A DNA stretch of 53,441 nucleotides, taken from the NCBI GenBank assembly GCA_005787345.1, contig SYBH01000097.1:1-53441 (forward strand). The letters run 5' to 3'. Of the stretch, positions 1 to 53,441 are shown one piece after another. Origin of the DNA: Actinomycetota bacterium. Lineage in GTDB: Bacteria > Actinomycetota > Acidimicrobiia > Acidimicrobiales > Acidimicrobilacustridaceae. Position 1 is the stretch's first letter. Every line of letters begins with the position of its first letter. The notes beneath the pieces are model-generated. The model searched no databases. It was not told the DNA's origin and worked only from the letters and a program-made list of their open reading frames with translations. The position numbers were made by a program, and so were the translations under genes.

Positions 1-48
1 ACCCCTGCCGTGTGAAGGCAGTGCTCTAGCCAACTGAGCTAATCGCCC
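1..48 (-). tRNA. tRNA-Val (anticodon CAC), 3' part cut by window start
   Basis: Read on the minus strand, the sequence begins with acceptor 5' strand GGGCGAT, followed by TA, a D-arm GCTC...GAGC and an anticodon arm CTGCC-TTCACAC-GGCAG. The loop puts CAC at positions 34-36, so it decodes GUG (valine). Variable loop, T-arm and 3' acceptor lie off the window. Bases 49-183 between this tRNA and the next gene show no recognised coding sequence. Confidence 0.93.
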
Positions 49-183
49 TGAGGCGGGTGAGCGTAGCCGAACCGCTTGAGTGCTCTATATCCGAGCGTGA
101 GTCCTTTGGGCGGCTGTCGGCGTTCTAAGGTTTCCACCTTCTGCACCGCCCGGTGTGTCCAACTTCGACTTTGTGGAGATCTA

Positions 184-1302
184 ATGCCGATTCCTGCCGA
201 CGAGTTCCCGCTGCACCAAGCCCCGTATTCGCTTGCTCACGCTGCATCAAGCGATCGCAACTTCTACGATCGCTCGTATTGGAATGCGCATGATCGTTCG
301 GGCGAGGTTTTTCTCATTACAGGCCTCGGTCAGTACCCCAATCTTGGCGTGACTGATGCGTTTGCATGCATTCGCCGCGGCGATCTCCAGCACACGATCC
401 GTATGTCGGATGTTCTGGGTGCTGATCGCATGAAACAGCAGGTGGGTCCCTACCGCATCGAAGTGATCGATCCTCTGAACGAACTTCGCATTACGTGCGC
501 TGGCAAGGAGCAGGAATTCGAACTCGACCTGCACTGGCGTGGATCGTTCCCAGCGGTTGATGAATCTCCGCATGTTTCGCGTAACGGCGCCAAGATCATT
601 CTCGACGCGCAGCGTTTCGCTCAGGTTGGCACCTGGGAGGGGTTCATCCGAGTGAAGGGTGAAGAGATCCCCGTTGATCCCGCAACTTGGGTCGGCACTC
701 GCGATCGTTCATGGGGTATTCGCCCTGTAGGCGAGCCGGAACCGGCGGGTCGTTGGGTAGCCGAACCCGAGGTCGATGGTGGCTTCTATTGGGTTTACGT
801 CCCGCTCCGTTTCGACGATTTCGCTCTTGTTTTTATTGCTCAGGAAAATGGCGATGGTCTTCGCACACTGAATGATGCGTTGCGCGTGTGGCCCGATGGT
901 CGCGTCGAGCCGCTGGGGTACCCGAAGTACGACATCAACTATCGATCAGGCACACGCATCCCAGAGTCAGCGACAATCACCGCTCAGGCAGCCGATGGTT
1001 CACCTTTGGTGGTCGAGGTCGAATGTCTTGGGCACGTGGCGTTGTCTGCGGGATGTGGTTACGGACCGGATCCGCAGTGGACGCATGGCGTATGGCGCGG
1101 ACGCGACTGGATCGAAACGGCAACCTATGACCTCACGGATCAGTCCGACCCGGGCATCCTGATAGCAACGCAATACAGCATCCTCGATCACGTAGGAAAA
1201 GCAACACTGGACGGCAAGTTCGGTTACGGACTGTTCGAACACGCCTGCGCAGGACGTCACACGCCATCAGGATTCGCTAACGGCGGATCGATGGCTCCCT
1301 GA
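184..1302 (+). CDS. conserved protein of unknown function (possible AttH/CrtC-like beta-barrel fold)
   Basis: This 372-residue protein is not firmly recognised. It has no signal peptide, membrane segment or nucleotide-binding motif. It is rich in Trp, Gly and aromatic beta-strand-like segments, with motifs such as FLITGLGQYPN near the N-terminus and GTRDRSWGIRP in the middle. That texture resembles the two-lobed lipocalin-like AttH/CrtC (DUF7064/7065) group, which is an inference only. The ATG at 184 was chosen because GGAG lies about 7 bases upstream; a longer open frame reaches back to 76 without a comparable ribosome site. It stands alone, convergent with trpS, whose stop is only 23 bases away. 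Confidence 0.6.
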   Translation: MPIPADEFPLHQAPYSLAHAASSDRNFYDRSYWNAHDRSGEVFLITGLGQYPNLGVTDAFACIRRGDLQHTIRMSDVLGADRMKQQVGPYRIEVIDPLNELRITCAGKEQEFELDLHWRGSFPAVDESPHVSRNGAKIILDAQRFAQVGTWEGFIRVKGEEIPVDPATWVGTRDRSWGIRPVGEPEPAGRWVAEPEVDGGFYWVYVPLRFDDFALVFIAQENGDGLRTLNDALRVWPDGRVEPLGYPKYDINYRSGTRIPESATITAQAADGSPLVVEVECLGHVALSAGCGYGPDPQWTHGVWRGRDWIETATYDLTDQSDPGILIATQYSILDHVGKATLDGKFGYGLFEHACAGRHTPSGFANGGSMAP

Positions 1303-1325
1303 ATGAGAAACGACCTCTCGAGCGT

Positions 1326-2360
1326 CTAGCTCTGAGGTAACAACCCGATGTTTGTCCGGGCCCGTTCCAAAACGGGTCCGGCAATCGAGCGTGCCTTCTC
1401 AGCTCCGTTTGCGAGAATTGCCGCGGTTCCGGTTGGGTCAGCAGCAAGCTCGGCAAATCGTTCCTGTATGGGACGCAATGTCTCAATGACTGCTTCAGCG
1501 ACTGCACCCTTCAAGTCGCCGTAGCGGGTGTAGGACTCGGCGAGTGTTTCCGGAGCGGTGCCGGTGCACGCGCTGAGAATCGACAGAAGGTTCGAGACGC
1601 CAGGCTTCTCGGTCGGATCGAAACGAACATCGGTATCGGTATCGGTGACGGCGCGTTTGATTTTCTTCGCAACAGCATCAAGATCTTCAAGGACGAGGAT
1701 GGTTCCCTGCGGTGCATCCTCGGACTTCGACATCTTCTTCGTCGGATGCTGGAGATCCATGACGCGAGCCCCAATTTTGGGAATGGCAGCTTCAGGTACA
1801 ACGAACGTGTCGCCGTATCGACTGTTGAAACGAATCGCGAGATCGCGCGACAGTTCAAGATGCTGACGCTGATCGTCGCCAACCGGTACGCGATCGGTGT
1901 CATACAGGAGAATGTCGGCGGCCATGAGTGCTGGATAAGTGAACAAGCCCGCCGAAACAAACTCGGACTGATCGCTCTTATCCTTAAACTGGGTCATGCG
2001 GCGAAGTTCACCGAACGACGCGGTGCACTCCATCAGCCATGAGAGTTCCGTGTGCTCCCGCACGTGACTCTGAACAAAAAGTGTGGAGTGGTCAGGATCA
2101 ATTCCAATGGCCAAAAGCAGTTGGGCCAACTCGAGGGTTCGGGTTCGAAGCTCAGCGGGGTCTTGGGGGATGGTAAGGGCGTGGAGATCGACGACGCAGA
2201 AGATGGTGTCCGCCTCCTCCTGGTCGGCGACCCAATGGCGCAGGGCTCCCAGAAGGTTGCCGAGCTGGACCGGACCGGTGGGCTTGATGCCCGAGAAGAC
2301 ACGCGTCATGGGTGCCGATGCTAGAGGTCCCGGTGGAGGTTTCGGGTACGGAATGCACAT
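1326..2360 (-). CDS. trpS: tryptophanyl-tRNA synthetase
   Basis: Class I aminoacyl-tRNA synthetase that charges tRNA-Trp in the cytoplasm. The 344-residue product has the HIGH-equivalent PTGPVQLGNLLGAL near residues 28-40, the bacterial TrpRS core (GDDQRQHLELSRD near 171-183) and KMSKS at 209-213. Length fits the family. The family usually starts at the MTRVFSGIKPTG segment, which would be Met18 (position 2309). However, a perfect AGGAGG five bases before the ATG at 2360 favours the longer form with a 17-residue proline-rich extension. It is divergent from scpA, with start codons 31 bases apart. Confidence 0.95.
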   Translation of the reverse strand: MCIPYPKPPPGPLASAPMTRVFSGIKPTGPVQLGNLLGALRHWVADQEEADTIFCVVDLHALTIPQDPAELRTRTLELAQLLLAIGIDPDHSTLFVQSHVREHTELSWLMECTASFGELRRMTQFKDKSDQSEFVSAGLFTYPALMAADILLYDTDRVPVGDDQRQHLELSRDLAIRFNSRYGDTFVVPEAAIPKIGARVMDLQHPTKKMSKSEDAPQGTILVLEDLDAVAKKIKRAVTDTDTDVRFDPTEKPGVSNLLSILSACTGTAPETLAESYTRYGDLKGAVAEAVIETLRPIQERFAELAADPTGTAAILANGAEKARSIAGPVLERARTNIGLLPQS

Positions 2361-2363
2361 TGA

Positions 2364-2371
2364 CCCCTCCT
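2364..2371 (-). promoter_or_regulatory. strong Shine-Dalgarno deciding the trpS start
   Basis: On the minus strand this reads AGGAGGGG, with AGGAGG ending five bases before the ATG at 2360. The internal ATG at 2309, where the homologous region starts, has no comparable site. The extended N-terminus is therefore probably translated. Confidence 0.7.
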
Positions 2372-2379
2372 GACGCCTC

Positions 2380-2385
2380 TATCGT
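2380..2385 (+). promoter_or_regulatory. -10-like element of scpA, probably leaderless
   Basis: TATCGT lies six bases before the GTG start at 2392 and there is no Shine-Dalgarno. The spacing would put transcription start on or next to the start codon. Confidence 0.45.
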
Positions 2386-2391
2386 GAGCCC

Positions 2392-3171
2392 GTGCCATAC
2401 GAGGTCCAGACATCAGTCTTCGAGGGTCCCTTCGACCTTCTGCTCCACCTGATCCTTCGGGAACAGGTGGACCTCTACGAGATCTCGCTCGCTCGAATCG
2501 TCGACGCCTATCTCGTCGAGATCGAGAAACTTGAACATCTCGATTTGGAAATCACTACTGAGTTCCTCTTGATTGCGGCCACGCTTGTCGAACTCAAGTG
2601 CAAGCGCCTCCTTCCCGAGGACGCTGACATCGATCTTGACGATGAGTTTTCGCTTTGGGAAGAGCGCGACCTCCTCATTGCACGTTTGCTCGATTGCAAG
2701 ACGTTCAAGGATGCAGCCCACGTTCTCTCGGACCTTTTCGACAACGCCGCGTTGTGTGTGCCTCGTCGAGCTGGTCTCGACGAGCGCTACCTCGAACTTG
2801 CCCCAGACCTGCTCGAAGGTGTCGACATCGACGATGTTCGTGCGGCCTACATCAGGGCAATGACGCCCAAACCCGTTCCCGTTGTGAGCGTTGAACACAT
2901 TCATAGTGTTCGCGTGAGCGTGGGCGAGGCTGTTGAAGAACTGATCGACGAACTTCCGCGCTTTGGCCGTGTGTCGTTCCGTCGCCTCACCGAGACTCTC
3001 GTGGAGCGACTCGAAATTGTTGTCCGCTTTCTCGCCGTACTCGAACTCTTCAAGCAGGGGTTCATCGAGCTCGATCAGCCTTCAGCTTTTGGCGATATCG
3101 AAATTATTTGGGTCGGATCTCCGGCCATTGGTGTGGCGGACCTCGCCGACATCGACAACTACGACGGCTAA
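2392..3171 (+). CDS. scpA: segregation and condensation protein A (kleisin subunit of SMC)
   Basis: Kleisin that bridges the SMC dimer and binds ScpB in the bacterial condensin complex, needed for chromosome segregation. The 259-residue product has the family N-terminus with FEGPFDLLLHLILREQVDLYEI and the conserved LEITTEFLLIAATLVELKCKRLLP segment near residues 50-70. Its C-terminal winged-helix region is acidic. The GTG at 2392 is preceded by a -10-like TATCGT and no ribosome site. scpB starts ten bases after its stop, so the two are probably one operon with rluB. Confidence 0.95.
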   Translation: MPYEVQTSVFEGPFDLLLHLILREQVDLYEISLARIVDAYLVEIEKLEHLDLEITTEFLLIAATLVELKCKRLLPEDADIDLDDEFSLWEERDLLIARLLDCKTFKDAAHVLSDLFDNAALCVPRRAGLDERYLELAPDLLEGVDIDDVRAAYIRAMTPKPVPVVSVEHIHSVRVSVGEAVEELIDELPRFGRVSFRRLTETLVERLEIVVRFLAVLELFKQGFIELDQPSAFGDIEIIWVGSPAIGVADLADIDNYDG

Positions 3172-3180
3172 GGGTTCCTC

Positions 3181-3843
3181 ATGTCTGCCGAAATCAAAAG
3201 AGCACTTGAAGCGATCATCATGGTTGCTGACACGCCTGTGCAGACCGAGATGCTGGCGCAGTTGACGGGAATGCCCGCTGAGCGCGTTGAAGCAGTCCTT
3301 GTCGAACTTGGTGCCGACTATGCAAGTGATGAGCGCGGCTTTCAACTCGTACGTGTCGCCGGTGGATGGCGCTATCAGAGCCACCCTGATCAAGCGCCAT
3401 ACATCGAACAGTTCGTACTTGAAGGTCAGTCGGCAAAGTTGTCCGCTGCGGCGCTTGAGACCTTAGCGATCGTTGCCTACAAGCAGCCGATTAGCCGAGC
3501 ACAGATTGCTTCGATTCGTGGTGTCGGTGTCGACAGCGTCGTGCGCACTCTCGAGCAGCGGGGATACATTGGCGAGGTTGCTCGCGACCCTGGCCCCGGT
3601 CAGGCCGTCATGTTTGGCACCACTCCAGAATTCCTCATGAAGATGGGCCTCGACTCGCTCTCACAGTTGCCGTCGATCGCCGATTTCGTCCCAGGTGCCG
3701 ACGTTGTAGAAGCACTCGAAATCGGACTTCGTGTTGATTCTGCCGCTGAAGATGTTGTCAGCTCCATCTCTGAAAGCGGAGAAGTGGGCGATGGTATTCG
3801 ACCTTCGTTGGGCGATCTGCTCGACGGGGATGGCCGGGTGTGA
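3181..3843 (+). CDS. scpB: segregation and condensation protein B
   Basis: Dimeric winged-helix partner of ScpA in the SMC condensin. The 220-residue product has two winged-helix domains. The conserved core ALETLAIVAYKQPISRAQI, followed by the RGV motif, lies near residues 93-118. The C-terminal tail is acidic and Ser-rich, typical of actinobacterial ScpB. The gene follows scpA by ten bases, and its stop overlaps the GTG of rluB (GTGA), indicating translational coupling. Confidence 0.95.
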   Translation: MSAEIKRALEAIIMVADTPVQTEMLAQLTGMPAERVEAVLVELGADYASDERGFQLVRVAGGWRYQSHPDQAPYIEQFVLEGQSAKLSAAALETLAIVAYKQPISRAQIASIRGVGVDSVVRTLEQRGYIGEVARDPGPGQAVMFGTTPEFLMKMGLDSLSQLPSIADFVPGADVVEALEIGLRVDSAAEDVVSSISESGEVGDGIRPSLGDLLDGDGRV

Positions 3844-4589
3844 CCGACGAGGAACGAACGGGGGAGCGCCTTCAAAAGGTGCTGGCCCGTATCGGTATTG
3901 GTAGCCGAAGGGTTTGTGAGGATCTCATCGCCGATGGCCGAGTGACGGTCAATGGCGAAGTCGCTGAACTCGGGCGTCGAGTTACAGCGGAGACCGATGA
4001 AGTTGCCGTCAATGGCGTCATCATCGGCGTTCGTCCTGGTCTCGTCCATATTCTTCTTAATAAGCCAACTGGTGTGGTGACTACCGCTGACGATCCCCAA
4101 GGACGTCCAACAGTTCTCCAACTGGTACCCGAAGAGCCACGTGTCTTTCCTGTAGGTCGTCTCGACATGGAGACAGAGGGACTGTTGCTACTCACAAACG
4201 ATGGAGATCTCGCTCATCGGTTGACCCATCCTTCGTTTGGAGTCGAAAAGGAATACATCGCCCACGTCGAAGGGGAGCCGACCCGGGGTGAACTCCGCAT
4301 GCTTCGCGAGGGGGTCATGCTTGAAGATGGAATCACCGCTCCGGCGAAGGCTGCTCTTCTCGGCCCGGGAATACTCCGCCTCACGATTCACGAGGGTCGA
4401 AATCGTCAGATCCGGCGGATGTGTGATGCCATTGAGCACCCGGTGATACGCCTGATTCGTACCCGCATCGGTCCTCTCGCTGATCGGAAGCTCAAGCCAG
4501 GGCAGTGGCGTCCATTGACGGGCGATGAGCTTCGTTCGCTAGAGCGAGCAGCGGTCGAACGCTCGAATGAATCTCCCTCGGCTCGCTGA
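3840..4589 (+). CDS. rluB: 23S rRNA pseudouridine synthase, RluB/RsuA family
   Basis: RsuA-family pseudouridine synthase acting on 23S rRNA, by analogy with RluB (uridine 2605 in E. coli). An N-terminal S4 RNA-binding domain (RLQKVLARIGIGSRRVCEDLI, residues 9-29) is followed by the catalytic domain. The latter carries the family motif GRLDMETEGLLLLTNDGDLAHRL, whose Asp is the catalytic nucleophile, and the late RQIRRMCDA element. Length of 249 residues is normal. The GTG start overlaps the scpB stop. The order scpA-scpB-rluB is widely conserved. Confidence 0.93.
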   Translation: MTDEERTGERLQKVLARIGIGSRRVCEDLIADGRVTVNGEVAELGRRVTAETDEVAVNGVIIGVRPGLVHILLNKPTGVVTTADDPQGRPTVLQLVPEEPRVFPVGRLDMETEGLLLLTNDGDLAHRLTHPSFGVEKEYIAHVEGEPTRGELRMLREGVMLEDGITAPAKAALLGPGILRLTIHEGRNRQIRRMCDAIEHPVIRLIRTRIGPLADRKLKPGQWRPLTGDELRSLERAAVERSNESPSAR

Positions 4590-4600
4590 CCTCACCGTTC

Positions 4601-4606
4601 TAGGAT
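4601..4606 (+). promoter_or_regulatory. -10-like element of aroH, probably leaderless
   Basis: TAGGAT followed by six bases and the GTG start at 4613, with no Shine-Dalgarno. It would begin a new unit (aroH-tyrA-aroA-cmk-plsC) downstream of rluB. Confidence 0.45.
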
Positions 4607-4612
4607 CACACC

Positions 4613-4981
4613 GTGACTTCTGTTGTTCGAGCGCTTCGCGGCGCCACCACTATTGATGCCGACACTGCCGACGATGTTCGAGCCCGTACGATCGCGTTGC
4701 TCGAGCAAATGATCGAGCGCAACGGCGTCGATCACGACGACATCATCAGTGTTCTCTTCACGGCGACAGACGACATCCACTCGATGTTCCCAGCCTCGGC
4801 TGCTCGCGACATTGGGTTCGGCGATATTCCGCTCATCTGCGCCCGCGAGCTCGATATCACAGGTGCAACACCTTTCTGCATCCGTGTGCTGATGCATCTC
4901 TCTACACCCCGATCACGTTCTGAGCTTCGTCATGTGTACCTCGAAGGCGCGAGCGGACTACGCGACGATCTGCCGGAGTGA
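4613..4981 (+). CDS. aroH: monofunctional chorismate mutase, AroH class
   Basis: Converts chorismate to prephenate for tyrosine and phenylalanine synthesis. The 122-residue protein is of the trimeric AroH (Bacillus subtilis) type and not the all-helical AroQ type. It has the N-terminal VRALRGATTI with the substrate-binding Arg, and then SVLFTATDDIHSMFPASAAR. The PLICARELDITGATPFCIRVLMH segment near residues 72-95 completes the signature. Its stop overlaps the GTG of tyrA, the next enzyme of the pathway, so the pair is translationally coupled. Confidence 0.95.
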   Translation: MTSVVRALRGATTIDADTADDVRARTIALLEQMIERNGVDHDDIISVLFTATDDIHSMFPASAARDIGFGDIPLICARELDITGATPFCIRVLMHLSTPRSRSELRHVYLEGASGLRDDLPE

Positions 4982-6084
4982 GCGAGATGGCTCCGGATTC
5001 AAAACAGCGCACCGCATTGATTGTTGGCGTCGGCCTTATCGGCGGGTCGGTCGGCCTGTGTTTGCGCGAGGCAGGTTGGCAAGTCCTGGGTCGTGACCGC
5101 TCAGCGATCTGCCTTGAGCGAGCGCTCGAAGTCGGGGCAATCGATTCCATTGCGCCCGAGGGATTTCTCGAAGACGTCTCCCTCGCAGTTGTCGCCACGC
5201 CCGTCGGTGTCGTCGCAGAGGAAGTCGCAATCGCTCTTCTTGAGACAGACGGTCTCGTCACCGACGTCGGTAGCGTGAAGACACCATTGCTTCAACTCAT
5301 GGAGAACCCAAGATTCATCGGCGGGCACCCGATGGCTGGTTCTGAACAGGAAGGCGTCGAGGGTTCGCGATCAGATCTTTTTGAAGGACGCACCTGGGTA
5401 CTTACGCCGCTTGAGACAAGTGACGACGAGACGCTCGCGACACTTCGCGCCATTGTTTCAGGGTTTGGAGCTGAGGTTGTGTCGTTGCCGCCAGCTCAAC
5501 ACGATTCGATGGTGGCAATCGTTTCTCATGTTCCGCATCTGACGGCAGCAAGTCTTATGGGCCTCGCCGACGAGCGATCAATCGAACATCGAAGCCTTAT
5601 GCGTCTGGCTGCTGGCGGTTTTCGTGACATGACCCGAATCGCTGCAAGTCACCCCGGCATTTGGCCCGATATCTGTAATGAGAATCGTGATGCGATTATC
5701 ACTGAACTCGATCGTCTTGTTGCGGCGCTTTCTGATGTTCGTTCAATTGTTGCTGATGGCGATCGAGATGCACTCGTTTCGATTCTTGAACGGGCTCGGT
5801 CAGCGCGTCTGGCGTTGCCTGCTCGCTTTGCTCGTGCCGAAGATCTTGCCGAGTTGCGTATTCCTGTTGCTGATCAAAAAGGTGCGCTCGCTGGCATCAC
5901 CATGATTGCGACGGAACTCGACGTCAGCATCGCTGATATCGAAATCGCTCACTCGGTTGAGGGCGATGAGGGCGTTGTCATTCTCCTCGTCGAAGCCGCG
6001 AATGGTGCTCTTCTCCGCGACGGCCTTACCGCTCGCGGTTACAAAGCTGTGATGCGTTCGTTAGACGGATCAGAAGACCGCTGA
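4978..6084 (+). CDS. tyrA: prephenate dehydrogenase with C-terminal ACT domain
   Basis: Oxidative decarboxylation of prephenate to 4-hydroxyphenylpyruvate with NAD. A Rossmann motif GVGLIGGSVG lies at residues 17-26. The conserved GGHPMAGSEQEGV with the catalytic His is near residue 118, and the all-helical dimer domain follows. From about residue 295, RIPVADQKGALAGI opens an ACT domain, which in this family commonly mediates feedback by tyrosine. The GTG start overlaps the aroH stop, and its own stop overlaps the aroA start (ATGA). The gene is thus embedded in an aromatic amino acid operon. Confidence 0.95.
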   Translation: MSEMAPDSKQRTALIVGVGLIGGSVGLCLREAGWQVLGRDRSAICLERALEVGAIDSIAPEGFLEDVSLAVVATPVGVVAEEVAIALLETDGLVTDVGSVKTPLLQLMENPRFIGGHPMAGSEQEGVEGSRSDLFEGRTWVLTPLETSDDETLATLRAIVSGFGAEVVSLPPAQHDSMVAIVSHVPHLTAASLMGLADERSIEHRSLMRLAAGGFRDMTRIAASHPGIWPDICNENRDAIITELDRLVAALSDVRSIVADGDRDALVSILERARSARLALPARFARAEDLAELRIPVADQKGALAGITMIATELDVSIADIEIAHSVEGDEGVVILLVEAANGALLRDGLTARGYKAVMRSLDGSEDR

Positions 6085-7379
6085 TGAACGAGGTCCTCGA
6101 GATCATTCCATTCGGCGGACCCGTTGACGCTGTCGTCGTTCCGCCTGGATCGAAGAGCATCACGAATCGAGCACTACTCGCGGCCGCGCTCGCGAGCGGC
6201 ACAAGCACCCTCCATGGTGTTTTGTTCGCCGATGACACCGAGGCGATGATCGATTGCATTCGGTCGCTTGGGGCTGTCGTGGTGCTTGCCGAGAACACAA
6301 CCACAGTTTTGGTAACTGGTATTGGCGGGGACCTAGGCGCTTGCGATTCCTCGTTGTTTGCTAGGCAATCCGGTACAACAGCGAGGTTTCTCGCTGCCGT
6401 TCTTGCATTGGGCGAAACACCGATACGGCTAGACGCCGACGAGGCGATGCGTCGGCGCCCGATGAACGATGTATTTGCAGCCATTCGACGTTTAGGAGCG
6501 AAAGTTTCGTTTGAACAGGTCTCCGGGCACCTGCCCGCAGTAGTCGAGGGACCGATTGGGCGCACTGGAGAGATGCCTGTTCTTTCAATCGATGCTTCGA
6601 TTTCCAGTCAGTTCACCTCTGGGTTATTGCTCGCCGCTCCGTGTATGCCCGAAGGGTTACAGATTCACATTGACGGTGAAGTCGTTTCGCGTCCCTATCT
6701 CGATATGACCATCGCGGTGATGGCCTCCTTTGGTGCAGTTGTTCAGAAGCCCGATGACCGCACATTTATCGTTCCGCCGGGCGGTTACCGCGCTCGGGAC
6801 TATGACATCGAGCCCGATGCGTCGGCGGCGTCCTACTTTTTTGCTGCAGCAGCGATTTGTGGAGGCACCGTTCGCGTTGACGGACTCGGTACCAACTCCC
6901 TTCAGGGCGATATTCAGTTTGTTGAGGTACTTGCTGACATGGGCGCCAGAGTCGTTGTCGGCGACTCGTCGATCACAGTCACCGGGGCGGCGCTCCATGG
7001 TGTGAGTGCCGATTTCAGTCAGATTTCCGATACTGCGCAGACCGCCGCAGCAGTTGCTGTGTTTGCTGAGGGTCCGACAACGATTTCGGGTATTGGATTC
7101 ATTCGAAAAAAGGAATCCAACAGGGTCGCCGCCGTTGTCTCAGAGCTTCGTCGGTTGGGTGTCGATGCAATTGAGGAAGATGACGGATTCACCGTGAACC
7201 CGGGAGCGACTCATCGCGCGACCATTGAGACCTACGACGACCATCGAATGGCGATGAGCATGGCATTGATCGGGTACGGGAATCCGGGAGTGACAATCTC
7301 TGACCCAAACTGCGTTCGAAAGACTTTCCCGACATACTTCGAAGAGATGGAACGACTTCGCCCTGGAGGCTTGAAGTGA
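6084..7379 (+). CDS. aroA: 3-phosphoshikimate 1-carboxyvinyltransferase (EPSP synthase)
   Basis: Transfers enolpyruvyl from PEP to shikimate 3-phosphate. The 431-residue product has the motif PGSKSITNRALLAAA near residues 21-35 with the catalytic Lys. RQSGTTARFLAAVLALG is near 96-112, KKESNR near 340 and YDDHRMAMSMAL near 385. The Ala after Arg-Ser/Gln-Gly-Thr-Thr is the usual one for a family member. It overlaps the tyrA stop by four bases upstream and the cmk start downstream. Confidence 0.96.
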   Translation: MNEVLEIIPFGGPVDAVVVPPGSKSITNRALLAAALASGTSTLHGVLFADDTEAMIDCIRSLGAVVVLAENTTTVLVTGIGGDLGACDSSLFARQSGTTARFLAAVLALGETPIRLDADEAMRRRPMNDVFAAIRRLGAKVSFEQVSGHLPAVVEGPIGRTGEMPVLSIDASISSQFTSGLLLAAPCMPEGLQIHIDGEVVSRPYLDMTIAVMASFGAVVQKPDDRTFIVPPGGYRARDYDIEPDASAASYFFAAAAICGGTVRVDGLGTNSLQGDIQFVEVLADMGARVVVGDSSITVTGAALHGVSADFSQISDTAQTAAAVAVFAEGPTTISGIGFIRKKESNRVAAVVSELRRLGVDAIEEDDGFTVNPGATHRATIETYDDHRMAMSMALIGYGNPGVTISDPNCVRKTFPTYFEEMERLRPGGLK

Positions 7380-8023
7380 CCGAACAACCATTGGTAATCG
7401 CGATCGACGGTCCGGCGGGATCAGGAAAATCAACCGTGGCGAAGGCCGTCGCAGTTCGACTTGGGCTGGATTATCTCGATACCGGTGCGATGTATCGATC
7501 AGTCGCTTTTGCTGCGCTTCGAGGTGGTGTTGATCCTGAGGATGCCGAAGTGGTTGGGAACTTGGCTCGCAATATCGAACTAGAGGTCGATCCGACCGGA
7601 CCGGTAGTGGTTGATGGTGTCGACGCAACCATCGAGATTCGAGGACCCGAGGTCACTCGTGCCGTCAGCATCGTTGCAGCAAACCCAACTGTGCGAACCG
7701 AGATGCGGGCACGACAACGTCAGTGGGTAGCGAAACGCGGTGGTGGCGTGATGGAAGGGCGAGACATCGGCACCGTTGTGTTCCCGGACGCCAGGCTTAA
7801 GGTTTACCTTGACGCAAGCCCTGAGATTCGGGCTGCCCGTCGCTCAAAGGAAGTTTCTGATCTCTCCTACGAGACAGTCGCGACCGATCTCGCTCGGCGC
7901 GACGCTCTCGATCAAAACCGGACCCATGATCCATTGCGCACCGCCGATGACGCAGTTGTCATCGATACGAGCGATCTCTCCGTCGATGAGATCGTTGATG
8001 CGATCATGGAGTACTTACCGTGA
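7376..8023 (+). CDS. cmk: cytidylate kinase
   Basis: Phosphorylates CMP and dCMP with ATP. The 215-residue product has the P-loop IDGPAGSGKST at residues 10-20. DTGAMYRSVAF, which binds the base and sugar, follows near 36-46, and GRDIGTVVFPDA is near residues 127-138. Starts with GTG overlapping the aroA stop (GTGA). The combination aroA-cmk is common in bacteria. plsC follows with the same kind of overlap. Confidence 0.95.
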   Translation: MTEQPLVIAIDGPAGSGKSTVAKAVAVRLGLDYLDTGAMYRSVAFAALRGGVDPEDAEVVGNLARNIELEVDPTGPVVVDGVDATIEIRGPEVTRAVSIVAANPTVRTEMRARQRQWVAKRGGGVMEGRDIGTVVFPDARLKVYLDASPEIRAARRSKEVSDLSYETVATDLARRDALDQNRTHDPLRTADDAVVIDTSDLSVDEIVDAIMEYLP

Positions 8024-8733
8024 GTCGTCGCGAGATCTACATCCCCGAAGGCCACGACAACGGGGAAGTATTGACTCTTGCGCAGAAGGCGATGCACCAC
8101 ATGGTGCGTCTCATCCTCGAGATTATTGCTCGCCTCTATTTCCGGCTTGAGGTGCATGGGCGGGAGAACATTCCGAAGCGAGGACCATTTATCATTTCGC
8201 CAATTCATCGGTCGTATCTCGATACACCCGTTGTTGGCGCAGCGATTTGGCGATTGATGCGCTACATGGGCGCAGAAAAAATGTGGACAAACAAGCAACT
8301 GGGTTGGTTCTTGACGGCCATGGGTGGGTTCCCGGTACAACGAGGCGCGGCGGATCGGGATGCATTGAAAGCTGCGTTAACCGTCATCGAAAGGGGCGAG
8401 CCCTTGGTGATGTTCCCTGAAGGCACCCGCCAGTCAGGTCCTCGTGTTCACGAGATGTTTGATGGGCCGGCCTACATCGCCTGTCGAACCGGTGTGTCAA
8501 TTATCCCCGTTGGTCTCGGTGGAACAGAGCGAGCCATGCCAAAGGGAAAAAAGTTCATTCGACCGGTGAAAATGGTGGTGGTCATCGGCGAGGCAATCGC
8601 TCCGCCTGCCAAGAAAGAAAGCGGTCGAGTTTCTCGCAATGGGGTTCGAGATATGACAGCCCACTTGGGGGCGAGAATTCAGGATCTTTTCGACGAAGCG
8701 CAACTACGAGCCGGCTCACCGAACCAGCATTGA
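8020..8733 (+). CDS. plsC: 1-acyl-sn-glycerol-3-phosphate acyltransferase
   Basis: PlsC-family acyltransferase making phosphatidic acid at the inner face of the membrane. The 237-residue protein has the catalytic HX4D box as HRSYLD near residue 65. It also has GGFPVQRG near 106-113 and the substrate-binding FPEGTRQSGP near 136-145. A hydrophobic segment near residues 25-45 could anchor it. The GTG start overlaps the cmk stop. It ends the aroH-tyrA-aroA-cmk-plsC run and is convergent with the HD protein gene 13 bases away. Confidence 0.92.
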   Translation: MSRREIYIPEGHDNGEVLTLAQKAMHHMVRLILEIIARLYFRLEVHGRENIPKRGPFIISPIHRSYLDTPVVGAAIWRLMRYMGAEKMWTNKQLGWFLTAMGGFPVQRGAADRDALKAALTVIERGEPLVMFPEGTRQSGPRVHEMFDGPAYIACRTGVSIIPVGLGGTERAMPKGKKFIRPVKMVVVIGEAIAPPAKKESGRVSRNGVRDMTAHLGARIQDLFDEAQLRAGSPNQH

Positions 8734-8735
8734 AC

Positions 8736-8749
8736 TGAGCGAAAGCTCA
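8736..8749. terminator. short hairpin between convergent genes
   Basis: TGAGC-GAAA-GCTCA forms a five-base-pair stem with a GAAA tetraloop in the 13-base gap between the convergent stops of plsC and the HD gene. There is no T-run, so termination is only a suggestion. Confidence 0.3.
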
Positions 8750-9301
8750 AACTGACATACCGGCGGTGAGTTTTCGAACAAGTGGTTCGAAATGCGATAG
8801 CGGCAGAGTGTCGTAGTCGGTGTCAAATGCGATTTGATCCCATTCGTCGGCAAATTGTGCTGCCAGTTCAAACTGTTCGGTCGTGAGTTCGGCACGATGT
8901 TTCTCGCGTGCATCAGGATCGGCACCGAAATGCTGGTAGTAGTGCTTGCCTTGGAAATCTTGGTGTACACGAATCATTTGGTAAACGTCATCGCGTACGT
9001 ACGGCTTGATCATCTCAGCAGCGATCGCGCCGTGATTCGAGACCGTGATTGCCTTGCCGACGTCGTGCATGAGTGAGGCAAACACGACTTCCTCATCGGC
9101 ACCGGCGCGTTCGGCGAGGGTCGCGGTTTGAAGGCAATGGGTCAGCTGGTCGGCGTTGAACCCATCGGTGATCTCGCCGAGCGACTCAAGAAGCATCAGC
9201 ATTCGGTCAGCGACGCGCCCTTGATTGAGCGCGTGTTGGGTTCCGATATGCAGCCATTGTTCCTGAGTGGATTCGTCCATGCGGGTGAATGAAGTTGCCA
9301 T
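8747..9301 (-). CDS. HD-domain phosphohydrolase or oxygenase-like protein
   Basis: This 184-residue protein has an HD-superfamily metal site. His comes from the THCLQTATLAERAG helix near residues 58-71, and SLMHDVGKA near 82-90 supplies the His-Asp pair. NHGAIAAEMI and the VHQDFQGKHYYQHFG region carry more His residues. The His-rich second half recalls the PhnZ/MIOX branch, whose di-iron members are oxygenases, so phosphatase activity should not be assumed. No partner gene points to a substrate. An internal Met at residue 8 (position 9280) is an alternative start. Confidence 0.75.
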   Translation of the reverse strand: MATSFTRMDESTQEQWLHIGTQHALNQGRVADRMLMLLESLGEITDGFNADQLTHCLQTATLAERAGADEEVVFASLMHDVGKAITVSNHGAIAAEMIKPYVRDDVYQMIRVHQDFQGKHYYQHFGADPDAREKHRAELTTEQFELAAQFADEWDQIAFDTDYDTLPLSHFEPLVRKLTAGMSV

Positions 9302-9361
9302 GGCCTAAGTCTGCCCTCTCCGAACCCCTCTTGGCGGATTTTTACGAAGTCCCATTTTTGA

Positions 9362-9378
9362 GCACCCAAACTTGGTGC
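9362..9378. terminator. small inverted repeat after ispH
   Basis: GCACC-7 bases-GGTGC begins seven bases past the ispH stop on its strand. The stem is short and no T-run follows, so this is a weak terminator candidate. Confidence 0.25.
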
Positions 9379-9384
9379 GTTTGG

Positions 9385-10458
9385 TCAGGCGAGCGACGCG
9401 AGGACGTCGCTGGCATGGAGAGAACGATCTTGCGTTGGGGGGCGGGCATCGACTGCACCACCAAAAGCGAGCGTCGCTGCTGCGTCAATTGTGGCTATCA
9501 GATCTCGAAGGTTGCGTGGGGGAGGGAAGTACTCGTCCTCTTCTGTGACCTGCACAATCTCCACGCCATCGATTGGAGCAATTTTTGAAATGACCGACTC
9601 AACGAGCTCCTCAGGCGCAGATGCACCAGCGGTGACGCCGACAATTCCGTGGAGATCGTCGGGTAGTTCTTCGGCTTCGTTCACTCGATAGACGCGTGCG
9701 CAGCCGGCCTGTCGAGCGAGGCTTTCAAGTGCTCGTGTGTTGGACGAATTTGCTGAACCAATAACAACAACCGCATCGCATTTCGGAGCGATTTCAAGGA
9801 GTGCCGATTGACGGTTCGTCGTGGCAAAGCACAGGTCGGAGCGGCCGGGGACCCACATCTCTGGGAATCTCTCACGGGTGGCATCGAGCACGCTCGCCCA
9901 ATCACGATGACTCAACGTTGTTTGGGCAAGTAGCGCAACCGGTTCGGTGAACGATGGGAGTTGTGCAACCTCTTCGACTGATTCCACGCGGTGAATGTTG
10001 TCGGGGGCAACTGCCATCGTGCCTACAGCTTCTTCATGACCTTCATGGCCGATATAAACAATCTGGTACCCCTTGCCAGCACGCACTTTTACCTCGTGAT
10101 GCACTTTGGTGACCAGCGGGCAGACCGCATCGACCACGTAACCACCGCTTGACTGTGCAGCGGCCACGACTTCTGGGGCACTTCCGTGAGCCGACAACAT
10201 GATGGGACTGCCCGCTGGAACCTCTGCGATGTCATCGACGAAGACCACGCCCAGATCGCGGAATCGCTCAACGACTCGCTGGTTATGGACGATCTCGTGG
10301 TAGCAGTACACCGGCGCTTCGAATGAGCGAACCATCCAGGCCAATGCCTTAATTGCCATCTCGACCCCTGCGCAGAATCCTCGAGGGGCGGCGAGGAGAA
10401 CCTTCTGAACAACGGGAGATTCTGAATCAGGGAAAGGCTGTGCCGACTGCTCGTTCAT
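9385..10458 (-). CDS. ispH: 4-hydroxy-3-methylbut-2-enyl diphosphate reductase
   Basis: Last enzyme of the MEP isoprenoid pathway, a [4Fe-4S] reductase giving IPP and DMAPP. The three cluster cysteines are visible in RGFCAGVEMAIKAL, VDAVCPLVTKVHHEV and LCFATTNRQSALL. The proton-relay Glu lies in GHEGHEEAVG. The 357-residue form from the ATG at 10458 is preferred. A TAGCCT -10-like element sits eight bases upstream, as at many genes here. The open frame extends to a GTG at 10479 that would add seven residues. Divergent from the radical SAM gene, with start codons 35 bases apart. Confidence 0.95.
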   Translation of the reverse strand: MNEQSAQPFPDSESPVVQKVLLAAPRGFCAGVEMAIKALAWMVRSFEAPVYCYHEIVHNQRVVERFRDLGVVFVDDIAEVPAGSPIMLSAHGSAPEVVAAAQSSGGYVVDAVCPLVTKVHHEVKVRAGKGYQIVYIGHEGHEEAVGTMAVAPDNIHRVESVEEVAQLPSFTEPVALLAQTTLSHRDWASVLDATRERFPEMWVPGRSDLCFATTNRQSALLEIAPKCDAVVVIGSANSSNTRALESLARQAGCARVYRVNEAEELPDDLHGIVGVTAGASAPEELVESVISKIAPIDGVEIVQVTEEDEYFPPPRNLRDLIATIDAAATLAFGGAVDARPPTQDRSLHASDVLASLA

Positions 10459-10466
10459 GGAATCAC

Positions 10467-10472
10467 AGGCTA
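10467..10472 (-). promoter_or_regulatory. -10-like element of ispH
   Basis: Reads TAGCCT on the minus strand, eight bases before the ATG at 10458. It stands back to back with an identical TAGCCT serving the divergent gene, only seven bases away. Confidence 0.4.
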
Positions 10473-10479
10473 CCGGCAC

Positions 10480-10485
10480 TAGCCT
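10480..10485 (+). promoter_or_regulatory. -10-like element of the PDZ/radical SAM gene
   Basis: TAGCCT on the plus strand, eight bases before the ATG at 10494 and without a Shine-Dalgarno. It is the mirror of the ispH element. Confidence 0.4.
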
Positions 10486-10493
10486 TCGTCGCT

Positions 10494-11852
10494 ATGTCCT
10501 CGCCTCGAGTTGTTAGCGTCGCGCCCGCTTCGCCGGCCGAGCGAGCTGGTTTAGCGCCCGGCGACCTCATCGTTCGCCTCAATGGCGAAGTTCCTCGCGA
10601 CATCATCGCCTATCGGCTCCTTGCCGATGAAGGTGAACTCTGCCTCGACATTGATAGAGGTGGGCTCCAGATTTCGCTCGAAGTAGAGAAACAACCTGGT
10701 GAATCGCTCGGGGCCGAGATTCACTCGGCACTGTTCGACCAGGTCAGAACCTGTGACAACCATTGCGAGTTCTGCTTCATTTATCAACTGCCGCCCAATC
10801 TGCGTGAATCCCTGTATCTCAAAGACGACGATTATCGACTTTCTTTTCTCTATGGCAATTTCACGACACTCACTCGGTTCACCGAACTAGATCTCGAACG
10901 AGTTGTCACGGAACGGATTTCGCCGCTGCATGTTTCCATCCATGCGACTGATCCAGATCTGCGTTCCTCAATGCTCCGGAACCGGAGGGGAGCTTCGAGC
11001 CTTCGTTGGCTTCGCGCGTTGCTCGACCACGGGATCGAGGTCCACGGTCAGGTAGTCGTATGTCCTGGCAGGAACGATGGTGCGTTTCTCGACGAGACGC
11101 TGGCAACCGTGCTCGATTCGTATTCGGAATTGGCAACCTTGAGCGTTGTGCCTCTTGGAGTGAGCGATTTCAATACCGAGCCAACGATGCGTCCGCACAC
11201 GCAGGCCGAAGCAAGTGACGTAATCGATGCTGTTCATGATTGGCAGGACATCTACCTTGCAACACTCGGACGGCGTATCGTCCACGCCGCTGACGAGTAC
11301 TACTTGCTGGCGAATCGACCTTTTCCCGATCACAGTGTTTACGAAGATTTTCCGATGCACGAAGATGGCATCGGAATGGCGCGCACCTTTGAGCGTGAGT
11401 TCATGGGTGAGACTGCAACGCCGACTGGCGTCGCAACAGGATTTTTTGCCTGGGTCGATGGAGCGCCGCCCGAGGGATATCGGGCGCCCCGGGGTGGGGG
11501 GGAGATCTCGATTCGACCTCGTCCCAATGCACCCGTTGCCATCATTACTGGCGGCTACGGAGCTCAGATCCTCGGTCCCTTGGTCCAAACACTCGACCGC
11601 GATGACATACGTGTCCTCAGTGTGGAGAATCTTTTCTTCGGCGGCAACACTGGTGTGGCAGGTCTGCTCACCGGGGCCGATCTGATTCGTGTGCTCTCAA
11701 CTGAGCCCGAAGGTCACCGCTACCTCTTGCCCGATGTGTGTCTGTCGCAGGGACGTTTCCTCGATGGTCTCACTCCTGACGATCTGCCCCGACAGGTCGA
11801 GATCCTCCCGACAGATGGCATAGCCCTCCGTCGGGCACTGGAGCCGAAATGA
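10494..11852 (+). CDS. PDZ-radical SAM-DUF512 protein
   Basis: A 452-residue three-part protein. A PDZ-like N-terminus carries SPAERAGLAPGDLIVRLNGE near residues 12-31. A radical SAM cluster CDNHCEFCF (CX3CX2C) lies near residues 87-95. A long DUF512-type C-terminus contains ADEYYLLANRP, YEDFPMHEDGIGM and a GGYGAQIL segment. The family is widespread and often sits beside der (engA), as here with a four-base overlap (ATGA). Its substrate is not established to my knowledge. The ATG at 10494 is chosen over upstream in-frame codons because the PDZ begins there and TAGCCT lies eight bases before it. Confidence 0.9.
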   Translation: MSSPRVVSVAPASPAERAGLAPGDLIVRLNGEVPRDIIAYRLLADEGELCLDIDRGGLQISLEVEKQPGESLGAEIHSALFDQVRTCDNHCEFCFIYQLPPNLRESLYLKDDDYRLSFLYGNFTTLTRFTELDLERVVTERISPLHVSIHATDPDLRSSMLRNRRGASSLRWLRALLDHGIEVHGQVVVCPGRNDGAFLDETLATVLDSYSELATLSVVPLGVSDFNTEPTMRPHTQAEASDVIDAVHDWQDIYLATLGRRIVHAADEYYLLANRPFPDHSVYEDFPMHEDGIGMARTFEREFMGETATPTGVATGFFAWVDGAPPEGYRAPRGGGEISIRPRPNAPVAIITGGYGAQILGPLVQTLDRDDIRVLSVENLFFGGNTGVAGLLTGADLIRVLSTEPEGHRYLLPDVCLSQGRFLDGLTPDDLPRQVEILPTDGIALRRALEPK

Positions 11853-13168
11853 GTACCCAACCCATCGACCTTCCGCTGGTTGCGGTCGTGGGCCGACCCA
11901 ATGTTGGCAAGTCGACACTCTTCAATCGAATTGTCGGTCGTCGAGAAGCAATTGTTGAAGAGAAGCCCGGCGTTACCCGTGATCGAAAAGAAGTTGTAGC
12001 CGAGTGGCAGGCACGCGAGTTTCGACTGGTCGACACCGGTGGATGGATGCCGGGAGGTGACTCACTCGACGAGAAGGTTTCAAGACAGAGCGAGAAGGCA
12101 ATTCTCGAAGCCGATGTCGTGCTCTTTGTTGTTGACGTCACGGTCGGCATCACTGAAGAAGACAGTCGTGTTGCTCAGATTCTCCGTCGGAATGGCCGCC
12201 CAGTTCTCCTTGTGGCCAACAAGGTCGATGACACAAATCGGGAATCTGCAATTTGGGACCTACTCGGACTGGGAGTTGGCAATCCATTCCCCGTAAGCGC
12301 TCTGCACGGACGAGGGACTGGCGATCTTCTCGAATCGCTCATGCTCGAATTTCCTCCCGAGCCCGAAGTAGTTGTCGACGAGGACGAAGTCGAAGCTGAC
12401 AAAATTTTCTCCGTCTCGATTGTCGGTAGACCCAATGTCGGCAAGTCAACACTCTTCAATCGTCTGATTGGCGATGAACGATCGGTAGTGCACGACATGC
12501 CGGGAACGACCAGAGACGCAGTGGACACCATTGTCGAGACGGAGGACGGCCCGATTCGCTTTGTCGATACAGCGGGAATGCGCCGTCGAAGCAAGGTCGA
12601 CGAATCGACCGAGTACTACTCGCTTGTACGTGCGCTTCAAGCGATCGATCGGTCCGATGTTGCGATGCTTGTTATCGATGCAACTGTAGGGGTGACGGCG
12701 CAGGATCAACGTCTGGCAGAGCGGATCGACGCCGCCGGCTGCCCTGTGGTTGTGCTGCTCAATAAGTGGGAACTTCTCGATGCCGATGCTCGTGATGATG
12801 TGGGTTACCAAATCAGTCAACGTCTGCATTTCATTGGGGAGTCACCTGTCCTGAAGATCAGCGCGCTTTCAGGGAAGGGTGTACATCGTTTGCTCCCCGC
12901 CCTCTCCGGAACCATCGAGGACTACCACCGCCGAGTACCAACTCGAAAGGTCAATCAGGTTCTGCGCGCTGCACAAGCCGCTCAACCGGGTCCACATGGA
13001 GCGAGGGTTCTCTACGCGACGCAGGGTGCGACGGATCCGCCGACATTCACACTGTTTGCAAACAAGGAAATCCCACCTTCCTATCTGCGATACCTCGAGC
13101 GCTCCCTTCGTGAAGCGTTCGACATGGGTGCAACACCGATCAAGATGCGAGTGCGGAAGCGGGACTGA
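11849..13168 (+). CDS. der: ribosome-associated GTPase Der (EngA)
   Basis: Tandem GTPase needed for 50S subunit maturation. The 439-residue product has two G domains. Each has GRPNVGKSTLFNR (residues about 11-23 and 192-204), a switch Thr, a DT(G/A)GM-type motif and NK(V/W)(D/E). A C-terminal KH-like domain ends near KMRVRKRD. Length is standard. The ATG overlaps the stop of the DUF512 gene, and the small zinc-ribbon gene begins five bases after the der stop. Confidence 0.97.
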   Translation: MSTQPIDLPLVAVVGRPNVGKSTLFNRIVGRREAIVEEKPGVTRDRKEVVAEWQAREFRLVDTGGWMPGGDSLDEKVSRQSEKAILEADVVLFVVDVTVGITEEDSRVAQILRRNGRPVLLVANKVDDTNRESAIWDLLGLGVGNPFPVSALHGRGTGDLLESLMLEFPPEPEVVVDEDEVEADKIFSVSIVGRPNVGKSTLFNRLIGDERSVVHDMPGTTRDAVDTIVETEDGPIRFVDTAGMRRRSKVDESTEYYSLVRALQAIDRSDVAMLVIDATVGVTAQDQRLAERIDAAGCPVVVLLNKWELLDADARDDVGYQISQRLHFIGESPVLKISALSGKGVHRLLPALSGTIEDYHRRVPTRKVNQVLRAAQAAQPGPHGARVLYATQGATDPPTFTLFANKEIPPSYLRYLERSLREAFDMGATPIKMRVRKRD

Positions 13169-13172
13169 CCCA

Positions 13173-13373
13173 ATGCCGTGGTGCGAAGAATGTTCCAAGT
13201 TTTGGAACCCGAATTCATTGCCGCCCGACGGGACGTGCCCGGCCTGCGGTCGCATGATCGGAGAACCACCGAAAATTCAGAAGGTCCCATGGCATTTCTG
13301 GATTCTGGTACTGGCTGCAGGTCTGTACCTCGGTTGGCGTGCAATTCAAGGTGTCATCTGGCTGCTGCAATGA
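13173..13373 (+). CDS. small zinc-ribbon membrane protein
   Basis: This 66-residue protein starts MPWCEECSKFW. It has two CXXC knuckles (CEEC at 4-7 and CPAC near 21-24) predicted to bind one zinc. A single hydrophobic segment (FWILVLAAGLYLGWRAIQG, near residues 42-60) follows at the C-terminus. It lies five bases after der and ends as the next gene's ribosome site begins, so it is probably cotranscribed with der. No function is recognised. It may be a membrane-tethered zinc ribbon. Confidence 0.7.
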   Translation: MPWCEECSKFWNPNSLPPDGTCPACGRMIGEPPKIQKVPWHFWILVLAAGLYLGWRAIQGVIWLLQ

Positions 13374-13383
13374 GAGGAATGAG

Positions 13384-14892
13384 TTGATCGTGGACAGTGG
13401 TGTGGTCGAATTAGCGATTATCGGCAGTGGCTTTGGCGGACTTGGGGCTGGAGTGATGGCCATAGAACAGGGGATTGATTCCTTTGTGATTCTCGAACGA
13501 GCCAAAGCAGTTGGGGGCACCTGGCGGGACAACACCTACCCCGGATGTGCGTGCGACATCCCCAGCCATCTTTATTCATTTTCGTTTGCGCAGAATTCCG
13601 AATGGAGTCGTAGTTATCCCGCTCAACCGGAGATCGAGGAGTACCTCGAACGTGTCACCGACAACTACAGACTTCATTCGCGCGTTCGCTTCGGCTTTGA
13701 TGTTGCTGAGGTGCGATGGCTTCAGGAGCAAACGTGTTGGTCCATTACTTCTCATGAGGGCGACATCGTCCTCGCGTCGGCCGTCATTTCAGCCACCGGT
13801 CCGCTGAGTCAGCCCGCAACACCCGATTTTCCCGGGCTCTCGGACTTTGCTGGCGAGGTCTTCCACTCCGCGAACTGGCGACACGATGTTTCTCTTGACG
13901 GTAAGAAGGTTGGTGTCGTCGGCACGGGTGCATCGGCTATTCAACTTGTTCCGGCAATCGCAGACGATGTCGAACACCTTGATGTTTTCCAGCGGACCCC
14001 ACCTTGGGTGCTCCCTCGGGATGATCGTCCGGCTCCTTTGTGGCGTCGATACCTCTATCAATGGTTGCCCTTTTTGCAGCGTCTTCACCGCTGGCGCATC
14101 TATGCCCGTCAAGAGTTTCTGTCCTTGGCGTTTCTCGGGAAGGGCAAAATTGCGAACGCGATGACGGAGCGCATCAAACAAGAGACAAAAACTCTGATTG
14201 ATGCGTCGTTTCCTGACCCTGAAATAGCCGCTGCGCTGGTTCCTACGTTCAAGCCCGGCTGCAAGCGGCTTTTGATTTCAAACGACTGGTATTCAGCGTT
14301 GGCGAAGCCAAACGTTGATGTTGTCACGGCTTCAATTGAACGCGTCGATGCGACGGGTATCACCACCTCCGATGATCGCCATCATGAACTCGATGTGTTG
14401 GTACTTGCGACAGGGTTTGCCGTGACTGACTTTCCGTCGCCCTTGACTTTCATTGGCCGCAACGGAGTGAACCTGGCCGAACATTGGGAAGATGGGGCTT
14501 CAACTGATTTTGGGATCACGGTCTCAGGATTTCCGAACCTGTGGTTCCTGGCCGGTCCCGGAACGGGTCTCGGACATAATTCCATCGTCTTCATGATCGA
14601 AGTCCAACTTCAGCAGATCGGACGCGCTCTCAGATACATGCGAAGCGAATCAGTGGCGTCAATCGAACTTCGGCAAGAAGTTGAGGACGCCTCGTATGCC
14701 GAGTTGCAGCGAAGAGTTGCCACCACGGTATGGGCCTCAGGATGTTCGAGTTGGTACATCCGAGAGAACGGCAGAGTCGACACGATTTGGCCTGGAACCA
14801 CGACCGAGTACTGGTGGCGAGCCCGACGTTTCGCTCCCAATCGTTATTTGATGACTGCCGGCCGATTCGGTCAGATCACCCCTTCTCGCTAA
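13384..14892 (+). CDS. flavin-containing (Baeyer-Villiger-type) monooxygenase
   Basis: NAD(P)H- and FAD-dependent monooxygenase of roughly 500 residues. The FAD motif GSGFGGLGAG is near the N-terminus. The pattern GGTWRDNTYPGCACDIPSHLY follows near residues 41-61. The second dinucleotide motif VGVVGTGASAIQ lies in the middle. FAGEVFHSANWRH matches the Baeyer-Villiger fingerprint FXGXXXHXXXW, with Arg where Pro or Asp is typical. The TTG at 13384 is chosen because GAGAGGA lies about five bases upstream; GTG at 13390 is the main alternative. The substrate (ketone, steroid or other) cannot be told. No partner genes are nearby. Confidence 0.85.
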   Translation: MIVDSGVVELAIIGSGFGGLGAGVMAIEQGIDSFVILERAKAVGGTWRDNTYPGCACDIPSHLYSFSFAQNSEWSRSYPAQPEIEEYLERVTDNYRLHSRVRFGFDVAEVRWLQEQTCWSITSHEGDIVLASAVISATGPLSQPATPDFPGLSDFAGEVFHSANWRHDVSLDGKKVGVVGTGASAIQLVPAIADDVEHLDVFQRTPPWVLPRDDRPAPLWRRYLYQWLPFLQRLHRWRIYARQEFLSLAFLGKGKIANAMTERIKQETKTLIDASFPDPEIAAALVPTFKPGCKRLLISNDWYSALAKPNVDVVTASIERVDATGITTSDDRHHELDVLVLATGFAVTDFPSPLTFIGRNGVNLAEHWEDGASTDFGITVSGFPNLWFLAGPGTGLGHNSIVFMIEVQLQQIGRALRYMRSESVASIELRQEVEDASYAELQRRVATTVWASGCSSWYIRENGRVDTIWPGTTTEYWWRARRFAPNRYLMTAGRFGQITPSR

Positions 14893-14905
14893 GGTGTTCT
14901 GTCCA

Positions 14906-14983
14906 CGGGCTGTGGCGCAGCTTGGTTAGCGCGTCGGTCTGGGGGACCGAAGGTCGTGGGTTCGAATCCCGCCAGCCCGACCA
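14906..14983 (+). tRNA. tRNA-Pro (anticodon GGG), CCA encoded
   Basis: Acceptor CGGGCTG pairs with CAGCCCG, and the D-arm is GCGC...GCGC. The anticodon arm is TCGGT-CTGGGGG-ACCGA with GGG at 34-36, and the T-arm is GTGGG-TTCGAAT-CCCGC. Discriminator A is followed by a genomic CCA. It lies just after the monooxygenase gene. Confidence 0.96.
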
Positions 14984-14990
14984 GATACGA

Positions 14991-15015
14991 GCGGGGTGCC
15001 ACACTGGCACCCCGC
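14991..15015. terminator. strong hairpin between tRNA-Pro and lysS
   Basis: An 11-base-pair perfect stem (left arm GCGGGGTGCCA) closes a three-base CAC loop. No T-run follows. It sits eight bases after the tRNA CCA and 32 bases before the lysS start, so it may terminate or process the tRNA transcript. Confidence 0.55.
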
Positions 15016-15046
15016 CCAGTTACCCCCGAGAACTCTAGGAAGACTG

Positions 15047-16630
15047 ATGTCAGACGAGAACGCAGCAGAGTCCTCCTCAGAAACGCTAGATAGTCCTGAA
15101 GACTTTGAGGCTTCCTCCGAGGAGCGGGCCTCTATCCGTGCCCAACGGCTCGAGCGAGTCGGCCAATTGCGGGCTGCGGGAGTCGACCCGTACCCCTATC
15201 GCTTTGAGCGATCCTCCGATATCGGCTCAGTCCGAGATAACTGGAGCACCCTCGAAGCTGGTTCCGAAACAGGCGCCGTCGTCCGCCTCGCCGGAAGACT
15301 CATGCTCAAGAGAGAGCAGGGACGGCTCACGTTCGGTCAACTACGAGATCGGTCTGGCGAGATCCAACTGTTCGTCTCAGCCGGGGTGTTAGGGAAGGAA
15401 TTCTTCGCTGAGTTCAATCAACTCGATCGAGGCGACTGGGTTGGTGTCGAGGGCGAGATCATGGCCACCAAAAAGGGTGAGCTCTCAGTCAAGGTTTCCG
15501 ATTGGGTGCTGTTAAGCAAAGCGTTGCGACCACTTCCTGATAAGTGGAAGGGCCTTTCCGATATTGATGCTCGTTATCGTCAGCGTTACGTCGACCTCAC
15601 GGTGAACCCGGATGCTCGAAGGGTGTTTGAAACACGCTTTGCTGCGGTTGACGCAATTCGAAGTGTGCTTCGTGAACGCGGCTATCTAGAAGTTGAGACG
15701 CCGATTTTGAACTTGCAGCAAGGCGGCGCCACTGCGCGGCCTTTTGTTACGCATTACAACGCTCTGACTCTCGACACCTACTTGCGCATCGCCCTCGAGC
15801 TTCCGTTGAAGCGTCTTCTTGTTGGCGGACTCGATCGTGTTTTCGAAATTGGTCGCGTCTTCCGCAACGAGGGGATCGATACCCGCCACAATCCCGAATT
15901 CACGATGCTTGAGTCCTACGAGGCATTCGCTGACTACAACGACATGATGGAACTCGTTGAGGTTCTTGTTTCTTCGGCTGCTATTGCTGCAAACGGCACT
16001 ACGAAGGTTGAGCTTCGGGGCACATCTGTTGACTTGGCGCCACCATGGCGCAGAGTCACGATGGTCGATCTCATCAAGGAAGTTGTGGGTGTCGACATCA
16101 ATCCTGGGATGGAACTCTCGGAAACAAGAGCGATTCTCGATGGGCTTGGACTCGAATGGAAGGACTCATGGGGGCCTGGACGGTGCACACACGAGGTCTA
16201 CGACGAACTCGTTGAGTCAAAAGTGATGGAACCCACGATTGTTTTTGATCACCCGCGTGAGACATCGCCACTCGCAAAACCGCACCGAAAGGACCCGTCT
16301 CTTGTTGAACGCTTTGAAGTCATCGTCGATGGGCGTGAGTTAGCCAACGCTTACAGCGAGCTCAACGACCCAGTAGAACAATTTGCTCGCTTTCAAGAGG
16401 AAGCAGCCCACAAGGCCGCCGGCGATCCTGAAGCGGGCGATGTCGACCTCGATTACATCCGAGCGCTTGAGTACGGGATGCCCCCAGCGGGCGGTCTCGG
16501 TATAGGCATTGACCGCCTTGTAATGGTCCTTGCAGCAGTCGAGAGCATTCGTGAGGTCATCTTGTTTCCCACGCTTCGACCCGAACACGGTCTAACTGAA
16601 GAAGATTTCTCCTCCGGTCCTACTGTCTAG
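15047..16630 (+). CDS. lysS: lysyl-tRNA synthetase, class II
   Basis: Charges tRNA-Lys. An acidic 30-residue N-terminal tail precedes the OB-fold anticodon-binding domain (VRLAGRLMLKREQGRLTFGQL near residues 80-100). The catalytic core has motif 2 RNEGIDTRHNPEFTMLE near residues 273-289 and motif 3 GGLGIGIDRLVMVL near 482-495. The 527-residue form starts at ATG 15047 with AGGAAG a few bases before it; the open frame upstream runs through the hairpin and tRNA. The gene follows tRNA-Pro closely but no operon link is implied. Confidence 0.96.
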   Translation: MSDENAAESSSETLDSPEDFEASSEERASIRAQRLERVGQLRAAGVDPYPYRFERSSDIGSVRDNWSTLEAGSETGAVVRLAGRLMLKREQGRLTFGQLRDRSGEIQLFVSAGVLGKEFFAEFNQLDRGDWVGVEGEIMATKKGELSVKVSDWVLLSKALRPLPDKWKGLSDIDARYRQRYVDLTVNPDARRVFETRFAAVDAIRSVLRERGYLEVETPILNLQQGGATARPFVTHYNALTLDTYLRIALELPLKRLLVGGLDRVFEIGRVFRNEGIDTRHNPEFTMLESYEAFADYNDMMELVEVLVSSAAIAANGTTKVELRGTSVDLAPPWRRVTMVDLIKEVVGVDINPGMELSETRAILDGLGLEWKDSWGPGRCTHEVYDELVESKVMEPTIVFDHPRETSPLAKPHRKDPSLVERFEVIVDGRELANAYSELNDPVEQFARFQEEAAHKAAGDPEAGDVDLDYIRALEYGMPPAGGLGIGIDRLVMVLAAVESIREVILFPTLRPEHGLTEEDFSSGPTV

Positions 16631-16769
16631 GAATGCGCAAGTCAGAAATGGGAGGTCGCCGTACGAGCTATACGTTTGTATTTGCCACTGATGTTGCTTT
16701 GCTCTATCTGGCAGGTCGGGCGGTCGTTGGCGGATCTGTTATTCCTCGAGCGAGTGAGTAGGTCCAGTC

Positions 16770-17501
16770 ATGTGTGGGCGGTTCACGAGTACTACGCCAG
16801 CTTCGGAACTGGCGGAGTTTTTCGAGGCAGAGACAGATCTTCTCGATGGAAACGAGAATTACAACGTCACTCCAACTAGTGACATTGCTGTTGTGCGCCA
16901 AGATGCAAGCGGTCAACGTCGGCTCGATCTGATGTTTTGGGGCCTGGTACCGAGTTGGGCAGAAAGTCCTGCGATCGGCTCTCGTCTTAGTAATGCTCGG
17001 TCCGAAACCGTTGCGGTGAAGCCATCGTTTCGATCATCTTTTCGACGTCAACGATGCCTCATTCCCGTTGATGGATTCTATGAGTGGGTTTCTGTGCCGG
17101 AACGAAAGAAGAAGCAACCGGTCTACATCTCGTCGACTGATGGCAACCCCCTTGCATTCGCGGGCATTTGGGAAACTTGGCGCGGTAAAGACGAGCCACA
17201 AACCGCTGATGAACTTCGTTCTTGTTCGATCATCACCGGACCTCCGAACGAATTGATCGCGCCTCTCCATGATCGAATGCCGATGATTCTGCCGCGGCAT
17301 CAGTGGGCCCAATGGCTTGATCCATTGAATGACCGCATTGATGAACTGCATGCGCTGTTGAGACCAGCTCCAGAGTCATGGTTGCAGTGGTGGCCGGTTT
17401 CAATAGCGGTAAACAACGCGCGCAATCGCGACGCGTTGCTCATCCAACGCGTCGAGGTCATCGCGGACGGCCAAGCTGAAGGGCAAGGTCGCCTGTTATA
17501 G
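16770..17501 (+). CDS. SRAP-domain protein (YedK/HMCES family)
   Basis: Forms a covalent thiazolidine crosslink with abasic sites in single-stranded DNA, protecting them. The catalytic Cys is residue 2 in MCGRF, exposed after Met removal. Other active-site elements are NYNVTPTS near residue 31, SNARSETV near 75, DGFYEWV with the conserved Glu near 104 and HDRMPMIL with the His near 167. Length of 243 residues is typical. It stands alone between lysS and the convergent HIT gene. The 139 bases upstream hold no clear gene. Confidence 0.94.
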   Translation: MCGRFTSTTPASELAEFFEAETDLLDGNENYNVTPTSDIAVVRQDASGQRRLDLMFWGLVPSWAESPAIGSRLSNARSETVAVKPSFRSSFRRQRCLIPVDGFYEWVSVPERKKKQPVYISSTDGNPLAFAGIWETWRGKDEPQTADELRSCSIITGPPNELIAPLHDRMPMILPRHQWAQWLDPLNDRIDELHALLRPAPESWLQWWPVSIAVNNARNRDALLIQRVEVIADGQAEGQGRLL

Positions 17502-17505
17502 CCGG

Positions 17506-17916
17506 TTATGCCGAAGCTTCTGATCCGAGTGCAGCGCGAAGAGCCTGTGCCACTTTGTCGAGTTCGGCTGGATCGACCGCACTATTCGCTTTTCGGAAAT
17601 CTATATCCGCTTCTGAAGTGATGGGGAGTACGTGAAGGTGGGTGTGGGGGACTTCGAGCCCAGCGATGATGAGAGAGATTCGTTCGGCTTGGAATGCGGC
17701 CATCTGGGCTGCGGCAATTTTGCGACTGACGATGGCGAGATGCCCGGCGATCTCGTCAGGTAGATCGACCCAATGGTCAATTTCGAGTCGCGGCACCACA
17801 AGGGTATGGCCGGGGCAGATTGGGGCGATTGTGAGGAAGGCGACGCATACATCGTCTCGGTAAACAAACCGTCCTGGAAGGTCGCCATTGATGATCTTGG
17901 TAAACAAGGTGCTCAT
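17506..17916 (-). CDS. HIT-family protein (histidine triad hydrolase)
   Basis: A 136-residue nucleotide-binding hydrolase or transferase of the HIT superfamily. The catalytic triad motif is VPHTHLHVLP near residues 90-99, and the N-terminal FTKIINGDLPGRFVYRDD is typical of HinT-like proteins. Its natural substrate is not predictable. It is convergent with the SRAP gene (four bases apart) and divergent from pgsA with only 26 bases between start codons. The two promoters must therefore overlap. Confidence 0.92.
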   Translation of the reverse strand: MSTLFTKIINGDLPGRFVYRDDVCVAFLTIAPICPGHTLVVPRLEIDHWVDLPDEIAGHLAIVSRKIAAAQMAAFQAERISLIIAGLEVPHTHLHVLPITSEADIDFRKANSAVDPAELDKVAQALRAALGSEASA

Positions 17917-17929
17917 GGGATTGAAATCG

Positions 17930-17935
17930 TAGAGT
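17930..17935 (+). promoter_or_regulatory. -10-like element of pgsA
   Basis: TAGAGT followed by seven bases and the ATG at 17943. A TACGAT on the opposite strand (17926-17931), nine bases before the HIT start, shares two bases with it. Confidence 0.4.
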
Positions 17936-17942
17936 GCAGCGA

Positions 17943-18548
17943 ATGAACGTGCCCGCTAACTCCGAATCAGCGAACCAGATTCTCACCATTCCAAATCTGA
18001 TCACTCTTGTTCGCTTGTTGTGTTTGCCAGTTTTCGTATGGCTTCTGCTCGGTCGAGAGAATCCTTTGGCGGCAGGGGCACTGCTCGGTGTTTTGGGGGC
18101 TACCGATTGGGTGGACGGCTGGTACGCACGCCGTTTCAACGCCGTTTCAGACCTCGGGAAGATCTTCGATCCGGTTGTAGACAGGCTTCTTTTCTTCGTA
18201 GCAATCGTCGCAATCATCATCGCCGGGGCGGCTCCGCTCTGGTTTTGCATCGCCGTATTGGTGCGAGAAGTGGTTCTTTCTTTGGCCACGTTGGTCCTAG
18301 CTTCCCTTGGAGCTCGCCGTATCGATGTGACCTGGATCGGAAAGGCGGCCACATTCGGATTGATGTTTGCGTTCCCCGGATTCCTCTGGGCGTCGACCGA
18401 CTGGGTGTTGCAGCCCTTCTTTGAGATCGCCGCCTGGGCCTGCGCGGTGCCAGCACTGGCGGCCTCGTACTACGCCGCTGGTCTCTACGTACCCATTGGG
18501 CTTCGCGCCCTACGTGACGGGCGTATGGCAAGGGCCACGGGGGAGTGA
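17943..18548 (+). CDS. pgsA: CDP-alcohol phosphatidyltransferase (PgsA-like)
   Basis: Membrane enzyme joining CDP-diacylglycerol to an alcohol phosphate, most likely phosphatidylglycerophosphate synthesis. The family motif D-X2-D-G-X2-A-R-X8-G-X3-D-X3-D is complete, starting DWVDGWYAR near residue 55. About five hydrophobic segments follow. The 201-residue form from the ATG at 17943 is preferred over GTG 17934 because TAGAGT lies seven bases before it. Phosphatidylinositol or cardiolipin synthase paralogues share the motif, so the acceptor alcohol is an inference. Confidence 0.85.
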   Translation: MNVPANSESANQILTIPNLITLVRLLCLPVFVWLLLGRENPLAAGALLGVLGATDWVDGWYARRFNAVSDLGKIFDPVVDRLLFFVAIVAIIIAGAAPLWFCIAVLVREVVLSLATLVLASLGARRIDVTWIGKAATFGLMFAFPGFLWASTDWVLQPFFEIAAWACAVPALAASYYAAGLYVPIGLRALRDGRMARATGE

Positions 18549-18598
18549 GGTCTCTCGGCGCCGGGGCTCACGCTTCGGTGGAGGTCGAGGCAATCGGA

Positions 18599-18604
18599 TA
18601 GCGT
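18599..18604 (+). promoter_or_regulatory. -10-like element of gcvH
   Basis: TAGCGT, then seven bases to the ATG at 18612, with no Shine-Dalgarno. Confidence 0.4.
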
Positions 18605-18611
18605 TCGGCCT

Positions 18612-18995
18612 ATGCAACTGCCTGATGATTTGCGCTACTCCTCCGACCACGAATGGGTCCGTCTCGAGAACGGTCAGCTTCGGCTCGGCATAACCGATTA
18701 CGCACAAGATGCGCTCGGAGATGTTGTGTACGTCGAGATCCCCGAAGTTGGGATGCAGGTCGATGCCGCCGCAAAGGTCAGCGAAGTTGAGTCAACTAAA
18801 TCGGTCTCAGACATCTACGCACCCGTGGCCGGCACAGTTATCGCAGTGAATGAATCACTCTCGGATTCACCAGAGCGTTTGAATGATGATCCTTATGGCG
18901 ATGGTTGGATCTGCATCATTGAACCTTCTGATGCAAATTCTGTTGACGCCCTTCTAGACGTCGACGGTTACCGGCGGTTGATCGAAGGCTCGTGA
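18612..18995 (+). CDS. gcvH: glycine cleavage system H protein
   Basis: Lipoylated carrier that shuttles the aminomethyl group between P, T and L proteins. The 127-residue product has the lipoylation motif VESTKSVSDIYAP with the modified Lys at residue 63. HEWVRLE precedes it near residue 13 and the Gly-rich GDGWICII lies near 96. It heads a set of genes whose order (gcvH, FHA, MerR, DUF151, MerR) matches Mycobacterium tuberculosis Rv1826-Rv1830 from memory. The FHA gene start overlaps its stop (TGATG). Confidence 0.96.
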   Translation: MQLPDDLRYSSDHEWVRLENGQLRLGITDYAQDALGDVVYVEIPEVGMQVDAAAKVSEVESTKSVSDIYAPVAGTVIAVNESLSDSPERLNDDPYGDGWICIIEPSDANSVDALLDVDGYRRLIEGS

Positions 18996-19489
18996 TGGCC
19001 GTTGTCGAGGGATTCTGCAATAACTGCGGGCACCGCAATTCGCTTGGAGCAAATTTCTGCTCGTCATGCGGCGCAGTCCTTGAATCCCTCGCGCCCGATC
19101 ACACAACGATCACCTTTCATCCAGTGACGCCAGGAGACCCAATTGAGAGCGACGTTGCTGTTGTCGTCGAGGGCATTCCTGCCGATACTGCGATGCTCGT
19201 AGTCCAGCGTGGTTCAAAGGCTGGTAGCCGATTCGCGCTGGACAGTGATGTAGTGACTGCAGGCCGACATCCCGATTCAGACATTTTCCTCGACGACATC
19301 ACGGTTTCACGTCGTCACGCTGAACTTCGACGCGTCACTGATGGAACGTGGTTGGCTTGCGATACCGGTTCGCTCAATGGCACATATCTCAATCGTCAAC
19401 GAATCGAGACGGCCATGCTTTCGACCGGCGACGAATTGCAAATCGGAAAATTCAAACTTGTGTTTCTTCTCGGCGGAGACGGCGCGTGA
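18995..19489 (+). CDS. garA: GarA-like FHA-domain regulator with N-terminal zinc ribbon
   Basis: FHA proteins bind phosphothreonine. GarA (Rv1827) switches between kinase-phosphorylated closed and open forms to control glutamate and TCA-cycle enzymes. Residues about 70-160 match GarA closely, with AGRHPDSDIFLDD, TVSRRHAEL and GSLNGTYLNR. The N-terminus differs: two CXXC knuckles (CNNCGHRNSLGANFCSSCG) form a zinc ribbon, followed by DHTTITF in place of GarA's phosphorylatable ETTS segment. The ATG at 18995 overlaps the gcvH stop, and the stop overlaps the following GTG. Confidence 0.9.
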   Translation: MAVVEGFCNNCGHRNSLGANFCSSCGAVLESLAPDHTTITFHPVTPGDPIESDVAVVVEGIPADTAMLVVQRGSKAGSRFALDSDVVTAGRHPDSDIFLDDITVSRRHAELRRVTDGTWLACDTGSLNGTYLNRQRIETAMLSTGDELQIGKFKLVFLLGGDGA

Positions 19490-20433
19490 CAGAGACAGGT
19501 ACCGGTACTCATTCCTCGATTGGCGATGTCTTGGCGCTCCTGCAAAGCGACTATCCCGATATCACCATTTCCAAGATTCGATTCCTGGAAAGCCAAGGTT
19601 TATTGAATCCCGAGCGCACTCCTTCGGGTTATCGAAAATTTCACAGTGAAGACATTGAACGACTGCGATGGATTCTCACGCAGCAACGTGATCATTTTTT
19701 GCCACTGAAGGTAATCAAAGAACGTCTCGCAGCTGGCGATTTTGCCGATGGTCCACCCGAGGGTGTTCTGCCTTTTGACCGCACACCGGAAAATAGAGCG
19801 ACATCAAATGGCTCCTCAACCTCTGGGGTCGTCAATCAAACTTCGGTTCGTGCGTCAGCGAAGAAGGATTCCGCAACCAACGAGAGAGACGGCCACGTTT
19901 CGACTTCTCGAACGAGTGCCGTCACAAGTTTGCTTGAAGGACCCGCGGCACCGCCCAGCGCGCCTCGAGGCGGTAGACGGCATCCGACTGGACACAAGAA
20001 GGGCGATCCCACGCCGGTGAAAGATGCGGAAGAAGTGGTTGAAATGCCCGAGGTTGCACTCACTTTGAAAGAACTCTGCGAGCAGAGCGGCTTGGGCGAG
20101 TCTGAGGTTGCCGATCTCGAGAAGTTCGGCCTACTCACGCGCCGATCAATGGGGCATGTCGAGTTTTACGACGACGAAGCACTCGTCGTTGCCCGTCTCG
20201 CTGGCGGATTCGGAAGGTACGGAATTGAACCTCGACACCTTCGTATGTACAAAGTTTCGGCCGATCGTGAAGCCGGGCTCTTTGAGCAACTGATTACCCC
20301 GCTGCTGAAACAGCGTCGATCCGCTGCCCGAGAGCAGGCGGTTGAGATGCTCGAAGAGTTGGCGGAACTTGCCGATGACCTGCGGGCAGTCATGGTTCGG
20401 GCCTCCCTGCGTGAGTATCTAGGCCAAGCCTGA
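19486..20433 (+). CDS. ftsR: MerR-type regulator, FtsR/Rv1828-like
   Basis: A 315-residue DNA-binding protein. The N-terminal winged helix-turn-helix (TISKIRFLESQGLLNPERTPSGYRKF, residues about 27-52) is MerR-type, and LRWILTQQRDHFLPLKVIKERL follows. A long Ser/Thr/Arg linker (about 100-185) leads to a second MerR-like helix region (LKELCEQSGLGESEVADLEKFGLL) and a C-terminal helix. This layout matches Rv1828 and Corynebacterium FtsR, an activator of ftsZ. The GTG at 19486 overlaps the FHA stop and has GGAG upstream. Target assignment is by homology and synteny only. Confidence 0.85.
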   Translation: MTETGTGTHSSIGDVLALLQSDYPDITISKIRFLESQGLLNPERTPSGYRKFHSEDIERLRWILTQQRDHFLPLKVIKERLAAGDFADGPPEGVLPFDRTPENRATSNGSSTSGVVNQTSVRASAKKDSATNERDGHVSTSRTSAVTSLLEGPAAPPSAPRGGRRHPTGHKKGDPTPVKDAEEVVEMPEVALTLKELCEQSGLGESEVADLEKFGLLTRRSMGHVEFYDDEALVVARLAGGFGRYGIEPRHLRMYKVSADREAGLFEQLITPLLKQRRSAAREQAVEMLEELAELADDLRAVMVRASLREYLGQA

Positions 20434-20463
20434 CCCTCGGGTTCGGTTGCTGTTCCATGCCGG

Positions 20464-20469
20464 TAGTCT
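20464..20469 (+). promoter_or_regulatory. -10-like element of the DUF151 gene
   Basis: TAGTCT six bases before the GTG at 20476, with no Shine-Dalgarno. Confidence 0.4.
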
Positions 20470-20475
20470 GAGCCG

Positions 20476-20970
20476 GTGATAGAGATGGAAGTCATCAACG
20501 TTCAGGTTGATATCCCGGGCAACTCTCCAGTCCTCGTTTTGCGAGAGGTTGCGGGTGCCGGCCGGCTCGTTCCCATCTTTATTGGTCACGCCGAAGCTTC
20601 TGCAATCAGTTTTGGGCTCGAGGGTGTCGTTACCCCGAGACCATTAACGCATGATCTTTTCTTTGAAGCGATTGAGCATTTAGGCGCCACGCTTACCTCC
20701 ATTGAGATCACAAAAGTCGACGGCGGTACGTTTTATGCCGAGATGGTCTTGAAGGTTGACGAAACCGAGTCTCGTCTCTCCGCCCGGCCATCCGACGCCG
20801 TGGCACTGGCGTTGCGCTTTCACTGCCCGATATGGGCCGACGATTCGGTCGTCGAGGCTGCTGGTCTGCTTCCTGACGACGAAACCGAAGGTACCGACGA
20901 CGGGGGAGACGTCGTCGAGGAGTTCCGCGCCTTTATCGACAACGTGAATCCTGAGGATTTCGCTTCCTGA
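20476..20970 (+). CDS. bifunctional nuclease family protein (DUF151)
   Basis: This 164-residue protein is of the DUF151 family, with the conserved core LREVAGAGRLVPIFIGHAEA near residues 23-42. RPSDAVALALRFHCPIWAD near 103-121 completes the signature. The plant and archaeal members were described as bifunctional DNase/RNase; actinobacterial function is not settled. The C-terminus is acidic. It keeps the Rv1829 position between two MerR regulators. The GTG at 20476 is used, with an ATG at 20485 as an alternative. Confidence 0.88.
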   Translation: MIEMEVINVQVDIPGNSPVLVLREVAGAGRLVPIFIGHAEASAISFGLEGVVTPRPLTHDLFFEAIEHLGATLTSIEITKVDGGTFYAEMVLKVDETESRLSARPSDAVALALRFHCPIWADDSVVEAAGLLPDDETEGTDDGGDVVEEFRAFIDNVNPEDFAS

Positions 20971-20989
20971 GAGGGTTTCCACCCAATCA

Positions 20990-21018
20990 TTGACGCCGCG
21001 CGCGGAGCCCTGTACGGT
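20990..21018 (+). promoter_or_regulatory. sigma-70-type promoter of the second MerR gene
   Basis: TTGACG (20990-20995) and TACGGT (21013-21018) are separated by exactly 17 bases. It lies about 100 bases before the ATG at 21123, so unlike most genes here this one would have a long leader. Confidence 0.6.
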
Positions 21019-21029
21019 CGGCGGTCCTC

Positions 21030-21101
21030 ACAACGGCGTAATTTCGCCGTTGTCATCCGTGGGGTCAGCGCTGATCCCGTTCTGTGACGTAGGGCCGTCA
21101 C
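21030..21101 (+). promoter_or_regulatory. structured 5' leader with three successive hairpins
   Basis: Three inverted repeats follow one another in the predicted leader. ACAACGGCG-6-CGCCGTTGT lies at 21030-21053. A near-palindrome GGGGTCAGCGCTGATCCC lies at 21061-21078. GTGACG-6-CGTCAC lies at 21084-21101. The ribosome site GGGAG comes just after. No known riboswitch core was recognised. Confidence 0.5.
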
Positions 21102-21122
21102 TTGTTACGACTGGGAGCTTCT

Positions 21123-21623
21123 ATGGCATCTACAAATGAACGCGCGGTCGACCAAGGCTTTAGTGGCGCGAAGGCAGCAGAGATTGTTGGAATTAGTTAT
21201 CGCCAACTCGACTATTGGGCTCGAACAGACCTAGTTCGTCCGACGCTCACCGATGCTGCCGGAAGTGGTAGTCGTCGCCGCTACGGCTATACCGATCTTC
21301 TTGAGTTGAAGGTCATCAAGAGTCTTCTCGATGCAGGAATCCGCCTCGAAAATGTCCGAGAGATTTTCAGTTATCTCCGAGACATTCTCGGACAAGAGAT
21401 CACTTCGGCAAACCTCGTTATCCAAGGCGCAACCTCGGTGGTCATCCAGTCCGACGGGGAACTCATCGACCTGATTCATAAGGGGCAGGGTGTCTTGAAC
21501 ATTCTTCCGCTCGCAGGCGTTCGAGACGAGATGGACGCTCGAATTCGCGAACTGCGTCCCTCTGCAGAATCACCTGCACAGGTTGGCAAAACTGCGAAGG
21601 CGACGATTCGCACCGCGATCTGA
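21123..21623 (+). CDS. MerR-family regulator, Rv1830-like
   Basis: A 166-residue transcription regulator. The MerR helix-turn-helix is seen in SGAKAAEIVGISYRQLDYWARTDLVRP (residues about 14-40). SRRRYGYTDLLELKVIKSLLDAGIRLENVREI is the wing and linker. The C-terminus has no Cys or metal pattern, so the effector is unknown. The ATG at 21123 has GGGAG eight bases upstream. In mycobacteria the counterpart is a small MerR next to the glycine-cleavage genes. Here it has its own promoter and a folded leader. Confidence 0.87.
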   Translation: MASTNERAVDQGFSGAKAAEIVGISYRQLDYWARTDLVRPTLTDAAGSGSRRRYGYTDLLELKVIKSLLDAGIRLENVREIFSYLRDILGQEITSANLVIQGATSVVIQSDGELIDLIHKGQGVLNILPLAGVRDEMDARIRELRPSAESPAQVGKTAKATIRTAI

Positions 21624-21668
21624 ACGGAAGTTCGGAACGGGTTGAGCGCGATGTTGTTTGTTCGAAAC

Positions 21669-21674
21669 TAGGGT
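21669..21674 (+). promoter_or_regulatory. -10-like element of gcvT
   Basis: TAGGGT six bases before the GTG at 21681. There is no ribosome site and no riboswitch-like fold in the 57-base gap. Confidence 0.4.
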
Positions 21675-21680
21675 CACTAC

Positions 21681-22763
21681 GTGACTGATCGCCTTTCTCC
21701 ACTCGATGCTGTTCATCGTTCAATCGGCGCCAAAATGGTGCCGTTTGGCGGCTGGGAGATGCCCCTTTCTTACGAAGAAGGGACCCTCGCCGAGCACCGC
21801 GCATGCCGTCATGGCGCAGTTGTTTTCGACGTCTCCCATCTCGGCACTGTTCGAGTCACTGGTCCCGATGCGTTCGATGTACTGCAGCGGGCCTTCACAA
21901 ACGATCTCCATCGGATTGCTCCAGGGCGTGCGCAGTACACCCATCTCCTCGACCAAGACGACGCGTCAGTCGTTGACGACATCATCATCTGGTGGGTTGA
22001 TCCCGAAACATTCGATGTCATGCCCAACGCTTCGAATACCGATCGGGTAACCGGAGCGTTAGAGCAGATCGTTCTGAGCATGGACGGCATCACCATCGAT
22101 GCTGGCGACATCACTTCTGAGCGTGCGATTTTGGCGGTGCAAGGTCCACAGGCCCGATCGCTGCTGGCGACTGTCGATGAGGCAATCGCTTCGGTGAAGC
22201 GTTTTGATGTTCGACGGATCGAATGGCAGGGCGTTGCCCTCGTCGTCGCGGGAACCGGATACACCGGAGAGGACGGTGTCGAGATTTCCGTACCTCTTTC
22301 ACACGCGGCAGCGCTTTGGTCAGCTTTGACGAGTGCTGGAATTACTCCGGCAGGTCTCGGTGCGCGAGACACGTTGCGTCTCGAAGCTGGTCTTCCTTTG
22401 CACGGGCATGAACTCGGAGCAGGCATCACGTCGTTGCAGGCGGGGCTTGGTTGGGCAGTTCGCTTCGACAAAGGCCCGTTCCGAGGTTCAGAGGCTCTTG
22501 CGGCTGAACGTGATCATGGGATCTCGCGCCGGCTCGCGGGGCTCGTCACCGAGGGTCGGCGACCTCCACGAGAAGGTTCACCAGTTTTGCGTGACGGCGT
22601 TGTCGTCGGAGAAGTCACAAGCGGAAATTATTCTCCCGAACTGGGACACGGAATCGCTCTCGCGTTCCTTCCGCCCGACGCAAGCGTTGGGGATAGGTTC
22701 ACTATCGATGTGCGCGGAACACTTCTCGATGCTGTCGTTGTGAAGCCGCCGTTTGTTGGCTGA
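21681..22763 (+). CDS. gcvT: aminomethyltransferase, glycine cleavage T protein
   Basis: Transfers the methylene group from lipoyl-H protein to tetrahydrofolate, releasing ammonia. The 360-residue product has the family start (LDAVHRSIGAKMVPFGGWEMPLSY) and FDVSHLGTVRVTGPDA near residues 49-64. The catalytic Asp segment and GLGARDTLRLEAGLPLHGHEL near 231-251 are also present. The GTG start is used. Its TGA stop abuts the TTA stop of gcvP on the other strand, with no base between the two genes. Confidence 0.96.
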   Translation: MTDRLSPLDAVHRSIGAKMVPFGGWEMPLSYEEGTLAEHRACRHGAVVFDVSHLGTVRVTGPDAFDVLQRAFTNDLHRIAPGRAQYTHLLDQDDASVVDDIIIWWVDPETFDVMPNASNTDRVTGALEQIVLSMDGITIDAGDITSERAILAVQGPQARSLLATVDEAIASVKRFDVRRIEWQGVALVVAGTGYTGEDGVEISVPLSHAAALWSALTSAGITPAGLGARDTLRLEAGLPLHGHELGAGITSLQAGLGWAVRFDKGPFRGSEALAAERDHGISRRLAGLVTEGRRPPREGSPVLRDGVVVGEVTSGNYSPELGHGIALAFLPPDASVGDRFTIDVRGTLLDAVVVKPPFVG

Positions 22764-25661
22764 TTAGTTCTCGGCAAACGCTTCGATTGGCGGGCACGAG
22801 CACACGACGTTTCGGTCGCCGTAGGCGCCATCAATGCGGCTCACCGGAGGCCAATAGCGGGCAGCAACGTGGCCTGCGGGCCAACCGGCGACTTCACGTG
22901 GGTAGGAATGCTCCCATGAGTCGCTCGTGAGGTCGGCTGCAGTATGCGGTGCGTTGTGCAACGGATTGTCCTCTGCTGGCCAATGACCAGATGCCACGAG
23001 ATCGATTTCACGTCGGATCGACAACATCGCGTTGCAGAATCGATCAAGTTCCATCAAGCCTTCGCTCTCGGTGCTCTCGAACATGAGAGTTCCGGCAACA
23101 GGGAACGACATCGTCGGTGCGTGAAAGCCGTAGTCAATCAATCGCTTCGCAACGTCGTCCACTGTGACACCAGTATCTTTGGTGATAGGTCGAAGGTCGA
23201 GAATGCACTCATGGGCAACCAAACCATCTCGACCGGTGTAGAGAATAGGGAAGGCGTCTTTGAGTCGTTTCGCCACGTAGTTCGCGTTGAGGATCGCGAC
23301 ATGGGTGGCGCGCTCGAGACCCTCGGGCCCCATCATCGAGATGTACGACCACGGAATTGTGAGGATGTTTGCCGAGCCATAGGGGGCTGAAGACACAGGA
23401 CCGACCAGTGGACCGGTAACGGAACTGTCTCGATCGGGACCAGCCGAAGGAATTACAGGATGGCCTGGAAGATAAGGGGCCAAGTGAGCGCGAACAGCGA
23501 CAGGGCCAACTCCTGGTCCACCTCCACCATGAGGAATGCAAAATGTTTTATGGAGATTTAGATGACTGACGTCGGCGCCGAAGTGACCGGGACGCGCCAC
23601 GCCGACAAGTGCATTGAGGTTTGCGCCGTCGAGGTACACCTGCCCGCCGGCGTCGTGCACCGCTCCACAAATGTCGCCGATGGCTTCTTCGAAAACACCG
23701 TGAGTCGACGGGTAGGTAATCATTAATGCAGCGAGATCGCTCGCGTGTTCATCAATCTTTGTTCGAAGATCATCGACATCGACATTGCCGTTTTCATCGC
23801 AAGCGATAACGATCACCCGCATGCCAACCATCGTTGCGCTTGCAGCGTTTGTTCCGTGGGCCGAAGCAGGGATCAGACAAACGGTGCGGTGCGCATGGCC
23901 GTTACCAAGATGCCACGCCCGAATAGCAAGAAGCCCGGCGAACTCTCCCTGGGAACCGGCATTTGGCTGAAGCGACACTGCGTCGTAACCAGTGATATCG
24001 GAAAGCCAGCGCTCAAGATCGGAAATGATCGTCCGATATCCAGCTGCATCCGCAGGATCGACATAGGGGTGAAGTCCGGCAAATTGGCTCCACGTGACCG
24101 GTTCCATCTCGGCTGCCGAATTAAGTTTCATCGTGCAAGAACCGAGAGGAATCATGGCTCGGTCGAGCGCAAGATCGACATCGGCGAGCCTGCGCAAATA
24201 CCGAACCATCTCGGTCTCACTGTGATGAGTCGTGAAATTTGGATGATCGAGATAGCTCGTTGTGCGTTGACTCGCAGCCGGGATGGACTCACCTGATGTC
24301 GCGTCGAGTTTGGCTATCGATATGTCGCTCGCCCCGGCGCAGGTCAAAAGCGTGGAGACGGTTACTGGCGTTGTGGTCTCATCGAACGACACCGAAATGG
24401 TGTCGGCATCGACTCGGCGCACTTCAAGACCCGCAGAACGAGCTGTCGCTACCAGCGCATCGGCACCGGAAGGAACCGAAATCGTGAGTGTGTCGAAGAA
24501 TGTTTGGTTTACCGGGCCAAGACCAAGATCACGGAAACCTTCAGCTGCAGCAGCAGTGAGGCGATTAACACGGGTAGCGATTCGGCGGAGTCCCTGCGGT
24601 CCGTGCCACGCGGCATAGAGGGCCGCCATCACCGCGAGAAGAACTTGAGCGGTGCAGATATTTGATGTCGCCTTTTCGCGACGGATGTGTTGCTCACGAG
24701 TTTGCAGCGCAAGGCGGTACGCCGGTCGACCAGCTGTGTCGATTGAAACACCCACAAGACGACCGGGCAGGACTCGTCGGTGTTCGTCGCGAGTTGCAAG
24801 GAACCCAGCGCTCGGCCCGCCAAATCCAAGCGGGATTCCGAAACGTTGTGAAGAGCCAACGACAACATCGGCGCCGAGTTCACCCGGGGGAGTGATGAGA
24901 CAGCAGGCAAGGAGATCGGTGGTGACGGCCACAAGCGCACCAGCGATATGGGCGGCGTCAATTGCGGGAGCGATATCGCGAATTGCACCCGAGGAGCCCG
25001 GATGGGAGAGGAGTACGCCAAAGACGTCGCCGGCGATGGGGTCACTGGGATCGGCCAGCTCGATCGTGAAGCCAAGCGGCTCGGCGCGTGTTTGGAGCAC
25101 CGCAATTGTTTGGGGATGGGTATCGCTATCGACGACAAAGCGATCGCCGCGCTTTCCATTTGTTCGGTGGAGCAGAGTCATTGCCTCAGCGGCTGCGGTT
25201 GATTCGTCGAGCATCGATGCGTTTGCGATATCCATACCGGTGAGATCGCAGACCATGGTCTGGTACATGAGAAGTGCTTCGAGCCGGCCTTGAGAAATCT
25301 CAGGTTGATACGGCGTGTACGCCGTGTACCAAGCTGGATTCTCGAGCACATTGCGTCGAAGAACCGGGGGAGTTACACAGTCGTACCATCCGCAACCGAT
25401 AAGAGAAGTGCGGACGACGTTGCGATCAGCGATCGACCGCAATCGCTGAAGCATCGTGGCTTCATCAACAGCTGAGGGAACAGCCAGGGGAGTCGTCGAT
25501 CGAATGGAGGGAGGCACGACGGCATCGATAAGTGCTTCGAGGGTCGGCTGCCCGACAACAGTGAGCATCCGCTCGATGTCGTCCTCAGATGGTCCAATAT
25601 GCCGACCAACAAATTGATCAGCGTGAATCAGTTCTTCAAGTGACGGGCGGGGATCAGTCAT
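22764..25661 (-). CDS. gcvP: glycine dehydrogenase (decarboxylating), glycine cleavage P protein
   Basis: PLP enzyme that decarboxylates glycine and passes the aminomethyl group to H protein. The 965-residue product is the fused (alpha2) form. The N-terminal half has [14 protein letters not shown], and the C-terminal half has the PLP Lys in [18 protein letters not shown]. The frame continues upstream, but the ATG at 25661 is chosen because the family N-terminus begins there and GAGG lies about seven bases before it. The extra upstream residues translate riboswitch sequence. It is regulated by the tandem glycine riboswitch upstream and converges head-on with gcvT. Confidence 0.96.
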
Positions 25662-25699
25662 GGTGGCCTCGGTGGTAGCGACGCGAAAGCGCCTTGGTC

Positions 25700-25943
25700 G
25701 GGACCCCGCTCTGTTGTGGAACCTGAGAGTTTCGCTTCGAACGGCGACAGAACCCAAAGGAACCTGTTCGTCGTTGTCGACTTTCCCCGTCGGTGAGTCA
25801 CTCACGTGAGTAAGGGACTGCTCTCCAGAGTTGCCTACGCATGCGGTACATGAGCCTGAGAGTTTCCCGGGGGGTTGCTCCTTCGGCGCCAGTCAATGTC
25901 CGTGCGATCGTGGTGATCGCTGGTGCACTGAATGGTCTCTCCC
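25700..25943 (-). promoter_or_regulatory. tandem glycine riboswitch upstream of gcvP
   Basis: On the minus strand, aptamer 1 runs from GGGAGAG (25943 downwards) through GGCGCCGAAGGAGCAA and AAACTCTCAGG to CTGGAGAG near 25821. Aptamer 2 follows after a short linker with CACCGACGGGGAAAG, then GCGAAACTCTCAGG near 25722-25735, and ends near 25700. These are the hallmark conserved blocks of the glycine riboswitch. It lies 39 bases before the gcvP ATG. No obvious terminator stem with a T-run follows, so translational control is more likely. The 317-base gap is otherwise empty. Confidence 0.9.
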
Positions 25944-25978
25944 GCAAGCGGTGATCAGCGTCAGTTGTGGTTGTAAAC

Positions 25979-26785
25979 CTAGTCGAAGAGGTCCGGTTGT
26001 TCGCGCACGATGGTCGAGTACAAAGGCTGGAAGGAGAACCAACCGGCAAAATTGTGACCGATCTGGTCATGGGTCATGGCCGCGCAGTCGGCGTCGATCA
26101 AAATCGGGGTTCCGGCCGCCATGGCAAGAAGCTGGGCCTGGCAGCTGCGCTCCATAGTGATGTACCACCAGGCGGCTTCATCAACAGAATGGCCAACAGT
26201 CAGCAGACCGTGATTGCGAAGGATCGCTGCCTTCTTCATTTCAAGCCCAGTAGCGATGCGCTTGCCTTCGCTCGAATCAAGCACAACGCCGGTGTAGTCG
26301 TCGAATAAGACGTGGTCGTCGTAAAACGCACATGCGTCCTGAGTGATTGGATCAAGCAGCCGTCCGAGGGACGAGAACGCTTTGCCGTAGATCGAATGCG
26401 TATGGGCTGCAGCAATGACGTCGGGCCGGGCCGCATGCACTTCGGAATGGATCGCGAAGGCGGCCTGATTAATCGCGTACTCGCCGTGGAGAATCTCTCC
26501 TTCGTGGTTTACGAGAATGAGATCGGACACGCTGATCAATCGAAAATCCATGCCGATTGGGTTGAGCCAGAAGCAATCGGGATGCTCAGGATCGCGAACG
26601 GTGATGTGGCCGGCGACGCCTTCGCCAAATCCGAGTTTGCCGAAAAGCCGAAACGCCGCTGCGAGTCGCTCCTTTCGATGTCGACGCTCGTCTTCGAAAT
26701 TGTCGAAGACCGGAATGTCGTAGGGAATTGGCTTGCTGGCTGTACGAACCACGCCGAAATTGTCAGGATCGAGACTTGCGGTCAT
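25979..26785 (-). CDS. class II aldolase/adducin-family protein
   Basis: A 268-residue member of the zinc-dependent fuculose-1-phosphate aldolase/adducin family. AAAHTHSIYGKAFS near residue 126 gives two zinc His ligands and ILRNHGLLTVG near 191 the third. AGHITVRDPEHP and FWLNPIGMDF are typical of the group often annotated class II aldolase. The natural substrate is not predictable. The ATG at 26785 is chosen because GGAGAG lies upstream and homology starts near there; the frame upstream runs into the divergent cobalamin riboswitch. It is upstream of gcvP on the same strand. Confidence 0.88.
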   Translation of the reverse strand: MTASLDPDNFGVVRTASKPIPYDIPVFDNFEDERRHRKERLAAAFRLFGKLGFGEGVAGHITVRDPEHPDCFWLNPIGMDFRLISVSDLILVNHEGEILHGEYAINQAAFAIHSEVHAARPDVIAAAHTHSIYGKAFSSLGRLLDPITQDACAFYDDHVLFDDYTGVVLDSSEGKRIATGLEMKKAAILRNHGLLTVGHSVDEAAWWYITMERSCQAQLLAMAAGTPILIDADCAAMTHDQIGHNFAGWFSFQPLYSTIVREQPDLFD

Positions 26786-26865
26786 CGCAGCTCTCCATTC
26801 TTTTGGGGGAGTGACCCCGCTGCCGTAGGACGATCCTATGTCCGCAATGGCGTTCAATGAGGTCC

Positions 26866-26895
26866 TTGACTTCGCGTTCACTTGCTGTTTGTCTA
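26866..26895 (+). promoter_or_regulatory. candidate promoter of the cobalamin-regulated gene
   Basis: TTGACT at 26866-26871 is followed 17-19 bases later by a weak -10 around GTCTAA. It is placed just upstream of the riboswitch aptamer. Confidence 0.35.
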
Positions 26896-26899
26896 AGAG

Positions 26900-27025
26900 A
26901 ACACAACAAGTTGTTCTCGTGTGAGGGGAAGTTCGGTGAGAATCCGGCGCTGTCCCGCAACCGTGTGAGTGTTGTTCCCCGGGTGAAAGCCAGAGAGGCA
27001 ACAGTCGAGTCGGATCACCGAACCC
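26900..27025 (+). promoter_or_regulatory. cobalamin riboswitch
   Basis: The plus strand has GGGGAAG followed by GGTGAGAATCCGGCGCTG and CCCGCAACCGTGTGAG, the central conserved core of the cobalamin aptamer. GTGAAAGCCAGAGAGGC comes next, and a B12-box-like AGTCGGATCACCGAAC ends near 27023. GTTCGGTGA (26931-26939) is exactly complementary to TCACCGAAC (27015-27023). A further stem GGCCGAC...GTCGGTC (27103-27127) sits just before the ribosome site of the downstream gene and may be the expression platform. This fills the 357-base gap between the divergent genes. Confidence 0.88.
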
Positions 27026-27142
27026 GAGAACGAAGCTCATCATCACCGTCGTGGAATGCGGTGTCGAGCCTCGAATTCTTGCGCCATTTGGTGTTCGACG
27101 AGGGCCGACATTGTTCAAGCGTCGGTCCAAACAAAGGACACC

Positions 27143-28312
27143 ATGAATACATCCTCAACTCGAGTTTCGGCTCTCATCCGTCGCGGAACGGTTGCAGTGG
27201 TCGTTGCGCTCGTAGCGATTCTCGGTTCAACGAACATTTCAGCGTCAGCGGTTTCGACGCCAGAGTCATCATTGACTTCTGCCTGGTTGGCCTCGCAGGT
27301 TGGACCTACCGGAGAAGTCAACATCAGTGGATCGACGCAGTCGGTCGTCACCCAAACGATGTACGTCGCTCAGGGTCTTGGCGCGACGGGGGAGCATCGT
27401 GACGCTCTGGATCGTGCGATGTCATTTCTCTCGCTAGGTACAAGCATCGATGAGTGGGTCACAAACGATGGAAGTGGTGGCACCGTTGCTCCGCCCGGTG
27501 CTGACCTGCCTGAGCGTCTGGCCTCGTTGATTCTGCTTGCCAACACCACTGGTAGTAACCCACGGTCATTTGGAGCACCTGCAGTGAACCTTGTAGCGCG
27601 GGCCCAAGCCATGTATGGGCTGGTGGTTCCCGGCTTTTACGGTTATCAAGAGCCGTGGTCTTCGGTTCAAGATCAATCATTGATGGTGATCGCGTTGCAA
27701 GCAGTGGGCGCCACACCGCCAGCAGCGGCGATCGATTGGATCGTCGAACAGCAGTGCATGGGCGGGACGACTCCGCAAAGTTCGCTAGGGGGATGGCAAG
27801 CATCTCGAGTGACTGTCGGAAACGTGCTTCAAGATTGCGGTGCACCTGATCCGTTGAGTTATTCAGGAGCTGACACAAACTCGACAGCGTTTGCCATCCA
27901 AGCACTTCAGTACCTCGGTCGGACCGCATCGGTCGCAGCCGCAGCAACCTTCTTACAGAGTGCGCAGGCGACGAGCGGTCCGAATACCGGGGGCTTCCCG
28001 TGGTTTTCTGGGGGAGCCGTTGATGCAAACTCAACTGCGCTTGTTCTGCAAGCGATCACAGCGATGGGGCAAAGTCCTTCGATGTGGTCGGTTGCGGGCG
28101 CAACTCCGCTTGCGGTTCTTCAGTCCTTCCAACTGTTGTCACCAGCGGGCGATGCTGGTTCACTCTTTGCGAGTTGGAACCCAGGCGTGCCTGATTTGCT
28201 GGCTTCCTATCAGGGGGCGTGGGGACTGACCCTCACCGCGTTCCCATTCCCGGTACTTGCCGAGCGCACTGCGATCATCAATCCGATCGCTGCTCCAGCG
28301 TTTACTGGTTGA
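27143..28312 (+). CDS. secreted alpha/alpha-toroid protein under cobalamin control (candidate cobalamin-binding)
   Basis: A 389-residue exported protein. The signal peptide has Arg residues near 7-14, a hydrophobic core (VAVVVALVAILG) and an ASA cleavage site at 34-36. The mature part is a series of helical repeats of the terpenoid-cyclase/prenyltransferase toroid type. Repeated segments include QDQSLMVIALQAVG, NSTAFAIQALQYLG and NSTALVLQAITAMG. Two Cys (205 and 232) may form a disulfide. Eukaryotic intrinsic factor and transcobalamin use the same toroid for their alpha domain; the beta (DUF4430-like) domain is absent here. With the cobalamin riboswitch directly upstream, cobalamin capture is a reasonable inference but unproven. 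AAAGGA precedes the ATG. Confidence 0.75.
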   Translation: MNTSSTRVSALIRRGTVAVVVALVAILGSTNISASAVSTPESSLTSAWLASQVGPTGEVNISGSTQSVVTQTMYVAQGLGATGEHRDALDRAMSFLSLGTSIDEWVTNDGSGGTVAPPGADLPERLASLILLANTTGSNPRSFGAPAVNLVARAQAMYGLVVPGFYGYQEPWSSVQDQSLMVIALQAVGATPPAAAIDWIVEQQCMGGTTPQSSLGGWQASRVTVGNVLQDCGAPDPLSYSGADTNSTAFAIQALQYLGRTASVAAAATFLQSAQATSGPNTGGFPWFSGGAVDANSTALVLQAITAMGQSPSMWSVAGATPLAVLQSFQLLSPAGDAGSLFASWNPGVPDLLASYQGAWGLTLTAFPFPVLAERTAIINPIAAPAFTG

Positions 28313-28366
28313 TCGAACTGGGAATCGGCGGTTCGGCTCAGAGTGTTCAGCCAAACGGACCCGAGA

Positions 28367-28400
28367 ATCGCTAATATCGTCACGTGACGAAATTAGCGAT
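28367..28400. repeat. 34-bp imperfect palindrome over promoter and start codon
   Basis: The arms ATCGCTAAT and ATTAGCGAT flank a perfect 14-base core TCGTCACGTGACGA, with one unpaired A on each side. It covers the -10-like TAATAT and the GTG of the following gene. The same CGTCACGTGACG core occurs at 31629-31650. Confidence 0.75.
28372..28377 (+). promoter_or_regulatory. -10-like element inside the palindrome
   Basis: TAATAT, six bases before the GTG at 28384. It lies within the left arm of the 34-bp palindrome, so a protein bound there would block RNA polymerase. Confidence 0.45.
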
Positions 28401-28767
28401 GGGTGAGAGTGGCCGAGCTACACCGTCGACCAGGTGCCGTTGGTGCGGTCGACCCGTTGAACCCCGCGAGGGTCCGGGTCGGCCCCGGTCATTTTGTCGA
28501 GATGGTTGCAAGCAGCAGTCCTATATGGCTCGGAAGTTGGCTCAATCCCATGGACTTGACGACAACGACGTGATTGTCGATCGGGTTGCACTCGAAGAAC
28601 TCCAAGGATTGCTCTATTGCCTCCAGGCCGCAGTCGAAGACGTTGAACGCGATCTCGCAGCATCTTCAACGGCACAGGACGTCTCGGAGGCCTTGGCATG
28701 GCTTATGGAGAATGCCGAGCCGCTGGCGGCTGCTCGCCTTGAGCCTCGGATGGCGACTCTGATCTGA
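28384..28767 (+). CDS. small zinc-finger protein, function unknown
   Basis: This 127-residue protein has an N-terminal zinc-finger-like motif (CRWCGRPVEPREGPGRPRSF followed by CRDGC, residues about 18-42). A basic QQSYMARKLA helix and an acidic helical C-terminus follow. Short actinobacterial proteins with this C-X2-C...GRPR-X-FC pattern are common but uncharacterised. The GTG at 28384 fits the leaderless pattern (TAATAT plus six bases). An ATG at 28399 would remove five residues. The gene is preceded by a large palindrome likely to be an operator, possibly self-regulated since the protein may bind DNA (inference). Confidence 0.75.
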   Translation: MTKLAMGESGRATPSTRCRWCGRPVEPREGPGRPRSFCRDGCKQQSYMARKLAQSHGLDDNDVIVDRVALEELQGLLYCLQAAVEDVERDLAASSTAQDVSEALAWLMENAEPLAAARLEPRMATLI

Positions 28768-28867
28768 GGCGAGAGCCAAGTAACAGCCTTCCGGGTTCTT
28801 CACTGGTAACTTTACATAACGAGGATTATCGGCAACCGAACAGGCGAAAGGCAATCAGGACTTGGAC

Positions 28868-29566
28868 TCAGGTGAGTCCTTCCGCAACTGCCGACAGCTC
28901 CCCGCCAAGATGACCGGTGTCGTTGTATCGACGCAGGATCCAGCGATCACCGAGAACGATGAGATGGGCGATCGATGCATTGTCGGTGGCGCCAAAGGCG
29001 AGTGGCTTCGCTCCGGTGGCATGGGAGAGTGCAGCCCCTATCGCTCCCCCGTGACTCACCGCCACAATGCGTTCTCCGGGGTGGGCAGCATGAATTCGGG
29101 TGATTGCCCCAACGACGCGATTTTGCAGTTGAGCGAACGATTCAGCGCCTGGGATTGCGCTCCAGTCTTGCGTGCGTTCGACTTCGAGAAAGGTCGGATC
29201 TCGCTCAGCGACCTTCCTTCGGAAGATCCCTCCCTCCCACTCCCCCAAGTGGATCTCCCGGAGATCGGGTTCGACGATCGCCGTCTGACCGATGTGGTCA
29301 AGCAGCGGTGCGGCAGTCTGAACAGTGCGCTGAAGCGTCGTCACGTACACCGCGGCGAGGGCGAGGTGACGAAGCCGCTCTCCGGTCTGCACTGCCTGCC
29401 ACTGCCCATGTGCCGACAGCGGGGGGTCTCCTTGTCCGTCGACGAGAGGAAACGGATGGCCGTCTCTGTAGGCGGCCGACTGGCCGTGGCGAACCAGAAA
29501 GATCTCGGTAGATCCTGGCGGGGCCTGGAACGGGCGCTGTCCGTACTCAACCTTGTCGTCACTCAT
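28868..29566 (-). CDS. histidine phosphatase family protein
   Basis: A 232-residue phosphoglycerate-mutase-like phosphatase. The catalytic motif is FLVRHGQSA near residues 24-32. The second His is in AVSHGGAIGAAL near 168, and the acidic residue comes from the LREIHLGEWEGG helix. The substrate is not predictable from sequence. The ATG at 29566 is preferred over a TTG at 29590 because TACCTT lies seven bases upstream, matching the leaderless pattern. Divergent from the Lys/Arg-rich protein gene. Confidence 0.9.
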   Translation of the reverse strand: MSDDKVEYGQRPFQAPPGSTEIFLVRHGQSAAYRDGHPFPLVDGQGDPPLSAHGQWQAVQTGERLRHLALAAVYVTTLQRTVQTAAPLLDHIGQTAIVEPDLREIHLGEWEGGIFRRKVAERDPTFLEVERTQDWSAIPGAESFAQLQNRVVGAITRIHAAHPGERIVAVSHGGAIGAALSHATGAKPLAFGATDNASIAHLIVLGDRWILRRYNDTGHLGGELSAVAEGLT

Positions 29567-29573
29567 CGTCGGG

Positions 29574-29579
29574 AAGGTA
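29574..29579 (-). promoter_or_regulatory. -10-like element of the histidine phosphatase gene
   Basis: Reads TACCTT on the minus strand, seven bases before the ATG at 29566. Confidence 0.4.
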
Positions 29580-29645
29580 GCAGCGAGCAACCTTCGGTGG
29601 GCTCGTTCGCTCTGCCCACACCCTCAGCGTTAGCGTGTCCCCCCT

Positions 29646-31034
29646 ATGTCACGCCGCATCGAAGTTGAACTCACAAGTACTCGTGAAGACGGAACCTGGA
29701 CCTGGCGAGCTGCCGGTGCCAAGTTGCCCAAGGGTGAACTCAGCGGTTCGTTGCTTTTTGCCGGTGCCAAGGTCGGCGATGTCGTTCGAGCCGACGCCGA
29801 CTTCATGATGGATGGCATCGACATCATCGCCGTTCTGCCCCCGAAGGGCGCTCGTAAAGAACCTGAGCGGATCGAAGTTGTCGGCACCCCCCGTCGCGAT
29901 GACGAGCCACTTGTTACGACGAAACTCGCTCCGAAGGGTCGTGGCGGAGATCGTCGCGATCGCAAGCCACGCCGCGAAGGCGATGGCGAAAAGCGCGAAG
30001 GCCGACCGCAGCGTGAACGGAAACCACGCGTCGAAGGCGAGGGTTCGCAGGATGCTCGTCGCAAGTCAGGCAACCGCACGAATCACCCAAACCGTCCAAC
30101 ATCGCCTGCTCCAGAACCAAAGCCGAAGGCCAAACGACTTCGCGCGGGTCGGACGCACCGCAACGCGGCACTTGCTGCACTCCCGGCTGAGCAAAAGCCG
30201 ATCGCTGAGCAGGTTCTACGTGGTGGCATTCCGGCAGTGCGTCAAGCAGTCGAGAAGCAGAATGAAACCAACAACGCCGAAGGTAAGCCGGAAATCAGCC
30301 CGGAGCCGTTGTTGCAACTCGCCGAACAATTGATGCCGTCGCTTCGCTCAGCAGAGTGGCGCGATAAAGCCGAAGCAGCTCTCGCCGAACTTTCCGAACT
30401 TGATCTTCGTGATCTCCGTTCGGTTGTCGTTGCGTCGGATGCGGGAGCAAGAGACGATGAAACTCGAGCGCTTGCCGAACAACTCAAGACCGGACTCGCG
30501 CAGCGGGTTGAATCAGAGCAGGCTGCATGGCTTGCCGAGATCAGCGAACTTCTTGCTGGTGGGCGCGCGGTTCGCGCCCTTCGGGTGAGTTCACGTCCTC
30601 CCAAGGCCGGCTCTCCCTTACCTGCTGAACTCTCCTCAAAGCTCACCGAAGCAGCAGCCGCATCGCTCACCGCCGAGACCGGCCAAGATCGCTTTGCAAC
30701 AGTGCTCGATGCGTTGGCATTTTCTCCGGTGCGTACGCAGGTAGTTCCGGCCGGAATTCCGGCTGAACCCACAACGGAACTTCTCGCGGCTGTGAAGAAG
30801 GTTGCCGTCCGTCTCCCCCAGATTGCTTCGATGTTTGGAGTGCAAGCAACCGCTCCTTCGAAGTCAAAGCCAGCGGCAAAACCTCGTCCACCAAAGCCAG
30901 TGATTACCGCGCCGCCTATCACCGCCGACGCATCAGATGCTGAAACTGCACCTGATGCGGATGTCGGCGAAACGACTCCCATTGCGGAGCCGATCAACGC
31001 CACTACAGAAGAAGTAGCGAGCGACGAGGCCTGA
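29646..31034 (+). CDS. protein of unknown function with basic disordered linker (possible RNA-binding)
   Basis: This 462-residue protein is not recognised. Residues 1-70 form a beta-rich module (GSLLFAGAKVGDVVRADADF) resembling an OB/TRAM barrel. Residues about 75-165 are a disordered Arg/Lys/Glu stretch with repeated RRDRKPRREGDGEKREGRP-type sequence. A helical domain (about 165-370) rich in Ala, Glu and Leu follows, and the tail is acidic and Pro/Thr-rich. The layout suggests nucleic-acid or ribosome binding, by inference only. It is convergent with the HAD gene, stops one base apart. Confidence 0.65.
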   Translation: MSRRIEVELTSTREDGTWTWRAAGAKLPKGELSGSLLFAGAKVGDVVRADADFMMDGIDIIAVLPPKGARKEPERIEVVGTPRRDDEPLVTTKLAPKGRGGDRRDRKPRREGDGEKREGRPQRERKPRVEGEGSQDARRKSGNRTNHPNRPTSPAPEPKPKAKRLRAGRTHRNAALAALPAEQKPIAEQVLRGGIPAVRQAVEKQNETNNAEGKPEISPEPLLQLAEQLMPSLRSAEWRDKAEAALAELSELDLRDLRSVVVASDAGARDDETRALAEQLKTGLAQRVESEQAAWLAEISELLAGGRAVRALRVSSRPPKAGSPLPAELSSKLTEAAAASLTAETGQDRFATVLDALAFSPVRTQVVPAGIPAEPTTELLAAVKKVAVRLPQIASMFGVQATAPSKSKPAAKPRPPKPVITAPPITADASDAETAPDADVGETTPIAEPINATTEEVASDEA

Positions 31035-31035
31035 A

Positions 31036-31617
31036 CTACTCACCCAGCAACTCGAGCAACTCGAGTGGGTGAGACATAACCAAGTCACCGGGCTGTGCTT
31101 CTGCTCGGGGGTTCCACCCGGCCAGAACGAACCTGACTCCCGCTTCCATCGCGCACTGTCTGTCATGAGCAGTGTCGCCAAGGAAGATCGCCTGGTCGGC
31201 GGTGATCTCAAGCATCTCAAGCAGTGGCGTCAGTTGTTTCGGACCTCGGAACGCATCGGCGAAGAGCGCTACCTCTGGAAACCACTGGAGCCGCTCGAGT
31301 TCAGCGCCCCCTGAGACTGGGTGCTTGTTTGAGCACACGGCCCAACGGTCAAGCGACGCGAGTAACTCGGTGACGCCGGCGAAGGGTAAGGCCTGTGTCG
31401 TGTCGTAGGCGGCGACGTAGTTCCCGACCGAGAGACCAAGGCGGACGCATTCGTCGGCGAGCACATGGCCGAAAGTGATCTCTTCCCGGTCGATACCTAG
31501 CGCAACGAACGCATCGACCAATGCACTGTCGGAATCGATAAGCGTTCCGTCGAGGTCGCAAACGGCAACGATACGTTTGGGCGCCGATGCGAAGCGTCTC
31601 CCCCGCTGCTGGCTCAT
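31036..31617 (-). CDS. HAD-superfamily phosphatase
   Basis: A 193-residue haloacid dehalogenase-type hydrolase, close in pattern to phosphoglycolate phosphatase. Motif I is CDLDGTLIDSD (residues about 19-29) with the nucleophile Asp. Motif II is CSNK near residue 96, motif III Lys is in GPKQLTPLLEM, and motif IV is FLGDTAHD near 144. The substrate is unknown. The start at 31617 is supported by TACGCT six bases upstream. It is divergent from the crotonase gene across a 22-bp palindrome that adjoins its promoter. Confidence 0.9.
   Translation of the reverse strand: MSQQRGRRFASAPKRIVAVCDLDGTLIDSDSALVDAFVALGIDREEITFGHVLADECVRLGLSVGNYVAAYDTTQALPFAGVTELLASLDRWAVCSNKHPVSGGAELERLQWFPEVALFADAFRGPKQLTPLLEMLEITADQAIFLGDTAHDRQCAMEAGVRFVLAGWNPRAEAQPGDLVMSHPLELLELLGE
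31039..31073. terminator. hairpin at the convergent gene ends
   Basis: CTCACCCA and CTCGAG on the left pair with CTCGAG and TGGGTGAG on the right around a CAA loop, with a four-base bulge. It falls in the last codons of the HAD gene, five bases past the stop of the convergent gene, so it could terminate the plus-strand transcript. Confidence 0.45.
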
Positions 31618-31623
31618 ACGGTC

Positions 31624-31629
31624 AGCGTA
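31624..31629 (-). promoter_or_regulatory. -10-like element of the HAD gene
   Basis: Reads TACGCT on the minus strand, six bases before the ATG at 31617 and touching the palindrome. Confidence 0.45.
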
Positions 31630-31650
31630 GTTTCGTCACGTGACGAAACT
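31629..31650. repeat. 22-bp perfect palindrome in a divergent promoter region
   Basis: A perfect inverted repeat with core TTTCGTCACGTGACGAAA lies between the HAD and crotonase starts. It adjoins the HAD -10 element and sits near the -35 position of the crotonase promoter, so one bound dimer could control both. The core is shared with the palindrome at 28367-28400. Confidence 0.75.
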
Positions 31651-31671
31651 GTTCGTTATCGACCAATTCGC

Positions 31672-31677
31672 TAGTGT
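31672..31677 (+). promoter_or_regulatory. -10-like element of the crotonase gene
   Basis: TAGTGT six bases before the ATG at 31684, with no Shine-Dalgarno. Confidence 0.45.
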
Positions 31678-31683
31678 TCAGAC

Positions 31684-32460
31684 ATGGTCGAATACGAAGT
31701 TCATGGACATGTCGGAGTGCTTACCCTCAACCGCCCTGAAGCTCGCAATGCGGTGAATGATGTCGTCGCTCAGGCGATGACATCGGCGCTTGAACAAATG
31801 GAAGCAGATCCCGAGGTTTGGGTTGGGGTTCTCACTGCCAACACGACGGGACACAAGTCGCCAGTTTTCTGCGCCGGGGCCGATCTAAAAATGATTAACT
31901 CCGGCCGGGCGGGCGAGATTGCCACAGCAAAAGGCGGATTCGGCGGTTTCACGACGTTCCCTCGAACCAAGCCAGTTATCGCTGCAGTCGATGGCCTCGC
32001 AACGGCTGGTGGCTGCGAGATTGCGCTGGCTGCCGACATGATCGTTGCGTCGGAGCAGTCACAATTCGGCCTGGCCGAGGTGAAGCGAAATCTCGTTGCG
32101 GCTGCAGGTGGGCTCTACCGGCTTCCAAAACTCATCGGAAAGAACGTGGCGCTTGAAGTAGCGCTCACTGGTGAGCCTCTCACTGCGCAACGGGCCTATG
32201 AACTCGGTCTTGTCAATCGCCTGACAGAAAACGGTGCAGCCTTTGACGGCGCCATGGAACTTGCGAACCAAATTGCGATGAACGCTCCTTTGGCTGTCTG
32301 GGAAAGCCGTGCACTAGTTATCGCCGCTGACTGGGAAGACGAAGCCACCATCAACAAAAACACTGCTGCAGCATTTGGGCGCGTTCTTTCATCAGAGGAT
32401 ACGACCGAAGGTCTCACCGCATTCATTGAAAAGCGCGTTCCGCAATGGAAAGGCCGTTGA
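31684..32460 (+). CDS. enoyl-CoA hydratase/isomerase (crotonase) family protein
   Basis: A 258-residue crotonase-fold enzyme acting on acyl-CoA thioesters. The oxyanion-hole segments are FCAGADLKMIN near residue 61 and AAVDGLATAGGCEIALAADM near 100-119. SQFGLAEVKRNLVAAAGGLYRLP near 125-147 holds a candidate catalytic Glu. Hydratase, isomerase or hydrolase activity cannot be separated from sequence. It is alone in its unit, with a likely repressor site in the shared upstream region. Confidence 0.92.
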   Translation: MVEYEVHGHVGVLTLNRPEARNAVNDVVAQAMTSALEQMEADPEVWVGVLTANTTGHKSPVFCAGADLKMINSGRAGEIATAKGGFGGFTTFPRTKPVIAAVDGLATAGGCEIALAADMIVASEQSQFGLAEVKRNLVAAAGGLYRLPKLIGKNVALEVALTGEPLTAQRAYELGLVNRLTENGAAFDGAMELANQIAMNAPLAVWESRALVIAADWEDEATINKNTAAAFGRVLSSEDTTEGLTAFIEKRVPQWKGR

Positions 32461-32475
32461 ATCGTCAGCGCTGCG

Positions 32476-32943
32476 TCATCGCAGGTTCCGCCGCACGGTG
32501 ATCAGCCGTGCTGTGAGACCGAGGCGTTCGAAAAGGTTTTTCGACTCACGAGCTCCTGGAAGCGCGTGGGCATCTATGGCTAGTGCATCGATGCCTATTG
32601 CCCAAGCGATAGCTGCTTCCAGCAGCACCTCGCCGATACCGACGTCTCGGGCCTGGGGCGTCGTGTACAGGTCGGTAACCGTGACGATTACAGAGTCGCC
32701 CTCGTTTGAGGTGCGAGCGATTGAATAGCCGACGACTGCACCCTCCCAAACGCCACACCAGACCATGGTGTCGACATCTCTGAGGGCAGAAAGAACTGAG
32801 TCGGATGCTGATGGGGCTTGATCATGTGACGCTAAGAGGGCTGTTCCCCCGCGCTGGGAGGACATCTCCGTTTCCGCCTCCACGAGTAACAGAGCAAGAT
32901 CTTGCACATCGCCGTCACCTGCTGGGCGGGCGATTGCCAACAC
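32476..32943 (-). CDS. GNAT-family N-acetyltransferase
   Basis: A 155-residue acetyltransferase. The GNAT core is seen in AVVGYSIARTSNEGDSVIVTVTDLYTTPQARDVGIGEVLLEAAIAWA; here RDVGIGEVL stands in place of the usual Q/R-X-X-G-X-G/A acetyl-CoA loop. NLFERLGLTARLI is the family-typical late segment. The substrate is unknown. The GTG start follows the preceding gene's stop by two bases, with CGGAGC as a ribosome site, so it is cotranscribed with the two genes upstream. Confidence 0.82.
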   Translation of the reverse strand: MLAIARPAGDGDVQDLALLLVEAETEMSSQRGGTALLASHDQAPSASDSVLSALRDVDTMVWCGVWEGAVVGYSIARTSNEGDSVIVTVTDLYTTPQARDVGIGEVLLEAAIAWAIGIDALAIDAHALPGARESKNLFERLGLTARLITVRRNLR

Positions 32944-32945
32944 TG

Positions 32946-33452
32946 CTAGCTCCGCAACTGACGAAGACGATTCAGAACGGTCTTGCGTGCACGCTGAGAT
33001 TGTTCGTAGGTCTCAATGCGATCCAGCTGCTCGGGGTCCAAAGGAGCAAGGAGAGGAAGGATCTGAGTGGCGGTGAGGCTGTCGTAGGCCTCGATGAGAT
33101 CGTCCACGCCATGATCGACGGAGACTGCATCTGTTGCATTTTTGGTTGGCGAACCCGAAAAAGTCGAGGATTCAGGTTTTGTTGAAGAGGGACGGGCTGA
33201 TTCCGAAACAATCTTGAGAAACTGTTGGAGGTGCGCTTCTGCATCGGAGAGAGATTTACGTGCTTTTGCATTACTCGCACCCAACGCGAACTGACCGATA
33301 ACCCGGGCGTTGGAAGCTTGAGTGCGTCCGCGCTTGACCAGTTCGGGAAGAGCTTCAGAACCCTTAGACAGGAGTCCGATGGGCGCGTAGAGAAAGAGAT
33401 CGAGCAACTGCTCAACCGGATTGACGGCGGAGTCGTTCCCAGAAGGTGTCAT
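32946..33452 (-). CDS. conserved hypothetical protein
   Basis: This 168-residue protein is not recognised. The N-terminal part (NPVEQLLDLFLYAPIGLLSKGSEALPELVKRG) is amphipathic and helical, and a Ser/Thr-rich linker lies at about 85-110. A C-terminal helix (LDPEQLDRIETYEQSQRARKTVLNRLRQL) looks like a coiled coil or DNA-binding helix. It lies between a DUF4193-like gene and a GNAT gene, with AGAGG before the ATG and one base from the upstream stop. The organisation suggests a three-gene unit. Confidence 0.65.
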   Translation of the reverse strand: MTPSGNDSAVNPVEQLLDLFLYAPIGLLSKGSEALPELVKRGRTQASNARVIGQFALGASNAKARKSLSDAEAHLQQFLKIVSESARPSSTKPESSTFSGSPTKNATDAVSVDHGVDDLIEAYDSLTATQILPLLAPLDPEQLDRIETYEQSQRARKTVLNRLRQLRS

Positions 33453-33453
33453 T

Positions 33454-34206
33454 TCAGCCTCTCGACTTTTTGGTGGGAGCCTTTTTTGCTGGCGACTTCT
33501 GTGTCGTGGACTTCTTCGCCGGCGCCTTTTTGATGGGGGCCTTTTTTGCTGGGGCCTTTTTTGCTGGGGCCTTCTGTGCTGGGGCCTTCTTCGCCGGTAC
33601 TTTTTGTGCGGACTTTGCTGCTGCCTTTATTGCGGTCTTCGCCTCTTGCCTTTTTGCTGCAGCTTTTATCTGACGATCCAGAGCTCCAGATTCGATATGC
33701 GCAATTGCTGGACAGGCTGCTTCACCGACTGGGCAATGCATTGCTCCGGGCGAACCAAATTGACCGCGGTTGACCAAAAGAAAACACCCAGTGCACATGA
33801 ACTCGTTCGCCTTCTTCGGCGTTACTCCCTCGGCAATGTCGGCGGGTGCACGCGGCTCAGGCACAACTTCTTCGTCTTCCTCTTCGTCGTCATCAGCGGC
33901 GGCGATTCGGTCTTTCAGGATCGCGTCGAGGTCAGCTTCAACATCGTCGGGATTGAGATCCTCTTCTTCGTCTTCTTCATCTTCACGCTTGGGCCGTGCA
34001 GCGAGTGCCGCGTCGGCTGCCGCTTCGTCCTCATCTTCAACATCGAGAACGACGTCGTCGGCTAGCACTTCTTCGAGGTCCTCAACGAGTTCGCCCTCGA
34101 GGTCGTCTCCCTCGATGTCAACGTCGATATCGACGTCAATATCGACGTCAATATCGACATCGATTTCTTCCTCGTCGAATTCCTCGTCGATGGGATCGTC
34201 AGCCAT
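33454..34206 (-). CDS. DUF4193-like protein with acidic N-tail and Lys/Ala/Pro-rich C-tail
   Basis: A 250-residue three-part protein. Residues 1-105 are extremely acidic, with DVDI repeated about four times near 17-32 and long Glu/Asp runs. Residues about 125-175 match the actinobacterial DUF4193 signature (NEFMCTGCFLLVNRGQFG), with more Cys in HCPVGEAACPAIAH, giving a four-Cys zinc-binding candidate. Residues 195-250 are PAKKAP repeats like histone H1 or mycobacterial nucleoid-protein tails. DUF4193 proteins are normally short and lack the basic tail. Function is unknown; nucleoid or RNA association is an inference from charge. Confidence 0.75.
   Translation of the reverse strand: MADDPIDEEFDEEEIDVDIDVDIDVDIDVDIEGDDLEGELVEDLEEVLADDVVLDVEDEDEAAADAALAARPKREDEEDEEEDLNPDDVEADLDAILKDRIAAADDDEEEDEEVVPEPRAPADIAEGVTPKKANEFMCTGCFLLVNRGQFGSPGAMHCPVGEAACPAIAHIESGALDRQIKAAAKRQEAKTAIKAAAKSAQKVPAKKAPAQKAPAKKAPAKKAPIKKAPAKKSTTQKSPAKKAPTKKSRG
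33478..33600. repeat. 15-bp tandem repeats encoding PAKKA units
   Basis: A period-15 repeat (unit about GGGGCCTTTTTTGCT on the plus strand) runs through the 3' end of the DUF4193-like gene, encoding the basic tail. Such arrays can gain or lose units in frame. Confidence 0.7.
34113..34164. repeat. 12-bp tandem repeats encoding DVDI units
   Basis: A period-12 array (unit about ATATCGACGTCA) encodes the DVDI repeats of the acidic N-terminal tail. The unit is itself largely palindromic. Confidence 0.7.
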
Positions 34207-34301
34207 GGAGTCCTCAGGTCAGGGCCACCGAGGGCGGCCGGGGTGATTCGTGCCGCGGATGATAGGCACAGTCGCGGGGAAAATTGGTGCCTTTCGGGTC
34301 A

Positions 34302-34319
34302 GTCACCAAGAAAGGTGAC
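34302..34319. terminator. hairpin downstream of the ThyX-like gene
   Basis: GTCACC-AAGAAA-GGTGAC forms a six-base-pair stem 16 bases past the ThyX-like stop on the minus strand. No T-run follows. The rest of the 128-base gap shows only the ribosome site of the DUF4193-like gene. Confidence 0.35.
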
Positions 34320-34334
34320 AAACGACACGTAAGG

Positions 34335-35942
34335 TCAGGAGCCCAAACGGCGACTTTCCGCCCGCCGTTCGGCCTGGAGGCGTTCCAGTTCAGGTTCAGC
34401 GCTGTGGTCCACAAACCGCATCATCGAAGCGATGGCGTGGTGTCCGGCCTCTTCAGCAATCAGTCGGTGCATCTCTTGGCCGACGATGCGGTACGCCGGA
34501 TGACCCTGCGGTGTGGTTCGGAGTTCGATGAGGTGCATTGCCTCACGGGCGTTCATATCCATTGAGAAACGAACTCGGTACGCCAATGCCACCGCATAGG
34601 AAGATTCAGCGGGAAAGCGTTCTTCGAGCGCCTCATAAAGCGAGGCAGAGCGTTCCATCGCCTCATCAAAAATGGGGGCAACGCCGGCATCATCAACCGC
34701 TGCTGGTCGCGTATAGCCATGCAACGGTGTGAGCTTCTGCCAATCGATAGTGAGCATGCGATGGCGCTGGAGATCGCGGAACGCCCCGTAATCGGCGAGG
34801 ATGTCGAATCGGTAAGACGGTCGCTCGAGTGCTCGGCCCGGCTTGTGGCGCCGATTGTCGCGTTCACCTTCGTAGGCGCTGAGCACGGCGACACGTTCTT
34901 CAACTGTCATTGCTCGAACGCGATTTTCGATCTGACGTTCAGGTAGAGATAAATGCGGATAGAGCGCCGCCGTGACCAGTTTGATTTCTGCATCGGGATC
35001 GAAATCGACCAGAGCCACAACTGGTGCTGGTTCGATGTCGTCAACTCCGGAAAAAAGTCGGCCGGCGATGTCCTCCATCGCTGAACGACTACTAGTCATG
35101 TACTCGCTCCAAGCGACTCCCCTGTCGTCAAGGTCGACACGCTTTAAGAACGAGGGAACAACCTTACGAAGTTCGGTGAGCATGAGATCGGCGTAGGTAC
35201 GAGCTTCAGGCAATGGATGAGCCCGCATGCGAAGCAGCAGCATTTCGTAGCCCTGACCGGTGCCATAGATGCCGACATTCGATAATGACGATGCAGGAAG
35301 CAGACCCCGAATTGAATCGAATGCCTTCGCCCGAATGGCCTGGCGGTAGACGAAATCGCTGTCGGAGGGATTTTTGGGAATCCGCTCTTTAATGTCGTCA
35401 ACCACGATGGGGAGCAGTTCGGCGTAGGTATCGAAAATTCGATCCATATCGCCTACATAACGGGTACCGAGAGTTGACTGCAGAACCTCGGGTGGGCGGT
35501 AGAAGCGGTAGCGGCCACCGATTCGAGCGTCGTAGGAGATGTACCTCGTCGACTGTTCGAGATAGGCCATCAGGCGACCCCACTCGAGGACCTTGGTAAG
35601 GAGATTTGAGGCCTGCTCGCACGCCAAATGGACGCCGCCAAGCTGCGCTACTGAATCATCGCCGTACTCAAAGAAGACCTTGTCGTAGAGCTCCTCGGCA
35701 CGCCGGAGCCCTATCGTGGCATCGATGGAGGCATCGCCGCTGATGTCGAGTTCGCCAACAAACTCATCGAGAAAGAGCCGTCGGAGGCTTTTGGGCGAAC
35801 GGGAGTAACGAGCAAATAGGGCGCCCTTCACCACCTCGGGCAGATTTACTAGCGCAAATACAGGCCCATAGAGGTTCGTAAAATAGCGGCGAAGAATATC
35901 TGCCTCTTCGGGGCTGAACTCTTCTGCGACGTAGACGCTCAC
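34335..35942 (-). CDS. thyX: two-domain ThyX-like (FAD-dependent thymidylate synthase) protein
   Basis: This 535-residue protein is about twice the usual ThyX length. Each half has ThyX features. The first half has WGRLMAYLEQSTRYISYD near residues 121-138, where the RHR of the canonical RHRXXSXNEXSXRY is lost but the last part is kept. It also has RAKAFDSIRGLLP and a YEMLLLRM segment. The second half has DLQRHRMLTIDWQKLTPLHGY near 392-412, keeping RHR and losing the S-X-R-Y, and then LIELRTTPQGHPAYRIVGQEM. ThyX makes dTMP with FAD, NADPH and methylene-tetrahydrofolate; activity here is uncertain. GTG start. Confidence 0.8.
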   Translation of the reverse strand: MSVYVAEEFSPEEADILRRYFTNLYGPVFALVNLPEVVKGALFARYSRSPKSLRRLFLDEFVGELDISGDASIDATIGLRRAEELYDKVFFEYGDDSVAQLGGVHLACEQASNLLTKVLEWGRLMAYLEQSTRYISYDARIGGRYRFYRPPEVLQSTLGTRYVGDMDRIFDTYAELLPIVVDDIKERIPKNPSDSDFVYRQAIRAKAFDSIRGLLPASSLSNVGIYGTGQGYEMLLLRMRAHPLPEARTYADLMLTELRKVVPSFLKRVDLDDRGVAWSEYMTSSRSAMEDIAGRLFSGVDDIEPAPVVALVDFDPDAEIKLVTAALYPHLSLPERQIENRVRAMTVEERVAVLSAYEGERDNRRHKPGRALERPSYRFDILADYGAFRDLQRHRMLTIDWQKLTPLHGYTRPAAVDDAGVAPIFDEAMERSASLYEALEERFPAESSYAVALAYRVRFSMDMNAREAMHLIELRTTPQGHPAYRIVGQEMHRLIAEEAGHHAIASMMRFVDHSAEPELERLQAERRAESRRLGS

Positions 35943-36000
35943 GGCCGGCGAGCGTAAGGCCTCTGCCGCTCGTCGCCGCGGATGGCCCGCTGGTTGTAGG

Positions 36001-37179
36001 TCACCGCGTTGACGCCTGGAAGTCGCTGGCTACCGATTCCAGAGAGTCGGTCGAGGCCCACAAGTCGATGATCGTCATCGCCATGGCCTTGGCGCCGTCG
36101 ATAACACCGGCATCTCCGGTTGGTGAAGCGGCGTACTCTGCGAACCCTGGTGTGTGGATCCCAACCCCGCTTGGCGCTACCGAAACCATTGGGTGGATGG
36201 ATGGTACGACGTGGCTCACATTGCCCATGTCAGTGGAACCGACAACAGCACCGTGTGGGCCAGGCTCCTCGACCTTCCGTCCGAGGGATGCGCTATTGGC
36301 CGCATAGAGCGACTCGAATGCGTCATTTCGAAGAAGGTCGGCGTAGGCCGGTTCTATCCACTCGTAGTCAACCGAGCAGCCGGTTGCATCGCCACCAGCG
36401 GTGAGTGCTGCGAGAACACGTGGTTTGAGCACTTCAAGTCGTGAGAGATCCGCAGCTCGGATGAACCAATGCATGGCGGCGGTGGCCGGAACGATGTTGG
36501 GCTTGTCTCCCCCGTTGGTGAAGACACCGTGGACTCGCTCCTCCGGCCGTATGTGCTGACGCAGAGCAGCAACATTCATGTAGCCCAGCACCGCTGCGTC
36601 GAGTGCATTGCGACCGTCCCATGGGTGGGCAGCAGCATGAGCTGATTGACCGTTCCAGGTGACGCGAAGCTGCTGAACGGCGATTGTGGTCATCCAACGG
36701 AGATCGACATCGGCGGGATGAATCATCATCGCTGCGTCTACGCCAGTGAGGGCGCCACGATCGATCATGAATACTTTCCCGCCCCCACCTTCCTCGGCGG
36801 GTGATCCGAGAACGACAAGGCGACCGTTCAATTCCTCTGCCACTGCTGCTGCGCCGAGCGCTGCTCCGAGGCCAGCAGCTGCGATGATGTTGTGGCCGCA
36901 CGCGTGTCCGATACCTGGGAGTGCGTCGTACTCACAGAATACTGCGATGGTCGGGCCTCGAGATCCTGCCAAAGCTTCAAAGGCAGTTGGCATTCCGTAC
37001 GCACCACGATGTACATCGAAGCCGAGGTCCTCAAGGGCAGTTGTCAGCACTTCATGCGCGTGATGCTCTGCGTAGTTCTCTTCTGGATGAGCATGAATCG
37101 AATGGGAGACCTCAAGTAAAAGGCTCCGATGTGCATCGATGGAATCAGCAGCCCGTTGCTTTGCTTCTTGTGAATCCAT
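36001..37179 (-). CDS. M20-family amidohydrolase (M20D-like)
   Basis: A 392-residue metal-dependent amidohydrolase or peptidase. The metal-binding set begins EYDALPGIGHACGHN near residues 83-97. SPAEEGGGGKVFMI near 125-138 adds the catalytic Glu pair. NGQSAHAAAHPWDGRNALDAAV near 176-197 opens the dimerisation domain, and STDMGNVSHVVP near 315-326 gives the late His. Closest patterns are p-aminobenzoyl-glutamate hydrolase or N-acyl amino acid hydrolases; the substrate is unknown. It lies between the DAGK-like and ThyX-like genes. Confidence 0.9.
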   Translation of the reverse strand: MDSQEAKQRAADSIDAHRSLLLEVSHSIHAHPEENYAEHHAHEVLTTALEDLGFDVHRGAYGMPTAFEALAGSRGPTIAVFCEYDALPGIGHACGHNIIAAAGLGAALGAAAVAEELNGRLVVLGSPAEEGGGGKVFMIDRGALTGVDAAMMIHPADVDLRWMTTIAVQQLRVTWNGQSAHAAAHPWDGRNALDAAVLGYMNVAALRQHIRPEERVHGVFTNGGDKPNIVPATAAMHWFIRAADLSRLEVLKPRVLAALTAGGDATGCSVDYEWIEPAYADLLRNDAFESLYAANSASLGRKVEEPGPHGAVVGSTDMGNVSHVVPSIHPMVSVAPSGVGIHTPGFAEYAASPTGDAGVIDGAKAMAMTIIDLWASTDSLESVASDFQASTR

Positions 37180-37217
37180 GGGCTCACGCTACATGGGGTT
37201 CTGCTCGCCGTGGAGGG

Positions 37218-37826
37218 TCAGACGACGACGTGGAAAGCATCAGGTTCGACGCGAAGCGAAAGTGTCTGACCCTTCATGCGGAGGTTTCCATCAATGTGCA
37301 GAGGCACGGGACGATCGAACGACAGTGTCTCGGAGCGAACACGGCGATAGACCAACGATGGGTGTGGCAGATGGGTGCCAGTGGCAGACCGCAAGAGCGC
37401 TTGGCGCCGCTGCCGCCAGGCAAGCGATCCAGTGGTGATGTCGATCAACCCGTCACCAGGGTGGGAACGAGGGCCGAGATCACGATTGCCGATCCATTGT
37501 GAGTTCATCACTACGGCAAATCCGGAGCCGAAGAGCTTCCCCGCGACCAGGTGTGAGACGAATGGAATCTCGACGCTGTCGATCGATGCAATAACGAGAT
37601 CAACTGGCACTGTGAGGGCATCTGGTCCGCTGAGCCTGCTCATGTCTCCAGAGCCGCCCAACGTTTTGCAGAGATCGCCGCCTAAGAGACCAACGGTGAC
37701 AGGACTGTTGCCCGCGTCTCGGTTCGCAACAATCAGAGTTCGGAGTTCGGCATCAGAGCGAGCGACCGCCGCACCCTCTGGCAGGGGCTGAAGTACGCCG
37801 TAGTCACTGCCTTTTCGAATTGTCAT
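37218..37826 (-). CDS. diacylglycerol-kinase-like protein lacking the N-terminal ATP-binding half
   Basis: A 202-residue protein whose C-terminal 110 residues match the beta-sandwich of YegS/DAGK lipid kinases. GDGLIDITTG, then THLPHPSLVYRRV, then FDRPVPLHIDGN are in the same order as in those enzymes. Upstream, GLLGGDLCKTLGG resembles the GTGNDXAXXLG region. The GGDGT-containing nucleotide-binding half (about 100 residues) is missing and is not encoded upstream, where helY ends. Catalytic function is doubtful; a lipid-binding role is possible. The ATG overlaps the helY stop, so it is coupled to helY. Confidence 0.7.
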   Translation of the reverse strand: MTIRKGSDYGVLQPLPEGAAVARSDAELRTLIVANRDAGNSPVTVGLLGGDLCKTLGGSGDMSRLSGPDALTVPVDLVIASIDSVEIPFVSHLVAGKLFGSGFAVVMNSQWIGNRDLGPRSHPGDGLIDITTGSLAWRQRRQALLRSATGTHLPHPSLVYRRVRSETLSFDRPVPLHIDGNLRMKGQTLSLRVEPDAFHVVV

Positions 37827-40471
37827 TTTGGTTCGCTTGCTACGGGCTCAATTTCCGAACCACTCTCATCATCGCTCATGCGGCCCCGACCCGATACGGC
37901 AACGACACCTCGATGGAGAAGGTCGGCGGCCTCTGACGCGGTTGGCGCGCATGGCGCATCGGTTTCGGAAATCTGTCGGAGTAGGTCGACGAGTTGCTTT
38001 ATGGTTCGGACAAAATCGCCGCCCGGCATATCGTCATCAGCGAGTAAATGATCAAGATCGTCTCCCGCTGCCCACGCATGAGCGAGAGCAAAGAATCCTG
38101 CGTCGGGGCTCCGTGTGACTGAAAGCCCGAGAGAAATTTCATCGTTTGCGATGGACCGAGTGAGAGCATCCAACTGGTCAGATCGTTGTTCGATATCACG
38201 TCTGGGGAACCAAGGAGAAAGATCTGGACCAGAGGCTCGGGACTCGTAGACAAACGAACTCGCAAGACCGGCAAGTTCCGACGCCGTTACGTTGTCGAAG
38301 AGTTGTTCCTCGAGCGCTTCAGCGATCGCCAAATCGGACTCGTGGTAAATCCGGACGAGCCTCTCGCCCCTTTCGGTCAACTTCCACCCGTCCAAGTGAC
38401 CCCATTGTTCAAGCATCTGCAGAATCCGATCGAAATGCTCAACGAGTGATCCGGTGCGTGAACGGATCTGCTTCTCGAGTCCCTCGATTTCCCGACGCAC
38501 GCGTTCGGCATCTCGTAGCGCTCGTAGATGGTTATCGCGCTCCGGGCAACGATGGACAGGGTGGCCTTCCACCGTGCTGCGATTTGTTTGTCCAAGGTCT
38601 TGGCTGGCATCTTCACGAGAGGGCAGCTGCTTCGCAATACGATCCAGTTCTAGCGATACGGCCTTCTGAAATTTCGGCTTCATCGGTGTGAATGGTGTGG
38701 GGAGTTCAATGTGGGCAACGACGGTTGGCTCGTCGTCGAAATCTTTGGAACCGAGTTGCAAAACATTGCGTCTCGTATTCAGGACTTTGACCCGCACGGA
38801 GCCACCCTTGCGATTGGAAACCGACAGCACAACCACTCGATCGTGGCCGCCACTCCTGTCGATCCAGAGAATGTCTCCGGGTTTTAGCGAACCGAGAGCT
38901 CGTTCAATGTGCGAACCTCCGCCTCGAACCGTTCGTACACCGCGTTCCGCGTCCAACGCGGCCTTGTAGGCCAAGACATCTCCAAACTCGCACACAGCGG
39001 CTTCACGTAGACGCGTGAGCTTTTGGGACTGACTCTCGATCCGATGCTCTTGCCTCGCAACGTCCGCGTCCGCCTGGTACTGAGCGAAACTGTTACCCAG
39101 TAAGCGATGTGCCTCACCCGCGTCGTAGCGCCGAACGAGGTTCGCTGCCATGTTGTAGGTGGGACGAAAGGAACTTGTGAGGCGAAAACTTCGGCTAGCA
39201 GCAAGGTTTGCGACCTCTTCGAAAGTGACAAACGGTGACCACAAAACGATTGCGTTGCCGTGATTATCGATGCCGCGTCGACCCGCTCGACCGGTCAACT
39301 GGGTGTATTGCGATGGAGTGAGAAACTCGTGGCCATCTCCGGTGAATTTCGTGAGTTTGTCGATCACCACGGTTCTTGCTGGCATGTTGATGCCCAGTGC
39401 AAGAGTCTCTGTTGCGAAAACGATCCGCACGAGTCCTTCGACGAAACACTGTTCAACAGCTTCCTTGAAGGGAGGAACTAGGCCAGCATGATGACTGGAA
39501 ATACCTCTCTCAAGAGAGTCGAGCCAGCGGCCATAGTCAAGGACCCGGAGATCTTCATCTGTGAGCTCTTCAACATGGGACTCCGCGATTTGTCGGATTC
39601 GAATGCGTTCCTCGGGAGTTGTATAGCTGAGACCTGCGCGGGTGCAGGAAGTCACTGCTTCGTCGCAGCCATTTCGGCTGAACACAAAGAAGATTGCCGG
39701 GAGCATCGATCTTTCGGCGAGCAACTCCACTACCTCGACGCGCCCTGGCGTTGAGTATCGGCGTCGGCCGCCCCTAGCTCGATCTCTTGGGTCGATGTCG
39801 AACTCGTGACCTCGCCGATCAGGTTTGCCTTCACTGAGAGTAGGGATCAGAGCGAGTCCATCGTCAAGCCGATCACTCACGAGATACCAATTATCGAGCT
39901 CAACTGGTCTCTTCGATTCAACAACAACTTCAGTCGGACCCCGAACAGAGGAAATCCACTCCCCTAGTTCGTCAGCATTCGAGACCGTTGCCGAGAGACA
40001 CACCAGTCGAACGTATTTGGGTAGGTGGATGATGACCTCTTCCCAAACTGATCCCCTTGAGGAATCCTGCAGGTAATGAACCTCGTCGAGAACAACCCAA
40101 TCGAGTGCGTCGAGCGCAGAGGAACGCGCGTAGATCATGTTGCGGAGCACTTCAGTAGTCATGACGACAATTGGAGCGTCTCCATTGATTGCGGTGTCGC
40201 CAGTAAGGAGACCAACAGCCTCCTTGCCGTGCTCCTCGATCAAGTCGTGAAATTTTTGGTTCGATAGCGCCTTGATCGGCGTTGTGTAGAACGCGCGCCG
40301 CCCTGCTCGCAGTGCGACGGCGATTGCGTGTTCGGCAACTTTCGTTTTCCCCGAACCAGTCGGAGCAGATACCAAAACCGAGAGGCCGCGATCAATGACC
40401 GCAATTGCATCCTTTTGAAACTGATCAAGCTCAAACGGCGTTGTCACGTCAGTCAATACGAACGGAGTCAT
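37823..40471 (-). CDS. helY: Ski2/Mtr4-type RNA helicase, HelY-like
   Basis: An 882-residue superfamily 2 helicase. Motif I is SAPTGSGKT near residues 32-40, motif II DEVH near 125, motif III SATVS near 161 and motif VI QLTGRAGRRG near 390. A helical insert and a C-terminal DSHCT domain (LEQWGHLDGWKLTERGERLVRIYHESDLAIAEAL) follow, as in Mtr4 and Ski2. The ATG at 40471 lies inside the last 23 bases of tatC; the frame extends further upstream, but family homology begins at MTPFVLTDVTTPFELDQFQ. The tatA/B-tatC-helY order is that of Mycobacterium (Rv2094c-Rv2092c). Confidence 0.93.
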   Translation of the reverse strand: MTPFVLTDVTTPFELDQFQKDAIAVIDRGLSVLVSAPTGSGKTKVAEHAIAVALRAGRRAFYTTPIKALSNQKFHDLIEEHGKEAVGLLTGDTAINGDAPIVVMTTEVLRNMIYARSSALDALDWVVLDEVHYLQDSSRGSVWEEVIIHLPKYVRLVCLSATVSNADELGEWISSVRGPTEVVVESKRPVELDNWYLVSDRLDDGLALIPTLSEGKPDRRGHEFDIDPRDRARGGRRRYSTPGRVEVVELLAERSMLPAIFFVFSRNGCDEAVTSCTRAGLSYTTPEERIRIRQIAESHVEELTDEDLRVLDYGRWLDSLERGISSHHAGLVPPFKEAVEQCFVEGLVRIVFATETLALGINMPARTVVIDKLTKFTGDGHEFLTPSQYTQLTGRAGRRGIDNHGNAIVLWSPFVTFEEVANLAASRSFRLTSSFRPTYNMAANLVRRYDAGEAHRLLGNSFAQYQADADVARQEHRIESQSQKLTRLREAAVCEFGDVLAYKAALDAERGVRTVRGGGSHIERALGSLKPGDILWIDRSGGHDRVVVLSVSNRKGGSVRVKVLNTRRNVLQLGSKDFDDEPTVVAHIELPTPFTPMKPKFQKAVSLELDRIAKQLPSREDASQDLGQTNRSTVEGHPVHRCPERDNHLRALRDAERVRREIEGLEKQIRSRTGSLVEHFDRILQMLEQWGHLDGWKLTERGERLVRIYHESDLAIAEALEEQLFDNVTASELAGLASSFVYESRASGPDLSPWFPRRDIEQRSDQLDALTRSIANDEISLGLSVTRSPDAGFFALAHAWAAGDDLDHLLADDDMPGGDFVRTIKQLVDLLRQISETDAPCAPTASEAADLLHRGVVAVSGRGRMSDDESGSEIEPVASEPK

Positions 40472-41255
40472 CTTCGCTCTCTGATGAAGCGCGTTTCTCC
40501 GCCTTTCGCTTCGAGCGTTTCCGCAATGCCAGTACAGAGGCGCCGATCGCGATCGACAGGCCATAAAGAAGAAGCATTGGAACAGCGAGAGCTGTCATGG
40601 AAATGGGATCTCCGCTAGGGGTGATGACAGCAGCGATAACAGCGATTAGCACGATCGCTTGTCGCCACCAACCGATGAGCTTCCTTGGTGTGATGACGCC
40701 GATCATCTGCAGAGCTACGAGGAGGACAGGAAATTCAAACCCGACGCCGAATGCGAGCATCATCCACACAATGAGGGTGACGTAGCTATCGGCGGTATAG
40801 AACGGCTCAATCTGAGAACCGCCGATGGTCGTAAGGAACTGAAGCGTTGGATTGAGGACATAGAACGCGACTGCCGCTCCCGCGAGAAAAAGGACGACAG
40901 CACTACTGGTGAAAGGAACTGCGTACTTCTTTTCCTGCGGATATAAGCCAGGCGTTACAAACCTCCACACCTGCCAAACGATGATAGGCATCGCGAACGC
41001 GATACCGATGTAACCGGACATTTTCAATCGCAGAGTGAAGGCCTGAAGCGGCTCAGTGGCAATGAACGGTTGCCCCGGCTGCACTTCGTTGAATGGGTGC
41101 TTTAAGATTTCGAGGACATAAGGATACAAAAACCATCCGAGAATGGCCCCAACCGCGACGGCGATGGCAATTCGGAACATACGACTGCGTAACTCCGCGA
41201 GATGCTCCCAAAGCGTCATATGTCCGGCTGGAGACGTAGTGGTGTCAGCACTCAT
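40449..41255 (-). CDS. tatC: Sec-independent protein translocase TatC
   Basis: Six-helix receptor of the twin-arginine translocase. The N-terminal family signature is MTLWEHLAELRSRMFR, with the Glu that contacts the RR motif, followed by six hydrophobic segments. FVTPGLYPQEKKY and the YVTLIVWMMLAFGVGFEFPVL stretch are typical. The 268-residue form starts at ATG 41255, seven bases after the tatB stop. The tail is basic then acidic. It overlaps helY by 23 bases. Confidence 0.95.
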   Translation of the reverse strand: MSADTTTSPAGHMTLWEHLAELRSRMFRIAIAVAVGAILGWFLYPYVLEILKHPFNEVQPGQPFIATEPLQAFTLRLKMSGYIGIAFAMPIIVWQVWRFVTPGLYPQEKKYAVPFTSSAVVLFLAGAAVAFYVLNPTLQFLTTIGGSQIEPFYTADSYVTLIVWMMLAFGVGFEFPVLLVALQMIGVITPRKLIGWWRQAIVLIAVIAAVITPSGDPISMTALAVPMLLLYGLSIAIGASVLALRKRSKRKAEKRASSESEDDSVRID

Positions 41256-41262
41256 GTGTTGC

Positions 41263-41598
41263 TCAGGTACTCGTCGTATCGGCGTCGTCAGGAGTATTCG
41301 CCGAGAGGTCACCGACAAAGGGGGTCGGCGACCCTCCTGTGGTCGTGGGGGTCACAGGGTCAACCGGCGCCACAAGTCGAGGACCTTCGGTTGTTCGATC
41401 GAGAGCATCGTCACGGGTGTGACTCTCGCCAATGTCCATGGCGGATCGGACTTCTTCTTCGAATCCGGAGGTAACCCGACGCACCTCGGCCATGAATTTC
41501 CCCACCTTGCGAGCGGTTTCGGGCAACTTCTCAGGACCCAGAAGCAAAAGAGCCAGCAGGAGGATCATAAAGATTTCTCCGCCGCCGACGTTGAACAT
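41263..41598 (-). CDS. tatB: TatB-like twin-arginine translocase subunit
   Basis: A 111-residue single-pass protein. A short hydrophobic N-terminus (FNVGGGEIFMILLLALLLL) is followed by GPEKLPETARKVGKFMAEVRR, an amphipathic helix and a Thr/Pro-rich acidic tail. The Glu at residue 8 and GPEKLP (instead of FGXKKLP) are TatB traits, although mycobacteria place tatA at this position. It lies immediately upstream of tatC. The start at 41598 fits the leaderless pattern (TACGAT seven bases upstream). A separate TatA would have to lie elsewhere. Confidence 0.85.
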   Translation of the reverse strand: MFNVGGGEIFMILLLALLLLGPEKLPETARKVGKFMAEVRRVTSGFEEEVRSAMDIGESHTRDDALDRTTEGPRLVAPVDPVTPTTTGGSPTPFVGDLSANTPDDADTTST

Positions 41599-41605
41599 GA
41601 TCAGG

Positions 41606-41611
41606 ATCGTA
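41606..41611 (-). promoter_or_regulatory. -10-like element of tatB
   Basis: Reads TACGAT on the minus strand, seven bases before the ATG at 41598. It would drive tatB-tatC-helY and the following genes. Confidence 0.4.
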
Positions 41612-41685
41612 CTCCCGAGTCTTACGGTCTTCCCTATGGTGGCCTATGGCGAGGTCGGAGTACCTGTGTGGGGCAGGCTGTGCTG

Positions 41686-42411
41686 GTGACTCGACTCCCC
41701 TCCCTACGACCGCCGATCGGCTTCGCTCACCGCGGAGCGAAGGCTCATGCTCCCGAGAACACGATTGAAGCCTTTGAGTTGGCCCTGCGCCTCGGTGCAA
41801 CCGGACTCGAGAGCGACGTCTGGATCACTGCAGACGGGATTGCTGTTCTTGACCATGACGGCCTCATTGGTCGTCGTCCGCTTCGTCGTCCGATTTCCGA
41901 GTTGATGTCGGCAGAACTTCCCCGTCATATCCCCACTCTGCGCGAGTTCTATGAAGTCGTCGGAAGCTCGGCAGATTTCTCCCTAGACATCAAAGACCCA
42001 GCGGCGGCGACGGAGGTGGTGGCATGTGCCCGAGACGCCGGCGCCGAAGATCGGCTCTGGCTCTGCCACCCTGATCGGCATCTCGTGAGTTCATGGAGAG
42101 ACCTCTCCTCCACCGTTCACTTGGTTGAATCCACACGAACGGCCAAGTTCGAGGGCAGCGCGGAGTTTCACATTGCCCAAAGCGCCGATCTTGGTATCGA
42201 GGTGATCAATCTGCACCACAGCGAATGGACCGGCGGTTCGGTAGCGATGGTTCATCGCTTTGGATTGCTCGCTTTTGGCTGGGATGCACAATTCGATCGA
42301 GTCCTCGACGAACTGCTCGACTGCGGAATCGATGGTGTCTACAGCGACCATGTCGACACGATGATGGCCTCTCTTGGGAAAATTACCGGTAGTGATGACT
42401 TCGACGATTAG
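41686..42411 (+). CDS. glycerophosphodiester phosphodiesterase family protein
   Basis: A 241-residue GDPD/UgpQ-type enzyme cleaving glycerophosphodiesters. FAHRGAKAHAPENTIEAFELAL near residues 10-31 and GLESDVWITADGIAVLDHDGLIGR near 37-60 give the catalytic His pair and metal-binding Glu/Asp. DFSLDIKDPAA near 93 adds the later acidic residue. GTG 41686 is used because GGGGCAGG lies eight bases upstream; the frame extends far upstream without homology. It is a lone plus-strand gene between lepB and tatB. No signal peptide is seen, so it is probably cytoplasmic. Confidence 0.92.
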   Translation: MTRLPSLRPPIGFAHRGAKAHAPENTIEAFELALRLGATGLESDVWITADGIAVLDHDGLIGRRPLRRPISELMSAELPRHIPTLREFYEVVGSSADFSLDIKDPAAATEVVACARDAGAEDRLWLCHPDRHLVSSWRDLSSTVHLVESTRTAKFEGSAEFHIAQSADLGIEVINLHHSEWTGGSVAMVHRFGLLAFGWDAQFDRVLDELLDCGIDGVYSDHVDTMMASLGKITGSDDFDD

Positions 42412-42447
42412 CCCGATCACCACAAACGCGACAAGCGCAATGGCCTT

Positions 42448-43074
42448 TTAGAGCAAACCGAATCTTCCAAGCGGCCAAACTGTGACAAACGCTCGGCCAA
42501 CAATCGTGCCTTGATCAATGGTTCCAAAATAGCGACTGTCTTTTGAATCACTGCGATTGTCGCCCATGACCCAAACCGCGCCGGGAGGTACAACGCATGG
42601 AACGTCGGCGGTGCACTTGTAGGGAGCATTCGAACTGCTCGTGACGGTACCGTCAGCAAGGTAGGACTCTTCGAGTCGCTTCCCATCGACGTAAATGCCA
42701 CCGTCGATAAAGGAAATTGATTCGCCAGGCAGCCCGACCACCCGTTTGATGAGATCAGGAATAGTGCTGGATGTTTCCGAAGGAGGTCGCTCGAAAACAA
42801 TCACGTCGCCACGATTGACATCATGAAGTCGATAACTCAGTTTGTTGACGAGGACTCTGTCGCCCTCTTGCAGCGTTGGATACATCGATAGGGACGGTAT
42901 AAAAAACGCTTGAAGAAGGAAGGTTTTCACCACCAGAGCGAGAAAGATCGCTCCGACAATGACGAGGATCCATTCAACGAAACTGGCCCCACGTGGACCG
43001 AACCACTTCTCGAACCGACGACGACGGTACCGCCAACGAGTCGATGCGACGGGTTCAGTTGCAGGACTGGTCAC
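42448..43074 (-). CDS. lepB: signal peptidase I
   Basis: Membrane serine protease removing signal peptides. The 208-residue protein has one N-terminal transmembrane segment (ILVIVGAIFLALVVKTFLL, residues about 36-54). The nucleophile Ser is in PSLSMYPTL near 60-68, the general-base Lys in IKRVVGLPGESI near 109-120, and box E GDNRSDSKDSR lies near 170. Starts with GTG. It is placed between pafC and the GDPD gene on the minus strand, an unusual position for lepB. It is 51 bases after the pafC end, so the two may or may not be linked. Confidence 0.94.
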   Translation of the reverse strand: MTSPATEPVASTRWRYRRRRFEKWFGPRGASFVEWILVIVGAIFLALVVKTFLLQAFFIPSLSMYPTLQEGDRVLVNKLSYRLHDVNRGDVIVFERPPSETSSTIPDLIKRVVGLPGESISFIDGGIYVDGKRLEESYLADGTVTSSSNAPYKCTADVPCVVPPGAVWVMGDNRSDSKDSRYFGTIDQGTIVGRAFVTVWPLGRFGLL

Positions 43075-43125
43075 GGGTTGGCTTTCAGGGGGGAACGAGA
43101 CCGGTGCGTTCCGGTGCGCCGTAGC

Positions 43126-44067
43126 CTAGTCACGGTAGTTGGAGAGCAACCTTCGGGCGGCTGCGCCACCAACACCTTGAAGCTCGGGAGACGCTTCAAC
43201 GACTACGGCATCGGGCCCAAGTCTGAGAAGTAAACGCTCAAGCCAAGCCAGCGAACCGATAGCGAGGACAATCGTTGCGGATCCATCGGGGTGGGGCTCT
43301 ATCGACTCTGTTGGGTAGTACTCGGTGACCCATCGGGCATCTGATGAGAGCAGCAACGTGATCCGGCCTAGAGCGTTTGATCCGTCGAATAGTTGAAATG
43401 GTGGCAGTGGATTCGGAGCGACAAAGTGCGTTTCGGTTGCTTCTGCCTGGCGAACTCGGTCAATACGGAACACCCGTTCAGCGTTACTGGAGTGACACCA
43501 ACCATGTAGGTACCAAAGACCGCCCTCGGAATGAATTGCCCAGGGATCGACTTGGCGGGTACCAGTGTCGTCGCGTCCGTAGCTGTAATAGGTGATTTCT
43601 ACCGTCTGGAGGCGTTCAATCGCGACTCGCAATAATTCGGTGATCGCGTCGGGGGCGGTATCGATTCCAATATCAACAGCGGTCTCGGAACCTTCGCCAA
43701 GGGTACGCAACACCTTGTCTAGGCCGCGAGCGAGTGCGCTCGAGTGATCGGCCCCCGGAACCGAGAGTAACGCTTTCGCAGAGGTGAGAAGCGCGAAGGT
43801 CTGTTCAGCAGTGAGCCGAAGAGGGCGGCGGAAGTAATCGGGAAGATCAATCGTGACCGTGTCTGCGTCGACAATTGCGTTAATGAGGAGGTCTGGCGTG
43901 TAGGGGTGAACTCCAACCATCGACGTTATGATGAGGCAGTCACGTAAGTCGTCTGCATCGATCGCGAACCGCTCACTGATTTCTTTGATACTTGCTGTTC
44001 CATCGGGCTGATTTGCAACCCACGGAACGATAGCCAGCGTTCGATCCAGCCTCTCGGCTGCGGTCAT
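43126..44067 (-). CDS. pafC: WYL-domain transcription regulator PafC
   Basis: A partner of PafB in the heterodimeric regulator controlling the mycobacterial RecA-independent DNA damage response. The 313-residue protein has an N-terminal divergent winged helix (LDRTLAIVPWVANQPDGTASIKEISERF). A WYL domain follows, with TYYSYGRDD and VDPWAIHSEGGLWYLHGWC near residues 165-195, where the WYL triad is intact. The ATG at 44067 follows the pafB stop by one base. A GTG at 44085 overlapping pafB is an alternative. Confidence 0.92.
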   Translation of the reverse strand: MTAAERLDRTLAIVPWVANQPDGTASIKEISERFAIDADDLRDCLIITSMVGVHPYTPDLLINAIVDADTVTIDLPDYFRRPLRLTAEQTFALLTSAKALLSVPGADHSSALARGLDKVLRTLGEGSETAVDIGIDTAPDAITELLRVAIERLQTVEITYYSYGRDDTGTRQVDPWAIHSEGGLWYLHGWCHSSNAERVFRIDRVRQAEATETHFVAPNPLPPFQLFDGSNALGRITLLLSSDARWVTEYYPTESIEPHPDGSATIVLAIGSLAWLERLLLRLGPDAVVVEASPELQGVGGAAARRLLSNYRD

Positions 44068-44068
44068 G

Positions 44069-45046
44069 TCAGCCACGATTTTCACCGCCGATGGCTTCGA
44101 GCCATTCGATCATTGATGCCCTTGCTTCAGGAGGATCGAGGATCTCGGCGTGATCGAGGAAGCTGAGTACAAATGAGCGAAAAGCCGGCCAGTTCGCGAC
44201 GGGAACTTGGAAAGAAAGCCCCCCGTTGGCCTGCTCGCTGACAGCGCAAGAGGAAAGAGATTGCCGCGCAAATTCCGAGACCTCAGCGTCGAACCGAACA
44301 GTCATCACTACCGGCTCATTGTCTCCGAACTCCCACGGATCCGCTTGCTCCGATGGTGTCGTCGGAATGGGGTGAGTTTGACTGCCGGGATCGTCGAGTT
44401 GAACTTCGCCACGAACCCGATCAAGACGAAAGTTCCTCTGTTCGCTGCGTTCGAGATCGAACGCAGCGAGGTTCCATCGTCCCCGTTTGAAATCGAGGTG
44501 CCATGGTTCGACGGAACGCTGGGAAATGCCCGCGCTGCTCTCGTAGGTGAACGAAACGACTCGACGCTCTGTCACCGCCCGAAACAATGGGACCAAAGAC
44601 GCATCACTTGGAATCTCCGTTAACTCTCCAACCGGGATACCGATGGAGTCGCTCGAAGCTGCATCAACCACTCCACCAAGCCGCCACATCGCTCGCGCCA
44701 TGTCTCCGGGCGAGGAACCAACGGTGACCGTCTCTAGTGCAAGGTGCAATGAGGCGAGTTCGTCGCTCTCTAACCCTGGATCGGGAAGTTCGTACTTTGA
44801 TTTGTCGACTCGGTACGCCGTGAGGTCGGCGGTTGCACCAGTGACAACCTCGATTGGTACACCGAGGCTGAGTAGATCTTTCTTGTCGCGCTCGAATGTG
44901 CGTCGGAACGAGTCGTGGTCAGCGTTGTAGCCAGGTACACGCTGCTGGATGTCGATGGCCCGAATGCCTTGCACAGTGTCGCTTAATGCAGCCAGTAAAT
45001 TCATCTGGCGCTCAAATTTCTCGGCAGATTTATCGGTGGGAATCAT
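44069..45046 (-). CDS. pafB: WYL-domain transcription regulator PafB
   Basis: A 325-residue HTH-WYL regulator. The N-terminal winged helix (KFERQMNLLAALSDTVQGIRAIDIQQRV) is followed by a WYL domain with VSFTYESSAG and VEPWHLDFKRGRWNLAAFDLE near residues 165-205. The name-giving WYL triad is WNL here, unlike PafC. The order pafA-pafB-pafC is that of Mycobacterium. No Shine-Dalgarno is seen. It lies 33 bases after pafA, in the proteasome operon. Confidence 0.92.
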   Translation of the reverse strand: MIPTDKSAEKFERQMNLLAALSDTVQGIRAIDIQQRVPGYNADHDSFRRTFERDKKDLLSLGVPIEVVTGATADLTAYRVDKSKYELPDPGLESDELASLHLALETVTVGSSPGDMARAMWRLGGVVDAASSDSIGIPVGELTEIPSDASLVPLFRAVTERRVVSFTYESSAGISQRSVEPWHLDFKRGRWNLAAFDLERSEQRNFRLDRVRGEVQLDDPGSQTHPIPTTPSEQADPWEFGDNEPVVMTVRFDAEVSEFARQSLSSCAVSEQANGGLSFQVPVANWPAFRSFVLSFLDHAEILDPPEARASMIEWLEAIGGENRG

Positions 45047-45079
45047 TCACACATCACTTGGGCTGAAAGTATTGGACGA

Positions 45080-46438
45080 CTACAGAGACGCAATCAATTT
45101 CTCGACGCGCTCGTCGTGAGATCGGAAAGGGTCTTTACACAAAACGGTTCGTTGGGCTTGATCATTTAACTTCAAATGCACCCAGTCGACGGTGTAGTCG
45201 CGCTTACGTTCTTTTGCTTTCTTGATGAACTCACCGCGAAGTCGTGCTCGAGTCGTTTGCGGTGGAGTGTCGATTGCCTCTTCGATCTCGGTGTCGTCGC
45301 AAATGCGCTCCACCAAACCACGATCCTGCATCCGGTAGAAAACACCGCGTTTTCGGTTGATGTCGTGGTACTGGAGATCCACCAGTGCAACTTTCGGATC
45401 GGTGAGTTCGAGTCCGTGGCGCTCACGGTATGCCTCAATCAATTTGTACTTGATGACCCAATCAGCTTGGCGGTCTTGCCCTAGGGGATCCTTTTCTATT
45501 TGTGTGAGCGCTTGTTCCCACATGCCGAGTGCTTGTTTCTCAAGCGGCGAAAAATCTCGCCGGTCCGCGTATCGGAGCGCTCGGCTCAGATATTCACTCT
45601 GAATTTCAAGGGCAGTTGCTTCCCGACCATTCGCAAGCCTCACTTTTCGGGTGCATGTCATGTCGTGACTGATCTCGCGAATAGCGCGAATCGGATTTTC
45701 GAGCGTCATGTCCCGCATAATCACGTTGGGCTCCTCCAGCATGCGAAGGAGTATGGCAGTTGTCCCGATCTTGAGGAATGTTGCGTATTCGCTCATGTTT
45801 GAATCGCCAACGATGACATGGAGTCGCCGATAACGCTCTGCGTCGGCATGGGGCTCATCTCGGGTGTTGATGATTGGTCGACTTCGGGTTGTCGCCGAAG
45901 ATGTCCCTTCCCAGATGTGTTCGGCCCTTTGGGAAATACAGAACATTGCGCCACGAGCAGTTTGCAGAACCTTGCCGGCGCCAGCGTAAATCTGACGTGT
46001 CACGAGGAACGGAATTAGCGTATTTGTGTAATGGGCCAACTCTTCGTTCCGGCCGGTCAGGTAGTTCTCGTGGCAGCCGTAGGAGTTTCCAGCCGAATCG
46101 GTGTTGTTTTTAAAGAGATAGATATCTCCGTTTATCCCCTCATCGGCAAGACGATTCTCAGCAGAGGTAAGTAACTGTTCAAGGATGCGCTCCCCTGCTT
46201 TGTCATGAACAACGACATCGTGGATCGAGTCGCATTCTGGGGTTGCATACTCGGGATGTGAGCCAACATCGAGATACAACCGCGCACCGTTTTGGAGAAA
46301 GACATTCGAACTTCTACCCCAAGAGACAACTCTGCGGAATAAGTAGCGGGCAACCTCATCAGGGCTGAGACGGCGTTGGCCGCGCAGAGTGCAGGTAACG
46401 CCGTACTCGTTCTCTAGCCCGAAGATTCTCCGCTCCAT
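45080..46438 (-). CDS. pafA: Pup-protein ligase PafA
   Basis: ATP-dependent ligase joining the C-terminal Glu of Pup to lysines of target proteins. The 452-residue product starts [16 protein letters not shown] and has the catalytic-base Asp at residue 57 in [36 protein letters not shown], with metal-binding residues, and [31 protein letters not shown] follow. There is no Dop loop, which separates it from dop in the same locus. Length is standard. Confidence 0.97.
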
Positions 46439-46486
46439 ACCGGCACGCTATCGGTGAGCGCGAGTCGGAGGGTGACCAAACGGGAA

Positions 46487-47170
46487 TCAGTTCTTCGGAA
46501 GGAAATCCGGGAGTTCTGATCGTTCGATACGACGGAATGAGCGGCGCTGGGCACCCCGATCAAGGACCGCAACCTCGAGATCGGTTGCATCGAGTGAGCG
46601 GTCCGGTCCGGCGAGGGCGGCGACCGCAACAGCGAGGACCGCCTTTAGGTCGAGTTCGGCCGACCATGTCTCCTCGAGGCGGTTTGAGATGGTGTCGGCG
46701 TCACCGCCGAGAACCGTAAAGCGATCCTCGTCCATGACGGTGCCGTCATAGAGGATGTGAAAGAACTGGTCGTCTGCCGAGGTGAGACCAACCTCGGCCA
46801 CGAGAATCTCTACTTCCATTGGCTTCATCTCGTGGGTGAAAACCTGGCCGAGGATTTGTGCGTATTGATTGCCGAGGCTTCGAGCGTCGACGTCCTCACG
46901 GCTATAGGAAAAGCCTTTGAGGTCGGCTGCGCGCACTCCTGCAATTCGGAGCTGATCAAACTCGTTGTACTTGCCAACTCCAGCGAAAGCGATTCGGTCG
47001 TAGATCTCGCTGACCTTACGAAGTGTGGTTGAAGGATTCTCAGCGACGATCGCGATGCCATTGGCGAACTGGGTTGCAACGAGTGATCGACCTCGGGCGA
47101 TTCCTTTCCTGGCGTAATCGGCCCGATCTTTCATCACCTGTTCGGGGGCGACGTAGTACGGCATGCTCAT
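46487..47170 (-). CDS. prcA: proteasome subunit alpha
   Basis: Forms the outer rings of the 20S core and gates substrate entry. The 227-residue protein begins MSMPYYVAPEQVMKDRADYARKGIARGRSLV, the alpha-type N-terminal gating helix. No catalytic Thr is present. AGVGKYNEFDQLRIAGVRAADLKGFSYSREDV is characteristic of actinobacterial PrcA. The ATG overlaps the prcB stop (ATGA), so the alpha and beta chains are translationally coupled. Downstream is pafA. Confidence 0.96.
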   Translation of the reverse strand: MSMPYYVAPEQVMKDRADYARKGIARGRSLVATQFANGIAIVAENPSTTLRKVSEIYDRIAFAGVGKYNEFDQLRIAGVRAADLKGFSYSREDVDARSLGNQYAQILGQVFTHEMKPMEVEILVAEVGLTSADDQFFHILYDGTVMDEDRFTVLGGDADTISNRLEETWSAELDLKAVLAVAVAALAGPDRSLDATDLEVAVLDRGAQRRSFRRIERSELPDFLPKN

Positions 47171-48009
47171 CGGGCACCGCCGGATGTCTCGGTTGATGTC
47201 TCGGGCAATCGCCCGCCGCCGTCGCGAGATGACAACGCGTCGAGCAAACCGACGAAACGTTGTGCGATATCTGTATCGTCGACCCGTTCGAAACCGTCAG
47301 AAGTAATGGTTGCGATTACCGGGTAAATGCCACGAACCATGTCGGGTCCACCGGTAGCGGAGTCTTCGTCGGCTGCCTCGAAAAGAGCGGTAATCGCGAG
47401 GTCGACAGTTTCATCGCGACTAAGTCCTTCGTGGAAGCGCATTTTTACGACCGATCCAGCTAACGAACCTCCGGATCCGCTCGTCGCAAAGTTGGATTCT
47501 TCGTAGCGGCCGCCGGTGATGTCGTACTGGAATAAGCGTCCTGTCGCTCTCCGAGTGTCGTAACCGGCGAAGATCGGCACAACAGCAAGACCTTGCATTG
47601 CGGCCGGAAGATTATTGCGAACCATTTGACCAAGTTGGTTGGCTTTACCCTCAAGTGAAAGCTGCGAACCTTCAACTTTTTCGTAATGCTCAAGCTGCAA
47701 CTGAAACAACTTGACCATCTCCATTGCTGGACCCGCCGCGCCGGCAATGGCCACACCTGAATGGCGATCGGCTGGGAACACTTTTTCGATCGCTCGATGG
47801 CTGATGATGTGTCCTGAGGTAGCCCTTCGATCCCCCGCCATCACTACGCCGTCTGCGTAGCGAATCGCAACAACTGTTGTTGCGTGGGTGATCGACAATC
47901 GCTCATCGACGGCTGCGGTCGGGGCGACTGGAACAAGACCCTGCATCTTGGCTAGCGCCGCGAAATCTGGACCTGGATCCTCGGACGGATTGAAAAACGG
48001 CATACTCAC
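47167..48009 (-). CDS. prcB: proteasome subunit beta
   Basis: Catalytic subunit of the 20S proteasome. A propeptide of about 43 residues precedes the N-terminal nucleophile Thr44 in HA-TTVVAIRYADGVVMAGDRRAT; the conserved Asp and the EKVF Lys follow. The residue before the cleavage is Ala, where Gly is usual. IFAGYDTRRATGRLFQYDITGG and SNFATSGSGGSLAGSVVKM are family-typical. The C-terminal tail is Thr/Gly-rich. Starts with GTG at 48009 (ATG at 48003 is possible). prcA overlaps its stop. Confidence 0.96.
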   Translation of the reverse strand: MSMPFFNPSEDPGPDFAALAKMQGLVPVAPTAAVDERLSITHATTVVAIRYADGVVMAGDRRATSGHIISHRAIEKVFPADRHSGVAIAGAAGPAMEMVKLFQLQLEHYEKVEGSQLSLEGKANQLGQMVRNNLPAAMQGLAVVPIFAGYDTRRATGRLFQYDITGGRYEESNFATSGSGGSLAGSVVKMRFHEGLSRDETVDLAITALFEAADEDSATGGPDMVRGIYPVIATITSDGFERVDDTDIAQRFVGLLDALSSRDGGGRLPETSTETSGGAR

Positions 48010-48051
48010 GCTGGAGAGGCTACCGGTTGGGCAGAGTTTCGCCTGCGGCTG

Positions 48052-48246
48052 CTATTGGCCACCCTTTTGCACGAAACTGCGCACAAAATCCTCGGCGTTG
48101 GTTTCAAGAACCTCATCGATTTCATCGAGAAGGTCGTCGAGCTCAGCCTTGAGCTTCTCACCTGCATCCGAACTGGCTGGGGCCTCGTCCACTGCTTCTT
48201 CTGGGCGCTCGGTTGGTGTTCGTCTGATCTGTTCACGTTCAGGCAT
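48052..48246 (-). CDS. pup: prokaryotic ubiquitin-like protein Pup
   Basis: A 64-residue protein tag. The N-terminal half is disordered (Arg/Pro/Glu-rich). The C-terminal half is a coiled-coil segment ([22 protein letters not shown]) that is recognised by ARC, PafA and Dop. It ends FVQKGGQ, so the terminal Gln must be deamidated by Dop before ligation. A perfect AGGAGG (48251-48256 on the complementary strand) sits before the ATG at 48246. The open frame further upstream is not needed. Order arc-dop-pup-prcB-prcA is conserved. Confidence 0.97.
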
Positions 48247-48250
48247 GGCA

Positions 48251-48256
48251 CCTCCT
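48251..48256 (-). promoter_or_regulatory. Shine-Dalgarno of pup
   Basis: AGGAGG four bases before the pup ATG. It fixes the start at 48246 over the longer open frame. Confidence 0.75.
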
Positions 48257-48298
48257 AAAAGTCGAGTTCGTGATCCCGAGGAATCGGAAACCACTCCC

Positions 48299-49810
48299 CT
48301 ATGCGTCGAGCTGCGCAAGCAACTCGGCCGCAGTTCGGCTGGATTCGATCACGCTAGCCACATGGGAGGCGGTTCCGCGCGACGGTTCCATCATTGCGAC
48401 CCTCCTGAGGGGTTCGGAACCCACATCGAACACCATGGAGTCCCAATTTGCAGACACGATCTCGTCGCCAAATTTGGCAAGACAGGCTCCCCGGAAATAG
48501 GCGCGGGTGTCTTCTGGAGGGAAACTCATTCCGCGAAGTACCAATTCGGGATCACAAACGGTTTCTAAGCCGACTCGCCGAGCAAGGGACTTCTCGGGAC
48601 GAAGGTCGTGATACTGCAAGTCAAGCGCGTGGAGGCGAGCATCACCCCAGTCCAAACCGTGCCGCTCGCGGTAGCCGCTAATGAGCCTGTACTTGGCGAT
48701 CCAATCGATGGTGCTGGCAAGTGATTCAGGATCGGTCTCAAGCCCCGAGAGTGACTGATCCCAACGACGAAGGATCTCGGGTCCGACCTCTTCCCCCACT
48801 ACCGAGAATCCATGATGCTCTCCCCAGCTCACCGCTCGTTCGAAGAGATAGCGCTGAACCTCGAGCGCAGTCACTGAGCCGCCGGCTAAGAGTGGCAAGG
48901 CAGAAGTGAGCGAAAGATCAGTACTTACCGTGCGCAGTGCGTGAATGGGTGCGACGAACCGGAGGTCACGTTTGATCCAGTCGTCTTCAATCATCGCCAA
49001 GACGAGTGAGGTGGTGCCGACCTTCAAGAACGTAGCTACCTCGCTCATATTCGCGTCGCCGATAATGACGTGAAGACGACGGTACTTCTGTGGGTCGGCG
49101 TGGGGCTCGTCTCTTGTATTGATGATTGGCCGCTTCAGCGTCGTTTCGAGACCAACCTCTTCTTCGAAGAAGTCTGCACGCTGACTGATCTGAAACGGCA
49201 CGACATCGGACGAAAGACCAAGTTCACTTCCGACTTTCCCGGCCCCACAGAAGATTTGGCGGGTGATGAAGTGCGGGGTGATTTCCGCAACGATTCTTCC
49301 AAAGGGAAGGTCACGATCGATGAGGTAGTTCTCGTGACATCCGTACGAGTTCCCTTTCCCATCAGAGTTGTTTTTGTACGCAACAATCGACTGACCTTCG
49401 GGCAAGAGCGCATCGGCTGCTCTCATCGACTTTTCGACAATCAATTCGGCAGATCTGTCGAAAGTGACAACTGACAATGCGTCGCCACATTCGGGGGTCG
49501 AAAGTTCGGGGTGGGCATGATCGACGTAGTAGCGAGCACCGTTGGTGAGGACTGCGTTCACCATGTGAGTTTCGACCTCGGGAGGCATAGAGTCAGGACT
49601 CGCAGCACCGCGGACATCGGCTCCCGGGGTTTCGTACTCGAAATCCCAACCGACACTTGGTGCACCGTGTGCGGCACCGCCAGATTTGGTGAGATCGCTG
49701 AGATAGGAATTAATCAGAATGGAAGACGCGGTAATCGGATTGGGATCGTCGACGCCACGAAAAACGATTCCGTACTCGGTTTCTATTCCACAGATCTTTC
49801 TGATGGCCAC
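48299..49810 (-). CDS. dop: Pup deamidase/depupylase Dop
   Basis: Deamidates the Pup C-terminal Gln and removes Pup from substrates. The 503-residue product is homologous to PafA ([15 protein letters not shown], then [15 protein letters not shown] with the catalytic Asp at residue 97). It has an insertion near residues 40-75, the Dop loop, absent from Paf[18 protein letters not shown] and [26 protein letters not shown] are conserved. The gap to arc upstream is 32 bases. Both Pup-cycle enzymes are thus in one locus. Confidence 0.97.
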
Positions 49811-49842
49811 GAAAAATCCCTACAGGCTCTTTTGACTCGACT

Positions 49843-51600
49843 TCAGAGGTACTGGCCGGTGCCGACTCGCTCGATCGAGCGACCGCCTGAGGTTTCTGTC
49901 TCCGAATGTTTCACGAGAGTGCGGATGTAGATAATCCGCTCACCTTTCTTGCCCGAAATCTTGGCCCAGTCGTCAGGGTTGGTCGTATTGGGCAGATCCT
50001 CATGCTCTTTATATTCCTGATGAATCGACTCAAACATGTCGTTCACGCGGATTCCTCGTTCACCAGTTCGCAAAAAACGTTTGATCGCGAGTTTCTTTGC
50101 CCGTCTGACGATGTTCTCAATCATTGCGCCCGACGAGAAGTCCTTGAAGTACATGATCTCTTTGTCGCCGTTTTGGTAGGTGACCTCCAGGAACTGGTTG
50201 GCCTCATCGTCGCGATACATCTCGGCCACCGTCTGCTCGATCATGACGCGAACGGCCTTCTCCGGGTCTCCGCCTCCGAGTGAATCAATTTCGACAATGT
50301 CGAGAGGCAGGTCGGAAGTGAGGTAACGAGCGAAAATCTGCGAAGCCGAATTTTCATCGGGCCGTTCAATTTTTATCTTTACGTCGAGGCGACCGGGCCG
50401 GAGGATCGCAGGATCGATCAGGTCCTCTCTATTCGAGGCTCCGATGACGATCACATTTTTGAGCGTCTCTACGCCATCGATCTCGGCGAGAAGTTGCGGC
50501 ACGATGGTCGATTCCATATCCGAACTGATGCCGGTTCCGCGAGTGCGGAAAAGTGAATCCATCTCGTCGAAAAAGACGATCACGGGCCAGCCTTCTTCGC
50601 TCTTCTCACGTGCGCGTTCGAACACAAGGCGGATCTGCCGCTCAGTCTCACCGACGTACTTATTGAGCAATTCCGGGCCCTTGATATTCAAGAAGTAACT
50701 GCGAGCGTGTTCGTCGCCTGAAACCTCTGCGACCTTCTTGGCGAGCGAATTCGCAACTGCCTTCGCAATGAGGGTCTTCCCACAGCCGGGAGGGCCGTAG
50801 AGGAGAATGCCTTTCGGTGCGGGAAGTTTGTGTTCTGCGAAGAGTTCGTGGTGCAGGAAGGGAAGCTCGACTGCGTCCATGATCTGTTCGATTTGAGAGT
50901 CAAGGCCTCCGACGTCGGCGTAGGAGATGTCTGGGACCTCTTCGAGCACGAGTTCTTCAACATCGGGACGTGGAAGCTTCTCAAGGAGCATTGATGCTCG
51001 TGGGTCAAGCAATAACGAATCACCCGAACGAAGCTTGACGCCGAGAAGGTCCGCACCAACCTCAACAACCTGTTCTTCGTCGGCTCTGCCGACGATCATG
51101 GCTCGGTGGCCGTCACTCAGCAGTTCCTTAAAGGTCACGACCTCGCCAGTGCGTTCAGGGGCTCGGGCCAGCACGACGTTGAGCGATTCATTGAGGACGA
51201 CCTCGGATCCACGCTGTAGTTCGGCGGGTGAAATATCAGGATGCAGTGAGACACGAACTTTGCGTCCGCCGGAGAAAACATCAACTGTTCCGTCGTCGTT
51301 GTGATCGATAAATGTTCCGTAGGCCGCAGGAGGCTGACTCAGTTTCTCAACCTCGTCACGAAGCGCTGCGATGTGATCGCGCGCCTCACGCAACGTGTAG
51401 GTCAGCTTCTCGTTCTGGCTGACCGCCTGAGCCAACTGCCCCTTTGTCTCGAGCACTCGCTCCTCAAGGGTTCGGACCCGCTTCGGAGCATCCTGCAGAC
51501 GCCGGCGAAGCGAGGCCACTTCTTCCTCAAGAACACGGAACTGTTCTCTGAGTTCATCATCCGGAGAACTGTTGCCAACATTGGGATCTTGTGAACTCAT
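49843..51600 (-). CDS. arc: proteasome-associated ATPase ARC/Mpa
   Basis: Hexameric AAA ATPase that unfolds pupylated proteins into the 20S core. The 585-residue protein has an N-terminal coiled coil (about 15-85) that binds Pup. Two OB-like domains follow (about 90-215), then the AAA module with Walker A GPPGCGKT at 269-276 and Walker [13 protein letters not shown]. The C-terminus ends GQYL, the motif that docks into the 20S alpha ring. GGAGG lies upstream of the ATG. It is divergent from the ferredoxin gene across 177 bases, which hold no clear promoter. Confidence 0.97.
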
Positions 51601-51777
51601 CGGACAGACCTCCTTCTCTTCGGTTGGACCCTATCGGGCCTCTCAGGGACGCGACTGTCTGGGACGGTGGTGTGCTCCTGATTCATGACGAAATGCGCAC
51701 CCGGTTCCTCATTGGGCGCCAAAGCAACTATGGTTTGGGACGTTCCCATCCCCCCTCACGAAGAGGTGTAGTGACAC

Positions 51778-52014
51778 ATGAAGGTCTGGATCGATCAGGA
51801 TCTCTGCACAGGCGACGGACTCTGCGAGGAGATTGCTCCTGACGTGTTCACGTTGCTTGACGACGGTCTCGCCTATGTCAAAGAGGGCGACAAGGTGTTC
51901 TCCGATCCGGGCGGCGCGGCAGGACTCGCGAACATCCCCGATGGTCAGCTTGATGGCGTCATCGAGTCCGCCGAGGAATGCCCCGGAGAATGCATCTTCA
52001 TCGAAGTTGAATGA
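51778..52014 (+). CDS. small ferredoxin (3Fe-4S or 4Fe-4S type)
   Basis: A 78-residue electron carrier. It starts MKVWIDQDLCTGDGLCEEIAPDVFTLLDDG and has late cysteines in ECPGECIFIEVE. The N-terminal pattern C-X2-D-G-X2-C lacks the fourth Cys of 4Fe-4S ferredoxins, so it fits the 3Fe-4S type that supplies cytochromes P450, although no P450 is in the window. GAGG lies about 10 bases before the ATG. A ferredoxin at this place beside arc is seen in other actinobacteria to my recollection. It is followed by a good terminator hairpin. Confidence 0.88.
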   Translation: MKVWIDQDLCTGDGLCEEIAPDVFTLLDDGLAYVKEGDKVFSDPGGAAGLANIPDGQLDGVIESAEECPGECIFIEVE

Positions 52015-52046
52015 GCTGCGCTTTCGGCGCATCTGAATGTCTTTGA

Positions 52047-52075
52047 GGGCCTCAGCATTGCTGGGGCCCTTCTCA
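52047..52075 (+). terminator. terminator of the ferredoxin gene
   Basis: GGGCCTCAGC-ATT-GCTGGGGCCC forms a ten-base-pair stem with one G-T pair, followed by TTCTC. It lies 32 bases past the ferredoxin stop, between convergent genes. Confidence 0.65.
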
Positions 52076-52125
52076 TTATCCCAAGTCTTTGCCTACATCT
52101 AGGAGAAGACCCTCTCTGGGCAGTC

Positions 52126-53295
52126 TCAGTTGATGCATGCACCGGTACTTACAGCAGTACCGTCGACCTGCACGAGTACCGCCTGCAACTCCGACGGCGC
52201 TAGCGCATACGCAACATTTTCCACATCTCGAGCGATGGCAAAAGCGACGCCGACCACAACCCCTTGTGGATTCGAAAGAGCGGCACCCGAGTCCCCCGGC
52301 CGCAGGGACGATGAAAGTTCAAGGACTTTGCGTTCAGTCCTCTTTGAACCGTAAATATCTCGACCAGTCGCATCGATAACCCTCGCGACGCTGAACGGAG
52401 CAATTCGCAGCGGTTCTCCCCCCGGATGTCCGAACACTCCCCCTGCGGTTGCGTCATCGGGGATTTCAGAAGACAACGTCAGAGCGGGTCGGTCGAAACC
52501 ACTGACGCGAACAACAGCCAGATCACGCTCCGGATCGAACGCCACAACTACACCATCGAACCGGCGGCCATCGTTGCGGATGACTGTCGTAGATCGTTCG
52601 CCCGCAACAACGTGGGCGTTGGTTGCGATAAGACCCTCGCCAACAACGAAACCGGAACCGTCCTGGAGCTTGTCGCATGCTGGTCCCTCTACCCTGACGA
52701 CTGACCTCGCGACTACTGCAGCAGTCTCAATGGTGAGTCCGGATGACGCAGGTGGAGCGCCAAGTTTTGGTGATGGTTGAAGGGCATCGAAAACGTCGGG
52801 GAAAGAGCCATCGCCTATGACGGTGCGCAATGCCTGCATCGCATCAGGAGGTCGAGGAAGTGAGTTATCGACGGTGCGAGCAATCCACGAGTTGGATGTT
52901 TGTGTTGCGAGCCAACCCGGAGTGGCAACAAAGACCGGGACAACAAGCCACAGGATAATCACAACACCGAGTAGGCCGGCTAGCGCTCCGAGTATTCGGT
53001 CGATCACGCCCAATGTCGCGTCTCGACGCGATGGCGTGAGTCGTCCACCGACGATAAATCCAAGCGCCTGCCCGAGCGTCGCTCCGACCAGAAGAAGTCC
53101 AACCGAAAGGACCAACAGAAGTTCGTGGTTAGCGGACCCAAGTTGGTCAAGAAACTTTGGGAGAAGCCAAACCGCAAGCGCGAGACCAGCTACCAATCCA
53201 ATCCAGGAGATCACCCTCGCAATGAATCCCAACCGGTAGCCACCGATAACGGCAAGCACGAACGTGCCGAGAAGTACAACGTCGAAGACGCTCAC
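52126..53295 (-). CDS. marP: CvpA-serine protease, MarP-like
   Basis: Membrane-anchored periplasmic serine protease that supports acid and oxidative stress resistance in Mycobacterium. Residues 1-125 hold about four transmembrane segments (CvpA domain). The trypsin-like domain has His228 in ATNAHVVAG, Asp258 in ERDLAVV and Ser336 in PGDSGAAL. Cys207 and Cys387 match the MarP disulfide between the two ends of the protease domain. GTG start at 53295. It follows trmI by 36 bases, which is its likely cotranscription partner. A regulated-proteolysis role is by homology only. Confidence 0.92.
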   Translation of the reverse strand: MSVFDVVLLGTFVLAVIGGYRLGFIARVISWIGLVAGLALAVWLLPKFLDQLGSANHELLLVLSVGLLLVGATLGQALGFIVGGRLTPSRRDATLGVIDRILGALAGLLGVVIILWLVVPVFVATPGWLATQTSNSWIARTVDNSLPRPPDAMQALRTVIGDGSFPDVFDALQPSPKLGAPPASSGLTIETAAVVARSVVRVEGPACDKLQDGSGFVVGEGLIATNAHVVAGERSTTVIRNDGRRFDGVVVAFDPERDLAVVRVSGFDRPALTLSSEIPDDATAGGVFGHPGGEPLRIAPFSVARVIDATGRDIYGSKRTERKVLELSSSLRPGDSGAALSNPQGVVVGVAFAIARDVENVAYALAPSELQAVLVQVDGTAVSTGACIN

Positions 53296-53331
53296 CGCGC
53301 AGACCGATGAAAGGGCAAGACAGTCTCCCGC

Positions 53332-53441
53332 TCAGCCGCCGAGCAATCGAGCATGAGTGAGAAATCCGGTGTGCGCAACCATGCGATGGTCGGGGCGAAC
53401 CGCCAACCCTTCAACATGCCATGTTCGATTGAGAACCTCGA
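53332..53441 (-). CDS. trmI: tRNA (adenine-58-N1)-methyltransferase TrmI, C-terminal end (5' part off window)
   Basis: The window ends inside this minus-strand gene. The last 36 codons read VLNRTWHVEGLAVRPDHRM then VAHTGFLTHARLLGG and stop. They match, from memory, the C-terminus of actinobacterial TrmI (the Rv2118c family), which in mycobacteria lies upstream of mpa and related genes. Catalytic domain and start codon are outside the window, so the call rests on the tail and on the neighbourhood. Confidence 0.75.
   Translation of the reverse strand, partial: EVLNRTWHVEGLAVRPDHRMVAHTGFLTHARLLGG

Follow-up and report, generated by a model that had tools for sequence, protein, structure and literature searches.

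The window analysed here, a stretch of 53,441 nt from an Acidimicrobiales assembly (GCA_005787345.1, contig SYBH01000097.1), carries a gene for a predicted exported helical protein directly downstream of a putative cobalamin riboswitch, and raises the question of what such a protein might do with cobalamin. The initial annotation took the product to be a toroid like the alpha domain of animal intrinsic factor, a minimal form without the DUF4430-like cap (beta) domain of known relatives, and suggested a covariance-model search and a structure prediction as checks. Both were run; the observation was confirmed, and the interpretation was partly supported.

The aptamer, of the AdoCbl class, extends over 26900..27071 on the forward strand. 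A permissive Rfam scan limited to positions 26800-27200 matched the whole of the AdoCbl model RF01482 (model positions 1-149 of 149; 44.2 bits, E 5e-7). Against the Cobalamin model RF00174 the leader scores 28.3 bits; both values lie below the respective gathering scores of 50 and 31.5, and the site is not listed by a scan of the whole window at gathering scores. The gathering score is a cut-off for listing, and is not counted here as defining the cobalamin riboswitch class. Across the 2.29 Mb genome to which the window belongs, which is 82% complete, the leader is one of two matches to RF00174 (E 2.2e-5). When 16 relatives' loci were scanned, the toroid-gene leader of L009, from the same family, reached 52.6 bits against the AdoCbl model, above its gathering score, and those of L084, L037, L013, L075 and L010 exceeded the Cobalamin cut-off; cap-gene leaders above the gathering score were those of L019, L020 and a second site of L075. 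The toroid loci L031, L032, L033, L039 and L038 fell below it, the first four being the window's nearest kin among the loci scanned and the last beginning at a contig edge, as did the cap loci L018, L022 and L026; the core motif was still found in L031-L033, L038, L039, L018 and L022. In an alignment of the window's leader with those of 15 related genes, toroid and cap alike, the core columns are invariant in all 16 sequences; for these RNAalifold gave 18 consensus pairs, two of them changed on both sides, with slight covariation (term -1.14). Folded singly, the window's leader has a z score of -2.26, with two of 200 shuffles equally good, which does not decide the matter. Amongst ten loci in which the cap gene follows the toroid gene, six have Rfam-level cobalamin matches 5' of the toroid gene (L047, L049, L055, L059, L060 and L067) and four have none there (L042, L044, L052 and L066), whilst a regular expression for the core found it upstream in 30 of the 53 loci having at least 600 bases of room. 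Hence the identification of a cobalamin aptamer is upheld by its full-length match, though this is below gathering, and by the relatives' leaders that pass.

Between the aptamer and the start codon, a short inverted repeat, GUCC-7-GGAC (27125..27139, forward strand), covers the ribosome-binding region and could be a translational expression platform. Its letters are present in all six leaders compared; the pairing forms in the minimum-energy fold of three (L031, L032 and L033), the window's own fold being without it. No terminator-like site was found, and we tentatively infer that the riboswitch controls translation. A tandem glycine riboswitch (25704-25954, reverse strand; 62.4 and 42.0 bits in the Rfam scan) lies before gcvP in the same window, and the toroid genes of L009, L031, L032, L033, L037, L039 and L084 likewise have glycine riboswitches close by.

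The gene itself (27143..28312, forward strand, stop codon included) encodes a protein of 389 aa. A hydropathy scan found a hydrophobic N-terminal stretch at residues about 8-38 (27164..27256), a probable signal peptide in agreement with the export originally proposed, and no C-terminal hydrophobic helix. The AlphaFold2 (AF2) model is an alpha/alpha toroid (pLDDT 90.4, pTM 0.87), the domain comprising residues about 37-374 (27251..28264) from the model and the VIA-align range; the predicted fold type is therefore that of the intrinsic factor alpha domain, at 13% identity in the toroid alignment. The alpha alignment A3 holds 57 of 60 rows (the window and 59 loci, with L036, L079 and L082 left out). 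Cys205 (27755..27757) and Cys232 (27836..27838) each occupy columns that are Cys in 36/57 aligned relatives and in 11/11 rows of alignment A1. Since both columns are so often Cys, a disulfide between them, as originally suggested, is plausible. Two motifs are also conserved, D244-T-N-S-T-A (27872..27889; D244 in 56/57, N246 in 54/57 and T248 in 55/57) and D294-A-N-S-T-A (28022..28039; D294, N296, S297, T298 and A299 each in 57/57). The protein ends in PAFTG (28295..28309), an instance of a general C-terminal motif, PxFTG-COOH, apparent from comparison with relatives.

The closest structural and profile similarities of the toroid are to squalene-hopene and drimenyl diphosphate cyclases, and because these head the structural matches the fold alone is not taken as proof. 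Its profile search returned no transcobalamin or intrinsic factor up to E 0.1, and phmmer against the PDB gave a single weak match, to a ribosomal protein (E 0.79). The Pfam family PF01122 (Cobalamin_bind) does not match the window's protein, and matches two of 57 relatives (best E 0.0025). Against NCBIfam SCO2321_fam it scores 86.5 bits (E 1.7e-24) where the curated cut-off is 300, making it a relative and not a filed member.

The other half of the system is apparently encoded at another site in this genome. The second of the two cobalamin riboswitch matches is on contig C138 (leader 63598-63820), before the gene for an exported cap-type protein, which is followed in order by ECF-type T-, ATPase- and S-position genes. 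The cap fold was computed for a relative (L042); structural matches 1-14 of that prediction are the beta domains of intrinsic factor, haptocorrin and transcobalamin. The genome's own protein matches NCBIfam SCO2322_fam (E 5.8e-13, 49.4 bits) without reaching the curated cut-off of 85, and finds nothing in Pfam, DUF4430 (PF14478) included, at E values up to 10; a profile-profile comparison of beta with DUF4430 gave E 1.7e-4 at a probability of 49%. The beta profile A2 also matched photosystem I subunits within one brief segment (E 0.0043 at best), read as chance likeness, and the profile of alignment A4 (42 of 43 beta stretches, L075 being left out) produced just two matches, at E 0.88. In the operon, the two-domain ATPase is of the ECF/CbiO type by its match to cbiO TIGR01166 (230 bits, cut-off 211.8), scoring 302.5 bits against ECF_ATPase_2, below the cut-off of 330; the T protein matches CbiQ weakly (21 bits, cut-off 25), and the S-position protein matches nothing in Pfam or NCBIfam. 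Searches of the window itself with the cap and the three ECF proteins detected neither a cap nor an ECF permease; their sole match is a weak one to an ATPase (11780-13165, E 5.6e-5). Hence the statement that no cobalamin transporter is encoded nearby holds for the window, but the genome has cap and importer genes on C138.

Comparative data tie the two genes together. A cap gene lies within 1.5 kb downstream of the toroid gene in 41 of the 59 named relatives, with ECF-type frames further on in 36 of these; nine of the ten Streptomyces loci are amongst the 41, as are Herpetosiphon and other Chloroflexota. Of the 18 named loci with no beta in this interval, 11 (L030-L039 and L084) were grouped as window-like on the ground of lacking it, the other seven being L050 (at a contig end), L070, L071, L075 (where beta lies beyond the ECF genes), L080, L083 and L087. 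Within the same class, two genomes encode toroid then cap in a single frame: G111 (525 residues; L015 (G111:C34) 985-2559, minus strand) and G034 (570 residues; L140:1294-3003). Profiles indicate a further fusion in a Chloroflexi MAG (L079:7356-10025). Additional toroid- or cap-like frames flank the fusions of G111 and L079.

Of 198 genomes of the class searched with profiles, 37 have the toroid, 49 the cap and 34 both (p 4.5e-23, the genomes being related to one another). The cap is thus present in 34 of 37 toroid genomes, the exceptions being G100, G135 and G177, and 15 of the 49 beta genomes have no alpha match. Where both occur, the genes are linked in 19 genomes and not in 15, linkage being judged over 2.5 kb around the best alpha place, with one such place counted per genome. 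In 296 sampled genomes of the phylum, toroid relatives were found in 92, although weak matches may be other toroids, and Pfam DUF4430 in 51; 35 of the latter also have a toroid, and in 31 the two lie within 6 kb, a count that takes at least one place per matching genome (92 and 51) and omits some secondary places. The suggestion of a minimal, cap-less binder is ruled out by the separately switched cap gene and ECF-type operon on C138, and the linked relatives and the two fusions likewise contradict it.

In the window's own lineage, the toroid gene stands alone with its riboswitch and the cap is found elsewhere, as seen in the window's genome, where the two are on separate contigs, and in G023, G145, G035 and G083. 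The 14 unlinked rows group together in the toroid tree, with three changes against 12.8 in shuffles; the unlinked state needs these three changes, not one, and a single change is not obtained in any of 200 bootstrap trees. What looks like an intermediate arrangement is found in L075:2974-9218, in which toroid and cap genes on opposite strands flank CbiQ-ATPase-S-like frames; the toroid gene and the cap gene each have a cobalamin riboswitch of their own that scores above the cut-off. The record of L075 is titled Acidobacteria, yet the toroid it encodes falls among those of Acidimicrobiia; similarly, L035 (CAMAYJ010000080.1) is titled Bifidobacterium breve and encodes a toroid that belongs to the window lineage, so that the title looks wrong.

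Toroids of the class often terminate precisely in PxFTG. Amongst the 8708 frames with 80 codons or more in the loci collected, overlapping loci being entered more than once, there are 18 distinct C-termini of the form (F/Y)TG, of which 16 belong to toroids by profile; L028 has a six-frame toroid match only, and L066 is unrelated. A crude scan of the 59 named toroids' C-termini found PxFTG in 10, a hydrophobic helix in 20, LPxTG in four and none of these in 25. Across 640 kb sampled from G083, five of 4187 frames end in PxFTG where 0.07 would be expected (L233:16085-19360, L245:13762-15294, L273:2857-3429, L273:14804-15949 and L273:16665-17804), all appearing secreted by eye; there were none in 1159 frames of G023 or 1087 of G035, both samples being smaller than that of G083. 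The motif often follows Pro/Thr-rich stretches, and one carrier is peptidase-like by eye. Judged from these sequences, PxFTG may be a retention, sorting or docking tag, and possibly one not previously described; we know of none such in the literature.

A need for cobalamin is suggested by four B12-binding-domain matches in the genome. Neither CbiJ nor CbiC was found there (82% complete), or in G023 (98%), G145 (99%) or G083 (97%); both were found in G035. FecCD permeases score above the cut-off in G035 and G083, and in none of the three genus members. Since CbiJ, CbiC and these permeases were not found in it, the genus looks dependent on imported B12, and the toroid-cap-ECF system is the only candidate importer found there, FecCD permeases having also been scanned. 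One protein of the window's genome combines HTH_17, B12-binding_2 and B12-binding domains (G000:C155:713-1561, L189), a layout we take to be CarH/LitR-like, and in G023 an equally long frame that has a B12-binding match is situated near the cap-ECF operon (L185:3245-4093).

Taken together, the riboswitches and both folds (that of the cap computed on a relative), the co-occurrence and adjacency of the genes, the two fusions, the ECF-type ATPase, the B12-binding-domain proteins and the absence of two corrin-ring genes from the genus make it, in our judgement, probable that the window gene encodes the alpha half of a split corrinoid receptor of the transcobalamin/intrinsic factor type. When cobalamin is scarce, both riboswitches would open and both halves would be produced, the window's probably through control of translation. 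The exported alpha protein, a candidate B12 binder, would present its toroid cavity to cobalamin; the exported beta protein, anchored through a C-terminal membrane helix, would cap the bound ligand as in transcobalamin and pass it to the transporter encoded behind it, comprising a CbiQ-like T protein, a double ATPase and an S-position membrane protein. The ligand, the contact between alpha and beta, the hand-over and the direction and level of regulation are all predictions of this scheme.

The toroid could instead be released as a free extracellular carrier or sequestering protein for B12, like animal haptocorrin, with the cap and ECF operon acting separately. This would suit a protein that has its own riboswitch, is unlinked from beta and ECF genes in the window lineage and has no C-terminal hydrophobic helix; however, we consider it unlikely given the adjacency and fusion of alpha and beta in relatives, the C-terminal hydrophobic helix or LPxTG of 24 of the 59 other alphas (crude scan), and the shared PxFTG, which may signal retention instead of release. 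There is a small chance that the ligand is a precursor or metal, such as cobinamide or cobalt, and the system a cobalt-type ECF transporter with an unusual binding protein: the T protein is CbiQ-like, the ATPase matches cbiO-type models, and elsewhere in bacteria cobalt transporters are controlled by cobalamin riboswitches (PMC3766115). Cobalt would nevertheless be of little use to the genus, in which searches turned up neither CbiJ nor CbiC, both required for corrin-ring synthesis, and the first matches of the beta fold are corrinoid-binding caps.

Terpene cyclases use the catalytic motif DXDD(TA), to which we liken the D-x-N-x-T motifs of alpha, with positions equated by eye and not superposed. 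The cyclase-headed similarities invite the view that alpha is a secreted enzyme, related to terpene cyclases or prenyltransferases and regulated by B12 through coincidence, yet Asn stands at the place of the catalytic acid (N246 in 54/57, N296 in 57/57), which is hence missing. As a terpene cyclase alpha was rejected for want of DXDD; with its predicted secretion and its company of transcobalamin-type cap and ECF genes also counting against it, an enzymatic role seems very improbable. Equally hard to credit is a decaying leftover, split from its operon and out of use: alpha is unlinked in the lineage, and in the close relative G023 the frame stops early at one TGA near the C-terminus, but the window's frame is intact and relatives retain the riboswitch core, the position near the glycine riboswitch and the C-terminal tail.

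Returning to the split receptor, a more elaborate picture can be drawn, which we offer with considerable reserve and think somewhat unlikely to hold in full. It would be a two-gene, separately switched intrinsic factor, in which a soluble, exported, PxFTG-tagged toroid would bind extracellular B12 and then dock on an importer made up of the membrane-held cap and the ECF proteins; the tag is shared with other secreted proteins of one relative, and a single ancestral alpha/beta system would have given rise both to the fused animal proteins and to the bacterial pair.

Amongst known systems, animal intrinsic factor, transcobalamin and haptocorrin are likewise secreted and combine the toroid and beta-grasp cap fold types, which in transcobalamin sandwich B12 (PMC1796856). 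By comparison, the bacterial halves are encoded by two genes on different contigs, with 13% identity in the toroid alignment, and would hand over to an ECF transporter. ECF-CbrT is also an ECF-type B12 importer (PMC5997447). Herpetosiphon aurantiacus is described as having no B12 synthesis and a riboswitch-regulated B12 transporter (PMC3766115), and the Herpetosiphon loci L043 and L046 carry toroid, cap and CbiQ-like frames. The NCBIfam families SCO2321_fam and SCO2322_fam, which alpha and its own beta match below the curated cut-offs, are named without a function, and such proteins carry labels like 'SCO2321 family membrane protein'. To our knowledge, ECF-CbrT has no extracellular binding protein as a component. 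A testable function in B12 uptake can now be proposed for the toroid-cap pair, which the fold of the cap connects with the B12 carriers of humans.

The nearest precedent is the work of Burroughs et al. (2007), who predicted that SLBB proteins, often fused to toroids and encoded with CbiO/CbiQ, are B12 scavengers, and proposed that animals acquired transcobalamin from bacteria (PMC1796856). The forms given there are fusions with the toroid at either the N or C terminus, SLBB proteins standing alone and operons that encode two of them, and the organisms are low-GC Gram-positives, planctomycetes and some euryarchaea; the two domain types, the CbiO/CbiQ company and the proposed role are shared with the present system. 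The excerpted text of that paper describes no separate toroid partner and does not mention riboswitches, and amongst the matches listed in a search of openly licensed papers a split toroid-cap pair is undescribed. The proposed bacterial origin of animal transcobalamin becomes testable with such two-chain proteins. Fused toroid and cap B12 scavengers were already predicted in 2007; what is new is the split form, in which Actinomycetota and Chloroflexota encode alpha and beta by separate genes and, in the window lineage, the halves of the proposed receptor are two unlinked units at separate loci, each under its own riboswitch.
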